Shown here piece by piece: positions 1 through 64,000 of a stretch of 64,000 nt of DNA. The notes below the pieces were generated by a model, which saw nothing but the letters and a program-made list of their open reading frames with translations, was not told where the DNA came from and searched no databases. The DNA is from Aestuariivirga sp. (GTDB lineage: Bacteria > Pseudomonadota > Alphaproteobacteria > Rhizobiales > Aestuariivirgaceae). Numbering within the stretch: position 1 is the stretch's first letter; the number at the start of each line of letters is the position of its first letter. Made by a program: the position numbers and the translations under genes. The stretch is from assembly GCF_020252395.1 (NCBI RefSeq), contig NZ_JADCDB010000020.1:1-64000 (forward strand), written 5' to 3'.

Positions 1-140
1 CCTGTTGCGCAAGACCGCAGCACGAACGCTCGACGACCTCACCACTGCCGTCGCCAACGCCCTCTCAGGCTTCACACAAAGCGAATGCGAAAATTTCCTC
101 ACTCATGCAGGATATCGAAGCTAACTGTGAAAATGCTCTA
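1..140 (+). mobile_element. Right end of an IS630-family insertion sequence (transposase 3' end)
   Basis: Reading frame 2 is open from the window edge to a TAA at 122-124. It encodes the typical C-terminus of IS630-type DDE transposases: a helix-rich tail, then F-T-x-x-E-C-x-N-(Y/F)-x-x-x-A-G-Y just before the stop (seen here as [15 protein letters not shown]). Frame 3, used by the hslV remnant downstream, is different. Past the stop there are only about 15 bases before HslV sequence resumes. The junction sequence is CTAG (138-141), and IS630 elements are known to prefer CTAG and duplicate the central TA. The left end and the rest of the transposase lie outside the window, so the element cannot be matched to a named IS. 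Confidence 0.8.
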
Positions 141-239
141 GATGCCGAAACCATTGCGCGCAAGGCCATGGCGATCGCCGCCGACATCTGCGTCTACACC
201 AACAACAACCTGACCGTTGAAACCCTGACTGCTGCCTGA
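141..239 (+). pseudogene. hslV: hslV 3' remnant, cut by the IS630 insertion
   Basis: About 32 codons from GAT at 141 to TGA at 237-239 give the conserved HslV C-terminus: [10 protein letters not shown], then [15 protein letters not shown]. HslV is the Ntn-hydrolase peptidase ring that pairs with HslU. Upstream of codon 141 the expected helix (roughly G-N-Y-A-L-A-A-A-R-A-L) is missing and is replaced by the transposase end. The gene therefore looks split by an IS near codon 140-150 of about 175. It sits directly before hslU, as in the usual hslVU operon. The 5' part is outside the window, so a second intact hslV elsewhere cannot be excluded. Confidence 0.75.
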
Positions 240-262
240 GTGGATCCTGAGTGGAACTTGCG

Positions 263-1561
263 ATGACCGATTTTTCTCCGCGCGAAATCGTTTCCGAACT
301 TGACCGCCACATCGTTGGCCAGACCGAGGCCAAACGTGCGGTGGCCATTGCGCTGCGCAACCGCTGGCGGCGGAAACAGCTCGGAAGCCCTCTGCGTGAC
401 GAGGTGATGCCGAAAAACATTCTGATGATCGGGCCGACAGGCGTCGGCAAAACGGAGATAGCGCGCCGCCTCGCCAAGCTTGCAAATGCGCCGTTCCTGA
501 AAGTCGAGGCCACCAAATTCACCGAAGTAGGCTATGTCGGACGCGACGTGGACCAGATCGTGCGTGACCTGCTCGAATCCGGCATCGCCATGACCAGGGC
601 CGCGCGGCGCAAGGACGTTGAAGCCCAGGCGCAGATCAATGCCGAACGGCGCGTGATCGAGGCGCTGGTGGGCTCCAATGCCTCGGACACAACGCGCGAA
701 GCTTTTCGCCGCAAGCTGCGGTCGGGCGAACTCGACGACAAGGAGATCGAGATCCAGGTGGCCGATACCGGGACTGCGACTTTCGAGATTCCCGGCATGC
801 CGGGTTCCGCCAGCGTGGTGAATTTGTCCGACATGCTCGGCAAGGCTTTCGGCAGCCGCACCAGGGCGCGGCGCATGACGGTGAAGGCAAGCCATGAGGT
901 GCTGCTCGCGGAAGAGTCCGACAAACTGCTCGACCAGGAGCAGATCGTGCAGGACGCGATCGAGCAAGTGGAACAGAACGGCATCGTCTTCCTTGACGAG
1001 ATCGACAAGATCTGCGCGCGCTCGGAGCGCCAGGGTGCGGATGTGAGCCGCGAGGGGGTGCAGCGCGATCTGCTGCCGCTCATCGAGGGCACCACTGTGT
1101 CGACCAAGCATGGCCCGGTAAAGACAGACCACATCCTGTTCATTGCCTCGGGCGCCTTTCACCTTGCCAAGCCCTCCGATCTGCTGCCGGAGCTGCAAGG
1201 CCGCCTGCCCATCCGGGTCGAGCTGAAAGCGCTGGACCGCAGCGACCTCGAACGCATTCTCACCGAACCCGAAGCGAGCCTCATCAAGCAATATCGCGCC
1301 TTGCTCAAGACAGAGGGCGTGACGCTGGACTTCACCGATGATGGCATCGGAGCCATTGCGCAGATTGCCGCCGACACCAATGCGACTGTCGAGAACATCG
1401 GCGCGCGCCGGCTGCAGACCGTGATGGAACGTCTGCTCGACGAAGTGAGCTATGTGGCGCCCGACCGGCCGGGCGATACGGTGGTGATCGACAGCGCCTA
1501 TGTCGAGGAACATGTCGGCACGCTCGCCAGGAACGCCGACCTGTCGAAGTTCATCCTTTAG
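263..1561 (+). CDS. hslU: HslU, ATPase subunit of the HslVU protease
   Basis: AAA+ unfoldase that feeds proteins into the HslV peptidase in the cytoplasm. From the ATG at 263 it has 432 residues, normal for the family. Walker A (GPTGVGKT) is at about 57-64, the pore loop GYVG at 90-93, Walker B (IVFLDEID) at about 241-248, the intermediate domain lies between them, and the C-terminus ends in SKFIL, the tail that docks into HslV. An in-frame ATG at 251 would add four residues, but [10 protein letters not shown] is the usual start. The gene is complete and in frame even though hslV upstream is interrupted by an IS, so HslU may be unpartnered or expressed from an IS-borne promoter. Its last 11 bases overlap the convergent gene at 1551-1922. 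Confidence 0.95.
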
Positions 1562-1922
1562 GTTTCTGCCGCTTTCGGCTGAGCGTGACGAGCAGTTCGT
1601 CGAGCGTGGCTGCATCGAGCTTGCCGATGTCGTCAGCCAGCCGGTTGGCGAGCTCGGTGGCCTTGGGATTCAGACCTGAGGTGTCGATGGTGATGCGCGG
1701 GTGAGAGATGCGGGCGAGCCGCACAACCTCATCCGCCTCGTCCCAGATGATATTGAAATAGGCGAGAATGCGCTGGATCAGGTGCCAGCCCGGGCGGCCG
1801 CGCTTGCCGTGCTCGAGTGCCGAGAGGTAAGCGGACGAGACTCCAAGGGCCTCCGCCATCTTCTTGAGTGTCACGCCGCGCTCGGACCTCAGTTTCCTCA
1901 TCTTGTCGCCGAAGGGCGTCAT
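1551..1922 (-). CDS. XRE-family helix-turn-helix regulator
   Basis: 123-residue protein with a Cro/CI-type helix-turn-helix over about residues 3-60. The signature of recognition helices is clear: [21 protein letters not shown]-x-G-K-R-G-R-P. The second half is helical and probably mediates dimerisation. It is the last gene of a minus-strand run (tim44-like, mltA, smr, xre); its ATG overlaps the smr stop as ATGA. It converges on hslU with an 11-bp overlap. Related regulators sit beside smr in other Hyphomicrobiales. The target is unknown and no ligand domain is visible. Confidence 0.85.
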
Positions 1923-2479
1923 CGCTCCTCCCGGATGCGCCGGACACGGACGTAATAGGCGCCGCCGCCGCCATGTTTCGGATGGGCGGGCTGGAAGCCC
2001 GCGACAAGGCTCCTGAATTCCGGTTCATGGAACCATTCCGTAACGAGGCGGCGCAGGCGGCCGGCGCGCTCGGGTGCATGAAAGTGGCCCGCACCATGCA
2101 GCGTATGGCGCGAAAAGGGTGAGTCACCCTTGCCGGTGATGACCAGCACGTTGCGGGCCCCCATGGCTTGCGCATCACGAAGGAACCCGAGAAGATGGAC
2201 GCGCGCCAACGCGATGCCCGTACCATGAAGATCGAGACGCCGCTCGATCTCGACTTGGCCGCGCGTGAGCTTCTGCGTCGTCCGCCTGTCGAGCCCGGTC
2301 ATCTGCGGCGGCTGCCGGTGCAGCGAAGAGGGGACATGCACATGCGGCACGGAGTGCAGGCTGACCGGCTTCTTCGCATGGAGCGGCCCGGGCTTCGGCG
2401 CAGGAGCACGGGACCGCAGTGGCTTCACGGTTTTCGCGGTCTCGAGCCAGAGCTCATAATCGGGCGGCTTGCGGCTCAT
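1919..2479 (-). CDS. Smr-domain protein (MutS2 C-terminal-like nuclease domain)
   Basis: 186 residues. The first about 75 residues are proline- and histidine-rich and look disordered. A Smr domain follows with the L-D-L-H-G motif at 82-86, the T-G-K-G motif at 115-118, and the closing glycine-rich G-G-G-G-A-Y-Y-V-x-V strand near the C-terminus. Smr domains nick or cleave DNA or RNA, and stand-alone forms have been tied to RNA or ribosome rescue; the substrate here is unknown. The stretch between T-G-K-G and the last strand is longer than in minimal Smr domains and carries extra His and Arg residues. Start overlaps the mltA stop (ATGA), so the pair is probably translationally coupled. Confidence 0.85.
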   Translation of the reverse strand: MSRKPPDYELWLETAKTVKPLRSRAPAPKPGPLHAKKPVSLHSVPHVHVPSSLHRQPPQMTGLDRRTTQKLTRGQVEIERRLDLHGTGIALARVHLLGFLRDAQAMGARNVLVITGKGDSPFSRHTLHGAGHFHAPERAGRLRRLVTEWFHEPEFRSLVAGFQPAHPKHGGGGAYYVRVRRIREER

Positions 2480-3573
2480 GTCGGAAGGCCAAGCTCCCCG
2501 GCCACCGCGACGGGGAGAAACACGGTCATCCGGCCCGCGCTCTTCATGGGTCCCGCAATGTGAGCGGCCTGGTCACCGAAGCCCCAGTAGACATCGCCGC
2601 GGGCAAGACCCTTGATGGCGCTTCCGGTGTCCTGCGCCACGAGAAGCTGGCGGAAGGGCGCCATACGGTTGCCTTGTCCGGAGGGCGCTAACGTGTCCAG
2701 CCAGACAGGCATGCCGAACATCCACAGTGCGCGGTCAACGGCGAGGCTGCGGCGCGGCATGAGCTGCACATGCTGGGCGCCCAGCGCACCCAGCGCCCGA
2801 TCCTCGAGTGCGGCCTCGCGAAAGAACACGAAGGACTTATTCTCCCACATCAGTTTTCGCGCCTCACGCGGATGCGCTTTCATCCAGCGGCGGATGGCCT
2901 GCATGGATATCGCATCTTCCGGCAGCACGCCCCGCTGCACCAGGATGGCCCCAATGCCGGTGTAGGGATGACCGGATTTTGCCGCATAGGAGAGCCGCAG
3001 CACGCCTCCTTCCGCCAGGCGCACGCGGCCCGAGCCCTGGATGTGGATGAAGAAGGCATCGGCCCAGTCCCTGAGCCATACGATCTCCAGCCCCTGCCCG
3101 GCCAGCGCGCCCTCCTCGATGTCGCAGCGGGTCAGATAGGGCTCCGGCTTGCCGCCCACCAGCCGGCCATAGGCAAGCCCTGTTTCTTCTGCGGCGCGAT
3201 CATCAAAGTTCAAGAGGTCGGGAGGGCGGCGATAGACCGGCACGTGAAATATTTCGGTGCGCGTCCTACTACCCTCGACTTCGGGCTCGTAGTAGCCGGT
3301 GAAAAGGCCCTCCGGCCTTTCGGGGTCATGCACCTGATAAGCCCGGAACAGGCGCTCGAAATAGCTCCGCGCATCGCCTGCTGCAAAAGCAGCCAGGCAG
3401 GCGCTGCGCCACGACGAGGGGCTGCCCCCGAAGCGCACTGGGCGGCGGAAGCCCGCACCATGCTCCAGTATCTCGCGGCTGGACCGGCGAAAGGCCTCCC
3501 GCGCAGCTTCGGGGTCATGGCTTCGCCAGCCTTCGAGCGTGGCAAAATCCACAGGCGAGAGCGTGCCGTGCAT
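2476..3573 (-). CDS. mltA: MltA-family lytic transglycosylase
   Basis: Cleaves the glycan strand of peptidoglycan, leaving 1,6-anhydro-muramyl ends. 365 residues from the ATG at 3573, chosen because it clears the upstream tim44-like gene; a longer frame begins at 3666. The MltA beta-barrel core is recognisable: T-G-Y-Y-E-P, then I-x-I-Q-G-S-G near the middle, and a 3D domain at the end with G-D-V-Y-W-G-F-G-D, which supplies the catalytic Asp. No signal peptide or lipobox is visible from this start, although the enzyme must act outside the cytoplasm. Either export is non-classical or the start needs checking. Lies between tim44-like and smr genes in one minus-strand run. Confidence 0.88.
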   Translation of the reverse strand: MHGTLSPVDFATLEGWRSHDPEAAREAFRRSSREILEHGAGFRRPVRFGGSPSSWRSACLAAFAAGDARSYFERLFRAYQVHDPERPEGLFTGYYEPEVEGSRTRTEIFHVPVYRRPPDLLNFDDRAAEETGLAYGRLVGGKPEPYLTRCDIEEGALAGQGLEIVWLRDWADAFFIHIQGSGRVRLAEGGVLRLSYAAKSGHPYTGIGAILVQRGVLPEDAISMQAIRRWMKAHPREARKLMWENKSFVFFREAALEDRALGALGAQHVQLMPRRSLAVDRALWMFGMPVWLDTLAPSGQGNRMAPFRQLLVAQDTGSAIKGLARGDVYWGFGDQAAHIAGPMKSAGRMTVFLPVAVAGELGLPT

Positions 3574-3589
3574 GCCGCGGCGCCCGCGG

Positions 3590-4294
3590 TCAGGCCGGGG
3601 CCTCGGTGGCCACCAGCTTCCAGTTGGGATCGCGCGAGCCAAGGTCGCGCTCGAAGGTCCAGACATCCGTCAGCTGGCGGATCTCCTTCGGGTCGCCATC
3701 GATCACCTGGCCGGCCTTGTCATAGGTGGCGGAGATGAACTCGCTCACGAATTCCATGGTGATGGAGGCCCTGCGCCCAGCCACGCTCGCTTGCTGGATG
3801 ACGGCCTTATCGATCCCGACGAAGCGCGAGTCCACCCGCTGGCCCTGGCTGGCCCGGGCGTCGATAGCGCGCGCAAACCCATCGAACACCTCTTTCGACA
3901 GGAGGTTCTTGAGCGCCGCCTTGTCGCCTCTGGCAAAGGCGTCAATGATCATCTCGTAAGCCACCTTAGCTCCGTCAACGAAGGCGCCGGGCGTAAAGCT
4001 GCTGTCGTTCTCCGCCATGCGGCCCAGCGCCGCGGCGAGCGGGGAACCCTCTTCGGCATAGCCTTTCCAGACCGCCGGCGGCAGCTCGCGGTCGCCCGTG
4101 TCATTAGCCGGAACGGGCGTGAGTTCCGGAAGGCGCGCGGCGGCGCCACTGCTATCCTGAGGGCCGCGCTTGGCGCCAAACAAGTCGAACGGCGGCTTTT
4201 CCGTGCCGGTGCGGGTGCCGAGCACGGAGCGCAGCCGCCAGAAAACCACGAGGGCCACAGCAAGAAGGAGGACGTTCAGTGGATCAAAACTCAT
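3590..4294 (-). CDS. Tim44-like domain protein, membrane-anchored
   Basis: 234 residues from the ATG at 4294 (MSFDPLNVLL). One N-terminal membrane segment, about residues 8-24, is followed by a charged, proline-rich linker and a Tim44-like domain over about residues 95-230. In Alphaproteobacteria this gene lies close to secB and the origin, and it resembles the mitochondrial Tim44 translocation motor subunit. The bacterial role is not settled; a membrane-associated assembly or chaperone function is inferred. First gene of the minus-strand run with mltA, smr and xre. Its start faces fxsA across a 123-bp gap with a perfect palindrome at 4361-4376. Confidence 0.85.
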   Translation of the reverse strand: MSFDPLNVLLLAVALVVFWRLRSVLGTRTGTEKPPFDLFGAKRGPQDSSGAAARLPELTPVPANDTGDRELPPAVWKGYAEEGSPLAAALGRMAENDSSFTPGAFVDGAKVAYEMIIDAFARGDKAALKNLLSKEVFDGFARAIDARASQGQRVDSRFVGIDKAVIQQASVAGRRASITMEFVSEFISATYDKAGQVIDGDPKEIRQLTDVWTFERDLGSRDPNWKLVATEAPA

Positions 4295-4360
4295 TCCATC
4301 AACCAGTTGGCGGTTTGCAGAGGCGTGTCTTCCGCGGGGGCATGACGCCACAGAAGTTGC

Positions 4361-4376
4361 GACCTATATATAGGTC
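4361..4376. promoter_or_regulatory. Perfect 16-bp palindrome between divergent tim44-like and fxsA genes
   Basis: GACCTATATATAGGTC reads identically on both strands. It lies 67 bp from the tim44-like start and 42 bp from the fxsA start. The TATATA core could serve as a -10 element in either direction while the arms bind a dimeric regulator. Seen in sequence; function is inference. Confidence 0.4.
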
Positions 4377-4417
4377 CACCCGCCGGGGTCCAAGTCCAAA
4401 GGACGAATCTGAACTCC

Positions 4418-4870
4418 ATGATACGAACCCTCCCGCTCTTGGTCCTCGCTGCTGCCGCCGCCGAAATTACTTCCATCATCTGGGTCGGGAGCCTCATCGG
4501 TGTGGTGCCCACGCTGCTCCTGATGCTGCTGGGCGGAGTGGTTGGTGTCCGTCTGATCGCATCAGCCGGCATGAGCGTGGCGGCAGCACTCCGCTCGCCC
4601 GTCCAATCGGGGTCGCCACTGAACGGATTGGGCGGCAAGGCCGCGGCCCGGACGGCTTCGGGCGTGCTCTTCCTGCTTCCCGGCTTCTTCAGCGACGCGG
4701 TCGCACTGCTGCTCTTCCTGGCGCCAGTCCGCCGATGGATCGGTTCATGGTTTCGCATCGAAACCTACACGGTGGGGTCTGCGGACAACCGCGGTTTCGA
4801 CCGGGTGATCGAGGCGGAGGCCATCGAAATCTCCAGTGAAATCGAGCCGCCAGACCGCACATTGCGTTGA
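4418..4870 (+). CDS. fxsA: FxsA-family membrane protein
   Basis: 150 residues with hydrophobic segments at about 5-22, 25-48 and 78-103, and a short cytoplasmic tail, as in FxsA. In E. coli overproduced FxsA relieves phage T7 exclusion by F plasmid; its normal role is unknown. The conserved glycine-rich start (G-x-x-x-T-x-x-x-x-L-x-G) and L-x-L-P-G-F-F-S-D are present. Divergent from the tim44-like gene and 73 bp ahead of secB, probably cotranscribed with it. This fxsA-secB-(tim44) neighbourhood is common near alphaproteobacterial origins. Confidence 0.85.
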   Translation: MIRTLPLLVLAAAAAEITSIIWVGSLIGVVPTLLLMLLGGVVGVRLIASAGMSVAAALRSPVQSGSPLNGLGGKAAARTASGVLFLLPGFFSDAVALLLFLAPVRRWIGSWFRIETYTVGSADNRGFDRVIEAEAIEISSEIEPPDRTLR

Positions 4871-4943
4871 GGCGCAACACCTCTCCCGCTTGCAGGGCCT
4901 GAGAGCCCATGTTAGCGAGAACCAATTCAGAAAGAGGCCCAAG

Positions 4944-5462
4944 ATGACCGATACCCCGAAGTCCACCGCTGCGCCGGAAGCCACCGAAAACGGAGCGGCT
5001 GGCGCAGGCGCCACGGGCCAGACGCCGCAAGAGCAGCCGTCGCTGCGTATCCTCGGCCAGTATCTGAAGGACCTGAGCTTCGAGAACCCGAACGCCCCGC
5101 ACTCCTTCAATCAGGAAGCGCAGCCCGACATCGCCGTTTCGGTGAACGTCAATGCGCGGCCACTAGCCACCAACGATTTCGAAGTCGAACTGCACCTCGA
5201 TGCCAAGGCCACCGCGGCCGACAAGGTCGCCTTTGCGGCAGAACTTGTCTATGCAGGCACCTTCCGGCTGGAGAATTTTCCGCAGCAGTTGTTGCATCCG
5301 GCCGTGCTCATCGAATGCCCGCGTATACTCTTCCCCTTTGCCCGCCAGATCCTGGCGGAGGCAACGCGCAACGGCGGCTTCCCGCCGCTGATGCTGGACC
5401 CGATCGATTTCGCCGCCATGTACCAGCGCCGCATGCAGCAACAGACGGTGGGAGAGGCCTGA
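4944..5462 (+). CDS. secB: SecB, protein-export chaperone
   Basis: Tetrameric cytoplasmic chaperone that holds unfolded precursors and delivers them to SecA. 172 residues from the ATG at 4944, which has a clear AAAGAGG ribosome site 6 bases upstream; longer in-frame starts inside fxsA lack one. Typical motifs are Y-L-K-D-L-S-F-E-N-P near residue 35 and the C-terminal P-x-x-x-x-P-I-D-F-x-x-x-Y segment. The tail is short and lacks the Zn-binding end seen on SecA. Ends 1 bp before the convergent dnaQ stop. Confidence 0.95.
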   Translation: MTDTPKSTAAPEATENGAAGAGATGQTPQEQPSLRILGQYLKDLSFENPNAPHSFNQEAQPDIAVSVNVNARPLATNDFEVELHLDAKATAADKVAFAAELVYAGTFRLENFPQQLLHPAVLIECPRILFPFARQILAEATRNGGFPPLMLDPIDFAAMYQRRMQQQTVGEA

Positions 5463-5463
5463 G

Positions 5464-6162
5464 CTATTTCGGGCTTCCCTGCTTCCATAGGGCGTTGTCG
5501 CCAAGCCGCGCCACGAAGGCGGCATGCGCGGCTCGTTCTTCCTCCGTCAGTCGCGGGGGCAAGGGAACAGGGCGCTCCCGCGCGGCCTGGGGTACGGCCG
5601 AAGTCGCCACTTTTTTCGTGACCGACGAATCGAGGATCAGCGCCGTCTGCCGGCCGCCGATCAGCTCAAGATAGACCTCCGCCAGAAGCTCAGAATCGAG
5701 CAGCGCGCCATGCTTGGTGCGCCTGCTGTTGTCGATGGCATAGCGCCGGCACAGCGCATCGAGGCTGTTGGCGGCGCCAGGATGCTTTTGCCGCGCCATG
5801 TGCAGCGTATCGACGACGCGTTCGGGCGGAATTGAAGGCCGCCGCAAGAATCCCAATTCAGCGTTGATGAAAGCCATGTCGAAGCTGGCATTGTGGATGA
5901 TCAGCACGTCGTCGCCGATGAACTCCAGAAAGTCCTGCGCGATAGCGCTGAAAACGGGCTTGTCCTTCAGGAAAGCGCTCGACAGGCCGTGGACGGCTTC
6001 CGCCTCCTTCGGCATGTCGCGTTCGGGATTGATGTAGACATGGAAGGTACGCCCAGTCGGCAGATGATTGAAGAGCTCCACCGCGCCGATTTCGACGATA
6101 CGGTCACCTGTGGCCGGATCGAGCCCGGTGGTTTCCGTATCGAGGATGATTTCGCGCACCAT
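5464..6162 (-). CDS. dnaQ: DnaQ, DNA polymerase III epsilon (3'-5' exonuclease)
   Basis: Proofreading subunit of the replicative polymerase. 232 residues. The DEDDh exonuclease motifs are all visible: D-T-E-T-T-G at 8-13, H-N-A-S-F-D in the ExoII region, and H-G-A-L-L-D-S-x-L-L in ExoIII. The C-terminal tail, which should bind the alpha subunit, is short and basic. Last gene of the minus-strand set ppsR-maf-aroE-coaE-dnaQ, directed away from the putative origin. This order is shared with Caulobacter and rhizobia. Confidence 0.95.
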   Translation of the reverse strand: MVREIILDTETTGLDPATGDRIVEIGAVELFNHLPTGRTFHVYINPERDMPKEAEAVHGLSSAFLKDKPVFSAIAQDFLEFIGDDVLIIHNASFDMAFINAELGFLRRPSIPPERVVDTLHMARQKHPGAANSLDALCRRYAIDNSRRTKHGALLDSELLAEVYLELIGGRQTALILDSSVTKKVATSAVPQAARERPVPLPPRLTEEERAAHAAFVARLGDNALWKQGSPK

Positions 6163-6164
6163 GC

Positions 6165-6761
6165 CTATGCCTTCTCTTTCGCCCTGAGCGATGCAATCAC
6201 CCGGTCCACCTCGAATTCCGTCTCGGCGAGGCTCACCGAGGTGTCTATCACATAATCGGCCCGTGCGCGCTTCTCCGCGTCGGGGAACTGCCGTGACAGA
6301 ATGAAGTCGAGCTTCTCGGCCGTCATCCCGCCACGGGCAAGGGCACGTTCCCGCTGCAGCTCCGGCTTGGCGGTCACAACGATCACCACATCCACATCCG
6401 CTTCGCGCCCGGTTTCGAAAAGCAAGGGAATGTCGAGCACGGCGATATCAGCCTGTTGCGCGGCCTCCGCGAGAAACGCCGCCTGCCGTTGCTTGACCAG
6501 CGGGTGCACAATGCCTTCGATCTTCATCAACAACGCAGGATCGGATTGTATCAGGGTAGCGAGCTTGCGGCGGTCGACGGCGCCGTCGACCACGGCATCG
6601 GGCGCCAATGCGCGCACCGGCTCAACGGCTGCCCCACCCGGCGCATAGAGTGCATGAACTGCCGCATCGCTATCGAACACGGGGATACCGCGGGCGGCAA
6701 ACATCTTTGCTGTCTCGCTCTTGCCCATGGCGATCGAGCCTGTGATCCCGGCGACGATCAT
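6165..6761 (-). CDS. coaE: CoaE, dephospho-CoA kinase
   Basis: Last step of coenzyme A synthesis: phosphorylates the ribose 3'-OH of dephospho-CoA with ATP. 198 residues from the ATG at 6761, whose first bases overlap the aroE stop (ATGA). The P-loop is G-I-T-G-S-I-A-M-G-K-S at about 6-16, followed by the substrate motif F-D-S-D-A-A-V-H and the D-I-P-L-L-F-E-T segment. A longer frame up to 6839 lies inside aroE and is not needed. Two bases separate it from dnaQ. Confidence 0.93.
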   Translation of the reverse strand: MIVAGITGSIAMGKSETAKMFAARGIPVFDSDAAVHALYAPGGAAVEPVRALAPDAVVDGAVDRRKLATLIQSDPALLMKIEGIVHPLVKQRQAAFLAEAAQQADIAVLDIPLLFETGREADVDVVIVVTAKPELQRERALARGGMTAEKLDFILSRQFPDAEKRARADYVIDTSVSLAETEFEVDRVIASLRAKEKA

Positions 6762-7597
6762 CGCGCGAAAGCCGGATCGATGTCGCGCGCCACCAGGTCG
6801 TGGAGTTCCGGCGTCACCTGGGGCATGACCCCGAACCACAGTGAGAAGCCGCGTACGGCTTGGTGCAGAAGCATGCCCAGTCCTTCCGACACGATGTTGC
6901 CGCGCGCCGCAGCTTCGTCAAGCAGGCGGGTTCGAAGCGGCGTATAGACGATGTCCGTGACAACGGCCTTCTGCGGCAGCCTCGTCAGCCGTAGGTCAAG
7001 GTCCGGCTGGCCCTTCATGCCCAGCGACGTGGTGTTGACGAGCAGGCTGCACTCCGCGAGGTGATCCTCAGCTTCGTCCCAACGGATGGGCAGGACGCGC
7101 TCGCCGAAGCGCATGCGCAGCTGGTCGGCCTTCTCGCGGGTGCGATTGGCGACGGCGACCTCGTTGGCTCCCTGTTCCAGGATCGCATTTACCACCGCGA
7201 GCGAGGCGCCGCCGGCGCCGAGCACAAGGGCGCGCGAGTTGGCGAGCTCCAACCCTGGTGCGCCCTGCTTCAGACTGTTGATGAAGCCTTCGCCGTCCGT
7301 GTTGGTGCCCAATATCTTGCCGTTGTGCAGGTAGACTGTGTTGACGGCGCCAAGCCGCTCCGTCGAAGCATCCGCGCGGGTCACGAGACCGAAGACGGCT
7401 TCCTTGTGCGGGATGGTGACATTGCAGCCGGCGTAGCCGGCGCCCTCGAGGCGGCCAATGAAATCCGCGAGCGAAGATGGCTCGACCGGCTGGCGCGTGT
7501 AGCTGCCGTTGATGCCATGCAGCTTCAGCCAGTAGCCATGGATGAGCGGTGAGCGGGAGTGGCTGATCGGCCAGCCGATAACGCAGGCCTTGGTCAT
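6758..7597 (-). CDS. aroE: AroE, shikimate dehydrogenase
   Basis: NADPH-dependent reduction of 3-dehydroshikimate to shikimate in aromatic amino acid synthesis. 279 residues. The substrate-binding S-H-S-R-S-P-L-I-H is at about 13-21, the catalytic Lys lies in N-V-T-I-P-H-K-E, and the nucleotide loop is G-A-G-G-A-S-L-A. The start overlaps the maf stop (ATGA) and the end overlaps the coaE start, so four genes here are translationally coupled. Confidence 0.95.
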   Translation of the reverse strand: MTKACVIGWPISHSRSPLIHGYWLKLHGINGSYTRQPVEPSSLADFIGRLEGAGYAGCNVTIPHKEAVFGLVTRADASTERLGAVNTVYLHNGKILGTNTDGEGFINSLKQGAPGLELANSRALVLGAGGASLAVVNAILEQGANEVAVANRTREKADQLRMRFGERVLPIRWDEAEDHLAECSLLVNTTSLGMKGQPDLDLRLTRLPQKAVVTDIVYTPLRTRLLDEAAARGNIVSEGLGMLLHQAVRGFSLWFGVMPQVTPELHDLVARDIDPAFAR

Positions 7598-8178
7598 GTG
7601 GCGATCTCCCCCGCTTCGCGCAGTTTCTCCAGCAGAGGCACAAGAGGCAATCCGAGGATAGTGAAGTGATCGCCCGCTACCGAGCGGAACAGCTGCACGC
7701 CGCGCCCCTCGATCTTGTATCCGCCCACTGAGGTGGTGCAGTCGTCCCCGATCGCCTCGAGATACTCTTCGAGAAACGCATCGCTGTAGTCGCGCATGGT
7801 AAGCAGCGCCTCGTCGGCATAGGTCCAGATCGCCTTGCCATCGCGCGCGAGCACAACGGCTGAGATCAATGCATGGGTTCGCCCGCGCAGCTCGCGCAGC
7901 TGCGAAAGACAGTGAGCACGATCGCGGGGTTTGCCATAGATCTTGCCGTCCAGTGCCAGGACTTGGTCAGCACCGATCACTTGGGCATCGGCGTGGCGCA
8001 GCGACACGTCGATCGCCTTTGCCTCGGCAAGCCTGATGGCTGTCTCGCGTGGGAGCCAGTTTGGATGTGCGGCGATGAGCGCCTTCTCATCGACCACGGG
8101 CGATTGCGCGGTGAAGCTGAGGCCAGCATTACGCAGCATTGCCTGGCGCGTTGCACTGGTGGAGGCAAGAATAATCAT
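7594..8178 (-). CDS. maf: Maf-family nucleotide pyrophosphatase
   Basis: House-cleaning hydrolase that removes non-canonical or modified NTPs. 194 residues from the ATG at 8178, one base after the ppsR stop. N-terminal L-A-S-T-S-A-T-R-Q-x-x-L-x-x-A-G and the G-A-D-Q-V-L motif, with its catalytic Asp, identify the family. The mid-region C-T-T-S-V-G-G-Y-K-I-E-G-x-G matches the conserved Maf end motif. I cannot separate the dTTP- and m7GTP-directed subfamilies by eye. Confidence 0.93.
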   Translation of the reverse strand: MIILASTSATRQAMLRNAGLSFTAQSPVVDEKALIAAHPNWLPRETAIRLAEAKAIDVSLRHADAQVIGADQVLALDGKIYGKPRDRAHCLSQLRELRGRTHALISAVVLARDGKAIWTYADEALLTMRDYSDAFLEEYLEAIGDDCTTSVGGYKIEGRGVQLFRSVAGDHFTILGLPLVPLLEKLREAGEIAT

Positions 8179-8179
8179 G

Positions 8180-9016
8180 TCACTTGTCGATTCGCCTGGT
8201 TTCGGACAGCATGTTGAGGATTGTGGCGGCAATCTCTTCCACCGAGCGGCGTGTGACGTCGATGATCGGCCATTCATTTCTTGAGCACAGTGTCTTCATC
8301 AGCATCAGCTCATCGGTGATCTGCCGGGGATCGATGTAGTCCGTGGAGCGGCTCTCCTTCAAGGAGAGAAGCCGGTGACGCCTGATCTGCGCGATGCGCT
8401 CCGCGCTGGCGATAAGGCCGACAATCAGGGGCCCCTGAAGATCGATCATCTTTTGCGGAACGGGGATGCCAGGCACGATAGGAATATTAGCAGTGCGAAT
8501 GCCGCGCTGCGCGAGATAGATGGAGGTCGGCGTCTTCGAGGTGCGGCTGACGCCGAGGATGACGACATCCGCCTTCTCGAGATCGTCGATCGATTGTCCG
8601 TCGTCATGCGCCATGGTGAAGTTGAGCGCATCGATGCGGCGGAAATAATCGGAGTTCAGTGCATGCTGGCCTCCCACCTGCGGCCTTGAGCTGGCGTTGA
8701 GGTATTGCGACAGAATGGCGATGATAGGGTCTAGGATGGACAGGCACGGAACGCCCATCGCCCCGCACTGCTCTTCGAGGTGCCGGCGGATATCGGGATT
8801 GATGAGTGTGAACAGCACGATCCCTGGCTGCTCCTCGATTTCGCGCAACGCGCGGTTCAGCTGCGACGGGGTGCGCACCAGTGCGTAGATGTGGGCGACT
8901 GGCCGGAAATCGGAATACTGCGCGGCCGCCGCCTTGGCCACAGTATTCAGCGTCTCGCCCGTGGCATCAGACACGAGATGGAGGTGGAAGTAACGCTGTG
9001 AACCGGATTGGGACAT
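8180..9016 (-). CDS. ppsR: PpsR-family kinase/pyrophosphorylase (DUF299)
   Basis: Bifunctional Ser/Thr kinase and Pi-dependent pyrophosphorylase that switches phosphoenolpyruvate synthase or pyruvate phosphate dikinase off and on. 278 residues from the ATG at 9016. N-terminal F-H-L-H-L-V-S-D-A-T-G-E-T-L-x-x-V and the P-loop-like G-V-S-R-T-S-K-T-P-T-S-I-Y-L-A are diagnostic. First gene on the left side of the putative origin; its leader holds two DnaA-box-like sites. The frame can be extended to 9169 through the origin region, but that part looks non-coding. Confidence 0.92.
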   Translation of the reverse strand: MSQSGSQRYFHLHLVSDATGETLNTVAKAAAAQYSDFRPVAHIYALVRTPSQLNRALREIEEQPGIVLFTLINPDIRRHLEEQCGAMGVPCLSILDPIIAILSQYLNASSRPQVGGQHALNSDYFRRIDALNFTMAHDDGQSIDDLEKADVVILGVSRTSKTPTSIYLAQRGIRTANIPIVPGIPVPQKMIDLQGPLIVGLIASAERIAQIRRHRLLSLKESRSTDYIDPRQITDELMLMKTLCSRNEWPIIDVTRRSVEEIAATILNMLSETRRIDK

Positions 9017-9191
9017 TGTGTGGATGAAATGTGGACTCTGCGGGTAACGATGGGTGTGGTGGGTATTCTTAATAAACTGTTCCGGTTGCCATCCACAGAC
9101 AAGCCGGAGCGCGAGGGCCCCTATGGCCGCTGTGGACAACAATTCGGGCGAACCGGCCTCGTGAAGCACGTGTGAACGGGATTCTAGGGTA

Positions 9192-9206
9192 TTAACGACT
9201 TGTTAA
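9192..9206. promoter_or_regulatory. CtrA-type site, exact TTAA-N7-TTAA
   Basis: TTAA at 9192-9195, seven bases, TTAA at 9203-9206. This is the full-length CtrA recognition motif known from Caulobacter, where CtrA binds Cori and blocks initiation in swarmer cells. It sits in the most AT-rich part of the putative origin. Confidence 0.6.
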
Positions 9207-9212
9207 TACGTC

Positions 9213-9228
9213 TTTATTTTCGATTAAC
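9213..9228. promoter_or_regulatory. Second CtrA-like site, TTTA-N7-TTAAC
   Basis: TTTA at 9213-9216, seven bases, TTAAC at 9224-9228. One base from the full motif and including the C that often follows it. Seven bases after the exact site, so the two may be bound cooperatively. Confidence 0.45.
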
Positions 9229-9340
9229 GCGGTATGACGCGGCGTCTGCCCGCAAGGATGCACTTGACCTGTGGACGATCGTTGGATTGGGTTGTATCCC
9301 GCTTCCCGCAGGTTAAACAAAAGAGACAAGAAGAGTCAAA

Positions 9341-10387
9341 ATGATGGGAACAGGGAAGGGCACCGCCGCACCCCGCAGTGCATTACTTGATGTTCTGAAC
9401 CGGAAGCCAGCACAGCGGCGTCCCATATGGTTCATGCGTCAGGCAGGGCGATATTTGCCTGAATACCGTGCAGTGCGCGAGAAGGCGGGTTCCTTTCTTG
9501 ATCTTTGTTACAATCCAGAACTTGCAGCCGAAGTCACGGTTCAGCCCTTGCGGCGATATGATCTCGATGCGGCTATCCTGTTTGCCGATATTCTGGTGGT
9601 TCCACACGCCATGGGACTGCCGGTGACATTCGCGGAAGGTGAAGGTCCGGTTCTGGGAACGGTGCGCAGCAGGGAAGATCTTGATCGGTTGAGGCAGGTA
9701 GCTGGCACTTATGAAGTCAATCAGGTGTGCCGGACAGTGAGCTTGACCCGGGCGCAGCTGGCGCCGAATCAGGCACTGATCGGCTTTTGCGGGGCGCCGT
9801 GGACCGTTGCAAGCTACATGGTAGGTGGTGGCAGCTCCGATCGGGTGATGGCCAAGGTGGCGGCCTACCAGCGCCAGCCATGGTTCTGTGCCCTCATCGA
9901 TCGTCTGGTAAAGGAGTCAGTCGATTATCTGTCGGCTCAGGGCGATGCGGGGGCTCAGGCGGTCCAGATCTTCGATTCCTGGGCAGGAGACCTTGTGGGC
10001 ACGGAACTTGAGGAATTCGTGATGAAGCCCGTGGCAGACATCGTGGCCGGGGTGAAGGAGCGGCATCCTGCTCTTCCCATTATCGTTTTTGCCCGTGGTG
10101 TCGGTATGGCGCAATATAAGGCGGCAGCCATTCCAGGGGCCAATGCCATCGGTGTTGAAACGGAATTCGGACTGGCCGACCTGCCGAAGGACGTCGTCGT
10201 CCAGGGCAACCTCGATCCTGTGGCCCTTTTGGCTGGTTCCGAGGTTGTCGCTAGGGAAGTCGGTCGGATCTGCTCCAGCATCGACCGCCAGCGGCATATC
10301 TTCAATCTGGGCCACGGAATTAGGCTGGGGACGGACCCTTCGGTCGTTGGCGCTGTTGTCGAAGCGGTCAGGCGTCATGATGAATGA
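9341..10387 (+). CDS. hemE: HemE, uroporphyrinogen decarboxylase
   Basis: Decarboxylates uroporphyrinogen III to coproporphyrinogen III in haem and cobalamin-related tetrapyrrole synthesis. 348 residues. The N-terminal signature R-P-I-W-F-M-R-Q-A-G-R-Y-L-P-E-Y-R is intact, as is G-F-C-G-A-P-W-T in the middle and the C-terminal N-L-G-H-G-I motif. ATG at 9341 is followed by a second ATG at 9344. First gene to the right of the putative origin; in Caulobacter the hemE promoter lies inside Cori, and a TTGACC at 9264 overlapping a DnaA-like box may be its counterpart. Confidence 0.95.
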   Translation: MMGTGKGTAAPRSALLDVLNRKPAQRRPIWFMRQAGRYLPEYRAVREKAGSFLDLCYNPELAAEVTVQPLRRYDLDAAILFADILVVPHAMGLPVTFAEGEGPVLGTVRSREDLDRLRQVAGTYEVNQVCRTVSLTRAQLAPNQALIGFCGAPWTVASYMVGGGSSDRVMAKVAAYQRQPWFCALIDRLVKESVDYLSAQGDAGAQAVQIFDSWAGDLVGTELEEFVMKPVADIVAGVKERHPALPIIVFARGVGMAQYKAAAIPGANAIGVETEFGLADLPKDVVVQGNLDPVALLAGSEVVAREVGRICSSIDRQRHIFNLGHGIRLGTDPSVVGAVVEAVRRHDE

Positions 10388-10817
10388 TCCCTATGGCTGG
10401 ATGAAGGTCATTCATATCCTTGCTGTCATCTCGTGGATGGCGGGGCTCTTCTACCTGCCGCGACTATTCGTTTATCATACTGAAAACGAAGGAAAAAGCG
10501 ATCTTTCCGAAGTGTTCATGGTGATGGAGAGGCGGCTTCTTAAGGCGATCATGCGGCCAGCCGCCGTTGTGGCCCTTATCAGTGGCGCGCTGCTGATTCA
10601 CCTCGGCGGCTGGGATCAGTCTATGCCCCCATGGCTTTGGCTCAAGCTTCTTTTGGTTGCTGGCATGTTTGTCTTTCACGGGCTACTCGAACTCCACGCT
10701 GCCCGGTTTTGCGATGGCCGCGAGAGGAAGGATGGGCGTTATTTCCGCATCATCAACGAAGTGCCCACCGTTCTGCTGATCGGCATCGTCATCCTGGTGA
10801 TTATCAAGCCCTTCTGA
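10377..10817 (+). CDS. hemJ: HemJ, protoporphyrinogen IX oxidase (membrane type)
   Basis: Oxidises protoporphyrinogen IX to protoporphyrin IX in the inner membrane; HemJ is the common form in Alphaproteobacteria. 146 residues from the ATG at 10377, overlapping hemE by 11 bases; an adjacent ATG at 10380 is equally possible. Four hydrophobic segments are visible. The first carries the conserved His in K-x-I-H-I-L-A-V-I-S-W-M-A-G-L-F-Y-L-P-R, and R-P-x-x-x-x-x-I-x-x-G follows. Coupled to hemE, so two steps of haem synthesis are coexpressed. Confidence 0.9.
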   Translation: MMNDPYGWMKVIHILAVISWMAGLFYLPRLFVYHTENEGKSDLSEVFMVMERRLLKAIMRPAAVVALISGALLIHLGGWDQSMPPWLWLKLLLVAGMFVFHGLLELHAARFCDGRERKDGRYFRIINEVPTVLLIGIVILVIIKPF

Positions 10818-10942
10818 GTTTATTGTTGGCGGGGGCGAGCGGAGCAGCTATATGATTGTTTCTTCGCATCGCCCACGGCTTGATGCGCGCCCGCCTCAAC
10901 GTTCCCGCCCCCCGCGCCGGAACTCCCCATAAAGAAAAGATA

Positions 10943-12226
10943 ATGACTGCTATTGCTGACCTGAAAGAGATCAAGCTTCAGGATCTCAAATTGAAGACGC
11001 CAGCCGAGCTCGTGTCGCTTGCCGAGGAACTTGAGGTCGAAAATGCCAGCGCACTCCGCAAGCAGGAGTTGCTATTTGCGATCCTCAAGAATGTGGCTGC
11101 CCGGGATGTGGAAATCATCGGTGAGGGTGTGGTGGAGGTGCTGCAAGATGGCTTTGGCTTCTTGCGCTCGCCCGATGCCAATTACCTGGCCGGACCCGAT
11201 GATATCTACATCAGCCCCAGCCAGATCCGGAAGTTCACACTCCGCACCGGCGACACGGTGGAAGGGCAGATCCGCAGCCCGAAGGAAGGCGAACGCTATT
11301 TTGCTCTTGTCAAGGTCAACCGGATCAACTTCGAGGACCCGGAAAAGACCCGCCACAAGGTCCATTTCGATAATCTGACGCCTCTCTACCCGGACGAGCG
11401 TCTGGAAATGGAAACGGGCGACCCGACGAAGAAGGATTACTCCTCGCGGGTTATCGACATTGTCTCGCCGCTTGGCAAGGGCCAGCGCGGCCTCATCGTA
11501 GCCCCCCCGCGCACCGGCAAGACCGTTCTGCTGCAGAATATCGCGCATGCCGTCACCGCCAACCATCCCGAATGCTACCTCATCGTGTTGCTCATTGACG
11601 AGCGGCCGGAGGAAGTGACCGACATGCAGCGGTCTGTGAAGGGCGAGGTCATCAGCTCAACCTTCGACGAGCCTGCGTCCCGCCATGTTCAGGTCGCGGA
11701 AATGGTAATCGAAAAGGCTAAGCGCCTGGTGGAGCATGGCCGTGATGTGGTGATCCTGCTCGATTCCATCACCCGCCTGGGCCGTGCCTACAACACCGTC
11801 GTGCCATCGTCGGGCAAGGTTCTGACGGGCGGCGTGGATGCCAACGCGCTTCAGCGGCCAAAGCGTTTCTTCGGCGCGGCACGCAACATCGAGGAGGGTG
11901 GCTCGCTGACCATCATCGCCACCGCGCTCATTGATACTGGCAGCCGCATGGACGAGGTGATCTTCGAGGAGTTCAAGGGGACAGGCAACTCGGAAATCAT
12001 CCTCGATCGTAAGGTGGCTGATAAGCGGGTCTTCCCGGCGATCGACATCTTGCGCTCCGGTACCCGCAAGGAAGAATTGCTGGTAAAGCCCGATCTTCTC
12101 AAGAAAACCTACGTGCTACGCCGGATCCTGAACCCAATGGGCACGGTGGACGCCATCGAATTCCTGCTCGACAAGCTGCGTCAAACCAAGGGCAATAGCG
12201 ACTTCTTCGACTCCATGAACGCGTGA
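10943..12226 (+). CDS. rho: Rho, transcription termination factor
   Basis: Hexameric RNA-dependent ATPase that ends transcription. 427 residues from the ATG at 10943; in-frame codons further upstream run through GC-rich leader sequence with no family similarity. Rho N-terminal domain at about 10-50, cold-shock-type RNA-binding domain with G-F-G-F-L-R-S at about 70, Walker A (P-P-R-T-G-K-T) at about 190, the D-E-R-P-E-E loop and the conserved C-terminal region. The 125-bp leader from 10818 has no clear terminator; rho leaders are often autoregulated. Confidence 0.96.
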
Positions 12227-12271
12227 TGAATGCCTGAAAAGGCAGACCACGCCGTTCGATTCGAGGTCGGA

Positions 12272-13603
12272 ATGACAGCCACTTACACGATCTATGCCCT
12301 GTCCTCCGGGGCAGGACGCTCTGGCGTCGCCGTCATCCGCATTTCCGGACCTTCTGTGGCCACTCTGCTTGGAGAGTTTACCGGCACACTTCCGGCCCCC
12401 AGGGACTTTGCGCTCCGTTCAATCCGCGATCCCTCCAGTGGAGAGGTGCTCGACAAAGGCATCGCCGTCTGGTTGCCAGCCCCCCGATCCTTTACGGGCG
12501 AAGACTGTGCGGAACTCCACTTGCACGGCAGTCCGGCAGTGGTGAGTGCCGTATTGGACGCTCTTGGCACTTTTGCCGGAGTGCGACCTGCGGAGGCTGG
12601 TGAGTTCACCCGGCGCGCCTTTCTCAATGGAAAAATGGACCTGGTGGAAGTCGAGGGTCTTGCTGACCTGTTGGAGGCCCGTACGGCTAACCAGCGGCGC
12701 CAGGCCTTCCGGCAAATGTCTGGCTTGGCGAGCGGCATTATTGAGGCTTGGCGTCGTCAGCTCTTGCTCATTCGCGCGGATATCGAAGCTGCTGTCGACT
12801 TTGCCGACGAACCCGGTGTGGCGGAAGAGGCGGCCGCAGGAATCGATGCCAGGATTTCCTTGCTGCTCGCGGAGATTTCGGCTGCGGTTGAAGCGTCCGC
12901 GGTGGCGGAGGTCGTGCGGGATGGTGTTCGGGTGGTCCTGGCAGGACGACCGAACACTGGAAAATCCAGCTTGCTGAACGCCATGGCGCGCCGGGATGCG
13001 GCCATCGTGTCGGACGTGCCGGGAACGACACGGGATTCAATCGAGGTCTCACTTGACATCCATGGCGTTCCAGTGGTGTTGACTGACACTGCGGGTTTGC
13101 GCACGGAGGCGTCTGACGCGGTCGAGGAAGAGGGCATCCGGCGATCTTTGCAGCGCATCTCCGAAGCGGATATCGTGATCTGGATCTGGTCTCCTGACGT
13201 CGAAGGTAGTGCTGATCCTATTGATCATGTTCCTGATATCATCGTTCGATGCAAGTCTGACCTAAGTTCAGGACTCTCCCGAAACGAATGCTCGGACACC
13301 GGATTGTCGATTTCGACACGCACTGGGGAAGGTATTCCACTTTTTATCGAGCACTTATCAGCGTTATTGCGGCGGCGGTACGGTGTCGTAGAGTCATCCG
13401 TTCTGGTTTCAGCCCGCCAGGTCAGCGCGGCGCGCAGTTCGATTCGTTTCCTTAACGATGCCTTGAAGACCCCTTCAGGACATCTGGAGTTAAAGGCCGA
13501 GGAGATTCAGCGTGTGTCGGACGAGATCAGCCGTCTCACCGGCCGTATCGGTGTCGAAGAATGGCTGGGAACTATTTTCAGCAGGTTCTGCATCGGCAAA
13601 TAG
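12272..13603 (+). CDS. mnmE: MnmE, tRNA U34-modifying GTPase
   Basis: With MnmG installs the cmnm5 or nm5 group on wobble uridine. 443 residues from the ATG at 12272, which has a GAGGTCGG stretch 8 bases before it; an earlier ATG at 12230 lacks this. N-terminal formyl-THF-binding domain, helical domain, inserted G domain with G-R-P-N-T-G-K-S-S and D-T-A-G, and the essential C-terminal C-I-G-K. The fourth GTPase motif reads R-C-K-S-D-L where N-K-x-D is usual; the K and D are kept. Followed at once by a parS site and mnmG. Confidence 0.95.
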   Translation: MTATYTIYALSSGAGRSGVAVIRISGPSVATLLGEFTGTLPAPRDFALRSIRDPSSGEVLDKGIAVWLPAPRSFTGEDCAELHLHGSPAVVSAVLDALGTFAGVRPAEAGEFTRRAFLNGKMDLVEVEGLADLLEARTANQRRQAFRQMSGLASGIIEAWRRQLLLIRADIEAAVDFADEPGVAEEAAAGIDARISLLLAEISAAVEASAVAEVVRDGVRVVLAGRPNTGKSSLLNAMARRDAAIVSDVPGTTRDSIEVSLDIHGVPVVLTDTAGLRTEASDAVEEEGIRRSLQRISEADIVIWIWSPDVEGSADPIDHVPDIIVRCKSDLSSGLSRNECSDTGLSISTRTGEGIPLFIEHLSALLRRRYGVVESSVLVSARQVSAARSSIRFLNDALKTPSGHLELKAEEIQRVSDEISRLTGRIGVEEWLGTIFSRFCIGK

Positions 13604-13606
13604 GTC

Positions 13607-13622
13607 TGTTTCACGTGAAACG
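13607..13622. promoter_or_regulatory. parS: parS site 1 (ParB centromere)
   Basis: TGTTTCACGTGAAACG matches the bacterial parS consensus TGTTTCACGTGAAACA at 15 of 16 positions. It lies in the 66-bp gap between mnmE and mnmG, 4.3 kb to the right of the putative origin. Confidence 0.9.
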
Positions 13623-13669
13623 CTGACAGCTTTTGACCTCATCACCGACTTGGCGTAGAGAGACGTGAA

Positions 13670-15535
13670 ATGAATACTAAGTTTGACGTCATTGTCATTG
13701 GTGGCGGGCATGCCGGCACCGAGGCAGCCGCCGCTGCGGCACGCCTGGGTAGCCGCACAGCCTTGCTGACGCATCGGGCTGATACCATCGGCGAGATGTC
13801 GTGCAATCCCGCAATTGGTGGCTTGGGCAAGGGCCATCTGGTTCGGGAAATCGATGCCTTGGATGGACTCATGGCGCGGGCTGCCGACCGTGCCGGCATC
13901 CAGTTTCGGCTGCTTAACCGCTCGAAGGGCCCTGCCGTTCGAGGGCCGCGGGCGCAGGCTGATCGCAAGCTCTATCGGCAGGGGATACAGTCGGCTATTG
14001 CCGATCAGTCAAACCTGACCGTGGTGGCGGGAGCAGCTTATGGACTAGAACTGCGTGATGGCAGAGTGACTGGTGTGATCTGTGAAGATGGCCGCATGTT
14101 TTGTTGTTCCGCGGTTGTCCTCACCACCGGAACATTTCTTAATGGTGTCATTCATATTGGTGACCGCCGCATTCCTGCAGGGCGACACGGTGAGCCACCG
14201 AGTCGAGGGCTTTCCGAACAGCTTACCGCAGCCGGACTGAATCTGGGACGGCTCAAGACGGGTACGCCAGCACGGCTCGACGGGCGGACCATCGCCTGGA
14301 ACCGGCTGGAGGAACAAAGGGGCGATGCCGATCCGGTTCCCTTCTCCTTCTTGACCTCAAGCATCGAGACGCCTCAGGTCTCTTGTTACATCACACACAC
14401 AACCACTGAAGGCCACCGCTTGATCCGCGACAACATGCATCGGTCGCCGCTCTACTCCGGACAAATCGAGGGGGTAGGACCACGCTACTGCCCGTCGATT
14501 GAGGACAAGGTTCAGCGTTTTCAGGACAAGGGGAGCCATCAAGTGTTCCTGGAGCCCGAGGGGCTTGATGACGATACAGTCTATCCCAACGGAATCTCGA
14601 CATCCTTGCCGGAAGATGTACAGGAGCGCTTTATCCGCAGCATGCCGGGCCTGGAGGAGGTGGTGATCAAGCGTTGGGGTTATGCCATTGAATATGACTA
14701 TGTCGACCCACGCGGTTTAACAGCTGCGCTTGAGGTGAAGAAACTACCCGGATTGTTTCTGGCGGGGCAGATCAACGGAACGACAGGCTATGAGGAAGCC
14801 GCAGCCCAGGGACTCGTTGCGGGAGCGAACGCTGCCCGGAAGGTGGTTGGACAGTCGCCACTCGTGCTGGACCGCTGCTCGGCTTACATTGGCGTGATGA
14901 TCGACGATCTGGTGACCCGCGGCGTGGCTGAGCCCTACCGAATGTTCACGTCACGCGCCGAGTACAGGCTCTCACTTCGGGCCGACAATGCCGACCTGCG
15001 CCTGACCCCCATCGGCATCGCCGCAGGATTGGTGGGAGGTCCGCGCCAAGCCGCGTTCCGGGCCCGGGAGGACGCAGTGCGAGGAGGCCTGGACCTTGTC
15101 CGCTCCTTGACCCTTTCCTCCGCTAAAGCGGCTCGCAAGGGTCTAAAAGTTAACCAGGACGGGCTCCGACGCTCAGCGCTGGATCTGTTGGGGATGCCGG
15201 AGATTGGCTGGTCCGGTGTCATTCGCTTGTGGCCACAGTTGCAGGAGCTTCGTCCCGATGTGGTGGAGGCGCTGGAAGCTGAAGCTCTCTACGCCGGTTA
15301 TCTCCAGCGCCAGGAGGCGGACATCGCTGCTGTTCGAAAGGAAGAACAGCTCGCTCTTCCGTCAGGCCTTGACTATGCCGCAATGCCCAGCCTCTCGGCA
15401 GAACTGCGACAAAAACTTGCGGCTGTACGGCCTGCGACGCTGGGCCAAGCCGCGCGAATCGATGGCATGACACCGGCCGCGCTGGCGGTCGTTCTCGGCC
15501 ATGTCAGGCGCCACGGCCGACAGAGTGCAGCATGA
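13670..15535 (+). CDS. mnmG: MnmG (GidA), FAD-dependent tRNA modification enzyme
   Basis: Partner of MnmE in wobble-uridine modification. 621 residues. FAD-binding G-G-G-H-A-G-T-E-A near residue 11, the [12 protein letters not shown] signature at about 45-56, the G-R-L-K-T-G-T-P-x-R motif and the C-terminal helical domain are all present. Overlaps rsmG by 4 bases. The mnmE-parS-mnmG-rsmG-parA-parB order is the classic origin-proximal cluster of many bacteria. Confidence 0.96.
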
Positions 15536-16158
15536 CGGCATCTGAAGCGGACACTATTCTGCATCGCTTTGATGTTTCACGTGAGACACGTTTAAAGATC
15601 GAGACCTATGTGAAGTTGCTGCTGATGTGGCAGCAACGGATCAATCTGATTGGCCCTGCAACGGTTGCTGCAGTTTGGGATCGGCACGTCTGCGACGCCC
15701 TACAACTCCTTCAACATCTTCCCCCCGGAGCGAGAACCATCGCCGAACTGGGCTCCGGCGCGGGAATTCCCGGGCTCATATTGGCCATTGCCGCAGGTCT
15801 CGATGCACATCTCTATGAAAGCAATGGAAAAAAGGCAGCCTTCCTGCGCGAGGCGGCGCGTCAGACGGGGACCCGGGCAATGGTACACAATGTTCGGCTG
15901 GAAAGCTTGACGCGCGATCGTAGTGTTCCCAAGGTGGACTGTGTCGTTGCCCGAGCCTTGGCGCCCCTGCCTCTGCTGCTTGATTATGCAGAACCCTTCC
16001 TGTCTCAAGGGTCCGTCGGGCTCTTTCACAAGGGACAAGAAGTCGACGTTGAATTGACCGATGCAGCAAAATATTGGAGAATGAATGCCTTGAAGCACGC
16101 GAGTCAATGCGACTCGCGGGGCGTCATCCTCGAAATCCGTGAGGCCTCCCGTGTCTGA
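15532..16158 (+). CDS. rsmG: RsmG (GidB), 16S rRNA m7G527 methyltransferase
   Basis: SAM-dependent methylation of 16S rRNA G527; loss gives low-level streptomycin resistance in other bacteria. 208 residues with the SAM motif [11 protein letters not shown]. Codons 14-20 carry the second parS site, so the peptide F-D-V-S-R-E-T is partly set by the centromere. This is also seen in Caulobacter. Overlaps parA by 8 to 20 bases depending on the parA start. Confidence 0.95.
15573..15588. promoter_or_regulatory. parS: parS site 2, inside rsmG
   Basis: TGTTTCACGTGAGACA differs from the 16-bp consensus at one position. It lies 41 bp into rsmG and about 2 kb from parS site 1. ParB clamps loaded at both sites would spread across the mnmG-parA region. 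Confidence 0.88.
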
Positions 16159-16984
16159 CCCGATACCTGGCACTTCGCTTGTTCCAGCCCCACGCATCCT
16201 TGCTGTCGCCAACCAGAAGGGTGGCGTCGGCAAGACCACGACGGCCATTAACCTCGGTACAGCGCTGGCGGCGGTGGGCGAGCGGGTACTGATCGTTGAC
16301 CTCGACCCCCAGGGCAATGCGAGCACCGGCCTTGGTGTGCACCGCCGCCAGGGCCAGAAATCGACCTACCATGTGCTGATGGGCGAAGCGTCGTTGCGCA
16401 ACGTTATCATCGATTCCGGGATTCCGGGGCTCCATTGCGCACCTTCTACCATGGACCTGCTCGGTGCCGAACTCGAACTCGCCGGCATCGACCGCAAGAC
16501 CTACCGATTGGCAGATGCCATCACCCAACTCTGCCGCGAGAACGATCCGGAACGCACCTACACCTATATGCTAGTCGATTGTCCGCCGTCGCTCAACCTG
16601 CTGACCATCAACTCCCTGTCGGCGGCAGATGCCATCCTGGTGCCGCTTCAGTGCGAGTTCTTCGCGCTTGAAGGCCTCAGTCAGCTGATCAAGACGGTGG
16701 AGCGGGTGAAAACCAACCTCAACCCGCGCCTTACCATCCAAGGCGTGGTGCTGACCATGTTCGACCGCCGCAACAATCTTTCCGAGCAGGTGGCGGAGGA
16801 TGTGCGCAGTGTCCTGGGCGACAAGGTTTACCAGACCGTCATACCGCGCAACGTCCGAATTTCCGAGGCGCCCTCGCATGGTAAGCCGGTGCTGCTCTAC
16901 GATCATGCCTGCGTTGGTTCTCAGGCTTATATCCGCCTGGCATCCGAGATCATCCACCGCGAGCGCGAACTGCGCGCCGCCTAG
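16151..16984 (+). CDS. parA: ParA, chromosome-partitioning ATPase
   Basis: Walker-type ATPase that moves ParB-parS complexes and so segregates the origin. Deviant Walker A K-G-G-V-G-K-T-T, D-L-D-P-Q-G-N-A, and V-D-C-P-P-S are all present. Start: GTG at 16151 gives 277 residues and has GAGG 6 bases upstream; another GTG at 16139 would give 281. Both overlap the end of rsmG. Followed by parB after 46 bp. Confidence 0.95.
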   Translation: MSDPIPGTSLVPAPRILAVANQKGGVGKTTTAINLGTALAAVGERVLIVDLDPQGNASTGLGVHRRQGQKSTYHVLMGEASLRNVIIDSGIPGLHCAPSTMDLLGAELELAGIDRKTYRLADAITQLCRENDPERTYTYMLVDCPPSLNLLTINSLSAADAILVPLQCEFFALEGLSQLIKTVERVKTNLNPRLTIQGVVLTMFDRRNNLSEQVAEDVRSVLGDKVYQTVIPRNVRISEAPSHGKPVLLYDHACVGSQAYIRLASEIIHRERELRAA

Positions 16985-17030
16985 ATTCAATTCCGTAACG
17001 ATCGCGTTTTGAAAGAGAGCAGGACGAGAC

Positions 17031-17909
17031 ATGGACATGGGCATCCCTCAAAAGAAGCGACTTGGCCGCGGACTCGCCGCGCTGATCGGTGAGGACACCA
17101 GCGAGGAGGCGGTGGTGCAGGACGTGCGCACGCTGCGCCACATGCCCATCGAACTGCTCAAGGCCAGCCCCAATAACCCACGCAAGAACTTCGCGGAGGC
17201 TGACCTTGAGGATCTATCAAAGTCGATCCGAGAGAAAGGACTGCTGCAACCCATCGTGGTGCGGCCCATTGCCAACGGCGAGTATGAGATCGTGGCGGGC
17301 GAGCGCCGCTGGCGCGCCGCGCAACGCGCCGGCGTGCACGACGTTCCCGTGCTGATCCGCGACCTCACCGATGGCGAGGCGCTGGAGATTGCCTTGATCG
17401 AGAACATCCAGCGCTCCGACCTGAACTCGCTGGAAGAGGCTCGCGCCTACAGCATGCTGCTCGAGCAATTCAGTTACACTCAGCAGCAGCTTGCCGACTC
17501 GATCGGCAAGAGCCGCAGTCACATCGCCAATACGCTGCGCCTGTTGAACCTGCCGGAGGCGGTGCGTGCCGAGATCGAGCAGGGCCGCCTCACCGCCGGT
17601 CATGCGCGTGCTTTGGTCGCAACCGATTCGCCTGCGGAACTTGCCGCCCGGATCATCAAACTCGGACTCTCGGTGCGCGAGGCGGAGAACCTGGCCCGCG
17701 AAGCTTTGGCGCCAAAGAAGCAGAAGATCAAGCCGGAGAAGGATGCCGACACGCGCGCCCTCGAAAAACTGGTGTCGGAGGCCATCGGACTGAAGCTTGA
17801 AATCACCCACAGGCGCGACGGCAGCGGCAACATGGTAATCAGTTACAAAACGCTCGATCAGCTCGAGGACGTTTGCCGGCGCCTGCAGAAATTGAGCGCA
17901 ATCAGCTGA
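17031..17909 (+). CDS. parB: ParB, chromosome-partitioning DNA-binding CTPase
   Basis: Binds parS, hydrolyses CTP and slides as a clamp. 292 residues. The N-terminal K-R-L-G-R-G-L-A-A-L-I region contacts ParA. The CTP-binding motifs G-E-R-R-W-R-A-A and E-N-I-Q-R-S-D-L-N are present; the latter is usually E-N-I-Q-R-x-D-L-N-P, with Ser here in place of Pro. A helix-turn-helix (Q-Q-Q-L-A-D-S-I-G-K-S-R-S-H-I-A-N) and a C-terminal dimerisation domain follow. A GAAAGAGAGCAGGA ribosome-site region precedes the ATG. Last gene before the convergent purH. Confidence 0.96.
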   Translation: MDMGIPQKKRLGRGLAALIGEDTSEEAVVQDVRTLRHMPIELLKASPNNPRKNFAEADLEDLSKSIREKGLLQPIVVRPIANGEYEIVAGERRWRAAQRAGVHDVPVLIRDLTDGEALEIALIENIQRSDLNSLEEARAYSMLLEQFSYTQQQLADSIGKSRSHIANTLRLLNLPEAVRAEIEQGRLTAGHARALVATDSPAELAARIIKLGLSVREAENLAREALAPKKQKIKPEKDADTRALEKLVSEAIGLKLEITHRRDGSGNMVISYKTLDQLEDVCRRLQKLSAIS

Positions 17910-17945
17910 TCGATCAGAACCTGCGTCAGAACGGGGGCTGGAGCG

Positions 17946-17984
17946 TGTTCTTACCGCAAGAGTGAGTTCCACTCTTCCAGAACA
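17946..17984. terminator. Hairpin between convergent parB and purH
   Basis: Inner 7-bp stem AAGAGTG (17958-17964) with CACTCTT (17970-17976) around a 5-nt loop, and an outer 6-bp stem TGTTCT (17946-17951) with AGAACA (17979-17984). It lies 37 bp after parB and just beyond the purH stop. No long T-run on either side, so it may act with Rho rather than as a pure intrinsic terminator. Confidence 0.4.
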
Positions 17985-17988
17985 TGAC

Positions 17989-19569
17989 TTAGTGCCGGAA
18001 GTGCCTGACGCCGGTAAAGACCATGGCCAGGCCCTTCTCATCCGCGGCGCGGATAACATCCTCGTCTTTCATCGACCCGCCGGGCTGGATCACAGCCGTC
18101 GCGCCCGCTTCTGCAGCCTGAAGCAGTCCGTCGGGGAAGGGGAAGAAGGCATCCGACGCGACGACAGAGCCCTGGATCGATGGCTCGGTGAGGCCCGCCG
18201 CCTGCGATATATCGGCATTCTTGCGCGCCGCGATGCGCGCCGAATCCACCCGTGACATTTGACCCGCGCCGATGCCGACGGTGGCGCCGTTCTTCGCATA
18301 AACGATGGCATTGGATTTGACATGCTTGGCGACGCGGAACGCAAAGCGCATGTCGGCGAGCTCCGCAGGCGTTGGCTGCCGCTTCGTCACCACCCTGAGG
18401 TCCATGGCATCGACGGACATCGTGTCACGCGTCTGCACTAGCAAGCCGCCGCCCACCGACTTCACAGCCAACCCGGGACCCGACAACGGCCATCCGTCAA
18501 GCAGAAGCAGGCGCAGGTTTTTTTTCCTTGAAACGATCTCAACCGCTTTTTCATCTGCATACGGAGCAATAATCACCTCCGTGAACAACTCCGTGATTTC
18601 CGCCGCAGCTTCCGCATCCAGCCGGTTGCTCAACGCTATGATGCCCCCAAACGCGCTCACCGGGTCGCAGGCCAGCGCCTTGCGATAGGCGTCCGCGGCA
18701 TCTCCGCCGACTGCAACGCCGCAAGGATTGGCATGCTTGACGATGACGCACGCCGCCTGCCCGCCGCCGGCGAATTCCGCCAGGCATTCGAGCGCGGCGT
18801 CCGTGTCGTTGATGTTGTTATAGGAGAGTTCCTTGCCTTGCAGCTGACGGGCTGCGGCGATGCCGAAGCGCGCGCCGGGCACAGTATAGAAGGCGGACTG
18901 CTGATGCGGGTTTTCGCCATAACGCAGGGCCTGAAGCTTGGCGCCGCCGGTGGCGAAATAGCTGCCCAAAGGATCGCCCGGCTGGGCGCCGAACCATTGG
19001 CTGATAGCCGCATCGTAACTCGCGGTGCGGGCAAAGGCCTTGGCCGCGAGGGACCGGCGTGTCTTCACCGCAGTCATATTGCCGCCTGACGCAAGCTCGC
19101 CCGCCACGGCATCGTAATCGGCAGGGTCGACGACCACCGTGACGTCATCATGGTTCTTCGCCGCCGCCCGGATCATTGCAGGACCGCCGACATCTATGTT
19201 CTCGACCGTGTCTTTCCAGGAGGCGCCGCGCGCCACCGCTGTCTCGAAGGGATAAAGGTTGACCACCAGAAGGCCGATCGGGCAGATGCCGTGGCTGTCC
19301 ATTTCCGCCTTGTGCGCGGCGTTGCTGCGAATGCCGAGAAGAGCGCCATGAATGGCGGGATGAAGCGTCTTTACCCGGCCATCCATGATTTCCGGGAAAC
19401 CCGTGAGGCGCGACACTTCGATGACAGGCAGCCCCGCCTCCGCCAGGGCCTTGGCCGTGCCGCCGGTCGAGATCAATTCGATGCCGAGTGAGACGAGTTT
19501 CGTTGCGAAGGAAATGAGCCCGCTCTTGTCAGACACGGAAAGCAGGGCGCGGCGCACGGGTTCGGTCAT
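17989..19569 (-). CDS. purH: PurH, AICAR formyltransferase/IMP cyclohydrolase
   Basis: Bifunctional last two steps of de novo IMP synthesis. 526 residues from the ATG at 19569; an upstream extension to 19626 looks non-coding. N-terminal cyclohydrolase (MGS-like) domain with I-S-T-G-G-T and the C-terminal formyltransferase domain with the K-H-A-N-P-C-G motif carrying the catalytic Lys-His. Single gene on the minus strand, convergent with parB. Confidence 0.96.
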
Positions 19570-19656
19570 CGGAGCCTCGGATGTTGAAATCGCCGCCCGC
19601 ATAGCACTTTCGCAGACCGGCACCAATTCAGGCGTGGCGGCGCAGTGCCGCTATGA

Positions 19657-19705
19657 GAGTATGATCCGCAAAAGTGGAACCCGCCCTTGCGGGAAGATCA
19701 TGCTC
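19657..19705. repeat. Bulged-hairpin intergenic repeat, copy A
   Basis: Outer arms GAGTATGATC (19657-19666) and GATCATGCTC (19696-19705), inner arms CGCAA (19667-19671) and TTGCG (19687-19691), with a 4-nt one-sided bulge (GGAA) on the right. It contains CGCAAAAGTGGAAC, which reappears inverted in copy C at 45137-45153. Lies between purH and htpX. A second, looser hairpin (GCAAG, 8-nt loop, CTTGC) follows at about 19736-19753 and may be a decayed neighbour. Elements of this look are widespread between genes in Hyphomicrobiales. Confidence 0.65.
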
Positions 19706-19782
19706 AAGCTTTTGATCTGGCCCATCTTTCGCTTTGCAAGCGATTCCACTTGCTCGCCCGATGCGCTAAGTGCCGGTTGAGC

Positions 19783-20697
19783 TCATCCCCACGGACCGGA
19801 TGTGTATCTGGGCGCGGTTTCCCATGGACCTGCACCGCGAGGGTGCATGGCGCCCATCTCGCCAGCGAGTTTCTGCAACTCGGCGATGCGCGTGGCGGGA
19901 TCGGGATGAGTCGAGAACAGATTGTCCATCCGCATGCCGGACAGCGGGTTAATGATGAATAAGTGCGCCATCGCAGGGTTAGCTTCAGCAGCGGCATTCG
20001 GGATCTGATGCGCAGCCCGCGAAATCTTGCCGAGGGCCGAGGCCAGGGCCAGCGGCTGACCGGAGATTTCGGCGCCACCCCGGTCAGCGCCATATTCCCG
20101 CGTGCGGCTGATCGCCATCTGCACCAGCATGGCGGCGAGCGGCGCAACAACGATCATCAGGATCACGCCGATGGGTCCCAGGGGGTTGTTGCGGTCGCGG
20201 CCTCCGCCGAAGAACATGCCGAAATTGGCGAGCATGGAAATGGCCCCAGCAATGGTCGCCGTCATGGTCATGACCAGCGTGTCACGGTGGCGGATATGGG
20301 CCAGTTCATGCGCCATCACACCGGCAATCTCGTCCCGGTCGAGAAGGCGCAGCAGACCGGTCGTGGCGGCGACTGCGGCGTTTTCGGGATTGCGGCCGGT
20401 GGCGAAAGCGTTGGGCTGCGGATTATCCATGATGAAGACCTTGGGCATGGGCAACCCGGCCCGTTGGGCGAGTTCCTCCACCAGGCCATAGAATTCGGGG
20501 GCGCTCCCACGGTCAACCTCGCGTGCGCCATGCATGCGCAGCACCATCTTGTCGGCGTTCCAGTAGGCGAAAAGGTTCATGCCCCCCGCCAGCAGGAAAG
20601 CGATGAACATTCCCTGCTGCCGGCCGAGCAAATAGCCCGCCGCTAGGAACAAGCCCATCAGGGCCGCCATCAGCAATCCTGTGCGCAGGGTGTTCAT
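19783..20697 (-). CDS. htpX: HtpX, membrane zinc metalloprotease
   Basis: Inner-membrane M48 protease of envelope quality control. 304 residues from the ATG at 20697 ([10 protein letters not shown]). Two N-terminal membrane segments, the zinc motif H-E-L-A-H at 130-134, two more hydrophobic segments (about 145-165 and 175-195), and the downstream glutamate ligand in R-E-Y-G-A-D. Divergent from the small SDHAF4-like gene with about 42 bp between starts. Confidence 0.94.
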
Positions 20698-20739
20698 GCT
20701 GCCAACTCCTCCTTGCCAAATGCCTCGGCCAATCTTCAT

Positions 20740-20940
20740 ATGAGGGCAATGACCACGGACCGCAAGGCCACGGCCGGCAAGCTGCTTTCCCCCGAGGCCC
20801 GGCGCGCGCTGGCCGAGGCTGAAAAGCGCCGCCAGAATACGCCCGAGCTCAAGCTCCCCAGAGAAGTGAACGGCCGCGAAGGCCCTGAGCCCACCCGCTT
20901 CGGTGACTGGGAGAAAAAGGGCATCACGTCCGACTTCTGA
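20740..20940 (+). CDS. SDHAF4-like protein (DUF1674)
   Basis: 66 residues from the ATG at 20740; a second ATG at 20749 is also possible. The C-terminal half is the conserved part: P[18 protein letters not shown] followed by K-K-G-I-T-S-D-F. It matches the family that in mitochondria (SDHAF4) protects the flavinylated succinate dehydrogenase subunit. The N-terminal half is basic and variable. The short start-to-start distance with htpX suggests a shared divergent promoter. Confidence 0.85.
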
Positions 20941-21726
20941 TCAAGCAAGTCCCAGCCGGCGACGGATGTCGTCCGGCGTGGCGCCCTCGGCGCGGAGTTG
21001 CCGGAGAGACGCGCTGGCGATGCTCTTAGAAAGCTTCCGGCCATCCGCATCCCTGACCAGATCATGATGCAGATAACGGGGTGCCGGAAGACGCAGAAGC
21101 CGCTGAAGAAGCATGTGCAATGGCGTTGCAGGCTCGATATCCTTGCCGCGCACCACATCGGTGACGCCCTGTAGGGCGTCATCGGTCACCACCGCGATGT
21201 GATAGCTCGACCCGACCTGCAGCTTGGCGATCATGGCATCCCCCCAGACGGCCGCTTGCGGGTCGCCCAGCCGGTTCATGCCGACCCGCCAGCCGTGGAT
21301 GTCGCCGCGGGCGATGAGGGCCTCTGCCACGTGACGCGGCAAATCGCGGCAGGCGCCACCGTAGTGCGGCTGACCATCAGGGTCGCGGATGGGCAGGGCA
21401 TGGACCAGCGCCTCTTTGCGTGAGCAGAAGCAGGGGTAGATGGCGCCCATGTTCCAAAGCCGCATGAGGTTAACATGGTAGTCGGCAAGATGCTGGCTCT
21501 GGACCCGAACGGGTTCTTCCCATGACAGTCCCAACCAGGCGAGGTCTTCGAAAATTGCCGTTATGAATTCCGGCCGGGAACGGCTTTCGTCTGTGTCTTC
21601 GATGCGCAGCAGCAGCCGGCCACCCGACTCCGCAGCCATGCGGGCATTCAGTAGCGCCGAATAGGCATGGCCAAGGTGCAGATAGCCATTGGGGCTCGGC
21701 GCGAAGCGGAAGACGGGGCGGCTCAT
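20941..21726 (-). CDS. gluQ: GluQ, glutamyl-Q tRNA(Asp) synthetase
   Basis: Truncated GluRS paralogue that glutamylates queuosine at the wobble position of tRNA(Asp). 261 residues, lacking the anticodon-binding half of GluRS. F-A-P-S-P-N-G-Y-L-H-L-G-H at 8-20 is the class I HIGH region and K-L-S-K-S near the C-terminus is the KMSKS counterpart. A Zn site is suggested by C-F-C-S and a downstream Y-G-G-A-C-R. The stop abuts the end of the SDHAF4-like gene. Confidence 0.93.
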   Translation of the reverse strand: MSRPVFRFAPSPNGYLHLGHAYSALLNARMAAESGGRLLLRIEDTDESRSRPEFITAIFEDLAWLGLSWEEPVRVQSQHLADYHVNLMRLWNMGAIYPCFCSRKEALVHALPIRDPDGQPHYGGACRDLPRHVAEALIARGDIHGWRVGMNRLGDPQAAVWGDAMIAKLQVGSSYHIAVVTDDALQGVTDVVRGKDIEPATPLHMLLQRLLRLPAPRYLHHDLVRDADGRKLSKSIASASLRQLRAEGATPDDIRRRLGLA

Positions 21727-21771
21727 GCGTCAGGTCTTGCAGTTAACTCATGCAAAGGTCAAACAGGTGCC

Positions 21772-22401
21772 ATGCAGCGGCTCGAAACCGAGAATGACAT
21801 GAAAGTAGCCGTGGCGCAGCTCGCCGCCATGGAACCGCGCTTTGCGGCCATTGTGGAACGCCACGGAATGCCACCGCTGCGCCATGCTGTGCCAGGGCTC
21901 GAAAGCCTGTTGCGGATTGTCACCGGCCAACTCATTTCACTCAAGGCTGGTGAAGCCATATGGTCGCGACTCGCTACTTGCCTCGGCGGATGTACTCCTC
22001 AGGAAGTCCTGAAAGTGAGCGAGCCGGAGTTACGGGCTCTCGGTCTCTCCGCAGCCAAGGCCCGTACCTTCCGTGCCGCCGCCGCCGTGTTCGCGCAGGG
22101 CCGGTTTGACAATGCTCTGACCATAGGGGAGGAGGGCTTGCGGCGCCGGCTGCTCGACATCCCGGGCGTCGGCCCGTGGACGGCCAACGTTTATCTCCTG
22201 ATGGCGGTGAGGGCGGCTGATGCCTGGCCCGCTGCCGACCTCGCCCTGCAGGTGGCGGCGCAGGACTTGTTCGGCATGGTGGATCGTCCGTCCACCAGAC
22301 AAATGGTGAAACTCGGGGCACCATGGCGCCCCAATCGCTCTACGGCGGCCCTGCTGCTGTGGCAGCACTATCGCGTCCTGCGGGGCAGGCCCATCGCCTG
22401 A
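21772..22401 (+). CDS. DNA-3-methyladenine glycosylase (AlkA/HhH-GPD family)
   Basis: Base-excision repair enzyme that removes alkylated purines. 209 residues from the ATG at 21772; other in-frame ATGs at 21667 (inside gluQ) and 21799. Helix-hairpin-helix L-L-D-I-P-G-V-G-P-W-T-A, then the catalytic Asp in W-P-A-A-D-L-A-L-Q. This is the compact AlkA-like form without the N-terminal beta domain. Divergent from gluQ with 45 bp between starts. Confidence 0.88.
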   Translation: MQRLETENDMKVAVAQLAAMEPRFAAIVERHGMPPLRHAVPGLESLLRIVTGQLISLKAGEAIWSRLATCLGGCTPQEVLKVSEPELRALGLSAAKARTFRAAAAVFAQGRFDNALTIGEEGLRRRLLDIPGVGPWTANVYLLMAVRAADAWPAADLALQVAAQDLFGMVDRPSTRQMVKLGAPWRPNRSTAALLLWQHYRVLRGRPIA

Positions 22402-22471
22402 CGAAGGGTCTTCACAGGATTGCCACACAAGATATAGTAAGTTCTTGAAGATTCGACCTCGTGAGGTGTGC

Positions 22472-23032
22472 TTGCAGTTCGTGCCGGTTGCGCCGGAAGC
22501 CTGTCCCGCCCTGGTTCTCAACGCGGATTTCCGCCCGTTGAGCTACTATCCTCTGTCGCTGTGGAGCTGGCAGGACACAATCAAGGCTGTCTTCCTCGAC
22601 AGGGTGAACATCGTCTCGGAATATGACAAGGTGGTCAGAAGCCCGACCTTCGAGTTCCGCCTGCCCAGTGTCGTGTCGCTCAAGACGTTTGTGAAGCCGT
22701 CGCGTACGCCGGCCTTTACCCGGTTCAACGTTTTCCTGCGTGATCGCTTCACCTGCCAATATTGCGGTGGCCATGACGACCTGACCTTCGATCACGTGAT
22801 CCCGCGCTCCAAGGGCGGCCAGACGACGTGGGAAAACGTCGTTGCCGCCTGCTCGCCCTGCAACCTGCTGAAGGGCGGATACCTGCCGCAGCAGATCAAA
22901 ATGTTTCCGGCGCAGAAGCCGGTGCGGCCGAGTGTGGCACAGCTGCACCGCAACGGGCGCTACTTTCCACCAAACTACCTTCACGACAGCTGGCAGGATT
23001 ATCTCTACTGGGATACCGAACTCGACCCCTGA
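22472..23032 (+). CDS. HNH endonuclease-fold protein
   Basis: Conserved alphaproteobacterial HNH protein. C-Q-Y-C-G-G, F-D-H-V-I-P-R-S-K-G-G and A-C-S-P-C-N-L-L-K-G-G form a complete zinc-stabilised HNH site, and the C-terminus ends in Y-L-Y-W-D-T-E-L. No ATG start exists. TTG at 22472 has GAGG 5 bases upstream and gives 186 residues; TTG at 22445 (195 residues) and GTGs at 22466 and 22481 are alternatives. Substrate and role are unknown; strong conservation in sequenced relatives points to a housekeeping rather than mobile role. Confidence 0.85.
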   Translation: MQFVPVAPEACPALVLNADFRPLSYYPLSLWSWQDTIKAVFLDRVNIVSEYDKVVRSPTFEFRLPSVVSLKTFVKPSRTPAFTRFNVFLRDRFTCQYCGGHDDLTFDHVIPRSKGGQTTWENVVAACSPCNLLKGGYLPQQIKMFPAQKPVRPSVAQLHRNGRYFPPNYLHDSWQDYLYWDTELDP

Positions 23033-23499
23033 GTTCCGCGCAGTCCAGCGATGGCCACCAGCGCGAGGCCAAGCGAAATCGCCGCGTTCCAGCCTGCGAG
23101 CGACAGTCCTAAGAGGCGGATTGCCGGCGTGTCGCAAAGAACCGCTGGCTTTGAAAGGTCGGGAAGACCGCCGGTGAAGCCCGCCTGGGCGGTGCAGGTG
23201 GCAGGCCCTGGCCACCATTTCCATTCCACACCCGAATGATAGATGCCGAAGGCCATACTGCCGAGCCACAGCACGGCGAGCAGCATCAGACCTGCCTTCG
23301 CGAGACCGGGGTTTTGCGGCCCAAGCAACGCCACGAGCAGCGCCAAAGGCATGCCGGTGTAATAGGCCCAGCGCTGCTTCAGGCAGAGTTCGCAGGGCAG
23401 ATAGCCGTAATATTCGAAGCCCCATGCCCCCGCGATAGTGGCGAAGGCCACGACGAAGATCAGCAAGGCTGCGCGTTGCGGGTTGAGGTTGGTCAACAT
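23005..23499 (-). CDS. dsbB: DsbB-like disulfide bond formation protein
   Basis: Inner-membrane quinone reductase that reoxidises a periplasmic DsbA. 164 residues with four hydrophobic segments. First cysteine pair C-E-L-C at about 36-39 and a second pair in the other periplasmic loop (P-A-T-C-T and V-L-C-D). Both pairs are needed for electron transfer and both are present. Overlaps the 3' end of the HNH gene by 28 bp, convergently, and overlaps the DedA-like gene upstream by 7 bp. Confidence 0.87.
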   Translation of the reverse strand: MLTNLNPQRAALLIFVVAFATIAGAWGFEYYGYLPCELCLKQRWAYYTGMPLALLVALLGPQNPGLAKAGLMLLAVLWLGSMAFGIYHSGVEWKWWPGPATCTAQAGFTGGLPDLSKPAVLCDTPAIRLLGLSLAGWNAAISLGLALVAIAGLRGTQGSSSVSQ

Positions 23500-24104
23500 G
23501 TGGTCACGCTTCCGGCGATGGCTGAGTATTTGACGACGATATAGAGCAGGATGACGGCGCCCGCCACCATCGCAGCGAGCAGCCCAAGCCGCCGCTCGAT
23601 GAAATCACGGATGGGCTCGCCCCAGCGGCGCAGCGCCCAGGCCAGTGCAAAGAAGCGCGCGCCACGTGCCACGACGCAAGAAATGACAAAGAACAGGAAA
23701 CTCACCTCCGCCACGCCGGCGAGAATGGTGACGACCTTGATGGGCGGCAGATGCGCGAGGCCCGAGGTGACGAGCAGCAGCATCAGCGTGTCCTCGCCGG
23801 TGCATTGGCGCAAGTGGTCGAACTCGTCGAGCTTGCCATAGAAGTTCAGCACCGGCTTTGCGAAGACCTCAAAGGCATAATGGCCAAGCATATAGCCTGC
23901 GATTCCTCCCAGCACCGAGGCGACGGTGGCGATGAGCGCGAAGCGGTAGGCGCGCGCCGGGCGGGCGAGCGCCATGGGCAGGAACAGAACGTCCGCAGGG
24001 ATCAGGAACACCGAGCTTTCGACGAAGGCAATCGCGGCAAGCCAGATTTCGGCAGTTTCGCGTGCGGCCAGCCCCAGCGTCCAGTCATAAAGACGTTTGA
24101 GCAT
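23493..24104 (-). CDS. YqaA/DedA-family membrane protein
   Basis: 203 residues from the ATG at 24104 (MLKRLYDWTL). About four to five hydrophobic segments, with E-S-S-V-F-L-I-P-A-D-V-L-F-L-P near the first and a conserved G-x-x-x-G-Y-x-x-G-x-x-A stretch, as in VTT/DedA proteins. Relatives in other bacteria are lipid scramblases or affect membrane-potential homeostasis; the role here is inferred. Sits between arfB (7 bp upstream) and dsbB (overlapping). Confidence 0.83.
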   Translation of the reverse strand: MLKRLYDWTLGLAARETAEIWLAAIAFVESSVFLIPADVLFLPMALARPARAYRFALIATVASVLGGIAGYMLGHYAFEVFAKPVLNFYGKLDEFDHLRQCTGEDTLMLLLVTSGLAHLPPIKVVTILAGVAEVSFLFFVISCVVARGARFFALAWALRRWGEPIRDFIERRLGLLAAMVAGAVILLYIVVKYSAIAGSVTTC

Positions 24105-24111
24105 CAGGGTG

Positions 24112-24531
24112 TCAATCCGTATCGGGGCGTGAGCTGCGCAGGCGCTTGGTCTGCGCGTGCCTGGACTTCGAGTCGAGACGGCGCGTCTTGGAGGCGCGGG
24201 TTGGTTTCGTGGCGATACGCCGCTTCGGGCGGTGCGCGGCCTTGCGCAGCAGCTCCACCAGCTTCTGCAGCGCAATCTCGCGGTTGCGCTCCTGCGAGCG
24301 CGTCTCCTGAGCGGTGATAACCAGCACACCCTCCTGAGTCAGCTGCCGTCCCGCCAGCGGGCGCAACCGGGCTTTCATATCCTCGGGCAGAAAGGCCTTT
24401 CCAACGTCAAAACGCAACTCGACGGCGGTCGACACCTTGTTGACATTTTGGCCGCCCGGCCCCGAGGCGCGCATGGCGGACCAGCTGATGCCGTCCTCGT
24501 CGATGGCCAGTGAGTCGGTGATGCGGATCAT
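24112..24531 (-). CDS. arfB: ArfB (YaeJ), ribosome-rescue peptidyl-tRNA hydrolase
   Basis: Releases peptides from ribosomes stalled without a stop codon, inserting its tail into the empty mRNA channel. 139 residues. The catalytic G-G-Q motif lies in S-G-P-G-G-Q-N-V-N at about 23-31, and the C-terminal tail is very basic (K-P-T-R-A-S-K-T-R-R, R-H-A-Q-T-K-R-L-R), as needed for channel binding. Divergent from tRNA-Leu. Confidence 0.93.
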   Translation of the reverse strand: MIRITDSLAIDEDGISWSAMRASGPGGQNVNKVSTAVELRFDVGKAFLPEDMKARLRPLAGRQLTQEGVLVITAQETRSQERNREIALQKLVELLRKAAHRPKRRIATKPTRASKTRRLDSKSRHAQTKRLRSSRPDTD

Positions 24532-24556
24532 GGAAAATGCTTCTCGCCCTTTACGG

Positions 24557-24585
24557 TTGACGGCGCAAGGGCGGGCAATTATGCG
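24557..24585 (+). promoter_or_regulatory. Sigma-70-type promoter of tRNA-Leu
   Basis: TTGACG at 24557-24562, 17-bp spacer, TATGCG at 24580-24585. The predicted transcription start at about 24592 is a few bases before the mature tRNA end. Confidence 0.5.
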
Positions 24586-24595
24586 GGGTTCGCGT

Positions 24596-24681
24596 GCCTC
24601 TGTGGCGGAATGGTAGACGCGGCAGACTCAAAATCTGTTGCTCGCAAGGGCGTGGGGGTTCGAGTCCCTCCAGGGGCACCA
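24596..24681 (+). tRNA. tRNA-Leu (anticodon CAA)
   Basis: 86 nt including an encoded CCA. The acceptor stem GCCTCTG pairs with CAGGGGC (24671-24677). The anticodon arm GCAGA-CTCAAAA-TCTGT carries CAA in the loop, reading UUG codons. There is a long variable arm (GCTCGCAAGGGC region) and a T arm with GGTTCGAGTCC, as expected for a class II leucine tRNA. It stands alone between arfB and a penicillin-binding protein gene. Confidence 0.95.
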
Positions 24682-24722
24682 GCGATGCAGCGTGGCTGCC
24701 GCAGATTGTGCGGATTCCTGTG

Positions 24723-26045
24723 ATGACAGAGCGGCTTGGCCACTTCCGCCTGACTTGGAGCAGACCTCTCTTGCCGACTCTCCGACGCATTTTTCTGGTC
24801 GTCCTGTTGCTTGCTCTGGCGCCATCTGCCTTTGCCGCGGGGCCGACCCTGCTGTTCGATCCGGCAACCCAGGAGGTGATCTCGCAGGACCGCGCCGGCG
24901 AGCCCTGGTACCCGGCCTCGATCACCAAGCTGATGACGGCTTATATCGTCTTCCAGAAACTCAAGTCGGGCGAGATGAAGCTCGATCAGAAGCTTCCAGT
25001 GTCCGAACTTGCCCATTCACAGCCACCCAGCAAGATCGGGGTGCCGGTCGGACAGGCCGTGAGCGTCAACTTCGCGCTTCAGGCACTGCTCGTCTATTCC
25101 GCCAATGACATGGCCTATGTGCTGGCCGAGGGTGCGGCCGGCAGCATCCCGGCCTTCGCGGCGGAGATGAACGGCCAAGCCCGCAAGCTCGGCATGACGG
25201 GCAGCCATTTCGAGAACCCCAACGGCCTGTTCGATCCTCGCCACGTCACCACCGCGCGCGATGTCGCCATCCTGGCGTCGATGATCCTGAGGGAGTTCCC
25301 GGAATACGACCACTTCTTCTCGCAGCCGTTCCTCGCAATTGGCAAACGCCGTCTGATGAACCGCAACTCGCTGCTGCGCCAGATGAAGGAAGCTGATGGC
25401 ATGAAAACCGGCTTTGTCTGCAACTCCGGTTTCAATCTCGTGGCGACCGCAACCGAGGACGGGCACCGCCTGGCAGTTGTCATCTTCGGGGCCAACAGCG
25501 GCAAACATCGGGTCGACCTCGCCGAAATGCTGCTGACGGATGGCTTTTCGCGTCCTGCTGCGCCCCGAGTCCTGCTTCAATCCATTCCCAATGTGAAAAC
25601 AGGCGGCATCGTGCCGACCGACATGACCCGCCAAGTGTGCAAGCAGAAACCCGTAACCCTTGCCATGTCCGGGAGCCTGGGCGGCTGGGGCATCTCCTTC
25701 GGCAATTATGAGAATTCCGCGACCGCCGACATGGCGCTGCGCGGCCGTATGCTGAGCCCCTCTGGCATGGATCTTATGGGAACGCCCGGAGTGATCCGCC
25801 TGCCGGAAAACCGCGGTTTTGCCGCTGCTATGTGGAATCTCGACAAGCCGGTCAGCGAGGCGGCCTGCGCGCGCTACCTCGCCGAGAAGGCGCCCTGCGA
25901 GGTGATCCCGCCGGAGACGTTCGCCCAGATCGCGGCCCTGGCGCCGGACCCGGCGCCACCGGCCGTTACGGCAGATCCCGAAGGTGACGATGTTGCGAAG
26001 CCTGCGCCGAAGAAGAAGCCGGTGAAGAAAAAGAAGAAGAACTGA
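24723..26045 (+). CDS. D-alanyl-D-alanine carboxypeptidase (PBP5/6-like, DacD/DacF type)
   Basis: Trims the terminal D-Ala from peptidoglycan stem peptides. 440 residues from the ATG at 24723; an open extension upstream runs through the tRNA and is not coding. A signal peptide covers about 20-39, ending A-F-A-A. The penicillin-binding motifs are S-I-T-K at 66-69, S-A-N at about 130 and K-T-G in the G-M-K-T-G-F segment. The C-terminus is a proline- and lysine-rich tail (K-P-A-P-K-K-K-P-V-K), possibly cell-wall or membrane associating. No PBP5-type amphipathic anchor is obvious. Confidence 0.92.
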   Translation: MTERLGHFRLTWSRPLLPTLRRIFLVVLLLALAPSAFAAGPTLLFDPATQEVISQDRAGEPWYPASITKLMTAYIVFQKLKSGEMKLDQKLPVSELAHSQPPSKIGVPVGQAVSVNFALQALLVYSANDMAYVLAEGAAGSIPAFAAEMNGQARKLGMTGSHFENPNGLFDPRHVTTARDVAILASMILREFPEYDHFFSQPFLAIGKRRLMNRNSLLRQMKEADGMKTGFVCNSGFNLVATATEDGHRLAVVIFGANSGKHRVDLAEMLLTDGFSRPAAPRVLLQSIPNVKTGGIVPTDMTRQVCKQKPVTLAMSGSLGGWGISFGNYENSATADMALRGRMLSPSGMDLMGTPGVIRLPENRGFAAAMWNLDKPVSEAACARYLAEKAPCEVIPPETFAQIAALAPDPAPPAVTADPEGDDVAKPAPKKKPVKKKKKN

Positions 26046-26050
26046 GTGAC

Positions 26051-26941
26051 ATGATCAATCGGGCGGGACTGGCCATTGCCTGCGCCTTGGGCGCTGCTGG
26101 ACTTTACGGGCTGGTGCCGAATTTTGTGAGCGGGGCCATTGGCAATGGCATTCCGGCGATCGAGAGCACACTGTTCCGAACCTTCCTGATCGCGATCGTC
26201 TTCTCGGTCATCGCCGTGGTGCGGGGTGATCGGCTGATGGTTCCCAGGAGAGCCCTGCCCAGCTTTGCCGGGCAATCCATTGCGACGTTGTTCGTCTCCG
26301 TCGCCTATCTGGGCTCCGTACAGTTCATACCGGTCGGACTGGCCGTCATCATCTTCTACCTCTTCCCCGTTCTCATCATGCTGCTGGCGCCCTTGGTTGA
26401 AGGCCGCAATCCCGGGCTCCTCCGCATCCTGATCGCCGTCGTGGCCTTCGCCGGTCTGGCAATTGCCGTGGGTCCGGGTTTCGACAGTCTGGACATCCGC
26501 GGCATCCTGTTGGCGGCGGCAGGTGCAGCAGGGGCGACGCTGCAGTTTTTCTCGGGCCGCTCCATCTCACGATACATGACGCCTGCGGCCTTCGGCAGCA
26601 TGGTGCACATGGTGATCCTGCCGCCGGTGCTGGCCATTGCCCTCTATGCCGGTTCGGGCACCCTTCGGTTCCTGCCGGGCGGACCTGCCACGGGTGCGGG
26701 ATTTCTGTTCATGTGCGGCGTGGCCATTGTCTACATCGTTGCCTACATGTGGCAGATGCTCTCGCTGCGCTTTGCGCCAGCTTCGACGGTTGCGCCCTAC
26801 TATAATCTGGAGCCGGTGGTGGCGACGGCGGCGGCGGCCGTCATTCTCGACGAAAAGTTGCAGCTCAACCAATATGCCGGAGGCGGACTGGTTCTCGCCG
26901 CTCTCGTCGCAGCGAGTCTCCTTGGAAGGTGGAAGAAATAG
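26051..26941 (+). CDS. EamA-family (DMT) transporter
   Basis: 296 residues, ten hydrophobic segments in two five-helix repeats, as in drug/metabolite exporters. The final E-P-V-V-A-T-A-A-A-A-V-I-L-D-E stretch is the usual EamA signature. Substrate unknown. Follows the carboxypeptidase by 5 bp and precedes the metal GTPase by 3 bp, so it is probably cotranscribed with both. Confidence 0.88.
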   Translation: MINRAGLAIACALGAAGLYGLVPNFVSGAIGNGIPAIESTLFRTFLIAIVFSVIAVVRGDRLMVPRRALPSFAGQSIATLFVSVAYLGSVQFIPVGLAVIIFYLFPVLIMLLAPLVEGRNPGLLRILIAVVAFAGLAIAVGPGFDSLDIRGILLAAAGAAGATLQFFSGRSISRYMTPAAFGSMVHMVILPPVLAIALYAGSGTLRFLPGGPATGAGFLFMCGVAIVYIVAYMWQMLSLRFAPASTVAPYYNLEPVVATAAAAVILDEKLQLNQYAGGGLVLAALVAASLLGRWKK

Positions 26942-26944
26942 TCC

Positions 26945-28093
26945 ATGGCCAGTGCTCCCATTCCAATCGCAATCCTCACTGGTTTCCTTGGCGCCGGAAA
27001 GACCACACTGCTGAACGTCCTGCTGAAGGACCCGTTCCTGTCGGATGCGGCCTTGATTATCAACGAGTTCGGCGATGTTGGCATCGATCACTTGCTGGTC
27101 GAGCGGGCTGACGAGAATGTCATTGAAATGGCCTCTGGCTGCCTGTGCTGTACCATCCGGGGCGATCTGATCGACACCATGCATGACCTGCTGGCCCGCC
27201 GCGGCCGGGGCGAGGTTAGGGCGTTCAACCGGATCGTCATCGAGACCACAGGGCTCGCCGATCCGGCGCCGGTTCTGCATTCGGTGATGAGCGAGCCCAG
27301 CCTGCTTGCTGCTTGCCGCCTTGAGGGCGTCATCACGGTTGTGGATGCCTACAATGGCATGGCGACACTCAATGCCCATCCCGAGGCCGTGAAACAGGTT
27401 GCCGTTGCGGACCGTATTGTGCTCACCAAGCTCGACCTGCTTGTGGGCCGAGAGGGTGAGGACATGCTGTTCGCCATCATTGGCCGGCTCCGGAGGTTAG
27501 CACCCGCCGCCCGGCTGCTGACCACCCACCGGAATGAGGCGACGGCAGAGCGGCTGTTCACGATGGGGCTGTTCAATCCCAGCACGAAGTCCGCCGATGT
27601 CCAGAGCTGGCTGGCGGCCGAGGCCTATGAGACGGGCGAGAAGCGCGGGCGCCGCGGCCGGCGCGCGCATTCCCATGGCCAAGATCATGATCACCACAAT
27701 GATCACGACCACCACCATCATGATACCTCCCGCCATGGCGACCACATTCGCTCCTTCAGCTTCTCGGACAGCAATGCCATCAGCCCGCAGGGGTTGGAGC
27801 TTTTCATGGAGCTCCTGAAGTCTTATCACGGCGCCAACATGCTACGCATGAAGGGCATCGTGAAAGTCTCCGACGATCCGTCACGCCCGGTGGTCCTGCA
27901 CGGGGTTCAGCACGTATTCCACCCACCAGTAAGGCTTCCCGCCTGGCCGGACAAGGATGAGCGGACCCGTCTCGTGTTCATTGTCAAGGACATCGAGAAG
28001 CCGATGATCGAGGGGCTATTCCGCGCCTTCACCGACCAGATTACCGGCGGGGCGGAGGCCTTCACGGACAAGACCCTTTCGCTCAAAAGGTGA
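26945..28093 (+). CDS. COG0523 (CobW/ZNG1-like) metal-chaperone GTPase
   Basis: 382 residues. Walker A in G-F-L-G-A-G-K-T-T-L at about 13-22, the metal-binding C-L-C-C at 66-69, E-T-T-G-L-A-D in switch II, and T-K-L-D for guanine recognition. A histidine-rich linker at about 240-268 (clusters such as H-D-H-H-N-D-H-D-H-H-H-H) precedes the CobW C-terminal domain. Family members insert zinc, cobalt or other metals into target enzymes. No zinc-repressor site is recognisable upstream, so the metal is undecided. An ArsC-like gene follows directly. Confidence 0.9.
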   Translation: MASAPIPIAILTGFLGAGKTTLLNVLLKDPFLSDAALIINEFGDVGIDHLLVERADENVIEMASGCLCCTIRGDLIDTMHDLLARRGRGEVRAFNRIVIETTGLADPAPVLHSVMSEPSLLAACRLEGVITVVDAYNGMATLNAHPEAVKQVAVADRIVLTKLDLLVGREGEDMLFAIIGRLRRLAPAARLLTTHRNEATAERLFTMGLFNPSTKSADVQSWLAAEAYETGEKRGRRGRRAHSHGQDHDHHNDHDHHHHDTSRHGDHIRSFSFSDSNAISPQGLELFMELLKSYHGANMLRMKGIVKVSDDPSRPVVLHGVQHVFHPPVRLPAWPDKDERTRLVFIVKDIEKPMIEGLFRAFTDQITGGAEAFTDKTLSLKR

Positions 28094-28098
28094 CGGCC

Positions 28099-28449
28099 AT
28101 GACCCTCAAGCTCTACGGACTTTCCAAATGCTCGACTTGCCAAAAGGCCATCGACTGGCTCGATGAGCGCAAGATCAGGCACAGCTTTTCCGACATAAAG
28201 GATAACCCCATCACCAAGGACCAGGTGGCCAAGTGGTCCAAGGCACTGGGCGGCTGGGAGAAGATGATTAACCGCGCCGGCTATACTTGGCGTGGCCTGC
28301 CGCCGGAGAAGACGGCGAACGTCTCCGAGGCAAAGGCTGTCGCTCTGGCGGTGGATAATCCCTCACTGATCCGCCGGCCGCTGATCGAGCACAAGGATGG
28401 CAGCGTGACGGTGGGATTCTCGAAGAAGATTCAGGACCTGCTGGCGTAA
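28099..28449 (+). CDS. ArsC/Spx-family protein (YffB-like)
   Basis: 116 residues from the ATG at 28099; GTG at 28090 overlapping the previous stop is an alternative. Thioredoxin-fold ArsC family with K-C-S-T-C-Q-K-A at the N-terminal redox site and R-R-P-L-I-E near the C-terminus. This resembles YffB more than true arsenate reductases, and no other arsenic genes are nearby. Activity uncertain: possibly a glutathione-linked reductase. Confidence 0.82.
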   Translation: MTLKLYGLSKCSTCQKAIDWLDERKIRHSFSDIKDNPITKDQVAKWSKALGGWEKMINRAGYTWRGLPPEKTANVSEAKAVALAVDNPSLIRRPLIEHKDGSVTVGFSKKIQDLLA

Positions 28450-28454
28450 ATCGA

Positions 28455-28489
28455 AATGGCCGGGGAAACCCGGCCATTCTTTCTTTCAT
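28455..28489. terminator. Strong intrinsic terminator after the ArsC-like gene
   Basis: A perfect 10-bp stem AATGGCCGGG/CCCGGCCATT (28455-28464 with 28469-28478) closed by a GAAA tetraloop, followed by the T-rich CTTTCTTTC. It lies between convergent genes and could serve both, with the T-run on the plus strand favouring the ArsC operon. Confidence 0.85.
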
Positions 28490-29367
28490 CAGCCACGGAC
28501 AAGAGGCCTCGTCATGCAGGTGGGGCCGCCTTCGCCCTTGCGGCAAATGTCGTAGCCCTTGATGACTTCGACCCTGACGCCTGCCGCCCTCATGCGGCGC
28601 TCGGTCTCCGGGTTGCCTTCCACCATCATGGCATGACGGGGTCCCAGCGCCAGGACATTGGACCCCATGGTGTCGAACTCATCTGCCGGTACTTCCACGA
28701 ACTTGATGCCGCGCGATTCCAGGAATTCGATCTGCCGCGCCGCCATGAGCGGCGGGTAGACCACGGCCAGGTCATGGTCGAGCGGGGAGAGGCAGGACAT
28801 CAGGTGGAACACGTCCGGCCGGCCCTTGTAGTGCGGCATGTCAAACCACAGTATTTCGACATCAGGCCCAGCCAGCTCACCCAACTGCCGCAGGCCTTCT
28901 AGGTTGGTGCGGTAGCCGACACCCGCCATCAGCGTATAGCGGTCGATCCAAACGAGGTCGCCGCCCTCCACCTTGCCCTCGCCGGTGATCTCGCCGGCGA
29001 TGGGAAAGCCCAGCGATTCGAGCGCCCCACCGTTGACTTCCGATTCCTTGCGGCGCTGCGGCTTGCCCATGCGGGGCTTCACCAGTCCGCGCGGCGTCAC
29101 GATCAATGCATCATGGGTATAGATCGAATCGAGCGTTAGCCCCGGCGCGGCGGGAAGCTTGATCACGTCGGCGCCGGTTGCGGCGAGAATGTCTTCCACA
29201 ACCTTGTATTCCTTGCGGGCATTGCCGAGGTCGGGGCGGGAGTGGAAATTGAGGTCCTTCCACTCGGCATCGATCTTGGCGTCGCTGACGAAGGCCTGGT
29301 CCACGTCGCGGATCGCCACCTTCTTGAGGCTGCCCCAGTTGTTGAATGCGCCGAAATTGAAGCTCAC
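28489..29367 (-). CDS. Amidinotransferase/dimethylarginine dimethylaminohydrolase-like protein
   Basis: 292 residues of the five-bladed pentein fold. Likely catalytic residues are the His in D-V-F-H-L-M-S-C-L-S and the Cys in G-G-P-T-C-M-T-R-P near the C-terminus, with acidic residues in E-G-G-D-L. Such enzymes hydrolyse methylated arginine, arginine or related guanidino compounds, or transfer the amidino group. The exact substrate is not decidable here. Start overlaps the tusA-like stop (ATGA). Confidence 0.82.
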   Translation of the reverse strand: MSFNFGAFNNWGSLKKVAIRDVDQAFVSDAKIDAEWKDLNFHSRPDLGNARKEYKVVEDILAATGADVIKLPAAPGLTLDSIYTHDALIVTPRGLVKPRMGKPQRRKESEVNGGALESLGFPIAGEITGEGKVEGGDLVWIDRYTLMAGVGYRTNLEGLRQLGELAGPDVEILWFDMPHYKGRPDVFHLMSCLSPLDHDLAVVYPPLMAARQIEFLESRGIKFVEVPADEFDTMGSNVLALGPRHAMMVEGNPETERRMRAAGVRVEVIKGYDICRKGEGGPTCMTRPLVRG

Positions 29368-29600
29368 TTGCGTCTGATCCTGAAGATGAGGGCGGGGCCG
29401 TCCCGCTGCTGGTCCAGCAGCACATGGCCCTGCTCGTTGCAGAAGTGGGGCATGTCTATGGCGGACATGGGGTCCGTGGCAATGACCTTGAGGATGGCGC
29501 CCGGCGCCATGGTCTCCAATCGTTTACGGGTCTTGAGCACCGGCAGTGGACAAAGCAAGCCGGAAAGGTCCAGCGTGTTTTCGGAGTGATTTTCGCTCAT
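29364..29600 (-). CDS. TusA-family sulfur carrier protein
   Basis: 78 residues. The signature L-D-L-S-G-L-L-C-P-L-P-V-L-K-T near the N-terminus contains the sulfur-carrying Cys of C-P-x-P. TusA-like proteins pass persulfide sulfur to tRNA thiolation and molybdenum-cofactor pathways. Divergent from a MOSC protein and next to mobA/mobB, so a molybdenum-cofactor role is attractive but inferred. A frame extending to 30023 overlaps the MOSC gene and is not real. Confidence 0.9.
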   Translation of the reverse strand: MSENHSENTLDLSGLLCPLPVLKTRKRLETMAPGAILKVIATDPMSAIDMPHFCNEQGHVLLDQQRDGPALIFRIRRK

Positions 29601-29643
29601 GGTCGCGCTACAGGGTAGCATCTGCGATAGAGGAGATACAGCC

Positions 29644-30228
29644 TTGCCAGAGCTTCTGACCAAACTGCCCATCGAGGGCACTGTGGAGGTGCTCCTGTCC
29701 AATCCGGAGCGAGCGTCAGGGCTCGAGAAGCAGAAGGTCGCCGAGGCACGGTTGCTCTTCACCGGCATGGAGGGCGATTGCCATGGCGGCCTCACGCGCA
29801 AGTCCGACAGCCGCATGCTGAAGCAGTATAAGCGCAACACCGAGGTGCGCAATTCGCGCCAGCTGTCGATCCTTTCGGTTGAGGAACTTGCCGAGGTGGC
29901 GGATGTCATGGGCATTCCGGCGGTTAAGCCGGAATGGGTGGGCGCAAACCTGGTGCTGAGCGGCATTCCCGACCTCACGCTGCTGCCGCCCTCGACGCGG
30001 CTGCAATTTCCTTCGGGCGCCATGGTCGTGGTCGACGCCGAGAATCATCCCTGCCGCTACCCGGCGGACATCATCGCGAGGCGTCACCCGGAACAGAAGA
30101 AAGGCTTTGTCGCCGCCGCGATGCACAAGCGCGGCGTCGTGGGCTGGGTGGAGGCGGAGGGCATGATCCGCGTGGGCGACAAACTGACCATCTGGATTCC
30201 ACCCCAGCGGATCTACGCCCACGGATGA
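29644..30228 (+). CDS. MOSC-domain protein
   Basis: MOSC domains bind sulfur or molybdenum cofactor and occur in Moco sulfurases and in the YiiM/mARC families. Start: TTG at 29644 with AGGAGA 7 bases upstream gives 194 residues; the ATG at 29599 coincides with the divergent tusA-like start and has no ribosome site. The family Cys candidate lies in E-N-H-P-C-R-Y-P. Overlaps mobA by 4 bp (ATGA). Confidence 0.88.
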   Translation: MPELLTKLPIEGTVEVLLSNPERASGLEKQKVAEARLLFTGMEGDCHGGLTRKSDSRMLKQYKRNTEVRNSRQLSILSVEELAEVADVMGIPAVKPEWVGANLVLSGIPDLTLLPPSTRLQFPSGAMVVVDAENHPCRYPADIIARRHPEQKKGFVAAAMHKRGVVGWVEAEGMIRVGDKLTIWIPPQRIYAHG

Positions 30229-30818
30229 GGCTCTGCGCTGTCATCGTGGCCGGTGGGCGCTCCTCACGGATGGGACGGGAGAAGGCGTTCGAACTGATCC
30301 GTCGGCGAAGCATTCTGGAACGTGTGGTGTCCTGCCTCAGGATGCAAGTGCCTGACATCGTTATCAATGCGAATGGCGATGCCAGCCGGTTCCGCGATAC
30401 CGGCCTTCCAGTCATCGGCGATTTGCGCGCCGATACTCCAACACCGCTCGCTGGGCTTCATGCCGCGCTCACACATGCCGTGGAGAGGCGCTTCGACGCC
30501 GTACTCACGGTTCCGTCCGATGCGCCATTCCTGCCGGCCGATCTCGCGCAACGCCTTCGTCCCGTCAATCGCCCGGCCGCCATCGCAGCCTCCGCCGGTC
30601 AGCAACATTACCTGACTGGGTCTTGGTCAGCAGCACTTCTTCCCGGCCTCTCGCGCGCGATGGACGAACCGCGCCTGCCACGTCTGCGGGACTGGACACT
30701 CGTGTGCGATGCCGCCGTGGTTCATTGGCCTGCCGAGCCCTATGATCCCTTCTTCAACGTGAATACGCCCGAGGAGCTTGCGGAAGCCGAGCGGATTGCG
30801 GCAGAGTTCAACCTATGA
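30225..30818 (+). CDS. mobA: MobA, molybdenum cofactor guanylyltransferase
   Basis: Transfers GMP from GTP to molybdopterin to form the guanine dinucleotide cofactor. 197 residues. The N-terminal nucleotide motif is V-I-V-A-G-G-R-S-S-R-M-G and is followed by a conserved K (R-E-K-A-F). The D-x-P-F-L-P motif and the C-terminal F-F-N-V-N-T-P-E-E-L segment match MobA. Overlaps MOSC and mobB at ATGA junctions. Confidence 0.92.
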   Translation: MRLCAVIVAGGRSSRMGREKAFELIRRRSILERVVSCLRMQVPDIVINANGDASRFRDTGLPVIGDLRADTPTPLAGLHAALTHAVERRFDAVLTVPSDAPFLPADLAQRLRPVNRPAAIAASAGQQHYLTGSWSAALLPGLSRAMDEPRLPRLRDWTLVCDAAVVHWPAEPYDPFFNVNTPEELAEAERIAAEFNL

Positions 30819-31315
30819 ACAAGGTCATCGGCGTTGCCGGATTTAAGAATGCAGGCAAGACCACGCTGGTCGAAAAGCTCGTGACCGAACTCACCCGGCG
30901 CGGTCACCGCGTTTCGACGGTGAAACACGCGCATCACGAATTCGACATCGACCACGAGGGGCGCGACAGCTTCCGCCACCGCAAGGCAGGTGCTTGCGAG
31001 GTTGCCGTCGTTTCCCGCCACCGCTGGGCCATCATCCATGAGCTGCGAGAGGAGACGGACCCGACGCTGGATGAGATTCTGGCAAAGCTGGCGCCATGTG
31101 ACCTCGTGATCGTCGAAGGCTACAAGCGCGACACGCATGACAAGATCGAGGTACGCAACCTTGACCTTGCGCATCCGAAGCTCGCCGGGGATGACCCGAC
31201 CGTGGTTGCCGTCGCCGCAAACGGGGCCATTCCGGACGCACCGGTTCCGGTCTTCGGCCGCGACGACGTGACGGCTCTGGCTGGCTTTATCGAGCGGCAC
31301 ATGAGGCTCGCATGA
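30815..31315 (+). CDS. mobB: MobB, molybdopterin-guanine dinucleotide synthesis GTPase
   Basis: GTP-binding partner of MobA. 166 residues with the P-loop G-F-K-N-A-G-K-T-T-L at about 8-17 and the characteristic T-V-K-H-A-H-H-E-F-D-I-D-x-E-G-x-D-S-x-R-x-x-x-A-G-A segment. V-E-G-Y-K is the conserved late motif. ATGA overlaps on both sides tie it to mobA and the DUF924 gene. Confidence 0.93.
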   Translation: MNKVIGVAGFKNAGKTTLVEKLVTELTRRGHRVSTVKHAHHEFDIDHEGRDSFRHRKAGACEVAVVSRHRWAIIHELREETDPTLDEILAKLAPCDLVIVEGYKRDTHDKIEVRNLDLAHPKLAGDDPTVVAVAANGAIPDAPVPVFGRDDVTALAGFIERHMRLA

Positions 31316-31848
31316 CGCCTGGGGATGTGACGCGCTTCTGGGAACTGGCCGGTCCGTCCCGCTGGTTCTTCAAGGATGCCGCCTTCGACGGCGCGCTTAA
31401 GGTGAGGTTCGGAGAGGCGCTGGCGGCAGCCCGGAGCGGCGCCTTCGACCACTGGGGCGAGACGCCTGAGGGGGCGCTCGGCCTCGTCATCCTGCTTGAC
31501 CAGGCCTCACGCAACATTCACCGCGGCAGTCCGCTGGCCTTTGCCGCAGATGGCCGGGCGCTTCACCTGGCGAAGCGGTGGATCGGGCAGGGCTTCCACC
31601 AGAAGCTCATCGCCCCTCGTGCCTGCTGGCTGCTCATGCCTTTCGAGCATGCCGAGGACCTCGATTCCCAATACCGGGGTGTTGCCTTGTTCCGGACCAT
31701 GGGTCTCCACGACCAGGCCCGCTGGGCCCAGATCCACCTCGACATCATCGCCCGGTTCGGGCGCTTCCCCCACCGCAACCCGGTGCTGGGGCGGGTGTCT
31801 ACCCCCGAGGAACTGGCCTTCATGAAGGCGGGCGGTTTCGCCGGCTAG
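31312..31848 (+). CDS. DUF924 family protein
   Basis: 178 residues. F-W-x-x-x-x-x-x-W-F at the N-terminus, the L-G-L-V-I-L-L-D-Q-x-x-R-N-I-H/F-R-G segment, and the C-terminal G-R-F-P-H-R-N motif are the family hallmarks. The fold is tetratricopeptide-like and no activity is known. Overlaps mobB by 4 bp, though DUF924 genes are not generally part of molybdenum operons. Confidence 0.88.
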   Translation: MTPGDVTRFWELAGPSRWFFKDAAFDGALKVRFGEALAAARSGAFDHWGETPEGALGLVILLDQASRNIHRGSPLAFAADGRALHLAKRWIGQGFHQKLIAPRACWLLMPFEHAEDLDSQYRGVALFRTMGLHDQARWAQIHLDIIARFGRFPHRNPVLGRVSTPEELAFMKAGGFAG

Positions 31849-31890
31849 TGTCGGATTCTGCCCTGCCCCGGTCGTTCCACCTCACGACTG

Positions 31891-31921
31891 TTGAATGGTG
31901 CTCACTATTGTGCACTCAAAT
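31891..31921 (+). promoter_or_regulatory. Candidate operator/promoter before the dimethylglycine dehydrogenase-like gene
   Basis: A near-perfect 18-bp palindrome, GTGCTCACTATTGTGCAC (31898-31915, two mismatched pairs), lies just after a TTGAAT -35-like hexamer (31891-31896). Placement in the spacer would suit a repressor of the catabolic gene at 31949. Confidence 0.35.
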
Positions 31922-31948
31922 CAACGGGGTCTCGAGGGATTTGCCCAT

Positions 31949-34465
31949 ATGAAAACACATGCGCGCGTGGTCGTCATCGGCGGTGGCGTGGTTGGCGTCG
32001 GCACGCTCTATCATTTGGCCAAGAAGGGCTGGAGCGATATCGTCCTGATCGAGCGAAAGGAACTGACCTCAGGCTCGACCTGGCATGCGGCGGGCCTTCT
32101 GCCGCTGTTCAACCTGTCCTACTCGGTGGGACAGATCCACAAGTACTCTGTGAACCTCTATGATTCGCTCGAGGCCGAAACCGGACAGCATGTGGGCTTC
32201 AAGAAGGTCTCTAACATCCGCCTGGCGCGCACCATGGATCGCTGGGACGAGTTCATGTATTACGCGGGCGTCGCCGAGACGATCGGCGTGAGGGTGAACG
32301 TGCTCACGCCGCGGCAGGTCAAGGAGATCTGGCCGCTGTGCGAGACCGATGGCATCCTTGGCGCGATCCAGCACCCAGATGACGGCTATATCCAGCCGGC
32401 TGACCTCACCCAGGCCATGGCCAAGGGGGCCCGCTCGCGCGGGGCTGAGATCTACCGCAATACCACCGTCACCGGCATCGAGCAGAAGCCTAATGGCGAA
32501 TGGATCGTGAAGACCGGCCAAGGAGACATCAGCTGCGAGCACGTGGTCTCCGCCACCGGCAATTTCGCCCGTAAGACCGGAGCGATGGCCGGACTCGACA
32601 TCCCCGTGATTCCCGTCGAGCATCAGTATATCGTCACCGAGCCTCATCCGCTGATCAAGGAACGCCAGGCCAAGGGCTTGCCCGAAATGGGCGTGCTGCG
32701 CGAGGCGGACTCCTCTTGGTATATGCGTGAGGAGAATGGCGGCCTCCTGCTCGGACCATATGAGCACGGCGCACCCTGCTGCTACATGGACGGCCCGTCC
32801 GACCAGAGCGAATACGAACTCTTCCAGGAAGACCTCGACCGGCTGGCGCCGCATATTGAGACCGCGATCGCCCGTGTGCCCGCCTTCGGCGAAGTGGGTA
32901 TCAAGAAGGTATACAACGGCGCCATTGCCTATACGCCTGACGGTTCACCGATCATCGGCCCCGCTTGGGACAAGAAGAATTTCTGGCTCAACGAAGGCCA
33001 TTCCTTCGGCGTCACCGCTGCCGGCGGCGCGGGCTGGCAGCTCGCGGAATGGATTGTCGAGGGCGAACCTTCGATCGACATGATGGGCGTTGATCCGCGC
33101 CGCTTCGGACCCTATGCAACGCGCGGCTACCTCAAGACCAAGAACGAGGAAGCCTATGCCAATGTCTTTACGCCGCACTATCCGGATGAGGAGCGTACCG
33201 CGGCCCGCCCGCTGAAGCGCACGCCGGTCTATGACCGCATGAAGGACCTCGGCGCCGTGTTCGGTTCCGTCTATGGCTGGGAGCGCCCAGGCTGGTTCGC
33301 GCCCAAGGGCTACGCCCTGACCAAGGAGCAGGTCAACAGCCCAGACGTGCTGACCAACCACAACTATGCGCCGCCAACGGAGGATGGGCGCATCGTCGAA
33401 AAGTGGTCGTTCCGCCGTTCTAACTACTTCCCCTTCGTGGGCGAGGAGTGCCGGAATGTGATGAACAATGTCGCCATCCAGGACATGTCGGCCTTCGCCA
33501 AGATGGAAGTGTCGGGTCCGGGCGCGCGCGACTGGTTGGAATCCATTCTTGCCAACAAGATCCCGAAGAAGATGGGCCGCATCGCGCTGTGCCATTTGCT
33601 CACGCCGAGGGGCGGCGTGCGTTCGGAGTTCACGGTCTATGAATGGGCGCCGGGCCGCTTCTACCTCGTATCCGCCGGCGCCTACGAGCGCCATGACCAT
33701 GACTATCTGAGGAAGCTTGCCCCGGCCGATGGCTCGGTGCGGCTCACCCCCATCACCACCCGCTTCGGCGTGCTGGTTCTGGCCGGACCCAACTCGCGCA
33801 AGGTCTTGCAGAAGCTCACCGGTGCCGATCTTTCCAACGAGGCCTTCCCGTGGCTGTCCGGCAAGGAGATCAGCGTTGGCAACTGCACGGCCCATGCGTT
33901 GCGTGTGAATTTCGTCGGCGAGCTCGGCTGGGAGTTCCACCATCCGATCGAGCAGCAGATCGCGCTGTTCGACCTCCTTATGGAGGCGGGAAAGGAATTC
34001 GGCATCCGCCCCTATGGTATCAAAGCCATGTCCTCGCTGTCGATCGAGAAGAGCTACCGCCTCGTGCCGCGCGAACTCTCGATCGAATACAATGCCTATG
34101 AATCGGGCCTCGACCGCTTTGTGCATCTGAACAAGGGCCAGTTCATCGGCCGCGACGCGCTGGTGGAGGCGAAGCAGAACGGCCTCGGCTGGAACTTCGT
34201 GACCATGGAAGTCCATGGCGTTGGAGATGGCGACTCGGATGCGCGCGGCTCGGAACCGCTGTACCGCAACGGCCAATTTGCCGGCCGCGCCACCAACGGC
34301 GGTTATGGCTTCCGCGTGAACAAGTCGCTGGCGCTCGGCATGGTGAAGCCCGGGCATTCGGCGACCGGCACCGAGCTCGATATCAAGATCCTGGGAAAGC
34401 TGTTCAAGGCAACGGTTATCCCGGAGAGTCCCTACGACCCTGTGAACAAGACGCTGCGCGCCTGA
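31949..34465 (+). CDS. FAD-dependent dimethylglycine/sarcosine dehydrogenase-like protein
   Basis: 838 residues from the ATG at 31949, with GAGGG upstream. N-terminal FAD/DAO domain with G-G-G-V-V-G-V-G at 11-18 and S-T-W-H-A-A-G around His46, the position used for covalent FAD in dimethylglycine dehydrogenase. The C-terminal half from about residue 430 is a GcvT-like tetrahydrofolate-binding fold. Together these fit oxidative demethylation of dimethylglycine or sarcosine with one-carbon transfer to folate. Related family members act on other N-methyl compounds, so the substrate is unproven. Two exporters follow. Confidence 0.87.
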   Translation: MKTHARVVVIGGGVVGVGTLYHLAKKGWSDIVLIERKELTSGSTWHAAGLLPLFNLSYSVGQIHKYSVNLYDSLEAETGQHVGFKKVSNIRLARTMDRWDEFMYYAGVAETIGVRVNVLTPRQVKEIWPLCETDGILGAIQHPDDGYIQPADLTQAMAKGARSRGAEIYRNTTVTGIEQKPNGEWIVKTGQGDISCEHVVSATGNFARKTGAMAGLDIPVIPVEHQYIVTEPHPLIKERQAKGLPEMGVLREADSSWYMREENGGLLLGPYEHGAPCCYMDGPSDQSEYELFQEDLDRLAPHIETAIARVPAFGEVGIKKVYNGAIAYTPDGSPIIGPAWDKKNFWLNEGHSFGVTAAGGAGWQLAEWIVEGEPSIDMMGVDPRRFGPYATRGYLKTKNEEAYANVFTPHYPDEERTAARPLKRTPVYDRMKDLGAVFGSVYGWERPGWFAPKGYALTKEQVNSPDVLTNHNYAPPTEDGRIVEKWSFRRSNYFPFVGEECRNVMNNVAIQDMSAFAKMEVSGPGARDWLESILANKIPKKMGRIALCHLLTPRGGVRSEFTVYEWAPGRFYLVSAGAYERHDHDYLRKLAPADGSVRLTPITTRFGVLVLAGPNSRKVLQKLTGADLSNEAFPWLSGKEISVGNCTAHALRVNFVGELGWEFHHPIEQQIALFDLLMEAGKEFGIRPYGIKAMSSLSIEKSYRLVPRELSIEYNAYESGLDRFVHLNKGQFIGRDALVEAKQNGLGWNFVTMEVHGVGDGDSDARGSEPLYRNGQFAGRATNGGYGFRVNKSLALGMVKPGHSATGTELDIKILGKLFKATVIPESPYDPVNKTLRA

Positions 34466-34598
34466 CCGCTCACGCAGACGGAACGAAAGCCTGGTGAACA
34501 GCCCTGCCGTCTTACTCCATGCAACGGCGGCAAGCGTTGCGGATTGCCGATACAGCAGGCAAGACTCCACCCCGAACGGAGCGAATCAGTCGACAGCC

Positions 34599-35513
34599 AT
34601 GCCAGCCAGCGCACCGGGATACGGAACAGGAATTCTGCTCGTACTCGGCGCCACCGCCGGTTGGAGCCTGGCCGGCGTGTTCGTGCGCTTCATGCCCGGC
34701 CTCGATGGCTGGCAGATCAACTGCTGGCGCGGCTTCTGGATGTCGGTGTTCCTGCTTGCCTATCTGGTGGGGGTCTATGGCAACCGGACGCTGGCAAAGT
34801 TCCGGGAAATCCCGGTCCCCGCCATGCTGACAGTTGCAGGTTTCTTCTCCGCCGGTTCCACGCTCTACGTCACGTCGCTGACGCTTGCGGGGACTGCCAC
34901 CGTATCCGTGATCGGCGCCCTGTCGCCGATCTTTGCCGGCCTGCTCAGCCCCTGGCTCACCCATGAGAAGCCGTCGCTTGCCTCGTGGTCGGCCGCAATC
35001 ATGGCGGTCATCGGCGTTGGCATCATCGCCTGGGATGGCGTCTCGGGTGGAAACGTCCTCGGCATTCTCCTGGCCCTTCTCGTGCCATTCTCCTTCTCGG
35101 TGCAGACCATGATGCTGCGCCGCTATCGCGCCTTCGACATGGTGCCGGCGATCTGCGCCGGCGGCTTCGCAACCTTCTTCCTGGCCGGTACGCTGGGCTA
35201 TGTCTTCGGTGGCCATGCCGGGGGTGGCTTCCAGGTCAACATGCACAGCGTCTTGTTGCTTGCGCTGATGGGGCCCCTGCAGCTGTCCATCCCGCTCGTG
35301 TGGTATGCCAGGGGCGCCAAGGCGGTGCCGGCTGTGACGCTCACGCTCGTTGCCATGCTGGACGTCGTGCTCAATCCCCTCTGGAGCTGGCTCGGCGTCG
35401 GCGAAGTTCCAACACATGCGGCTTTCGTTGGCGGATTGGTGATCGTCAGTGCGGTGGTGATCTCGATTTTCGGCGACCGCTGGCTGACCAGCCGCAAGGC
35501 ACAGGCCGCTTGA
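34599..35513 (+). CDS. EamA-family (DMT) transporter, first of a tandem pair
   Basis: 304 residues from the ATG at 34599; a GTG at 34494 would add 35 polar residues that do not look like a transporter N-terminus. Ten hydrophobic segments with the two EamA repeats. Overlaps the next transporter gene by 3 bases. The tandem arrangement raises the chance of a heteromer, or of two exporters with different substrates. Position after the dimethylglycine dehydrogenase-like gene hints at amine or amino acid export, by context only. Confidence 0.87.
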   Translation: MPASAPGYGTGILLVLGATAGWSLAGVFVRFMPGLDGWQINCWRGFWMSVFLLAYLVGVYGNRTLAKFREIPVPAMLTVAGFFSAGSTLYVTSLTLAGTATVSVIGALSPIFAGLLSPWLTHEKPSLASWSAAIMAVIGVGIIAWDGVSGGNVLGILLALLVPFSFSVQTMMLRRYRAFDMVPAICAGGFATFFLAGTLGYVFGGHAGGGFQVNMHSVLLLALMGPLQLSIPLVWYARGAKAVPAVTLTLVAMLDVVLNPLWSWLGVGEVPTHAAFVGGLVIVSAVVISIFGDRWLTSRKAQAA

Positions 35514-36397
35514 TGCAAAGTTCGAAGGCAACTCTCGTTGGCTTCACGGCCATCCTGATGTGGGCATCGCTCGCGCTCATGAGTGCGGCAAGCGGCAGGG
35601 TGCCGCCGTTCCAGCTGGCGGCCATGACGTTCCTCATCGGCGGGCTGATGGGTGCGGTCACATGGCCGTTCCGCGGAGGCGCGGCCTCGGCGCTCCGGCA
35701 GAGCTGGCAAGTGTGGCTGCTGGGTGTCGCGGGCCTTTTCGGTTACCATTTCGTTTATTTCAGCGCCATTCGCGCGGCGCCCGCGGTGGAAGTGAGCCTT
35801 ATCGCCTATCTCTGGCCGCTGTTCCTCGTCGTGTTCTCTGCCTTTCTGCCCGGCGAGAAGTTGCGGCTGCATCACGTCGCCGGTGTCCTGCTGGGCCTCA
35901 TCGGTGCGGCGCTCATCATCACGCGCGGCAAGGGTCTGCTGCCAGCCGGCGGCTTCAGCGCAGGCCACGCGCTGGCATTCCTGTGCGCCTTGATCTGGGC
36001 CGGCTACTCTGTTCTCTCGCGCCGTTTCGGAAAGGTGCCGACCGATGTGGTGGCGGGCTACTGCCTCTTCACCGCGCTGCTTTCGACACTCTGCCACATG
36101 GTTTTTGAGACCACCGTGTGGCCTGTGGGCCCAATACAATGGGGGGCGGTGCTCGGCCTCGGTCTGCTGCCCGTGGGTGCTGCCTTCTACACCTGGGACC
36201 ATGGCGTGAAACACGGTGACATCATGGTGCTGGGCGCTGCATCCTATGCCTCGCCGCTGCTCTCCACACTTGTCCTCGTCACGACGGGTTATGCCGCCCT
36301 GACATGGCCGGTTGCCGCTGCCTGCCTGCTCATCACGCTTGGGGCTGTCATTGCCGCCAAGGACATGCTGTTCAGGCGCGTGCCGGCGCCTACCTGA
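35513..36397 (+). CDS. EamA-family (DMT) transporter, second of a tandem pair
   Basis: 294 residues, ten hydrophobic segments. ATG at 35513 shares its A with the stop codon of the preceding transporter. I-A-Y-L-W-P-L is the conserved helix-4 feature of this subfamily (aromatic or general amino acid exporters are known relatives). The 3' end overlaps the gloB end by 8 bp, convergently. Confidence 0.88.
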   Translation: MQSSKATLVGFTAILMWASLALMSAASGRVPPFQLAAMTFLIGGLMGAVTWPFRGGAASALRQSWQVWLLGVAGLFGYHFVYFSAIRAAPAVEVSLIAYLWPLFLVVFSAFLPGEKLRLHHVAGVLLGLIGAALIITRGKGLLPAGGFSAGHALAFLCALIWAGYSVLSRRFGKVPTDVVAGYCLFTALLSTLCHMVFETTVWPVGPIQWGAVLGLGLLPVGAAFYTWDHGVKHGDIMVLGAASYASPLLSTLVLVTTGYAALTWPVAAACLLITLGAVIAAKDMLFRRVPAPT

Positions 36398-37163
36398 AGC
36401 TGTTCTTGCGTTCGCGCAGTGCGGCGAAGACCGCCGCGTCGCTTGCACCTTCGAGGCCAAGGGTCTTCCGGATCTCCGCGCTGCCGGTGCGCAGGAAAGG
36501 GTTGGCGGAGAGCTCGCCCCCGATGGTTGAGGGGCAGGTCATCCTGCCTTCTGCGCGAAGTTGCTCCACCTCGGCGGCGCGCTGGGCCAGCGTCAGATTG
36601 CCGGGCTCGACAGTGAGCGCGAAGCGGGCGTTGGACTGCGTGTATTCATGGCCGCAATAGAGCCGCGTGGCTGGCGGAAGGGCCGCGAATTGGGCAACTG
36701 AATGGTACATCTGCTCCGGGGTGCCCTCGAACACACGGCCGCAGCCCAGCGAGAACAGGGTGTCGCCCGCGAACACCGCTTCTTCGGCGGGCATGTGATA
36801 GGCGATGTGCCCCAGCGTGTGGCCAGGGCAATCCATCACCCGCACGTCACGGCCTGCCCAGGTGAAGCGATCGCCACCGGATACTTCGTGCCCGATGCCG
36901 GGTATCTTCAAAGCTTCCGCGCGCGGCCCGGTGATGCTGCAGCCATAACGTTTCTGCAGCGCCAGGTTGCCCTCCACATGGTCGCCATGATGGTGCGTGG
37001 TCAGTATGTGGGTGAGCTTCCAGCCCTTCGCTTCCAGCTGGCGCTCGATTTCGGCCTCGTCAGGGGCATCAATGGCGGCGGTGGCGCGGGTCTTGTGGTC
37101 ATGCAGCAGAAGGCCGTAGTTGTCGGACCGGCAGATGAACTGGTGGAAGATGAGGTCTGGCAT
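36390..37163 (-). CDS. gloB: GloB, hydroxyacylglutathione hydrolase (glyoxalase II)
   Basis: Hydrolyses S-D-lactoylglutathione in methylglyoxal detoxification. 257 residues from the ATG at 37163. The metallo-beta-lactamase dinuclear site T-H-H-H-G-D-H is at about 55-61, and further ligands appear in C-P-G-H-T-L-G-H, F-A-G-D-T-L-F and C-G-H-E-Y-T. The C-terminal glyoxalase II domain carries N-P-F-L-R. Divergent from the methyltransferase gene. Confidence 0.94.
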   Translation of the reverse strand: MPDLIFHQFICRSDNYGLLLHDHKTRATAAIDAPDEAEIERQLEAKGWKLTHILTTHHHGDHVEGNLALQKRYGCSITGPRAEALKIPGIGHEVSGGDRFTWAGRDVRVMDCPGHTLGHIAYHMPAEEAVFAGDTLFSLGCGRVFEGTPEQMYHSVAQFAALPPATRLYCGHEYTQSNARFALTVEPGNLTLAQRAAEVEQLRAEGRMTCPSTIGGELSANPFLRTGSAEIRKTLGLEGASDAAVFAALRERKNSFR

Positions 37164-37226
37164 GTCTTGTTCCGATGCTGTCGTGCCGGATGATCTGTTT
37201 ACTGTGGTGGGGTAGGCTTTGGTGCG

Positions 37227-37967
37227 ATGGATATCGTCGATCTGAGGGAGTTTTACGGCAGCCGGCTCGGCTTGGCCACACGGCGTTCGCTGACGGGCCA
37301 GTTGAGGCCCCGCCTGGCTGGGCTGCCGGGGGTGCGGGTGATGGGATTGGGCTATGCCATGCCCTATCTCTCCGATTGCATCGTCAAGCCGGAGGCGCAA
37401 CTCGCCTTCATGATGGCCCGGCAGGGTGTCTTCCGCTGGCCCGAGAATGGCGCAGTCCAGTCCGCGCTGGTCGATGAATGTGACCTCCCGCTGCTCGAAA
37501 GCGTGGTGGATTTGGCCCTGGTTGTGCACGGGCTGGAACTGACCGATGCTCCCCAGGAAATGCTGCGCGAAATCTGGCGCGTGCTGGCGCCGCAGGGCCG
37601 CCTGTTCCTGGTGGTGCCCAACCGCCGCGGCGTCTGGGCCCGGTTCGATACCTCGCCCTTCGGCCATGGCCAGCCTTTTTCAAAGCCGCAGCTTTCAGTC
37701 CTGCTGAAGGAAAGCCAGTTCTCGGTGGTCTCATGGTCCTATGCGTTGTATTTTCCGCCCTCGACCAGCGCGGCGATGCTCTCTGCGGCCCCCGCCATTG
37801 AGGGCCTTGGGTCGCGGCTGATGCCGGCCCTCCCGGGCGCCATCATCGTAGAGGCGGCAAAGCAGGTCTATGCGGTGGCCCAAGGCAAGCGGCTGCGCCG
37901 CCTTCCTTCCCGTGCCCGGCCGGCGCTGGCGTCTGTTCCCGCCAAGGGCGCATGGCGGCATCCCTAG
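37227..37967 (+). CDS. Class I SAM-dependent methyltransferase
   Basis: 246 residues, Methyltransf_11-like. The usual glycine-rich SAM motif is weak (V-R-V-M-G-L-G-Y-A), but D-L-A-L-V-V-H-G-L-E and L-A-P-Q-G-R-L-F-L-V-V-P are typical of motifs II-III. The substrate is unknown. The gene is conserved beside gloB in Hyphomicrobiales, and its 3' end reaches close to the chorismate mutase start. Confidence 0.8.
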   Translation: MDIVDLREFYGSRLGLATRRSLTGQLRPRLAGLPGVRVMGLGYAMPYLSDCIVKPEAQLAFMMARQGVFRWPENGAVQSALVDECDLPLLESVVDLALVVHGLELTDAPQEMLREIWRVLAPQGRLFLVVPNRRGVWARFDTSPFGHGQPFSKPQLSVLLKESQFSVVSWSYALYFPPSTSAAMLSAAPAIEGLGSRLMPALPGAIIVEAAKQVYAVAQGKRLRRLPSRARPALASVPAKGAWRHP

Positions 37968-38053
37968 GTCAGGATTGCATTTTTAGGGCCGGCGCCTATG
38001 AATACCTCGCCCCGGCGGCCTTCCGCGCCGGCTTGCAGCGAGCCCGCCGATCG

Positions 38054-38815
38054 ATGATTGCCGACAGCCCCGAATCCTCACTCGACGCAATCCGGCGCGA
38101 GATCGATTCGATCGATGACCGGATTCTCCGTCTGTTAGTGAGGCGCTCTGCCGCGACAGCGAAGGTCAAGGCCACCAAGGCGCAAGACGGGTCCATCGCA
38201 TCGTCGCCCTTCCGCCCGGCGCGCGAGGCCGCGATGATGCGCCGGCTGATCGAAGAGGCCGGCAGCGCCCTCAGCCCCCAACTGCTGGTGCGTCTTTGGC
38301 GGGTGATCCTGTCAGCCTCCATCCAGTCGCAGGCTCCCGTGACGCTGCATATGGACGGCGCGCAGGGGCGCGACCTCGCCATGCGCCTGCTCGCCGCCCA
38401 TCATTTTTGTGACATGAAAGTGGAGCTTCACACGAGTCCCTCCCGCGCACTTGGAGCGGTGGGCGCTGCACCGGGCGATCTGGCGCTGATCGCACCCGGT
38501 TCGGACTGGGCCGCCGGTTTTGCCGAAGGCGCGGCCGGCAGCGCTCAGGTGATCTTGACGCTTCCCGTGCTTGCACGAAGCAGTCAGCCGCGGCTTCTGG
38601 TGTTCGGCCATGCTGCCCCGCAGCCGAGCGGCGATGACGAAACGCTGCTCCTGGTGCCCGGGGAAAAGGTCACGGTGGTGGGAGCGCTGTGGCAGGTGTA
38701 TTCCGGCACCGCGACGCTCGCCAGCCTTAACGGGTTTCTCGACCACCCGCCATCCCTTCATCCCGGCACCCGCATCGCCGGGCGCTATCCCCGTCCGCTC
38801 AAGGTTTCGCAATGA
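38054..38815 (+). CDS. Chorismate mutase with an extra C-terminal domain
   Basis: 253 residues from the ATG at 38054. Residues 1-90 are an AroQ-type chorismate mutase ([13 protein letters not shown], then the basic R-P-A-R-E segment and a third helix with L-W-R-V-I). The remaining about 160 residues look like a reduced prephenate-dehydratase or periplasmic-binding-like domain without a recognisable catalytic T-R-F motif. It is the first gene of an aromatic amino acid cluster with hisC and tyrA, overlapping hisC by 4 bp. Confidence 0.84.
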
Positions 38816-39903
38816 CAGCTATCCGTCCCCAGCCCAAGCCCGGCATTCTCGGCATTGCGGCCTATGTGCCCGGAAAGAGCGGCGCCAAAGGCGCCAAGGT
38901 GCATAAGCTGTCCTCCAACGAGTCGCCCATCGGCGCGAGCCAGAGGGCGGTCGATGCCTACAAGGCCGCCGCGGCCACGCTGGAACTCTATCCTGATGGC
39001 GCCGCCACGCTGCTGCGCAACGCCATTGCCGCCCGCTTCGGACTGAAGGCGGAGAACATCGTCTGCGGTGCAGGCTCCGATGAATTGCTGCAGCTTCTCG
39101 CCCATGCCTATCTGAACCCGGGCGACGAAGCGATCTACAACCAGTATGGTTTCCTGGTCTATCCGATCGCCATCCAGTCGAACGGCGCTACGGCCGTAGT
39201 GGCCCCAGAGGCGGGTTATCTGGCGGATGTGGACGCGATTCTTGCGCGTGTCAGCCCGCGCACCAAGATCGTTTTCCTTGCCAATCCGAACAATCCGACG
39301 GGGCGCTATCTTCCGTTCAGCGAGGTGAAGCGTCTGCACGCTGGTCTGCCCGGCCATGTGCTGCTGGTTCTCGATGCAGCCTATGCGGAGTATGTGCGCC
39401 GCAACGACTACGAAGCCGGCATCGAGCTCGTTGCCACCTCGGACAATGTGGTGATGACGCGCACCTACTCGAAGATCTTCGGCCTCGCTGCGCTGCGGCT
39501 CGGCTGGGCCTATTGCCCGGCTCATGTGGCGGACGTGCTGAATCGCGTGCGCGGACCGTTCAATATCAGCGCGCCAGCGATCGCCGCCGGTGTCGCAGCC
39601 ATCGAGGATCATGACTTCGTCGAACGCGCCGTCGCCCATAACGAACATTGGCTGCCGTGGGTGACGAGGGAACTCTCTTCCCTTGGGCTCGAGGTGACGC
39701 CGAGCGTCGGTAACTTCGTGCTGGTGCATTTCCCACGGACCGACAAGCACAATGCCCATGCGGCGGATGCGTTCCTGCAGGAGCATGGCTTCGTCGTGCG
39801 CCGCATGGACGCCTACGGCCTCCCGGGGGCGCTGCGCATCACCATCGGCACCGAGGAGGCGAACCGCGGACTCGTGGCCTGCCTGAGAGATTTTCTGTCA
39901 TGA
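38812..39903 (+). CDS. hisC: HisC-type histidinol-phosphate/aromatic aminotransferase
   Basis: PLP-dependent class I aminotransferase, 363 residues. L-S-S-N-E-S-P near the N-terminus, N-P-N-N-P-T-G-R and the PLP lysine region [10 protein letters not shown] identify the HisC subgroup. Placed between chorismate mutase and tyrA, so it probably works on prephenate or aromatic keto acids as well as, or instead of, imidazole acetol phosphate. Overlaps its neighbours by 4 bp on both sides. Confidence 0.92.
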
Positions 39904-40823
39904 CGAAATTGTTCGATCGCGTTTCCCTGATCGGCATCGGTCTCATTGGCTCGTCACTTGCCCACGCCATGCGCAAGCAGGCCCTGGCGCGGGAGATCAC
40001 CGGCTATGCGCGCAGCGAGGCGACACGGGCCAAGGCGCTGGAACTTGGCCTCGTTGACCGGGTCTTTCCGACTGCGGCCGAGGCCGCAAGCGATGCGGAC
40101 CTCGTGATCCTCTGCTCGCCGGTGGGAACCTATGGGGCCCTCGCGCAGGAGGTTGGCCCCACGCTGAAGCCTGGCGCCATTCTCACTGACGTGGGCTCGG
40201 TGAAAGGCGCCGTGGTGAAGGACGTGCTGCCGCACGTTCCGCAGTCTGCGCATTTCATACCGGGCCACCCCATCGCCGGCACCGAACAATCGGGCCCGGA
40301 ATCGGGCTTTGCCGAACTCTTCACCAACCGTTGGTGCATCCTGACGCCACTGCCCGAGGCTGAGCCTGCCGCCGTTGAACGGCTTGCCGATTTCTGGCGC
40401 GCCTGCGGCTCGAACGTCGAGATCATGACGGCGGAGCACCATGATCTGGTTCTCGCCATCACCAGCCATCTGCCGCATCTCATCGCCTACAATATCGTGT
40501 CGACGGCGGCCGACCTTGAGGAGGTGACGTCCTCCGAGGTCATCAAGTACTCCGCCGGCGGCTTCCGCGATTTCACCCGCATCGCAGCGTCTGATCCCAC
40601 CATGTGGCGCGACGTGTTTCTCAACAACAAGGATGCCGTGCTGGAAATGCTCGGCCGCTTCTCGGAGGACCTCTCTGCCCTGCAGCGGGCCATCCGCTGG
40701 GGCGACGGCGACATGTTGTTCGATGTCTTCACCCGTTCGCGGCAGGTTCGCCGCAGCATCATTGCGGCCGGTCAGGATACGGCCTCTCCAGACTTCGGGC
40801 GCGGGGCGCCGAAGACACCGTGA
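39900..40823 (+). CDS. tyrC: Prephenate/arogenate dehydrogenase
   Basis: NAD(P)-dependent oxidative decarboxylation in tyrosine synthesis. 307 residues. Rossmann motif [25 protein letters not shown] with the conserved His, and the S-H-L-P-H-L-I-A segment. Last gene of the chorismate mutase-hisC-tyrC operon. Both the cyclohexadienyl (TyrC) and prephenate-specific forms look like this; I cannot decide by eye. Confidence 0.92.
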
Positions 40824-40826
40824 AGC

Positions 40827-41738
40827 TCAGTACAGGGGTCTCAGTTCCGTCACCTGAAAGGGGCCAATATACAGCACGCCGTCCTTGGCGATGATGGGCA
40901 CCTTGGCGTCGTTGCCGAGAAGCCCGAGCATGGTGCGGAGATTGGCGAGCTTGCTGTCCGAGAGGCCAAGCTGCGGGCCTGCGGCGGCGAGGAGCGCGCG
41001 GATGTCATTGGTTTCGGTGTCGATCTGACCTGAAACACGGTGCTGCGGTTCCAGCGCCAGCGTGCCGGAACCCCAATAGCGGAGCTGGCCCTGTTGAAGT
41101 TCCATCTTGTTAATCTTGAGGCTCTGGCCGGCGTTGAGCGTCCCGCGCAGTGTGGCCGTGTCCAGCGCGAGCGGCGGTTTGCCGGTGGGTTGCAAGGTGA
41201 CCTGGCTTGCATCGAATGCAATCTCTATTGTGGCCGCAGCGCTGGGCCGGGTAAACAGCATCAGCTTGCCGGCTTGACCCACCCCGGCGGCAGACGCTCC
41301 GGGCAACTCGGCCGAAAAGGATGGCTGTCCGTCCCTTCCGAAGGTGACCGCTGCCAGTGCCCGCTGGTGCTTGATCTCTGTCGCCCCAGCGATGGGACCC
41401 GTCAGCGTAGTGGGTCCATCGACCAGGGCGGCGATCTGCCAGGGCGCATAGGCCAGCGCGACCATCAGCAGATTTGTGGCGCGCAGTTCGACGCCGCCGT
41501 CCCAGCTTAGTTTGGGTGACGGGCAGGTGAACTCAAAACGGAAGGGGTAGCCTCCCCAGCTCTCCTTGCTGCAGACAAGTGTCAGGCCCTGCGCAGCGAG
41601 GTCCGCCCGGGTTACGGTGAAACGCTGCTTGGCGATGCCGGAGGCCACCAACCAGTAGGCAGACCAAAGCAACGCCAGGGCGAGGATAATGGTCAGCGGG
41701 AGGAACATCCTCCACGGGCGAGGGGCGGCATTCGGCAT
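40827..41738 (-). CDS. DUF2125 family protein, membrane-anchored
   Basis: 303 residues with one N-terminal membrane segment at about 13-32 (L-T-I-I-L-A-L-A-L-L-W-S-A-Y-W). The rest is beta-rich with the conserved S-W-G-G-Y-P-F-R-F-E motif and a repeated L-x-x-G-x-L pattern, as in proteins of this family facing the periplasm. Function unknown. Convergent with tyrC and divergent from the ChaC-like gene. Confidence 0.85.
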   Translation of the reverse strand: MPNAAPRPWRMFLPLTIILALALLWSAYWLVASGIAKQRFTVTRADLAAQGLTLVCSKESWGGYPFRFEFTCPSPKLSWDGGVELRATNLLMVALAYAPWQIAALVDGPTTLTGPIAGATEIKHQRALAAVTFGRDGQPSFSAELPGASAAGVGQAGKLMLFTRPSAAATIEIAFDASQVTLQPTGKPPLALDTATLRGTLNAGQSLKINKMELQQGQLRYWGSGTLALEPQHRVSGQIDTETNDIRALLAAAGPQLGLSDSKLANLRTMLGLLGNDAKVPIIAKDGVLYIGPFQVTELRPLY

Positions 41739-41778
41739 TTGATTCCGGATCGGCTTTCGCGTTAGTCAGATCAGCAGA

Positions 41779-42321
41779 ATGGAGCAGTTCTGGATTTTTG
41801 GCTATGGCTCGCTGATGTGGCGGCCGGGCTTCGCTTTCCTTAGGAGCGAGGCGGCGCGCGTCCACGGTTATCACCGCAGCCTGTGCGTCTACTCCTACGT
41901 TCATCGCGGTACACCGGAACAGCCGGGGCTGGTTCTTGGCCTCGACCGCGGCGGCTCCTGCCACGGCGTGGCCTTTGAAGTTGCGGCGGAACGCTGGGAA
42001 AACACCATCGCCTATCTCCGCGCGCGCGAACAGGTGACATCGGTTTACCTCGAAAGACGCAAGAACATAACGCTGATCGGCAGCCGCCAGAGGGTTGAAG
42101 CAACCACCTATGTGGTGGATCGCGCGCATCGGCAATATGCCGGCGTGCTCGATAACGATGCGCTGGAGCGCCATGTGCGGCTCGGTCAGGGCGTATCGGG
42201 CCACTGCACCGACTATGTCATGAACACCATTGCTCACCTGCGCGAGATCAAAATCCATGACCCCGCGCTGGAGCAGCTCGCCGGCCGGCTGGGCCTTCAG
42301 GCCGCAAGTGACTCACGCTGA
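41779..42321 (+). CDS. ChaC-family gamma-glutamylcyclotransferase
   Basis: Glutathione-specific cyclotransferase that yields 5-oxoproline and Cys-Gly. 180 residues. F-G-Y-G-S-L-M-W-x-P-G-F is at about 7-18 and the catalytic-type Glu lies in L-R-A-R-E-Q. The C-terminal helical part is intact. Overlaps the minus-strand unknown gene by 25 bp at the 3' ends. Confidence 0.9.
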   Translation: MEQFWIFGYGSLMWRPGFAFLRSEAARVHGYHRSLCVYSYVHRGTPEQPGLVLGLDRGGSCHGVAFEVAAERWENTIAYLRAREQVTSVYLERRKNITLIGSRQRVEATTYVVDRAHRQYAGVLDNDALERHVRLGQGVSGHCTDYVMNTIAHLREIKIHDPALEQLAGRLGLQAASDSR

Positions 42322-42704
42322 GTCGGCATTCGCCACAGATTCGGCTCGGCCCGCGGCGGCGGCGTCCCTTCCTCGAGCGTTGCGGCAAGGTCACGCAGCA
42401 CGCCCTCGGCAGCATCGGCGTCACGGGTGAGGAGATGCACGTGAATCTCATCGCCCGGCATGGGCGACACAGCTCCTGCGGGGCAAAGACCATCAGCACC
42501 GAACCGTCCGATCGACACGGCTGTTCTCACGCCGCCGCTGTTGCGGACGAGGACAAAAACCGCCCCGGCAACCGGCGGGCAGTGGCCGGGGAAGTAAATC
42601 GAGTGGATATAGGCTTGGCCTGACGCGCCGCGCCAGTACCAGAAGCGTTCGCCGAGGCCGGAATCCTCGGGGAGGGTGGCGGAGAGGGGGTAGCCTTGCA
42701 TCAT
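42297..42704 (-). CDS. Unknown protein, probable SOS-regulated leaderless gene
   Basis: 135 residues, no recognised domain. N-terminal half carries an aromatic-rich core (F-W-Y-W-R-G-A-S-G-x-x-Y-I-H-S-I-Y) followed by C-P-P, a V-F-V-L-V-R strand and an S-I-G-R-F-G segment. The C-terminal half is acidic, then proline-rich. A perfect GAAC-N7-GAAC LexA site ends 2 bases before the ATG (42704), overlapping the -10 region of a promoter with a consensus TTGACA -35. The mRNA would begin at or next to the start codon, so it is probably leaderless. Situated 39 bp downstream of nrdJ. I do not recognise the family, and a function should not be guessed. Confidence 0.7.
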   Translation of the reverse strand: MMQGYPLSATLPEDSGLGERFWYWRGASGQAYIHSIYFPGHCPPVAGAVFVLVRNSGGVRTAVSIGRFGADGLCPAGAVSPMPGDEIHVHLLTRDADAAEGVLRDLAATLEEGTPPPRAEPNLWRMPTQRESLAA

Positions 42705-42706
42705 GA

Positions 42707-42739
42707 GAACAAAAATAGAACATACGGCGTGGCTGTCAA
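42707..42739 (-). promoter_or_regulatory. SOS-type promoter with perfect LexA box
   Basis: On the minus strand: TTGACA at 42739-42734 (5 bp after the nrdJ stop), 16-bp spacer, TATTTT as -10, predicted start at about 42705. GTTC-N7-GTTC (42721-42707) covers the -10. This repeat is the established alphaproteobacterial LexA motif. Confidence 0.65.
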
Positions 42740-42743
42740 GCCC

Positions 42744-44984
42744 TCAACTGCATTTCGAATAGCCGCAAGAGAGGCAGGCGGCGCAACCTTCCTGGGACAT
42801 CAGCGTGGCATTGCCGCATTGCGGGCATGCAAGGTGGCTGCGTGCTGCCGAGCCGGAAACATTCAGGCTCTCACGGCTTGGATCGAGGAAACCGGTATCG
42901 ATCATGTGCCGCTCGATGATGCCGCCAATGGCGGCAAGCAGGCTCGGCACATAGCGCCCCCCCATCCATTGACCGCCGCGCGGGTCGAACACCGCTTTCA
43001 GCTCGTCGACGACGAAGGACACATCGCCGCCGCGCCGGAACACGGCGGAAATCATGCGGGTCAAAGCCACGGTCCAGGCATAGTGCTCCATGTTCTTCGA
43101 GTTGATGAAGATTTCGAACGGCCGGCGCACGCCCTCTTCCACGACGTCATTGATGGTGATGTAGATCGCGTGGCCGGTTTCCGGCCAGCGAAGCTTGTAG
43201 GTCATCCCGGGCAGTACCTCCTCACGCTGGCGCGGGTGGTGATCGTCTGCACCCGTCAGAAGGTTCGGTGAGACGCTGGACAGGACGCTGCCCGTCACTG
43301 CATTGGGGCGATAGGTGGTGCAGCCCTTGAGGCCAAGGTCGTAGGCTTCCTCATAGACGTCCTTGAAGCTTTCGAATGGAAAGTCCTCAGGAATGTTGAT
43401 GGTCTTGGAAATCGAGCTGTCGACATGCTTCTGCACCGCCGCCTGCATCAGGAGATGGGCCGATGGCGTCAGCTGGTCGGCGGTGACGAAGGCTGGCGGC
43501 AACGGGGCATCGGCGCCGCGCATCTGCCAGTAAAGTGAGGCTGCATAGTCCGTCACTGCCTCGCTGCGCGTGCTTCCGCCGGGCTGCAGCACCTTGCGTT
43601 CATAGCGTAAGCTGAAGATCGGCTCGATGCCGCTCGACACGTTGCCCGTGATGAGCGAGATCGTGCCCGCCGGGGCAACCGAGGTCAGAAGCCCATTACG
43701 CAGGCCATGGCGGGCAATGCGGCTGCGCAATTCCCCGCTCAGCCCTGCTGCATGGCCGGTTGCGCCAAACCGGCTGGCGTCGAAGAGCGGGAATGGTCCG
43801 CGTTCCTCCGCCAGAGCAATGCTTGACCCATAGGCTGCCTGTTCAATGACCGCCATCCATTGACGTGCTGCCTCCGCCGCTTCCCACGTGCCATAGTTCA
43901 AGCCGCACATGACAAGTGCATCGGCAAGGCCGGTGATGCCGAGCCCGATGCGGCGCTTCGCCAATGCCTCCGCGCGTTGCTGCGGCAAGGGATAATTCGA
44001 GATGTCGATGACATTGTCCAGGAAGCGCACCGCCGTCGCTGCGGTTTGCCGCAACGCGGACTCGTCGATGCGGGCATCCGGGGCGAAAGGGCTGAGCACG
44101 AAGCGTGTGAGGTTCAGCGAGCCCAGCAGGCAGGCGCCATAGGGCGGCAACGGCTGCTCGCCGCAGGGATTCGTGGCGCCGATTGTCTCGCAATAGGAGA
44201 GATTGTTCTCGGCATTGATGCGGTCGATGAAGATTACGCCAGGTTCTGCAAACCCATATGTCGCACGGACGATCTGCTCCCACAGCCGCACAGCCGGAAC
44301 GGTGCGGAAGGTGCGGCCCTCGAACACCAGCGGCCACTCCGCTTTCGCCTTCACTGCCGCCATGAAGGCGTCGGTCACCAGCACCGAGAGATTGAAGTTG
44401 CGCAACCGCCCGGACTGCTGCTTGGCGACAATAAAATCCTCGATGTCGGGGTGGTCGCAGCGCATGGTGCCCATCATGGCGCCGCGCCTTGTGCCGGCGG
44501 ACATGATCGTCTTGCACATGGCGTCCCACACCTCCATGAAGCTGATGGGGCCCGAGGCATCCGCCCCGACGCCGCGCACCGGCGCACCGCGCGGCCGCAG
44601 AGTGGAAAAATCATGCCCGATGCCGCCGCCCTGCTGCATGGTGAGGGCCGCTTCCTTGAGTTGGGTGAAGATACCGTCGAGCGAATCCGGGATGCGGCCC
44701 ATGACGAAGCAGTTGAATAGCGTCACCTGGCGATTGGTGCCGGCGCCGGCGAGAATCCGCCCGGCGGGGAGGAAGCGATAATCTTCCAGGATGCGGTAGA
44801 AGCTGTCGGCCCACACGAGCCTCCCATCGGGGCCCTCGGCGGCAGACACCGCATGTGCCACGCGCCGCCAACTGTCCTCGATGCCGGTTTCGGCTTCCAT
44901 GCCATCACCAGGGCTGTAACGGTACTTCATCGCCCAAATTTCACGTGCAATGGGGGCGAGGGACGGTCGGGCTGGGATATCCAT
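42744..44984 (-). CDS. nrdJ: NrdJ, B12-dependent class II ribonucleotide reductase
   Basis: Makes deoxyribonucleotides using adenosylcobalamin. 746 residues, single subunit. F-N-C-F near residue 90, the F-S-T-L-R-P-R-G-A-P-V-R-G active-site segment, N-P-C-G-E-Q-P-L-P-P-Y-G-A-C, and the P-T-S/A-T-G/P-A-G-T-I-S-type loop seen as S-V-A-P-A-G-T-I-S. The C-terminal tail has two C-x2-C-type pairs (C-P-Q-C-G, C-x-x-C-x-x-C-G-Y) for redox and zinc. Good ribosome site (GGAGGT) before the ATG. A LexA-like site lies 59-73 bp upstream and hairpin repeats beyond it. No cobalamin riboswitch is visible. Confidence 0.95.
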   Translation of the reverse strand: MDIPARPSLAPIAREIWAMKYRYSPGDGMEAETGIEDSWRRVAHAVSAAEGPDGRLVWADSFYRILEDYRFLPAGRILAGAGTNRQVTLFNCFVMGRIPDSLDGIFTQLKEAALTMQQGGGIGHDFSTLRPRGAPVRGVGADASGPISFMEVWDAMCKTIMSAGTRRGAMMGTMRCDHPDIEDFIVAKQQSGRLRNFNLSVLVTDAFMAAVKAKAEWPLVFEGRTFRTVPAVRLWEQIVRATYGFAEPGVIFIDRINAENNLSYCETIGATNPCGEQPLPPYGACLLGSLNLTRFVLSPFAPDARIDESALRQTAATAVRFLDNVIDISNYPLPQQRAEALAKRRIGLGITGLADALVMCGLNYGTWEAAEAARQWMAVIEQAAYGSSIALAEERGPFPLFDASRFGATGHAAGLSGELRSRIARHGLRNGLLTSVAPAGTISLITGNVSSGIEPIFSLRYERKVLQPGGSTRSEAVTDYAASLYWQMRGADAPLPPAFVTADQLTPSAHLLMQAAVQKHVDSSISKTINIPEDFPFESFKDVYEEAYDLGLKGCTTYRPNAVTGSVLSSVSPNLLTGADDHHPRQREEVLPGMTYKLRWPETGHAIYITINDVVEEGVRRPFEIFINSKNMEHYAWTVALTRMISAVFRRGGDVSFVVDELKAVFDPRGGQWMGGRYVPSLLAAIGGIIERHMIDTGFLDPSRESLNVSGSAARSHLACPQCGNATLMSQEGCAACLSCGYSKCS

Positions 44985-45042
44985 TGCAGAACCTCCGGTT
45001 ACTGCGGAGTGTAATGCGGCGGAGCGGCGGAGTCGAGTATTT

Positions 45043-45057
45043 GTTCTCTTTTTGTAC
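45043..45057 (-). promoter_or_regulatory. LexA-like site upstream of nrdJ
   Basis: GTTC-N7-GTAC, one mismatch from the GTTC-N7-GTTC LexA motif, 59-73 bp before the nrdJ start. The bases in between (TCTTTTT) resemble known rhizobial LexA sites. Repeat copy B starts two to three bases further out. Confidence 0.5.
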
Positions 45058-45060
45058 CTA

Positions 45061-45108
45061 GCGCATGTTCCGATCAGGTGGAATCAACTGATCGAAAAGA
45101 ACATGCGC
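45061..45108. repeat. Bulged-hairpin intergenic repeat, copy B
   Basis: 10-bp outer arms GCGCATGTTC (45061-45070) and GAACATGCGC (45099-45108), 7-bp inner arms CGATCAG (45071-45077) and CTGATCG (45088-45094), one-sided AAAA bulge at 45095-45098. Same architecture as copies A and C with a different arm sequence. Confidence 0.65.
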
Positions 45109-45122
45109 CAGATCAATAGTTT

Positions 45123-45170
45123 GAGCATGATCTTATCGCAAAAGCGGTTCCACTTTTGCGGATCATGCTC
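45123..45170. repeat. Bulged-hairpin intergenic repeat, copy C
   Basis: 10-bp outer arms GAGCATGATC (45123-45132) and GATCATGCTC (45161-45170), 8-bp inner arms CGCAAAAG (45137-45144) and CTTTTGCG (45153-45160), one-sided TTAT bulge at 45133-45136, loop CGGTTCCA. It is copy A's sequence family in the opposite orientation. Ends at the plsC stop codon and lies 14 bp from copy B. Confidence 0.75.
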
Positions 45171-45892
45171 TAGATGCCCAGTCGGCCCTCCGCCACAAGC
45201 CGAGCCGTCTCCGTTTCAATCATCGTTTCTAGTCGCGACTGAAACGCTTTCCGGTCCAGTCCGGGCGGAATGGGCGGGAGGAATGAGATCACCACGGTGC
45301 CGGGCCAGCGCAGGAACTGACGGCGCGGCCAGAACAGGCCAGAGTTCAGGGCAAATGGCACACAGGGCACGTCAAGCTTGCCATAGAGTGCGGCAGCGCC
45401 AGGCTTGTAGTCCGGCGGATCATCCGGCGCCCGGCGTGTTCCCTCCGGCATAATCACCACCTGGCGTCCCATGGCGATGGCTTTCTCCGCGGCGCCGATC
45501 ATGGTGCGCAAGGCCCGTGTCCCGGCAGAGCGCTCCACAGGAATCATCCGGAACTTATAGATGAACCAGCCGAAGAACGGGATGTATGTCAGTTCCCTCT
45601 TCAGCACCATCGCAGGGTCGTCCAACAGCGGCAGAATGGCGTAGGTTTCCCAAAAGGACTGGTGCTTGCCGGCCACGAGACAGGCGCCTTGCGGAATGTT
45701 CTCCTCACCGCGCACCTCCATTCGGATGCCGGCAATCGTCCGGAGCCAGAACAGCGACGACCGCGCCCACACCTGGAGCGCGCGGATCGACCATTTGCGC
45801 GGCGTGAAATAGAAGACCGCGCCGAGCACCAGAAACAACGCGAGGTTGACGTAAAAGACGATGTTGAACAGCGCGGAACGGAGATAGATCAC
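45170..45892 (-). CDS. plsC: PlsC-family 1-acyl-sn-glycerol-3-phosphate acyltransferase
   Basis: Adds the second acyl chain in phosphatidic acid synthesis. 240 residues from a GTG at 45892 that overlaps the ftsX stop. N-terminal membrane segment, catalytic motif K-H-Q-S-F-W-E (H-x4-E rather than the textbook H-x4-D; the Glu variant occurs in relatives), the F-x-x-x-F-R-x-I-P-V-E-R block and P-E-G-T-R. A longer frame to 45943 inside ftsX is unlikely. Cotranscribed with ftsE-ftsX. Confidence 0.9.
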   Translation of the reverse strand: MIYLRSALFNIVFYVNLALFLVLGAVFYFTPRKWSIRALQVWARSSLFWLRTIAGIRMEVRGEENIPQGACLVAGKHQSFWETYAILPLLDDPAMVLKRELTYIPFFGWFIYKFRMIPVERSAGTRALRTMIGAAEKAIAMGRQVVIMPEGTRRAPDDPPDYKPGAAALYGKLDVPCVPFALNSGLFWPRRQFLRWPGTVVISFLPPIPPGLDRKAFQSRLETMIETETARLVAEGRLGI

Positions 45893-46779
45893 GTGACAAC
45901 ACCGAGCCGGCGCATCAGCGTGATGCGCGCGGTGATGAGGCATATGAATGTGGCCGCGACCGGCACGGCAAACAGCATCCCATAGCTCCAGATAGCGATG
46001 CTGGGCGTGGCGAACAAGAGCCCGCGGCTGGCCGCCGCGACGCCGGTTTCGCTGCCGCCGCCGAACAGCCCGAGCAGCAGGAAGGTGAACAGACCAAGCC
46101 CGACGCCGATGAAGCCTGAGAGCAGCCCGGTGCGCAGGAAGCGCCCGTCGATCTGGCGCGCGATGTAGCTGTCACGGGCGCCGACGAGATGCAGCAGGTC
46201 GACGATATGGCGATTGGCCTGAAGCACGGCGCGGGTGGCGAAGATCACGATGGCGATGGCCGATACCGAGATTAACAGCAGGATCGCATAGGACACGGCG
46301 GACAAGGCGCGTGCCATGCGCGTCAACTCCGCTTCCCATTTCTGGTGAGTGTCGAGCCTTGCGCCTTTTACCTGCGAAAGCGCCTGTTCCAACGCTGCAA
46401 TATCGGGAGGGTTGTTGACGTCTGAGACAACCCGGATCAGCCGCGGGACGGGCAGCCCTGCAAGTGAGCGCGTGCCGAGCCAGGGCTCAAGCAGCTTGGC
46501 GCCGGCACTCTCGTCCAGCACGTCCGCCTCCACGATGCCGGGGAACGCGGCGGTGATGCGGCGCGCCTTCTCGACCTCCTGCGCGATGTCGGCATCACGG
46601 ACGACCCGCACTTGCACGGTCATCTCGCGTGACAATGCGCTGGTCCAGCTTGTCACGGCGCGGTCGACCAGGATCAGTGCGCCAATGGCGAGGCACGCGA
46701 GATAGCACATCACGGCCATGGTCACCGTGAGCGAAGTGAGGGAGGCCGCGGTGGCCGGTATGATGGCGCCCGGCTTCAT
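45889..46779 (-). CDS. ftsX: FtsX, cell-division ABC transporter permease
   Basis: 296 residues from the ATG at 46779, overlapping the ftsE stop as ATGA. N-terminal membrane segment at about 14-36, a periplasmic domain of about 110 residues, then three hydrophobic segments. With FtsE it controls peptidoglycan hydrolases at the septum through periplasmic partners. Typical alphaproteobacterial length. Confidence 0.92.
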   Translation of the reverse strand: MKPGAIIPATAASLTSLTVTMAVMCYLACLAIGALILVDRAVTSWTSALSREMTVQVRVVRDADIAQEVEKARRITAAFPGIVEADVLDESAGAKLLEPWLGTRSLAGLPVPRLIRVVSDVNNPPDIAALEQALSQVKGARLDTHQKWEAELTRMARALSAVSYAILLLISVSAIAIVIFATRAVLQANRHIVDLLHLVGARDSYIARQIDGRFLRTGLLSGFIGVGLGLFTFLLLGLFGGGSETGVAAASRGLLFATPSIAIWSYGMLFAVPVAATFICLITARITLMRRLGVVT

Positions 46780-47432
46780 TGCAGGTTCAGCATGCCCTGT
46801 TCGAGATGCAGCACCGGTCGCTCGGCCTGGCGCACCAGCCCCTTGTCGTGGGTGGCGATCAGCATGGTGGTGCCAAGGCGGTTGAGCTCGAGGAACAGGT
46901 GCAACAGGCGCTTTGCCAGCACCGGGTCGACGTTGCCCGTCGGTTCGTCGGCGAGCAGCAGCTGCGGTTTGGCGATGACGGCACGGGCGATGGCCGCCCG
47001 CTGCTTCTCGCCGCCGGACAGGACGGGCGGCAGGTCGGCAGATTTCTGCGCCAGCCCCACCCAATCGAGAAGATCCATCACGTCGCGCCGGTAGGAGGCT
47101 TCCGGCTTGCCAGTCACGCGGAGAGGCAGAGCCACATTATCATATGTCGACAGATGATCGAGCAAGCGAAATTCCTGGAACACAACGCCAATGCGGCGGC
47201 GGATTGGGGGCAGCTTATTGTGGCTGAGACCGGTCACGTCCTCGCCGAAGATCTTCAGTGTGCCACGCGTCGGCCGCAGCGCCAGGAACAGCAGCTTCAG
47301 CAACGACGATTTGCCTGCCCCCGACGGACCGGTGAGGAAGTAGAAATCCCCCGTGCGCACGGCAAAACTCACGTCGCGGAGGACTTCCGGTCCATCGCCA
47401 TATCGCAAACCTACATTTTCCAGCCGCAACAC
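46776..47432 (-). CDS. ftsE: FtsE, cell-division ABC transporter ATPase
   Basis: 218 residues. Walker A G-P-S-G-A-G-K-S-S near 36-44, signature L-S-G-G-E-K-Q-R, Walker B L-L-L-A-D-E-P-T-G, and the FtsE-typical V-G-V-V-F-Q-E-F-R-L-L region. First gene of the ftsE-ftsX-plsC operon. An exact CtrA site lies 49 bp upstream, suggesting cell-cycle control. Confidence 0.94.
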   Translation of the reverse strand: MLRLENVGLRYGDGPEVLRDVSFAVRTGDFYFLTGPSGAGKSSLLKLLFLALRPTRGTLKIFGEDVTGLSHNKLPPIRRRIGVVFQEFRLLDHLSTYDNVALPLRVTGKPEASYRRDVMDLLDWVGLAQKSADLPPVLSGGEKQRAAIARAVIAKPQLLLADEPTGNVDPVLAKRLLHLFLELNRLGTTMLIATHDKGLVRQAERPVLHLEQGMLNLQ

Positions 47433-47480
47433 GGAGCCGTCCCTTCTTTTCCCCCTAAGTCTACTTAAACCATCCGAGCT

Positions 47481-47496
47481 TTAACGAGGCATTAAC
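47481..47496. promoter_or_regulatory. CtrA-type site, exact TTAA-N7-TTAAC, between ftsE and the zinc-ribbon gene
   Basis: TTAA at 47481-47484, seven bases, TTAAC at 47492-47496. It lies 49 bp before ftsE and 46-58 bp before the divergent zinc-ribbon gene, so it could control either or both. Confidence 0.55.
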
Positions 47497-47553
47497 CACG
47501 GCGGAGAATAACTGTAACCGTACTGCGCAAGATTCTCCGGGATGGCACCTAAC

Positions 47554-48255
47554 ATGATTGCCCGATGCCCCATCTGCTCGTCGCGCCATGACATTCCGCC
47601 TCCAGGACTTGACGGAGGCGGAACGCTGGTCGATTGCGCGAGCTGTGGACATACATGGGTGGAACCCCCCTCCGCCGCGACGGAACTCCTCATGCAGGAC
47701 GCGACAGCCCCGGAGCCGGTTCCGAAAACCGGCGCCATACATCCGCTGATCGAGGCCGCGCGAGGTGCCCAGAAGGAGTTCCGCCTGCGGCGCCGGGCGC
47801 GCCGTGTGCAGCTTGCTGCATGGGCGGGGCTCGCGGTTCTCACGCTTGCACCGGCCATCGGTGTACTGGCCTTTCCGGAACAGGTCGTGGCGGCGGTTCC
47901 GGGCAGCATCGGTCTCTATGGCTGGATGGGGCGGGAGGTGAATATCTATGGCCTCGAAATCCGCAAGGTCGACCTGCAGCACCTGATCGTCGATGGCCGG
48001 AAGGTCATCGCCATCAAGGGCGAACTCACCAATGTCTCCTCCACGGAACGCAAGATCCCCTGGCTGCGTTTCGGTCTACGCTCAAAGGACAACGCAGAGG
48101 TCTATCACTGGACGCTCGACACCGAAGTGCGCCCGCTCAGGCCGGGCGAGAGCACCAGCTTCGTCACGCGCCTTGCCTCTCCTCCCGACGCGGCGCGGAA
48201 CCTCGAAATACGGTTTGCCCGGGCTGACGAAGTCGGCTCGGATAACGGGCCATGA
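47554..48255 (+). CDS. Zinc-ribbon membrane protein (MJ0042/DUF3426 type)
   Basis: 233 residues from the ATG at 47554; an earlier ATG at 47542. N-terminal zinc ribbon with C-P-I-C at 5-8 and C-A-S-C about 22 residues later, then a proline-rich linker, one membrane segment at about 88-108, and a C-terminal beta-rich domain of the DUF3426 type (V-D-G-x-K-V-I-A-I-K-G-E-L-T-N-V-S). Common next to ftsE in Alphaproteobacteria. Function unknown; a CtrA site upstream suggests cell-cycle expression. Overlaps hpt by 4 bp. Confidence 0.83.
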   Translation: MIARCPICSSRHDIPPPGLDGGGTLVDCASCGHTWVEPPSAATELLMQDATAPEPVPKTGAIHPLIEAARGAQKEFRLRRRARRVQLAAWAGLAVLTLAPAIGVLAFPEQVVAAVPGSIGLYGWMGREVNIYGLEIRKVDLQHLIVDGRKVIAIKGELTNVSSTERKIPWLRFGLRSKDNAEVYHWTLDTEVRPLRPGESTSFVTRLASPPDAARNLEIRFARADEVGSDNGP

Positions 48256-48827
48256 GCGAACTCACGATTGACGGTCACCGCATCGGCATCCTGTTTAGCC
48301 AAGCGGAAATCGCAGCGCGGGTAACGGCCATTGCGGCCGACATTGCGGCCCGCAATCCGGCCAACCTACTCGTTGTTCCCATTCTCAAGGGAAGCTTCGT
48401 CTTCGCCGCGGACCTGATCCGCGCCATGCATCATGCGGGGCTTTCGCCCGAAGTCGATTTCATGATCTTGTCCAGCTACCGGAAATCGATGCAGTCTTCC
48501 GGTCAGGTGACCGTGCTGCGCGATATCGAGACAGATGTGCGTGACCGTGACGTGTTGCTGATCGACGATATTCTCGAATCGGGACGCACGTTGGCCTTCG
48601 CCAAGGACCTGCTCGCCGCGCGAGGCGCCAAGCGCACCTACACCGCCGTGCTGCTGAACAAGCCCGGTCATCTCGCAGCCCACATCGCAGCGGATTTCGA
48701 GGGCTTCGAATGCCCTGACAAATTCGTGGTGGGCTATGGGATGGACATGGCGCATCAGTTCCGGGAACTGCCCTTCGTCGGCCACGTCATTCCGCCTGGC
48801 ACCGCCTCAGCCCAGGCTGGCGCCTAG
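48252..48827 (+). CDS. hpt: Hpt, hypoxanthine phosphoribosyltransferase
   Basis: Purine salvage: hypoxanthine (or guanine) plus PRPP to the nucleotide. 191 residues. L-K-G-S-F-V-F near residue 46, the PRPP-binding V-L-L-I-D-D-I-L-E-S-G-R-T-L, and K-F-V-V-G-Y-G-M-D near the C-terminus. Start overlaps the zinc-ribbon stop (ATGA). Confidence 0.93.
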   Translation: MSELTIDGHRIGILFSQAEIAARVTAIAADIAARNPANLLVVPILKGSFVFAADLIRAMHHAGLSPEVDFMILSSYRKSMQSSGQVTVLRDIETDVRDRDVLLIDDILESGRTLAFAKDLLAARGAKRTYTAVLLNKPGHLAAHIAADFEGFECPDKFVVGYGMDMAHQFRELPFVGHVIPPGTASAQAGA

Positions 48828-49007
48828 CAAGAAGGCCGCCGACGCGACCAGGGCGCCAAGCAGGAACCCCATTAGCATCGCCGAAAAAAACCGGCCAGAC
48901 TCAGCCTCTTTATGGGCGTCACGCATGCGCATTGCAGCCCTGACGGCAAAGGTCTCCAGCTCCCGGCGCGGTAGAAGCCTGATTGTCTCGAATGCCCGCT
49001 CTTCCAT
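48807..49007 (-). CDS. Small membrane protein of unknown function
   Basis: 66 residues. The N-terminal two-thirds is charged and helical (R-E-L-E-T-F-A-V-R-A-A-M-R-M-R-D-A), then one C-terminal membrane segment (about 43-63). Overlaps the 3' end of hpt by 21 bp. No family recognised. A coding call rests on length, composition and the plausible topology, so it is tentative. Confidence 0.45.
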   Translation of the reverse strand: MEERAFETIRLLPRRELETFAVRAAMRMRDAHKEAESGRFFSAMLMGFLLGALVASAAFLLGASLG

Positions 49008-49053
49008 GGTCCGATCCCGTTTCGGAACTGACGAGCAAGTACCATGCCAGACC

Positions 49054-49506
49054 TCACGTCAGCAGGAAGAGCAGCACGAACAATCCGCCTGCCGCACAGG
49101 CCACCACCGGCCAGAGGCCGGAAGACGCGACGTGGCGCGGTGGCTCGCTGTGGGGGAACACCATCGCGCCCGCGAGGTCATCGGCGGATGGCGTGAACAC
49201 CTCTGCTTCGAGAGAGCAAGCGTGAAGAGGTTCTTTGACTTCAACCGCAAAGGAGTGCCGCGTTGAGGACGATGCAGCGCCCCTGCCGCCGACCGTCAGC
49301 AGTGGCATGCCCAGGACCACTGGGCGAGAGGCCGGCGGAGGCTCCTCACGCTGTAAATGGCGCTGAAGAAGGAGTGGATCGGCTGCGAGCCGCATCAGGT
49401 CCTGCTCCCGGCTGTCGGCTGCCGCAGCCCGCGTGCGTGCGGCGCCAAGCTCTGCCAGCATCTCGCCAGGCGTGACCGCCGGATCAATTGGTATTGCCAT
49501 TACCAT
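49054..49506 (-). CDS. Unknown tail-anchored protein at the end of the flagellar block
   Basis: 150 residues from the ATG at 49506; MAIP at 49500 is an alternative. Alanine- and proline-rich cytoplasmic part, no domain recognised, and a C-terminal hydrophobic segment at about 130-149 (L-W-P-V-V-A-C-A-A-G-G-L-F-V-L-L). Start overlaps the FliL-like gene by 23 bp, so it belongs to the same transcript. Possible flagellar accessory protein, by position only. Confidence 0.5.
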   Translation of the reverse strand: MVMAIPIDPAVTPGEMLAELGAARTRAAAADSREQDLMRLAADPLLLQRHLQREEPPPASRPVVLGMPLLTVGGRGAASSSTRHSFAVEVKEPLHACSLEAEVFTPSADDLAGAMVFPHSEPPRHVASSGLWPVVACAAGGLFVLLFLLT

Positions 49507-49960
49507 TTGTCCAGTTGGTGCGTATGTCCTCCTTCTTCACATAGTTCAGTTGCTGCAGCAGCACTTGCCGCACCAGCTCCATGCCGAGCCGCTTGTTCGC
49601 CTCCCGGGCAATGGTGTCGGTGAGTTTGTCCAGGTCTTCCGGCTTCAGCCGCCGGAAGTCGACGTCGAAGCTCGTGAAGATCACACGGAAAGAAGAGTCC
49701 TTGATGTAGGGTATGGGGTCCAGCTTCTCCTGGGCCAGCAACGCGCGATCGGCAACGAAGGAGAGCTGAAGGATGACGTAGCCCACCACGTCGCCGCCGC
49801 GAATCACCGGAACGCTGATCAGCTCCGACATCAGTTGCTCCACTCCCTGGTCTTCAGCAGAACTGGACTCAGCAGCCGGCTGACCGAGATAGACCGATGC
49901 GAATGTCGCCCCGGCCGTCACCAGGATCACCCAAACCCCGATTGCCACAAGTTTCAGCAT
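49484..49960 (-). CDS. FliL-like single-pass membrane protein
   Basis: 158 residues. N-terminal membrane anchor (about 3-25), a periplasmic domain with S-V-P-V-I-R-G-G-D-V-V-G-Y-V-I-L-Q-L, and a C-terminal helix ending L-V-R-Q-V-L-L-Q-Q-L-N-Y. Topology and size resemble FliL, which sits at the flagellar stator. The sequence match is weak and I infer the relation mainly from topology and location. Overlaps the unknown gene downstream. Confidence 0.6.
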   Translation of the reverse strand: MLKLVAIGVWVILVTAGATFASVYLGQPAAESSSAEDQGVEQLMSELISVPVIRGGDVVGYVILQLSFVADRALLAQEKLDPIPYIKDSSFRVIFTSFDVDFRRLKPEDLDKLTDTIAREANKRLGMELVRQVLLQQLNYVKKEDIRTNWTNGNGNTN

Positions 49961-49966
49961 GACCGG

Positions 49967-50329
49967 TCACCAGCCGCGCGCACCGCTCCGGCAATAGGTT
50001 CCATCGGATTCGGCATCCCTGAGGCCGTTGACAATGATGTCGCTGATCTCGCCAACGGCCGCGATGTGCAGCTTCAGCAGGCGGCTGTTTTCCTGAAGTT
50101 CATGCGAAAGCCTGCGCAGCATGGGCGCCAGGGCTGACCCGGCCGCTGCGGAGATCTCCTTTCGCTGAGCGGCCATCAGCTCCCGAAGCGCCTGATTTTT
50201 TCTGTCCGTGAAGCCGGCGTGCGTGAAGATCTTCTGGTCGCGAAGGGCAGCGTTCTCTTCATCCACCGCCTCGATGAGTTTCATGAGGGCCGGCGCTACA
50301 GCCGTGATGTTAACCGACGGTGCCGTCAT
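49967..50329 (-). CDS. FlgN-like flagellar export chaperone
   Basis: 120 residues, all-helical. L-x-x-L-I-E-A-V-D-E-E-N-A-A-L-R-D near the N-terminus and S-R-L-L-K-L-H-I-A-A-V-x-x-I-S-D-I-I near the C-terminus match the FlgN pattern of a long helical hairpin with a final Tyr/Gly-rich tail. FlgN keeps FlgK and FlgL export-ready. Sits in the flagellar block between FlgJ-like and FliL-like genes. Confidence 0.65.
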   Translation of the reverse strand: MTAPSVNITAVAPALMKLIEAVDEENAALRDQKIFTHAGFTDRKNQALRELMAAQRKEISAAAGSALAPMLRRLSHELQENSRLLKLHIAAVGEISDIIVNGLRDAESDGTYCRSGARGW

Positions 50330-50336
50330 AAGGTCA

Positions 50337-50837
50337 TCATCCCTGCTTGCCGATCACATGGAGTGCGTTCATTGAGAAATAGGGCCACTGCGTATCGCGT
50401 TGCGGTGCGGGCCCGGACCCGGAGGAGGCCAGCAGTCCGGCAATTCCCACACCCCCTTTCGCCGCGTAAACCCCGGCCAGCTGGTCCGCTGCCATCGAGC
50501 GCCAGATGCCGGCGGATGGACCTCCGCCGAAAGCTCCAGAGTCCTCCTCCGGCAGAAGCGTCTCGAAAAGACTGCGCAGCACCATGCGCTCGAAGCCCTG
50601 ATGGGCCGACGTCTTGTCATCCGCACGTGCCGGTGTGCCTGGCGATGCGGACTGCGCTGGAGTGACCCCAGCGTTATGAACGGGAGCTGCACTCGGCGTC
50701 CCCGTATCGACGAGGGTTTCGAACTTTGCCGCGGCGCCGCTCATTGACGTGAGCCGGGCAACGGCTGCGGTCCGGCGTGCGGGATCTGCAGCGCGCATCA
50801 CGTCGGCAACGAGGTCTGACGGAAGGGTAACGGCCAT
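50337..50837 (-). CDS. FlgJ N-terminal/CheL-like rod-binding protein
   Basis: 166 residues. Rod-binding domain at about 80-135: F-E-R-M-V-L-R-S-L-F-E-T-L-L-P-E, then G-G-G-x-x-x-G-I-W-R-S-M-A-A-D-Q-L-A. The muramidase half found in enteric FlgJ is absent, as usual in rhizobia where the gene is called cheL. The separate transglycosylase at 59447 may supply the peptidoglycan-cutting activity. Confidence 0.78.
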   Translation of the reverse strand: MAVTLPSDLVADVMRAADPARRTAAVARLTSMSGAAAKFETLVDTGTPSAAPVHNAGVTPAQSASPGTPARADDKTSAHQGFERMVLRSLFETLLPEEDSGAFGGGPSAGIWRSMAADQLAGVYAAKGGVGIAGLLASSGSGPAPQRDTQWPYFSMNALHVIGKQG

Positions 50838-50856
50838 GGGGTTTCTCCATATGATA

Positions 50857-51327
50857 TCACTTCACCACGCCTGGCTTGCCCGGGGCTTTTTCCGCCATGG
50901 CCAGAGCGGCCTCACGGCCTTCTTCCATTGCGGCATGCAGCCGCTGCAGGGTTGCGGCTTCCCCGGCCCTGCGCAGCAGAACATCTTCCCGGCCCCGCGT
51001 CATGAGAAGTCTGGCCGTCAGCGCGCGTGCCTCCCGCTCGCTCGCCGCGATCGACGCATCGAGGTTGGACAGGCGCCGAAGGGCGGCGGCATAGAAGACG
51101 AGGCCAGCGGTGCTCGCGCGTTCCAGCGCCGACAGCGTGTCCACACGCGTTTGCCGAAGGTCTCGTTGGCGTTGCTGCTCCGCGGCGATCTTGGCTTCGA
51201 GTAGCCGCGAGAGATCGGCTTGGGCCAGTGCGAGACGCAGCAGGCGTTTGGAATCGCCCTTCAGAATCCGCCCTCCACCAGCCAGGTCCGGTAGGCACCG
51301 GCGAAGATCATCGCCCAGTCGACCCAT
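50857..51327 (-). CDS. FliJ-like coiled-coil flagellar export protein
   Basis: 156 residues if started at 51327, but this start is 67 bp inside fliR and no good ribosome site fits. The conserved part begins around residue 23 ([15 protein letters not shown]). A long helix with R-D-L-R-Q-T-R and a second helix with R-A-G-E-A-A-T-L give the FliJ-type antiparallel coiled coil. FliJ links the ATPase ring to FlhA. Start uncertain; family inferred from shape and location. Confidence 0.55.
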   Translation of the reverse strand: MGRLGDDLRRCLPDLAGGGRILKGDSKRLLRLALAQADLSRLLEAKIAAEQQRQRDLRQTRVDTLSALERASTAGLVFYAAALRRLSNLDASIAASEREARALTARLLMTRGREDVLLRRAGEAATLQRLHAAMEEGREAALAMAEKAPGKPGVVK

Positions 51328-52022
51328 ACCAGGTAAAACAGGAGGAACCCACCCAGCATCACCGCACCGGTGGTTGCGTGATACATGGAAATCTGCTGGG
51401 CGAAGCGGTTGCCCATGCCGAGCGCGAAGTTGACGATCACGCCATAGAGCAGGAATGGACCCGACAGCCTGAGCGCAAGAAGCCAGGTCTCGTTGAGCGT
51501 TTGCAGCAGATTCGACAGCAGGGCATCGGCGCCGGGCGGGGCGCCCAGGGGCATGACGGCATAGGAGTCGATCACTGCCCGCAGCAATTCGATGTGGAGA
51601 CCCATTGCAAAGATCAGGGTCACGGCAGCTGTGGAGACGAGAGTCGCAAGGGGTGAACCGGTGTCAGCCTCCTCGAGCGGAATGCCGGGAATTCCGGATA
51701 GCCCGATGAAGTTGGAAATTGCTGTTGCGGCGAATTGCAGCGCCATGAAGAAGCAGCGCGCCAGAAGGCCGAGCAGCACCCCGATGACCGTCTCTTGCAT
51801 GATCAGCCATATCTGGCGATCGGGAGAAGCCGTGCCCATTTCGCGCACAAGCCCCGGCAGGATCATGGGTGAAACCGCGGCGGTGATGCCCAGCGCCACG
51901 AACAGCCGCACATGCACCGGCACGCGCGGGCTCGAAAGCCCCGGCGCGAGGAGCAGGCAGCCGCCGATCCGGCAGAACAGCAGGACCAGGCCAAGCAACT
52001 GGGTCTGGAACGGCTCGGTCAT
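51261..52022 (-). CDS. fliR: FliR, flagellar export gate protein
   Basis: 253 residues, about six hydrophobic segments. P-G-L-S-S-P-R-V-P near the N-terminus and the cytoplasmic loop G-I-P-G-I-P-L-E-E match FliR. Part of the FliP-FliQ-FliR export channel in the basal body; fliP is not in the window. Start overlaps the flhA stop (ATGA). Confidence 0.92.
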
Positions 52023-54124
52023 GACAACGATGCGATCACGTCCAGTTTCACGCCACGCGCGATTTCGATATGCGACAGCACCGCGATGGCGGGAAACAGC
52101 CGGTCGACGATCATGCGGACATAGGGCCGGGCTTCGGGCGCAGTGACGAGAGCGAACTGTTCGCCCCGGTCCACAAGCGACTTGACCGCGGTCGAAAGCT
52201 CGCCTGCAAACTGCTCGATCAACCTCGGGTCGAGGTCGAACTCGAAAACATCACCCTTCCCGTCGCGCTTTAGACTCTGGATGAACGAGATGTCCCAACG
52301 GCTTCCGAGGCGCACGATCTTCAGCAGTCCGTCTTGCGCCAGGTCGCCGCAGATCTGCTGGGCCAAGCGGTGGCGCACATGCTCCACGATGGCCTCGGGT
52401 TTTCGCACATGCGGCGCGATCTCGGCGATGGCTTCGAGAATGAGGTGCAGGTTGCGCACCGATACGCGTTCGGCCAGCAGCAGCTTCAGAATGGCTTGGA
52501 AACCCGAAAAGGAGAGAAGCGAAGGACAGGTCTCGTCGAGGAGCCGCTTGTATTCCGGTTCCAGCCGGTCCGTCAGAGCGCGCAGGTCCTTGTAGGACAT
52601 CAGGTTCGCGAGATTGCTGCGGATCACTTCCGACAGATGTGTGAGCATCACCGACATGGGATCCACGGGAACGTGGCCATTGGCGCGCAGTTCGGCGGCG
52701 AAGACGTCCGGATACCAGCAAGCTTCCATGCCGAACGCGGGCTCACGCACGTCGTCCCCAGGGAGGTCAGGCTTGGGCCTGCCGCCAGGAATGACCAGGA
52801 GCTCACCCAGGCGAAGCTCGAAGCTCGCAGCCGTTGTACCGTGGATGCGGATGGCATAGCTCCGAGGCGGAATGAGCAGGTCGTCCCCTAACCTGATATC
52901 CGGAATGACAAAGCCATAGTCCTGCGCGAAACGGCGGCGCATCTTGGCCACCCGGTGGGCAAGCTCGCCGTGCGACACCAGCATCGCGCTTGAGATTTGG
53001 CGGCCGAGCCGCAGTTCGATCTCGGGCGTCCGCAGGAGTTCCTTAACGGAGCTCTTCTCTTCCTCCTGCCGGGCCGCCTCCTCCCGGCGCTGCTTGTCGT
53101 CTGCGGCTTGGCGCTCGCGCGCACCCTGCCTTACGATGGTGTAAGCGCCGCCCGCAATAACGCCTGCCAGAAGCGCAAAGGGCAGGAAGGGAAGACCCGG
53201 AACCAGCGACAGAATGCCGAGCAGCATGGCGGCCACCAGAAGAGCGCGCGGATAGGCGCCCAGCTGGGTGAAGATCGCCTCCTGCGCCTCGCCCCGGTTC
53301 CCGCCCTTCGACACGAGCAGACCAGCTGCCAGCGACACGATGAGCGCGGGAATCTGGGTGACGAGGCCGTCGCCCACCGAGAGCTGCGTGTACACGTCCG
53401 CCGATTCCGAGAAGCTCATGCCATGGCGCGCCACGCCGATGATGATGCCGCCGAAGACGTTGACGCCGGTGATGATGAGCCCTGCGATGGCGTCGCCGCG
53501 CACGAACTTCGAGGCGCCGTCCATCGACCCGAAGAAGGCGCTCTCCTGCTCGAGTTCGGAGCGTCGCCGGCGCGCCTCCTTCTCGTCGATAAGCCCTGCC
53601 GAAAGATCGGCATCGATCGCCATCTGCTTGCCGGGAATGGCATCGAGCGTGAAGCGGGCCCCTACCTCCGCGATGCGCGATGCGCCCTTGGTGATCACCA
53701 TGAAATTGATGGTGATGAGGATGACGAAGACGATGACGCCGATGACGAAGTCCCCGCTCATCACGAGGCGGGAGAAGCCGCCAACCATGTGGCCGGCGGC
53801 CGTGGGCCCTTCATGCCCATGCGACAGAATCAACCGCGTGGTCGCCACGTTCAGCGACAGCCGCAGCATTGTGGCAATCAGCAGAACGGTCGGAAAGGCC
53901 GAGAAGTCCAGTGGCCGCCCGATCCACAGCGCAACCATGAGAATGACGACCGACAGCGAGATCGAGAGGGCAAGTCCCAGGTCGAGCAGAAACGGCGGCA
54001 CCGGCAGGAACAGGACGATAAGGATCGCCACGATGCCGGCTGCAAAGCCGATGTCACGGTTGCCGGACCGCAGTGCTGGGCCAGCCGGCGCGATTCGCGA
54101 TGCGTCAGTCATGCCGGGAGACAT
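52019..54124 (-). CDS. flhA: FlhA, flagellar export gate protein
   Basis: 701 residues. Eight N-terminal membrane segments over about 1-325 with the conserved F-H-I-P-E-P-type cytoplasmic loop region, and a C-terminal cytoplasmic domain that docks export chaperones. An in-frame ATG at 54112 ([10 protein letters not shown]) is an alternative start. Largest gene of the operon; overlaps fliR by 4 bp and lies 6 bp after fliQ. Confidence 0.95.
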
Positions 54125-54130
54125 GCATCT

Positions 54131-54397
54131 TCAGAAGCCAGTTTCGATGTGGACGTAAACCTGCTCGGTAAAGCTCATCAGCTGGCCTGCCGCGACCGGG
54201 GCGAGCAGCAGCAAGGCCGCAAACACCGCAAGAATCTTAGGGACGAAAGTGAGCGTGGCTTCCTGGATCTGGGTAAGCGCCTGAATCAGCGCGATGACAA
54301 TTCCGACGAGGGTGGCGGCGCCCACTGCAGGACCGGCCCCGACGATTACAGCCCAGATCGCATCTTGCACCAGCTTCAGCGCATCGGCTTCGTTCAT
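54131..54397 (-). CDS. fliQ: FliQ, flagellar export gate protein
   Basis: 88 residues, two hydrophobic segments (about 16-38 and 52-73), with the conserved L-I-Q-A-L-T-Q-I-Q-E-A-T-L-T-F-V-P-K between them. Start overlaps the flgD stop by 4 bp. Confidence 0.95.
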   Translation of the reverse strand: MNEADALKLVQDAIWAVIVGAGPAVGAATLVGIVIALIQALTQIQEATLTFVPKILAVFAALLLLAPVAAGQLMSFTEQVYVHIETGF

Positions 54398-54801
54398 GCC
54401 GCGCTCACGCTATAGCCACCGCCCAGGGCCAGAGTCCGTCCGTCCTTCAGCGTTGCGAGAGGACCGTCCTGGCCAATAGTCACGCTCGTCGCCACGCCGG
54501 ACACCGACCCGTCAAGGCTGCTCAGCTTGCGGCCTATCAGCACCGAGGCCAGTGTGGCATTGGACGAGGACAACAGCGAGTCCAGCTTCCCGTTCAGCTT
54601 GATCGACTGCTCGACTGTCGAGAAGGATGCGAGCTGCGATAGCGTTTCTGCCGGATCATTGGGCTTCGTCGGATCCTGGTTCTTCATCTGCGCCATGAAC
54701 AGCCGGAGGAAGCTGTCATAGTCCATGTTGGTCTTGAGCGGTTCGGCCGGGTTCTTCGAAATGGAGGCCGGGGAGTTAGCGGTGGGGTTCACGGTGGTCA
54801 T
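54394..54801 (-). CDS. flgD: FlgD, flagellar hook-capping protein
   Basis: Scaffold for hook assembly. 135 residues, short as in rhizobia. The conserved segment is Y-D-S-F-L-R-L-F-M-A-Q-M-K-N-Q-D-P-T-K-P followed by Q-L-A-S-F-S-T-V-E-Q-S. The C-terminal Ig-like domain of enteric FlgD is lacking. Starts one base after flbT ends (TGATG-type junction). Confidence 0.93.
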   Translation of the reverse strand: MTTVNPTANSPASISKNPAEPLKTNMDYDSFLRLFMAQMKNQDPTKPNDPAETLSQLASFSTVEQSIKLNGKLDSLLSSSNATLASVLIGRKLSSLDGSVSGVATSVTIGQDGPLATLKDGRTLALGGGYSVSAA

Positions 54802-55193
54802 CAGGCAGCCTCCTCGCTGGCTTCGGATTTCCGGTCGGCGGCAAAAGACAGCCGCAGTTGCTTCAATGCGTCGAAATACCGGCCTTCAGCCACCTTCTGG
54901 TCGGCGAGGTCGATCTGCTGGCGTACGCTCTCATCATTGATCGCTTGGCGGGTGCGGAAGGAAAGATGTTTGTAGAGTTCCGCCGTCATGCCGGCGTTGG
55001 CCGGATCCATGAGCATGGATTGAACCACGAAATAGAGCTGCCTTACCGGAGTTGTCGCTTCGTCGGCCTGCATGACATGGTTCTCGAGCAGAAAAGTCAC
55101 GTCGTTGAGAAACTCGAGCGAGGTTCTGCGGTCCACCCGCAGTACCGCGCCGTTAACGTAGAGTTTTTCACCACGCTTGAGATGAATGAACAT
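54801..55193 (-). CDS. flbT: FlbT, flagellin translation regulator
   Basis: 130 residues. Binds the 5' leader of flagellin mRNA and represses its translation until the hook is complete in Caulobacter; in Brucella it activates. L-K-R-G-E-K-L-Y-V-N-G-A-V and F-L-L-E-N-H-V-M match the family. Overlaps flaF by 26 bp. Confidence 0.94.
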   Translation of the reverse strand: MFIHLKRGEKLYVNGAVLRVDRRTSLEFLNDVTFLLENHVMQADEATTPVRQLYFVVQSMLMDPANAGMTAELYKHLSFRTRQAINDESVRQQIDLADQKVAEGRYFDALKQLRLSFAADRKSEASEEAA

Positions 55194-55554
55194 GCCCGTT
55201 CCTTCCCAGTCCGTTCCTAATGGTTTCCGATACTTCGATCAGGGCGGAGAAATCATCGACATGGCCCTGGCGGATGTCCTCGGAACGCCGCAGCATCCAG
55301 ATGCCAATCGAGATCAGGCTGGCGCGCAGGGCTTCAGGCAGGCCATTGCCGTCATCCGCGAGATCCTCGAGCAGGATCGTCCAGAGGCGGTTGACGAAGA
55401 GCAGCGCCTCGACCGAGTCGCGCGTGCCGCGGCCAGCTTGCTGGGCGCGCTTCAGCAGAGCGATGGCGGTGTCGAAGGCCCGCCGCTCGTTGTCGCGTAT
55501 CTGTTCGGTGGTGTCTTCGAGCATCGCCATGTAGGTCGATTCATACATGCTCAT
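55168..55554 (-). CDS. flaF: FlaF, flagellin assembly/secretion regulator
   Basis: 128 residues from the ATG at 55554 (MSMYESTYMA); 11 extra codons to 55587 are open but overlap flgL. The family core R-x-x-E-x-x-A-F-D/E-x-x-x-x-L-L and the F-V-N-R-L-W-T-I-L-x-x-D-L segment are present. Works against FlbT to allow flagellin production. Confidence 0.93.
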   Translation of the reverse strand: MSMYESTYMAMLEDTTEQIRDNERRAFDTAIALLKRAQQAGRGTRDSVEALLFVNRLWTILLEDLADDGNGLPEALRASLISIGIWMLRRSEDIRQGHVDDFSALIEVSETIRNGLGRNGHVHSSQAW

Positions 55555-55583
55555 CTGTTCCCCATGGTGATCCGGGCTCCGCA

Positions 55584-56624
55584 TCAAAGATAGGAAAGAA
55601 GACTCATACGGCTGATCCGGCTGGTCAGCGCATAAGAGCTTTCGAGTTGATTCATCAGCACGTTGACGCGTGTGGCTGCCTCATAAGGGTCGACACCCTC
55701 AAGAGCAGTGACCGCAGCCGTGAGCCGCGGCCTCCTTCCGTCGATCTCCGCTCGCGCCGCCTTGACTCCGGACTGGCCAATGCCGACCCGTGCCTGTTCG
55801 TCGCCGATCTTTGCCTGAGCCTGGGAAATCAGGGCGAGCGCGCGATCGGCGGCGGCCGTGAAGGCCGTCGCGTTGAGTTTGCCGCGGCCCAGCACCTCCA
55901 TCGCCGAGAAGGCCTGGGCCATAAGTTGCGCGAAGGGAGCGTTGGCGCTGCTGGACACGTCGACAGCGCTGCCGGAGGGAAGCCGCAGCTTGGGCGTCTC
56001 GTCCGTTGCCGCCGACCACGTGGACGTCCAGCCGGGTGTGGTGAAGAGCGCCGCGAAGGCGCCATCAAGAAAGCCGCCGATGTCGGTGGCGGTCAGAGAG
56101 GCCGCCGCCGGATCGTCCGGCGCGAAACCGAACTGCGTCTGGAAAGCGCTGGCGATGGCCAGGCGCGGCCCCGCGTCATAGGCGGCGAGCGGAGGCGTGT
56201 CGCTGGCCAGCCCTGAGAACAGGTATTGTCCGTCGTGGGTGACTGAGAGCGTATCCCGCATGGCGTCTAGGGAGGTGCGGGCCAGGGCGGCGCTCAGTGC
56301 CCGCCCGTTTTCGGAATTGCGTGCCCCGGTGAGCGTGGAGCGAAACCGCTCCGCCAGCGTGCCGAGAGAGGAAAGGGAGTCCTGCACGGTTTCGCTCCGC
56401 GCGCTGGCAAGGCCGAGGCTGGTGGCTGACTGGTCGAGTCCGGCCAGCTGAACCCGCAGGCTGATGGCCGCGCCCGTACGCGCGCCAAGTGCAAGGCCGA
56501 CGTCCTCGTGGCGGGCGGAGGCCGCCTCGGTCTGCGCCTGCGCCAGCCGTCTCTGACTCTCCGCCATGGCGAAACGCGAGGGCTGCAGCAGCAGCCGGGT
56601 GGGAATGGAGTCCACTGTCCCCAT
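55584..56624 (-). CDS. flgL: FlgL, hook-filament junction protein
   Basis: 346 residues with flagellin-like N- and C-terminal helices (L-A-Q-A-Q-T-E-A-A-S-A at the N-terminus and L-E-S-S-Y-A-L-T-S-R-I-S-R-M-S-L-L at the C-terminus). Starts one base before the flgK stop ends, so the two are coupled. Confidence 0.92.
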   Translation of the reverse strand: MGTVDSIPTRLLLQPSRFAMAESQRRLAQAQTEAASARHEDVGLALGARTGAAISLRVQLAGLDQSATSLGLASARSETVQDSLSSLGTLAERFRSTLTGARNSENGRALSAALARTSLDAMRDTLSVTHDGQYLFSGLASDTPPLAAYDAGPRLAIASAFQTQFGFAPDDPAAASLTATDIGGFLDGAFAALFTTPGWTSTWSAATDETPKLRLPSGSAVDVSSSANAPFAQLMAQAFSAMEVLGRGKLNATAFTAAADRALALISQAQAKIGDEQARVGIGQSGVKAARAEIDGRRPRLTAAVTALEGVDPYEAATRVNVLMNQLESSYALTSRISRMSLLSYL

Positions 56625-58090
56625 CAGTTTACGGCCTCAAGCAACGTATCGAGCATCGAATTGACGGCAGTAAGCACCTTGGAAGACGCCTGGTAGCTTT
56701 TCTCGAGGTCCAGCAGGGTCGCCATTTCCTGGTCGATGTTGACGCCATTGATCCGGGCAAGCGACTGAGCGGCGCGGGATTTGGCCGCTGCCGCAGCGTC
56801 GCCTGAGGCCTGCGCATCCTGCCGCTTCGCTTCTACCCAAGAGGATGATCTGGCACCGTACTCCGCCAGCGAGGCGTCGCCACCCAGGCCACCCCAGTTG
56901 CCGAATGATTGTTTCCTGTTCAGCCCGTCTGCGAGCTCCGCGATGCGGGTCTGGAAACCGGCCTTGCCTGCGGCGTTGCGCAGGTAGCCGGGTCCGCCGA
57001 AACCGCCGTCCCGGATCAGCAGCGGGGTTCCGCCCTGGTCCGGATCGGCCAGAGCATTGATCCGGATCCTGCCCGCCAGCCCGGCATTCGGGTCGCTGAG
57101 CGAAGGGAGCGTACCCGTGCCCTGGAACAAGCCCTCCACTGTCGGCAGGCTTGCAGGCAGCTGCGGATCCGCCTCGGAGAATGCATTGACGAGTCCCGCC
57201 GCAATCTGATCCAGCTGCAGCGACAGTTGCGGCGCAAATCCGTCCCGCAATGCCGCGTAGGCCGGCAACTTGCCGCCGGAAGTGGGCATCGTTGCGCCGG
57301 CGCCGGTCACAGGCACGCCATCGATCATCAGTGCATTGCCTACGCTGCCGGCAGCCAGGTAGCCGGAGGCCGCAAAGCTCACGCCGCGCGGGCTTCCCTC
57401 GAACAGCACTGCGCCGCCTTCGGCGTAGATCGAAACATCGTTGTTGGGCCGCACGGTGATGCGGATGCCGATTTCCTCCGAGAGCAGTTTGAGAATCGAG
57501 TCGCGCTGGTCCAGAGAATCCGTCAGGTCGCTGGCCGTTCCCTGGCCGCGAACGATGCTGTCGTTCACCACTTTGAACTGGGACAGAAGATTGGTGACGC
57601 GTTCGGCAGAATCCGCCATGCTTCTATCCGCCTCGGAACGGATCGAGGAGATCTCGTCCGAAGCAGTGTTGAGCTTCTGGGCCACGCCGCGAGCGGCCTC
57701 CAGCGCGGCGCGCGCAAGGCTGGAGCTGGCGGGGTTCTGCTCATAGCTGCGCAACGCCGTCTGCAGCTTTCCGAGAGCCGCTGCGATGGACTGGTCGTCT
57801 TGTGGGTCACCGGAGATGGCGCTCATCCGCTGCAAAGCTTCGAGCGTGATCTGCTGGCCCGCCGCGCCACTGGTGGATGCCAGCAGCTTGTCGAGCAGCG
57901 TGCGGTCGCTACTGCGCGCGATCTGGGCCAAGACGGGGCCGGAGTTCGGCAAGGTGACGATCTCGGCCGTGCGGCGGGAATAGTTTTCGTCACCCGCCGA
58001 ACTGACGTTGCGGGACACGACAGCGGACCGCGCCGCGCTGACGGAGAGACCCGCCAGCGCGTAGTTCAGTGCCGAAGAAAGAGTTGCCAT
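56624..58090 (-). CDS. flgK: FlgK, hook-filament junction protein
   Basis: 488 residues. N-terminal L-N-Y-A-L-A-G-L-S-V-S-A-A-R-S-A-V-V-S-R-N-V-S and the C-terminal E-K-S-Y-Q-A-S-S-K-V-L-T-A-V-N-S-M-L are the conserved D0 helices. 30 bp downstream of flgE. Confidence 0.93.
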   Translation of the reverse strand: MATLSSALNYALAGLSVSAARSAVVSRNVSSAGDENYSRRTAEIVTLPNSGPVLAQIARSSDRTLLDKLLASTSGAAGQQITLEALQRMSAISGDPQDDQSIAAALGKLQTALRSYEQNPASSSLARAALEAARGVAQKLNTASDEISSIRSEADRSMADSAERVTNLLSQFKVVNDSIVRGQGTASDLTDSLDQRDSILKLLSEEIGIRITVRPNNDVSIYAEGGAVLFEGSPRGVSFAASGYLAAGSVGNALMIDGVPVTGAGATMPTSGGKLPAYAALRDGFAPQLSLQLDQIAAGLVNAFSEADPQLPASLPTVEGLFQGTGTLPSLSDPNAGLAGRIRINALADPDQGGTPLLIRDGGFGGPGYLRNAAGKAGFQTRIAELADGLNRKQSFGNWGGLGGDASLAEYGARSSSWVEAKRQDAQASGDAAAAAKSRAAQSLARINGVNIDQEMATLLDLEKSYQASSKVLTAVNSMLDTLLEAVN

Positions 58091-58120
58091 TGCAGGGGCC
58101 TCATGCCGCCGTCACACCGT

Positions 58121-59377
58121 CTAGCGCTTCAGATTGACCAGCACGTCCATGAGCTCCGAACCGGTCTGGAACACTTTTGAGTTCGCGGTGTATGCGCGCT
58201 GGGCATCGATCATGGTGGTGAGCTCGCTGGCCAGGTCCACGGTGGACTGCTCGAGCGTCTTGGACATTATGTCGCCAAGCCCGGCGGATTGCGCGAAACC
58301 GACCGAAATGCCCCCGGTCTCGGACGAGGCTTGGAAAACATTCCCCGCGAGGGGCGTGAGCAGATTGGGGCTCGTCACATGGGCGAGAGGAATCCTGAAC
58401 ACCGGAATGCGTGTACCGCCATCATAGATGGCATAGACGAACCCGTCCCGCGAGATTTCGACGTTCTTGGGCGCGCCTGCCGGCGTACCGTTCACCGAGG
58501 CGGAAAGAACGGTATAGCCGGTCGCGAATTGCGTCGTTCCGCCCACGCCGAGCGTGAAGTCGGCTCCGCCCGGTATCGTGAAGGTGAAAGAGCTCGGCTG
58601 CGAAGGATCGAGCCTGCCGTCGGCGCCAAACGCCAGGGTCTGTGTCGTCAATGGACCCGTTGAATAGGGAAAGCCGCCGTTGGAAGCCGCGTCACGCGAG
58701 TCATAGACCGACATTTCCCAGTTTCCGGCGCCAGTCTTCGCGAAATAGATGTCCAGATTCACCTCGGCGCCCAGATTATCATAGACGATCAGCGAGGATT
58801 TGGCCGTGTAGGTCGAGGATGCATTGTTGAATGACGGCAGGTTGCTCACCGCGATGATGCCTGCGGTTGATGGCAGGTTGGCGCGAATGGCGCCCTGCGA
58901 TGATGGCGTAGCCGAGAGCGATGGTCCGCCGAAGCTGACGGGCGTGAGGTTATTGAATCCATTCAGCGTCACAGCCGGCTGGCCGGGGTTAAGCTTGTAG
59001 CCAAGCAAGGCGAAGCCCGCGGCGTTGACCAGGGTTCCGCTGTCATCGGGCACAAAGGCGCCAGCCCGGGTGAGATATGGCGTACCTGCCGGGTTCGCCA
59101 CCATGAAAAAGCCGCCGCCCCTAATGGCGAGGTCGCTCACCGACGAGGTGCCTACCAGGCCGCCCTGCGCATCGATGTTGTGGCGGACGTCCGTCAGCAC
59201 TGCGCCCGACTCAAAAGCGGAATCCCAGTTCGACAGGATCAGGCTGGAAAACTCGCAGCTCGAGCTTTTGTAGCCGGTGGTGTTCACGTTGGCGACATTG
59301 TCCGCCACTGTCGAAAGACGGTTTGCCTGGGCATTCATGCCCGACACGCCGGTGCGCATCACACCGTAAAGACTCAT
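58121..59377 (-). CDS. flgE: FlgE, flagellar hook protein
   Basis: 418 residues. N-terminal rod/hook motif S-G-M-N-A-Q-A-N-R-L-S-x-V-A-D-N-V-A-N-V-N-T-T-G-Y-K and the C-terminal E-L-T-T-M-I-D-A-Q-R-A-Y-T-A-N-S-K-V. AAGAGG ribosome site at the start. A 69-bp gap separates it from the transglycosylase; in S. meliloti and Brucella the regulators rem and ftcR lie at this place, but no gene fits here. Confidence 0.94.
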   Translation of the reverse strand: MSLYGVMRTGVSGMNAQANRLSTVADNVANVNTTGYKSSSCEFSSLILSNWDSAFESGAVLTDVRHNIDAQGGLVGTSSVSDLAIRGGGFFMVANPAGTPYLTRAGAFVPDDSGTLVNAAGFALLGYKLNPGQPAVTLNGFNNLTPVSFGGPSLSATPSSQGAIRANLPSTAGIIAVSNLPSFNNASSTYTAKSSLIVYDNLGAEVNLDIYFAKTGAGNWEMSVYDSRDAASNGGFPYSTGPLTTQTLAFGADGRLDPSQPSSFTFTIPGGADFTLGVGGTTQFATGYTVLSASVNGTPAGAPKNVEISRDGFVYAIYDGGTRIPVFRIPLAHVTSPNLLTPLAGNVFQASSETGGISVGFAQSAGLGDIMSKTLEQSTVDLASELTTMIDAQRAYTANSKVFQTGSELMDVLVNLKR

Positions 59378-59446
59378 TGCCTGAACCTCTTGCTAACCCT
59401 TGCCGCAGCATGCGGCGTTTGGCTTGCGCCGGACTGATGCACGCGA

Positions 59447-60010
59447 TCACCTGCAGAATTTGCGCGAGGCAGGCGTCCATGCGCCGAAGCCGGTGGCGAC
59501 GAGATTGCGGATCACGGCGCAGATATAGCGCTTCTGGGCGGGATCGTTGTCGGGCCCCGCATGGTAGCGGGCCACGGCCATGGCCCAGCTTCCTTCCTTC
59601 TGCCGCAGGTCTTTCAGAAAACGGGCCGCGTATCTGACATTGAGTGCGGGATCGAGCATCGCCGAGACGGAGGCAAAAGCCTGCCCGTGATAGTGGTGGT
59701 TGACCTGCATGCAGCCAAGATCGATAAGCTTCTTGCCCGAGCGCCTGGCACGGTCGAATTCGGCCAGTGCGTCTTGCTTCGTCGTGGTGAGGACTGTGCG
59801 CCCCTCGATGTTGAGGGCATAGGGGTGAAGCGCGCCCTTGCGGCCGGTCTCCGTCATGGCGACGGCATAGAGCACGCCGAGCGGCACCCCTTCCGCCACC
59901 GCCGCTCCGGACATCTGGCGCTCGCAGATATCTCCGTCACCCGCGGACGCCGCAGCGCCGGCATTACACAATGAGATCAACAGAAACAGGCTGCACACGA
60001 GTTTCTTCAT
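59447..60010 (-). CDS. Flagellar-locus lytic transglycosylase (SLT fold)
   Basis: 187 residues from the ATG at 60010, with a signal peptide (K-K-L-V-C-S-L-F-L-L-I-S-L-C-N-A-G-A-A-A). The catalytic Glu is probably in the A-M-T-E-T-G-R-K segment, and G-C-M-Q-V-N-H-H-Y-H-G and A-V-A-R-Y-H-A-G follow as in the SLT family. Likely opens the cell wall for the rod, complementing the FlgJ-like protein that lacks a muramidase domain. Start overlaps fliK by 47 bp. Confidence 0.87.
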   Translation of the reverse strand: MKKLVCSLFLLISLCNAGAAASAGDGDICERQMSGAAVAEGVPLGVLYAVAMTETGRKGALHPYALNIEGRTVLTTTKQDALAEFDRARRSGKKLIDLGCMQVNHHYHGQAFASVSAMLDPALNVRYAARFLKDLRQKEGSWAMAVARYHAGPDNDPAQKRYICAVIRNLVATGFGAWTPASRKFCR

Positions 60011-61199
60011 GGCCCTCACCTTCCCTTGCCGGAGATGGCGTCTCTCGCTTGCGTGAGGGTGATCTCTCCCCGCCGCCTTCCGCAAAGCTCCCGCCCATGG
60101 CGCTGCCCGCATCGCCAGATGCACCGCCCTGCAGGGTGGGCAGATTGTCGGCCGACTGAACCACCACCACGACGGACTGGGCGCCCTCCGGCCGCAGCAG
60201 GCTGCCGACACGCTCCTTGAGAAGACCGAGATCGGTTTGCAATGCGTCTGCGGCGGCCTGGGTCGTGACGGTGATGTCGATGCGCATATCGGCGCCGCGC
60301 CGCCGCAGGGTTATGTCCACGTCCCCCAGTGCTTCCGGCCGGAGCTTCATCCGCAGCACGCGGATTTCGCCGGTGGCGCCTGAGGGGTTCAGAAGCGGGT
60401 TCGCCACCATGGGAAGCGCTGCGCCGGGAGCGTCCAACAGAGCGAGTATTTGCCGGGCGGGCGCCGGGGTCACCGGCGTCTCCGGCACGTTCGGCGCATG
60501 AACCGTTGGTGTGGCGGCTGGCGCCAGGGGGACAGCCTTCTGGGATGTGGGCGTGACCGGAGATGCAGCCGTATCGGACACGGCAATCGGCTCACCGGCC
60601 CGTGCATCCGGAATCGCTTTTGCCGCCGGTTCATCGTGCTGGTCTTGTGCCACGGCAGGCAGGAGGCATTGCTTGTCGTGATCGCCAGCGGCGGCAGGGC
60701 GCGAGTCCTCGTCAGCATGGCGATTGTCCGGTTTCAACGTTGAAGTGCCATGCGCCTTTACAGTCTGCGGAGCGAGGTGATTTGCCGCCTGACGGGTCTC
60801 TTGCTTCTCGGCGTCCGTGTCGGGCCGGACTTCCGGCTCTGAGGTCGGCGAAGGGGCAGGGGATTGGCCATTTCCCTGTGTCACACTTCCCGCTGCAACA
60901 CTGCACATCATCACAGGCGGCAGAGCGGTGGAAAGGTTCATAGGGTTCCATGCCGGGGCAAGCGCCGGGTTGGCCGATTGCTCCTGCGGAGGAGGCTGGT
61001 CGCCATCGCGTGACGAATCGTCTTCCCTATCCACCGCCTCCCTGTCATGCACTTCACTCTGGGTTTCGGGCTGAAGCGGGACCGGCTTCGCGAGAAGCGA
61101 TGCGAAGTCTGCCGTGCCACCCTGTTGTGCCGGAGCGTGCTTATGATTGGGCGTCGCAAGGTGACGTGCGTCTATGATATGGCAAAGGATGCGCGGCAT
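59964..61199 (-). CDS. fliK: FliK-like hook-length control protein (MotD in rhizobia)
   Basis: 411 residues. Proline-, alanine- and glutamine-rich ruler region of about 260 residues, low in conservation, then a Flg_hook C-terminal domain at about 285-350 (L-R-M-K-L-R-P-E-A-L-G-D-V-D-I-T-L-R). Switches export specificity from hook to filament. Position between motC and flgE matches rhizobial fliK/motD. Confidence 0.85.
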   Translation of the reverse strand: MPRILCHIIDARHLATPNHKHAPAQQGGTADFASLLAKPVPLQPETQSEVHDREAVDREDDSSRDGDQPPPQEQSANPALAPAWNPMNLSTALPPVMMCSVAAGSVTQGNGQSPAPSPTSEPEVRPDTDAEKQETRQAANHLAPQTVKAHGTSTLKPDNRHADEDSRPAAAGDHDKQCLLPAVAQDQHDEPAAKAIPDARAGEPIAVSDTAASPVTPTSQKAVPLAPAATPTVHAPNVPETPVTPAPARQILALLDAPGAALPMVANPLLNPSGATGEIRVLRMKLRPEALGDVDITLRRRGADMRIDITVTTQAAADALQTDLGLLKERVGSLLRPEGAQSVVVVVQSADNLPTLQGGASGDAGSAMGGSFAEGGGERSPSRKRETPSPAREGEGHEETRVQPVSVDLIV

Positions 61200-62371
61200 C
61201 AGTCCAGTTCCCCGATCAGCTTGGAAGTAGCTGCGAGCAGGCTGGAGCCACGTTGCTCCCGTGCATCCGGCTCTGTTTTGTCTGCTGCGATGCTCGAACC
61301 CGCCGGTGTGCCCGGCCGGTCGATCTGTCCTCCCACCGCGAGAGCTGCCTGCAGCAGCGCCCGTTCCTGGGGGCCGAGAAGATCGGGACGGATCGACCTC
61401 AGTTTGCGCAATGCCTCATCGCCCTCGGGCGACACGATCTTGAACAGGTTCAGGTAGAATGAGGCCAGTTGATCCTCCGCGCTGCCGCCCTCCGACAGGC
61501 GCTCGATCCGTGCGGCAGCAAAGGCCGTGAGCGGGGCAATTGCCATTGCGGCGGACTGCCGGGCGAGAGCCACATAGATCCGGCGCCGTTCCCCTGCCGG
61601 CAGCATGACGAGAACGCGGTCGAGGGTCTTGAGGTCTGGTCCCGGGCCTTTCGCTGTCCATGTGACGATTTTCGCCGTTACGTCAGCCCAGAAGCTTTCG
61701 CGATAGACCGATGCCGGAAAGCGACGGGCATAACGCTCGAGCCGCCGCCAGAAGGCTGCTTCGTTTTGCGCATCCGCATAGGCCAGCGCCGACCGGCGTA
61801 GGGCTGATTCCTCGATGGCGGTGCCCGGCATGGCCGAAAGCGCCACGGCATAATGTTCCTGTCTTGCATCCTCCTGCGCCAGCAGCGCCTGGGCCAGGGC
61901 CATGCGTCCAGCGATCCGGGCTGGCAGCTGCAGCGGATCGAGCTTCGCCATGAGGCCGGCCGCAGCAGGCCGATTTCCCCGCATGAATGCTGCAACGGCC
62001 TTGAGCAGCCTGCGGTCACGCGCGCTGATGTCCTGTGCCTTTGCCAGGCGCTCTGCCACCTGCGGGCCACCCCCGCTGAGGACATAGGCTGCGACTGTTG
62101 TGGCCGGTGGCGAAGCGGCATGGCCGGACGCGGCTCCGAGGGCCTTGTCGACGCTGCGCAGCAGGCGCTTCTGCTCATCGACGGCGGCAATGCTGCCCTG
62201 CGCGGCTGCGTCCTGGAGCAACAGCAGGCGCTCGATGTCGGCTTCGGCCTGGGATCGCGTTTGCGGCTGAGCGGCGGCGGCGGTTCCGCCCGCCTCTTCG
62301 CCAGCCCTGACGGGGCCACTTGCCAGCCACGCCGCAATGCAGACGAGGCAGGCGAAGGCATTGCGCATCAC
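61199..62371 (-). CDS. motC: MotC, periplasmic motility protein
   Basis: 390 residues with a signal peptide (about 1-23, ending V-R-A). Repeated helical segments rich in A-L-R resemble TPR-like MotC, which is found in rhizobia and stabilises MotB in the periplasm. Its 4-bp ATGA overlap with motB and 1-bp overlap with fliK show tight coupling. Family membership is by gene order and general character. Confidence 0.82.
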   Translation of the reverse strand: MMRNAFACLVCIAAWLASGPVRAGEEAGGTAAAAQPQTRSQAEADIERLLLLQDAAAQGSIAAVDEQKRLLRSVDKALGAASGHAASPPATTVAAYVLSGGGPQVAERLAKAQDISARDRRLLKAVAAFMRGNRPAAAGLMAKLDPLQLPARIAGRMALAQALLAQEDARQEHYAVALSAMPGTAIEESALRRSALAYADAQNEAAFWRRLERYARRFPASVYRESFWADVTAKIVTWTAKGPGPDLKTLDRVLVMLPAGERRRIYVALARQSAAMAIAPLTAFAAARIERLSEGGSAEDQLASFYLNLFKIVSPEGDEALRKLRSIRPDLLGPQERALLQAALAVGGQIDRPGTPAGSSIAADKTEPDAREQRGSSLLAATSKLIGELD

Positions 62372-63471
62372 GGCGTCTCTTGCCCGATGAAGATTTCGAT
62401 CCGGCGGTTTTCCGGCGCTTGGGGATCCGCCGCGTTCCGCGGCTCGAGATCCGCAACGCCTTCGACGCGGCGGATGCGCTTCCCATCAAGGCCGCCACGC
62501 AACAGCATGTAGCGCGCCTGGTTGGCGCGCGCAGTCGAGAGCTGCCAATTGTCGTAGTACTTGTTGCGATAGGGACGCGAGTCCGTGTGGCCGCGGACGA
62601 TAATGTTTCCGCGGCGTGACTGGAGGGCGCTGGCGAGGGCCTCCACCAGTTTCAACATCTGGGGTTCCGGTTCGGCGGAGCCAGTCTTGAACATTTCGAA
62701 ATCGGCGCTCTCGGTCAGGCTCACCAGCACGCCGCCATTGGTCGACTTAACCTCGACCTGTTTTGACAGCTGCTCCGGCGCCTGTCCGAGGCGGCTTGCG
62801 ACCTCCTTCAGCAGCCCGGCAGTCTCGCGGGAAACCGTATTGTCCCTCTCAGCCTCTTCGGTTGTCTGCTTTACGGACTGTGCGGGTTTTCCGGGTTGCT
62901 GATCCGATGCAGCACCTTGTGATGCAGGATCATCCTTCGTGATGCCGGCTGCCCCCGCCTTCTCCCAGCTCCGCGGATCGAAAGGGTCGCCCACGCCGGG
63001 GTTACTCGTGTCGGGCTTGAGTGACGGCGCGATCTCGACATCGCTTTCAAGCCCGGCATTGCGAAAATCCGAGCTCGACACCGTCTTCGCCACGCGGTCA
63101 AGCGATTTGGGCGGATTGGCCATCATCTCGGCTTCTTCCTGCGTCTCCTTTTTCGCAGGTGGCGAGCCCTCGGCTGTCTCGCCCGACTTCCGGTTTTGCG
63201 GATTGCGCGTGTCCTTCGTGTCCCTCAGGCTGCGCGAACCCGTCGAGGTGTCAGTCAGCTTGATCGGATTGAAATAGCTGGCCACCTGGGCGCGCGTCTC
63301 TTCGTTGGAGGCGTTGATCAGCCACATCACGAGGAAGAAGGCCATCATCGCCGTCACGAAGTCGGCATAGGCAATCTTCCAGGCGCCCGCCTTCGTTGCG
63401 GCGCCATCATCCACGGCACGGCGGCGCACGATGACGATTTCCGGCTTGTCCGCGTCTCCCCCGCCGCTCAT
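62368..63471 (-). CDS. motB: MotB, flagellar stator protein
   Basis: 367 residues. N-terminal membrane segment W-K-I-A-Y-A-D-F-V-T-A-M-M-A-F-F-L-V-M-W-L with the proton-binding Asp at about 32, a long polar linker, and a C-terminal OmpA-like peptidoglycan-binding domain (R-G-H-T-D-S-R-P-Y). The linker between plug and OmpA domain is longer than in E. coli, as in rhizobia. motA is not in the window. Confidence 0.94.
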   Translation of the reverse strand: MSGGGDADKPEIVIVRRRAVDDGAATKAGAWKIAYADFVTAMMAFFLVMWLINASNEETRAQVASYFNPIKLTDTSTGSRSLRDTKDTRNPQNRKSGETAEGSPPAKKETQEEAEMMANPPKSLDRVAKTVSSSDFRNAGLESDVEIAPSLKPDTSNPGVGDPFDPRSWEKAGAAGITKDDPASQGAASDQQPGKPAQSVKQTTEEAERDNTVSRETAGLLKEVASRLGQAPEQLSKQVEVKSTNGGVLVSLTESADFEMFKTGSAEPEPQMLKLVEALASALQSRRGNIIVRGHTDSRPYRNKYYDNWQLSTARANQARYMLLRGGLDGKRIRRVEGVADLEPRNAADPQAPENRRIEIFIGQETP

Positions 63472-64000
63472 GCCTCATGCTCCGTTACGATGCCGATCCA
63501 GTGCGCAGCGAGAAGTTCGAAGCGCTCCCGCCTCCGGGCAAAGACAAGCTCCACCGCCGCCGCCTCGGTCACCTGCACCGGCAGGCCGCGGCTGCGCAGC
63601 TCGGCATGCAGCACCTCATGCAGATCGATGGGCGCCCTAACGTCGAGCAGCGGTTCGTGCGAGGCGCTGAGCGACTTGCCGACGATACCGGCAAGCTCGG
63701 CGCTTGCCCGCAAGGCCGCTTGCCGGCCGAGGAACGGCCGCAGGATGTCGGCTACAGCACTTTCGATGTCTTCCTGCAATGACCGCAGGCCGGCCGCGAG
63801 TTCGCGTCCAATCCCTGCCGCAAGCTCCGCGCCGAGGCGGGCCGTGAGTTCCTCTTCCCGCCGTGCAGCCTCGCCCTGTTGCGCTGTCAGCTTATCGCCA
63901 GCTTCGGCGAGCGCCTCCTCCAGTTCCTGCAAGCGCCGGGCGCTGCCGCCGTCCGACGGTTCGATCCAGGCGGGGCCGGCAACCATCGCGTCCTCCGCGC
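63468..64000 (-). CDS. FliH-like flagellar protein, cut by the window edge
   Basis: Visible part of about 177 codons; a candidate ATG at 63986 gives 172 residues, but the frame stays open to the edge, so the true start may lie outside. Alanine- and glutamate-rich N-terminal helices (E-L-E-E-A-L-A-E-A-G-D-K-L) resemble the coiled-coil stalk of FliH, the export-ATPase regulator. Overlaps motB by 4 bp. Identity inferred from composition and position. Confidence 0.55.
   Translation of the reverse strand, partial: AEDAMVAGPAWIEPSDGGSARRLQELEEALAEAGDKLTAQQGEAARREEELTARLGAELAAGIGRELAAGLRSLQEDIESAVADILRPFLGRQAALRASAELAGIVGKSLSASHEPLLDVRAPIDLHEVLHAELRSRGLPVQVTEAAAVELVFARRRERFELLAAHWIGIVTEHEA

Follow-up and report, generated by a model that had tools for sequence, protein, structure and literature searches.

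In Caulobacter crescentus the chromosomal origin, Cori, is flanked by divergent hemE and COG1806 genes and combines an AT-rich segment with DnaA boxes weaker than the E. coli consensus and with TTAA-N7-TTAA sites for the response regulator CtrA (PMC1914354, PMC4468827, PMC8959179). Five CtrA sites are spread along that region and two G-boxes lie near, or are overlapped by, CtrA sites (PMC1914354, PMC4468827); CtrA is thought to sterically exclude DnaA from the overlapped or neighbouring G-boxes (PMC4468827). Rickettsia prowazekii has the same hemE-COG1806 boundary genes, and CtrA and IHF sites have been reported in its origin, which differs in being about 83% A+T (PMC1914354). In Hyphomonas neptunium a CtrA ChIP-seq signal adjoins the origin (PMC7200025), this species being grouped with the Caulobacterales rather than the Hyphomicrobiales (PMC8116508). 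A 2015 review states that origin CtrA sites have not been seen outside Caulobacter species, with the possible exception of R. prowazekii (PMC4468827).

The locus considered here lies in a 64-kb window, the whole stretch of DNA analysed, which forms the start of contig C13 in a draft Aestuariivirga genome of 46 contigs and 3.49 Mb. CtrA is conserved in this genome, as it is in Sinorhizobium meliloti and Brucella abortus, which belong to the same order, Hyphomicrobiales. No CtrA is reported at the S. meliloti origin (PMC4433202), and the CtrA of B. abortus does not bind the origin of that species (PMC2877005). A search of titles and abstracts, in which subscription literature is thinly covered, found no report on an Aestuariivirga origin and no survey of CtrA sites in Hyphomicrobiales origins, and such reports may exist.

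The first-pass annotation had proposed a 324-bp gap between divergent ppsR and hemE genes as a putative chromosomal origin, and profile matches on both sides confirm this arrangement (Table 1). The ppsR-type product clears NF003742 (pyruvate, phosphate dikinase/PEP synthase regulator) and falls below the stricter PpsR equivalog cut-off. Among named relatives, those nearest by HemE include an Aestuariivirga sp. (L031, 89%) as well as A. litoralis KCTC 52945 (L034, 86%). The proposed agreement with the Caulobacter gene order also held, since the same divergent pair is present in all eight Caulobacter-labelled loci, where the two matches lie 521-574 bp apart compared with 325 bp in the window. 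Across 110 loci, a set that includes the window's own and counts several contigs twice, ppsR and hemE matches occur together in 68 and are divergent in every one of these; the remaining 42 have short flanks or lack ppsR there. As in the hemE/COG1806-type origins described in PMC1914354, adjacency of the two genes is accompanied in the gap by several DnaA sites, by CtrA sites and by an A+T content that is raised relative to the 64-kb window (48% vs 37%). In the rickettsial gaps that we compared, site positions differ from those in the window. Some relatives have what by eye appears to be a maf-like gene directly next, and in part of the genus (L012, L021, L036 and L150) ppsR was not found between a maf-like gene and hemE while an origin-like gap persists upstream of hemE.

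Table 1. Features of the hemE locus and its surroundings (positions in the 64-kb window).
Feature	Position	Strand	Basis or remark
Intergenic region, putative chromosomal origin (oriC, Cori/hemE type)	9017..9340		Caulobacter synteny, DnaA-core cluster, conservation in 11 genomes
ppsR-type regulator gene (COG1806/DUF299)	8180..9016	-	NF003742
hemE, uroporphyrinogen decarboxylase	9341..10387	+	profile match
DnaA-type box 1, TCATCCACA	9019..9027	-	TCCACA/TGTGGA core
DnaA-type box 2, GAGTCCACA	9030..9038	-	TCCACA/TGTGGA core
DnaA-type box 3, CCATCCACA	9089..9097	+	TCCACA/TGTGGA core
DnaA-type box 4, TTGTCCACA	9131..9139	-	TCCACA/TGTGGA core
DnaA-type box 5, TCGTCCACA	9270..9278	-	TCCACA/TGTGGA core
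CtrA site 1, exact TTAA-N7-TTAA	9192..9206		motif; exact in 9/10 relatives compared
CtrA site 2, 7/8, third half-site TTTA	9213..9227		motif; exact in 9/10 relatives compared
Four-half-site CtrA array (half-sites 0, +11, +21, +32), presumed unwinding region	9192..9227		motif, conservation
Strongly conserved block around box 5, adjoining hemE	9263..9302		alignment of 11 gaps
parS-like site, 1 mismatch	13607..13622	+	relaxed genome search
parS-like site, 1 mismatch, inside rsmG	15573..15588	+	relaxed genome search
parB	17031..17909	+	TIGR00180

Five DnaA-like boxes had been annotated in the gap, and all five are present, accounting for 5 of the 31 TCCACA cores in the window. When the 64 kb are scanned in steps of 20 bp, every 324-bp segment with at least three cores overlaps the gap, those elsewhere holding at most two, and none of 3000 dinucleotide shuffles of the gap reached five cores (mean 0.22). 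None of the boxes matches TTATCCACA, the E. coli-type DnaA box consensus, and WATCARNNNNTTR, the IHF consensus, which was scored in its exact form alone, is absent from all 11 origin gaps that we aligned. The degenerate word TYRTCCACA occurs 120 times in the genome, while its reversed form occurs 39 times. Of the 120 sites 100 were listed, and among these the hemE gap alone holds three within 300 bp. A first parS pattern had no match in the genome, and a relaxed search allowing up to two mismatches returned two sites in 3.49 Mb, 4.3 and 6.2 kb from the gap and near parB.

It could be argued that replication starts at another place, such as the vicinity of dnaA, and that the gap at hemE merely contains promoters of two divergent genes, given that the placement at the gap rests on sequence, that the assembly is in 46 contigs and that GC skew is uninformative. 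However, the 4.4-kb dnaA locus on another contig contains two scattered DnaA cores and no box cluster, for which reason we rejected it as a rival origin, whereas parS-like sites, synteny and strand polarity all point to hemE. An origin elsewhere thus appears extremely improbable. Synteny, the DnaA box cluster, the parS-like sites and a KOPS-like polarity in two relatives argue that the gap is almost certainly the chromosomal origin at which replication would start.

A GC-skew minimum near hemE had been proposed as a test of the origin. There is no turn over 400 kb of the A. litoralis contig around hemE (20-kb values from -0.027 to +0.025), nor in 20 samples of the complete genome of the relative G066, and in another relative, G038, the sign does not change, both sides being mostly positive with larger values downstream of hemE. 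An earlier survey describes GC skew as similarly unhelpful for finding the origin in several alphaproteobacteria (PMC1914354). Since the skew does not turn, it cannot decide the matter and was set aside as uninformative rather than taken as counter-evidence. The word GGGNAGGG, the KOPS word of E. coli, is polar in G066, as judged from 20 samples of 20 kb each (L191-L210) with an antipodal terminus assumed. When the hemE gap is taken as the pivot, 77 copies are on the leading and 27 on the lagging strand, a score that none of the pivots tried at 25-kb steps exceeds. The control word GGGANGGG is biased too (52 to 32), so that part of the GGGNAGGG polarity represents a general polarity of G-runs. 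In G038, which belongs to the same family as the window's genome (samples L322-L341), the word splits 66 to 35 at hemE, the best pivot lies one sample off (69 to 32), and hemE scores no better than pivots as far down as 450 kb, which equal it. In A. litoralis the split is 37 to 24 at hemE, with distant pivots reaching up to 39 to 22, and in the window the word is too rare, with 0 and 1 copies to the left of the gap and 6 and 3 to the right. An 8-mer polarity screen of A. litoralis was rejected as unconvincing (top |z| of 4.5 among 2099 words). In G066 and G038, where GC skew is flat or unchanging in sign, GGGNAGGG polarity marks the replichores and could aid origin finding in this order.

The two CtrA sites that had been annotated in the gap differ in quality: the first is an exact TTAA-N7-TTAA, while the second matches at seven of eight positions. 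The exact site is followed by two 7-of-8 matches, at 9203 and 9213, that overlap each other, and the half-sites of the resulting array are spaced such that they fall close to one face of the helix. At least one exact site arises in 0.5% of 3000 dinucleotide shuffles of the gap and the four-half-site array in none. Exact TTAA-N7-TTAA occurs 17 times in the whole genome, compared with 5 occurrences of the reversed word, and the array occurs once. The AT-rich patch that had been listed beside the sites is real, as the 50-mers with at least 34 A/T start at 9178-9181 and nowhere else in the 64 kb, but it is not a separate feature: it coincides with the CtrA array, so that patch and sites amount to one feature counted twice rather than to independent evidence. 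The AT-richest and the least stable 50-mer were discarded as independent markers of unwinding, since they coincide with the array at 5 and 4 loci, respectively, out of 11, lie elsewhere in the rest, and overlap the TTAA words.

The spacing between CtrA sites and DnaA boxes sets this locus apart from Cori. Instead of five sites along the region, the window holds one phased pair, 52 and 42 bp from the nearest boxes, and the Cori-type closeness of CtrA sites to G-boxes is found neither in the window nor in its clade. A DnaA core is found within 10 bp for 0 of 18 CtrA sites in the rest of the family and for 2 of 49 in other families; the random expectation for these counts takes no account of overlaps that the sequences themselves rule out. 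By kind the origin is ordinary, and its conserved CtrA module is a variant of the one in Caulobacter.

Along with dnaA, the genome carries a gene for a CtrA homologue (86% identity to a Caulobacter CtrA) and, within about 0.6 kb of it, a gene for ChpT. We consider it probable that the locus works as an origin under a CtrA brake, in which DnaA would bind weak boxes on either side of the array, a group of four towards ppsR (9019-9139) and a single one towards hemE (9270-9278), and would melt the AT-rich stretch between them. Phosphorylated CtrA would bind the tandem array inside this stretch, at two sites two helical turns apart, and would hold off initiation until CtrA is dephosphorylated or degraded. 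Since none of the 19 CtrA sites of the clade comes as close as 10 bp to a DnaA core and the array fills the AT-rich gap between boxes 4 and 5, CtrA~P may block melting, or bridge across the segment, rather than compete for the boxes. Such an architecture suggests a mode of control, by occupation of the melting segment, that differs from the exclusion of DnaA at Cori.

Is the array more than a fortuitous property of AT-rich DNA? When the window's gap is aligned with those of ten relatives, whose HemE identity ranges from 89% down to 55%, the conserved islands are the TGTGGA cores, the block adjoining hemE and TTAA-N7-TTAA-N6-TTWA-N7-TTAA. The two CtrA sites, 21 bp apart, occupy the same place in all of these genomes while the surrounding DNA has diverged. 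All four half-sites are exact in 8 of the 11 (8 of the 10 relatives); the third half-site reads TTTA in the window and in G031, and the second reads GTAA in G035. Two rows with gaps under 250 bp (G030 and G054) were dropped, genomes whose hemE is fragmented or abuts the end of a contig were left out (G006, G041, G045, G056, G092, G128 and G148), and 4 of 80 and 4 of 140 genomes gave no HemE match. With TTWA allowed, the array was found in the genome itself and in 14 of the 80 relatives searched (a tally of 15), adjoining hemE in 10 of the 14, nine of them in the same clade and one, G073, in another family. The exact array is present in 18 of 397 genomes of the order and lies beside hemE in nine of the 18 (families f1, f27, f44 and f45), such that a phased CtrA pair is found upstream of hemE in at least four families, including that of the window. 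Within the genus, 11 of 23 genomes other than the eleven aligned carry an exact CtrA site within 450 bp. Where the exact array is away from hemE, it is located at flagellar-looking genes, judged by eye, in two of nine cases.

These patterns have to be weighed against the scenario that the gap is the origin and that what look like CtrA sites there are neutral relics, or simply AT-rich DNA that serves melting. TTAA words are AT-rich, the third half-site of the window itself is imperfect and the array is absent from several relatives of the same family, all of which would fit this scenario. However, the half-sites are held down to a HemE identity of 55% while much of the gap diverges, the exact array recurs beside hemE as described above, and its spacing is specific. 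Up to 500 bp upstream of hemE were searched for TTAA-Nk-TTAA (k = 3-15) in 127 genomes of 47 other families, and N7 was found at 57 sites in 46 genomes and 21 families, compared with 0-7 sites (mean 3.75) in at most six families for each of the twelve other spacings, an enrichment of about 15-fold. AATT-N7-AATT gave 6 sites, AATT at other spacings giving 1-10, and with one mismatch allowed N7 reached 148 sites vs 52-74. One hundred of the surveyed slices span a fixed 500 bp upstream from where the HemE alignment begins, and some ppsR coding sequence may fall within them, while slices fetched earlier that contain ppsR end at that gene; the distance upstream exceeds 400 bp for 6 of the 57 N7 sites. 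Members of one family are not independent of each other, and it is safer to rely on the counts of families. Mere AT-rich resemblance or relics are thus very unlikely to explain the array.

The survey also shows how unevenly the motif is distributed. A CtrA site is present in all four genomes of families f5, f14, f34 and f40, those of f40 lying mostly 470-490 bp upstream of hemE and perhaps outside the gap, and in none of the four genomes of each of families f2, f12, f18, f20, f23, f30, f31, f33 and f35. The earlier remark that many rhizobial origins lack an exact CtrA motif is correct at the level of the motif (81 of the 127 genomes outside the family); 46 do carry an exact site, so the window is not a lone exception. 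This runs against the review's statement on origin CtrA sites outside Caulobacter (PMC4468827).

The main rival to replication control is that the gap is the origin and the array governs transcription of hemE, of ppsR or of an origin-borne small RNA like ccnA. In Caulobacter the origin CtrA sites also bear on hemE and on the non-coding RNA CcnA (PMC8959179), and in other families some CtrA sites are located 26-44 bp upstream of the aligned HemE start, possibly within the first codons of the gene. The conserved block adjoining hemE may contain the hemE promoter. Nonetheless, a promoter scan of 9000-9360 found no sigma-70-type pattern, and no Rfam match up to an E value of 0.1 was found in 8900-9500. 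Moreover, the exact N7 site is found at anything between -26 and about -500, counted from the start of the aligned HemE, depending on the genome, and genomes of the genus without ppsR in the upstream slice still carry exact sites. We therefore regard control of transcription as the unlikely, though foremost, alternative, and control of initiation by CtrA as the reading that better accommodates the array.

Whether such a brake has been retained from an ancestor is a separate matter. In a HemE tree of 32 rows, drawn from one gene by a quick search and with long branches, a single clade unites the ten closest genomes with the array (SH-aLRT 99). The array-bearing G002 is placed with G009 (91), in whose gap even a 7/8 CtrA match is lacking. 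With the paired array in one HemE clade and in G002, whose nearest HemE relative lacks it, retention and regain are both possible. The initial claim that the CtrA brake is kept in this lineage is partly supported: real, conserved sites with a specific spacing and genes for CtrA and ChpT are present, binding and inhibition by CtrA are inferred, and the array may have been either retained or regained.

Beyond this clade, the distribution of the motif suggests that a Caulobacter-like replication brake may operate in many rhizobial relatives even though the best-studied rhizobia lack it. With somewhat less than even confidence, we propose that direct control of initiation by CtrA could be widespread in the Hyphomicrobiales, that in several families it would act through two sites phased 21 bp apart over the melting region rather than at the DnaA boxes, and that S. 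meliloti and Brucella would be exceptions that lack it. If CtrA binds at these sites, gain and loss of a replication brake can be tested by comparing families with and without them.

Some minor features of this genome are recorded here. Block 9263-9302 is the longest conserved block of the gap, near letter-for-letter in several relatives, and its conservation is stricter than one DnaA box seems to require. A second exact TTAA-N7-TTAA of the window is found away from the origin, at 47481-47495. Finally, contigs C4, C8, C11 and C22 each carry TTGTCCACA at positions 33-41 or 34-42 from the contig start, which suggests one repeat common to contig ends.
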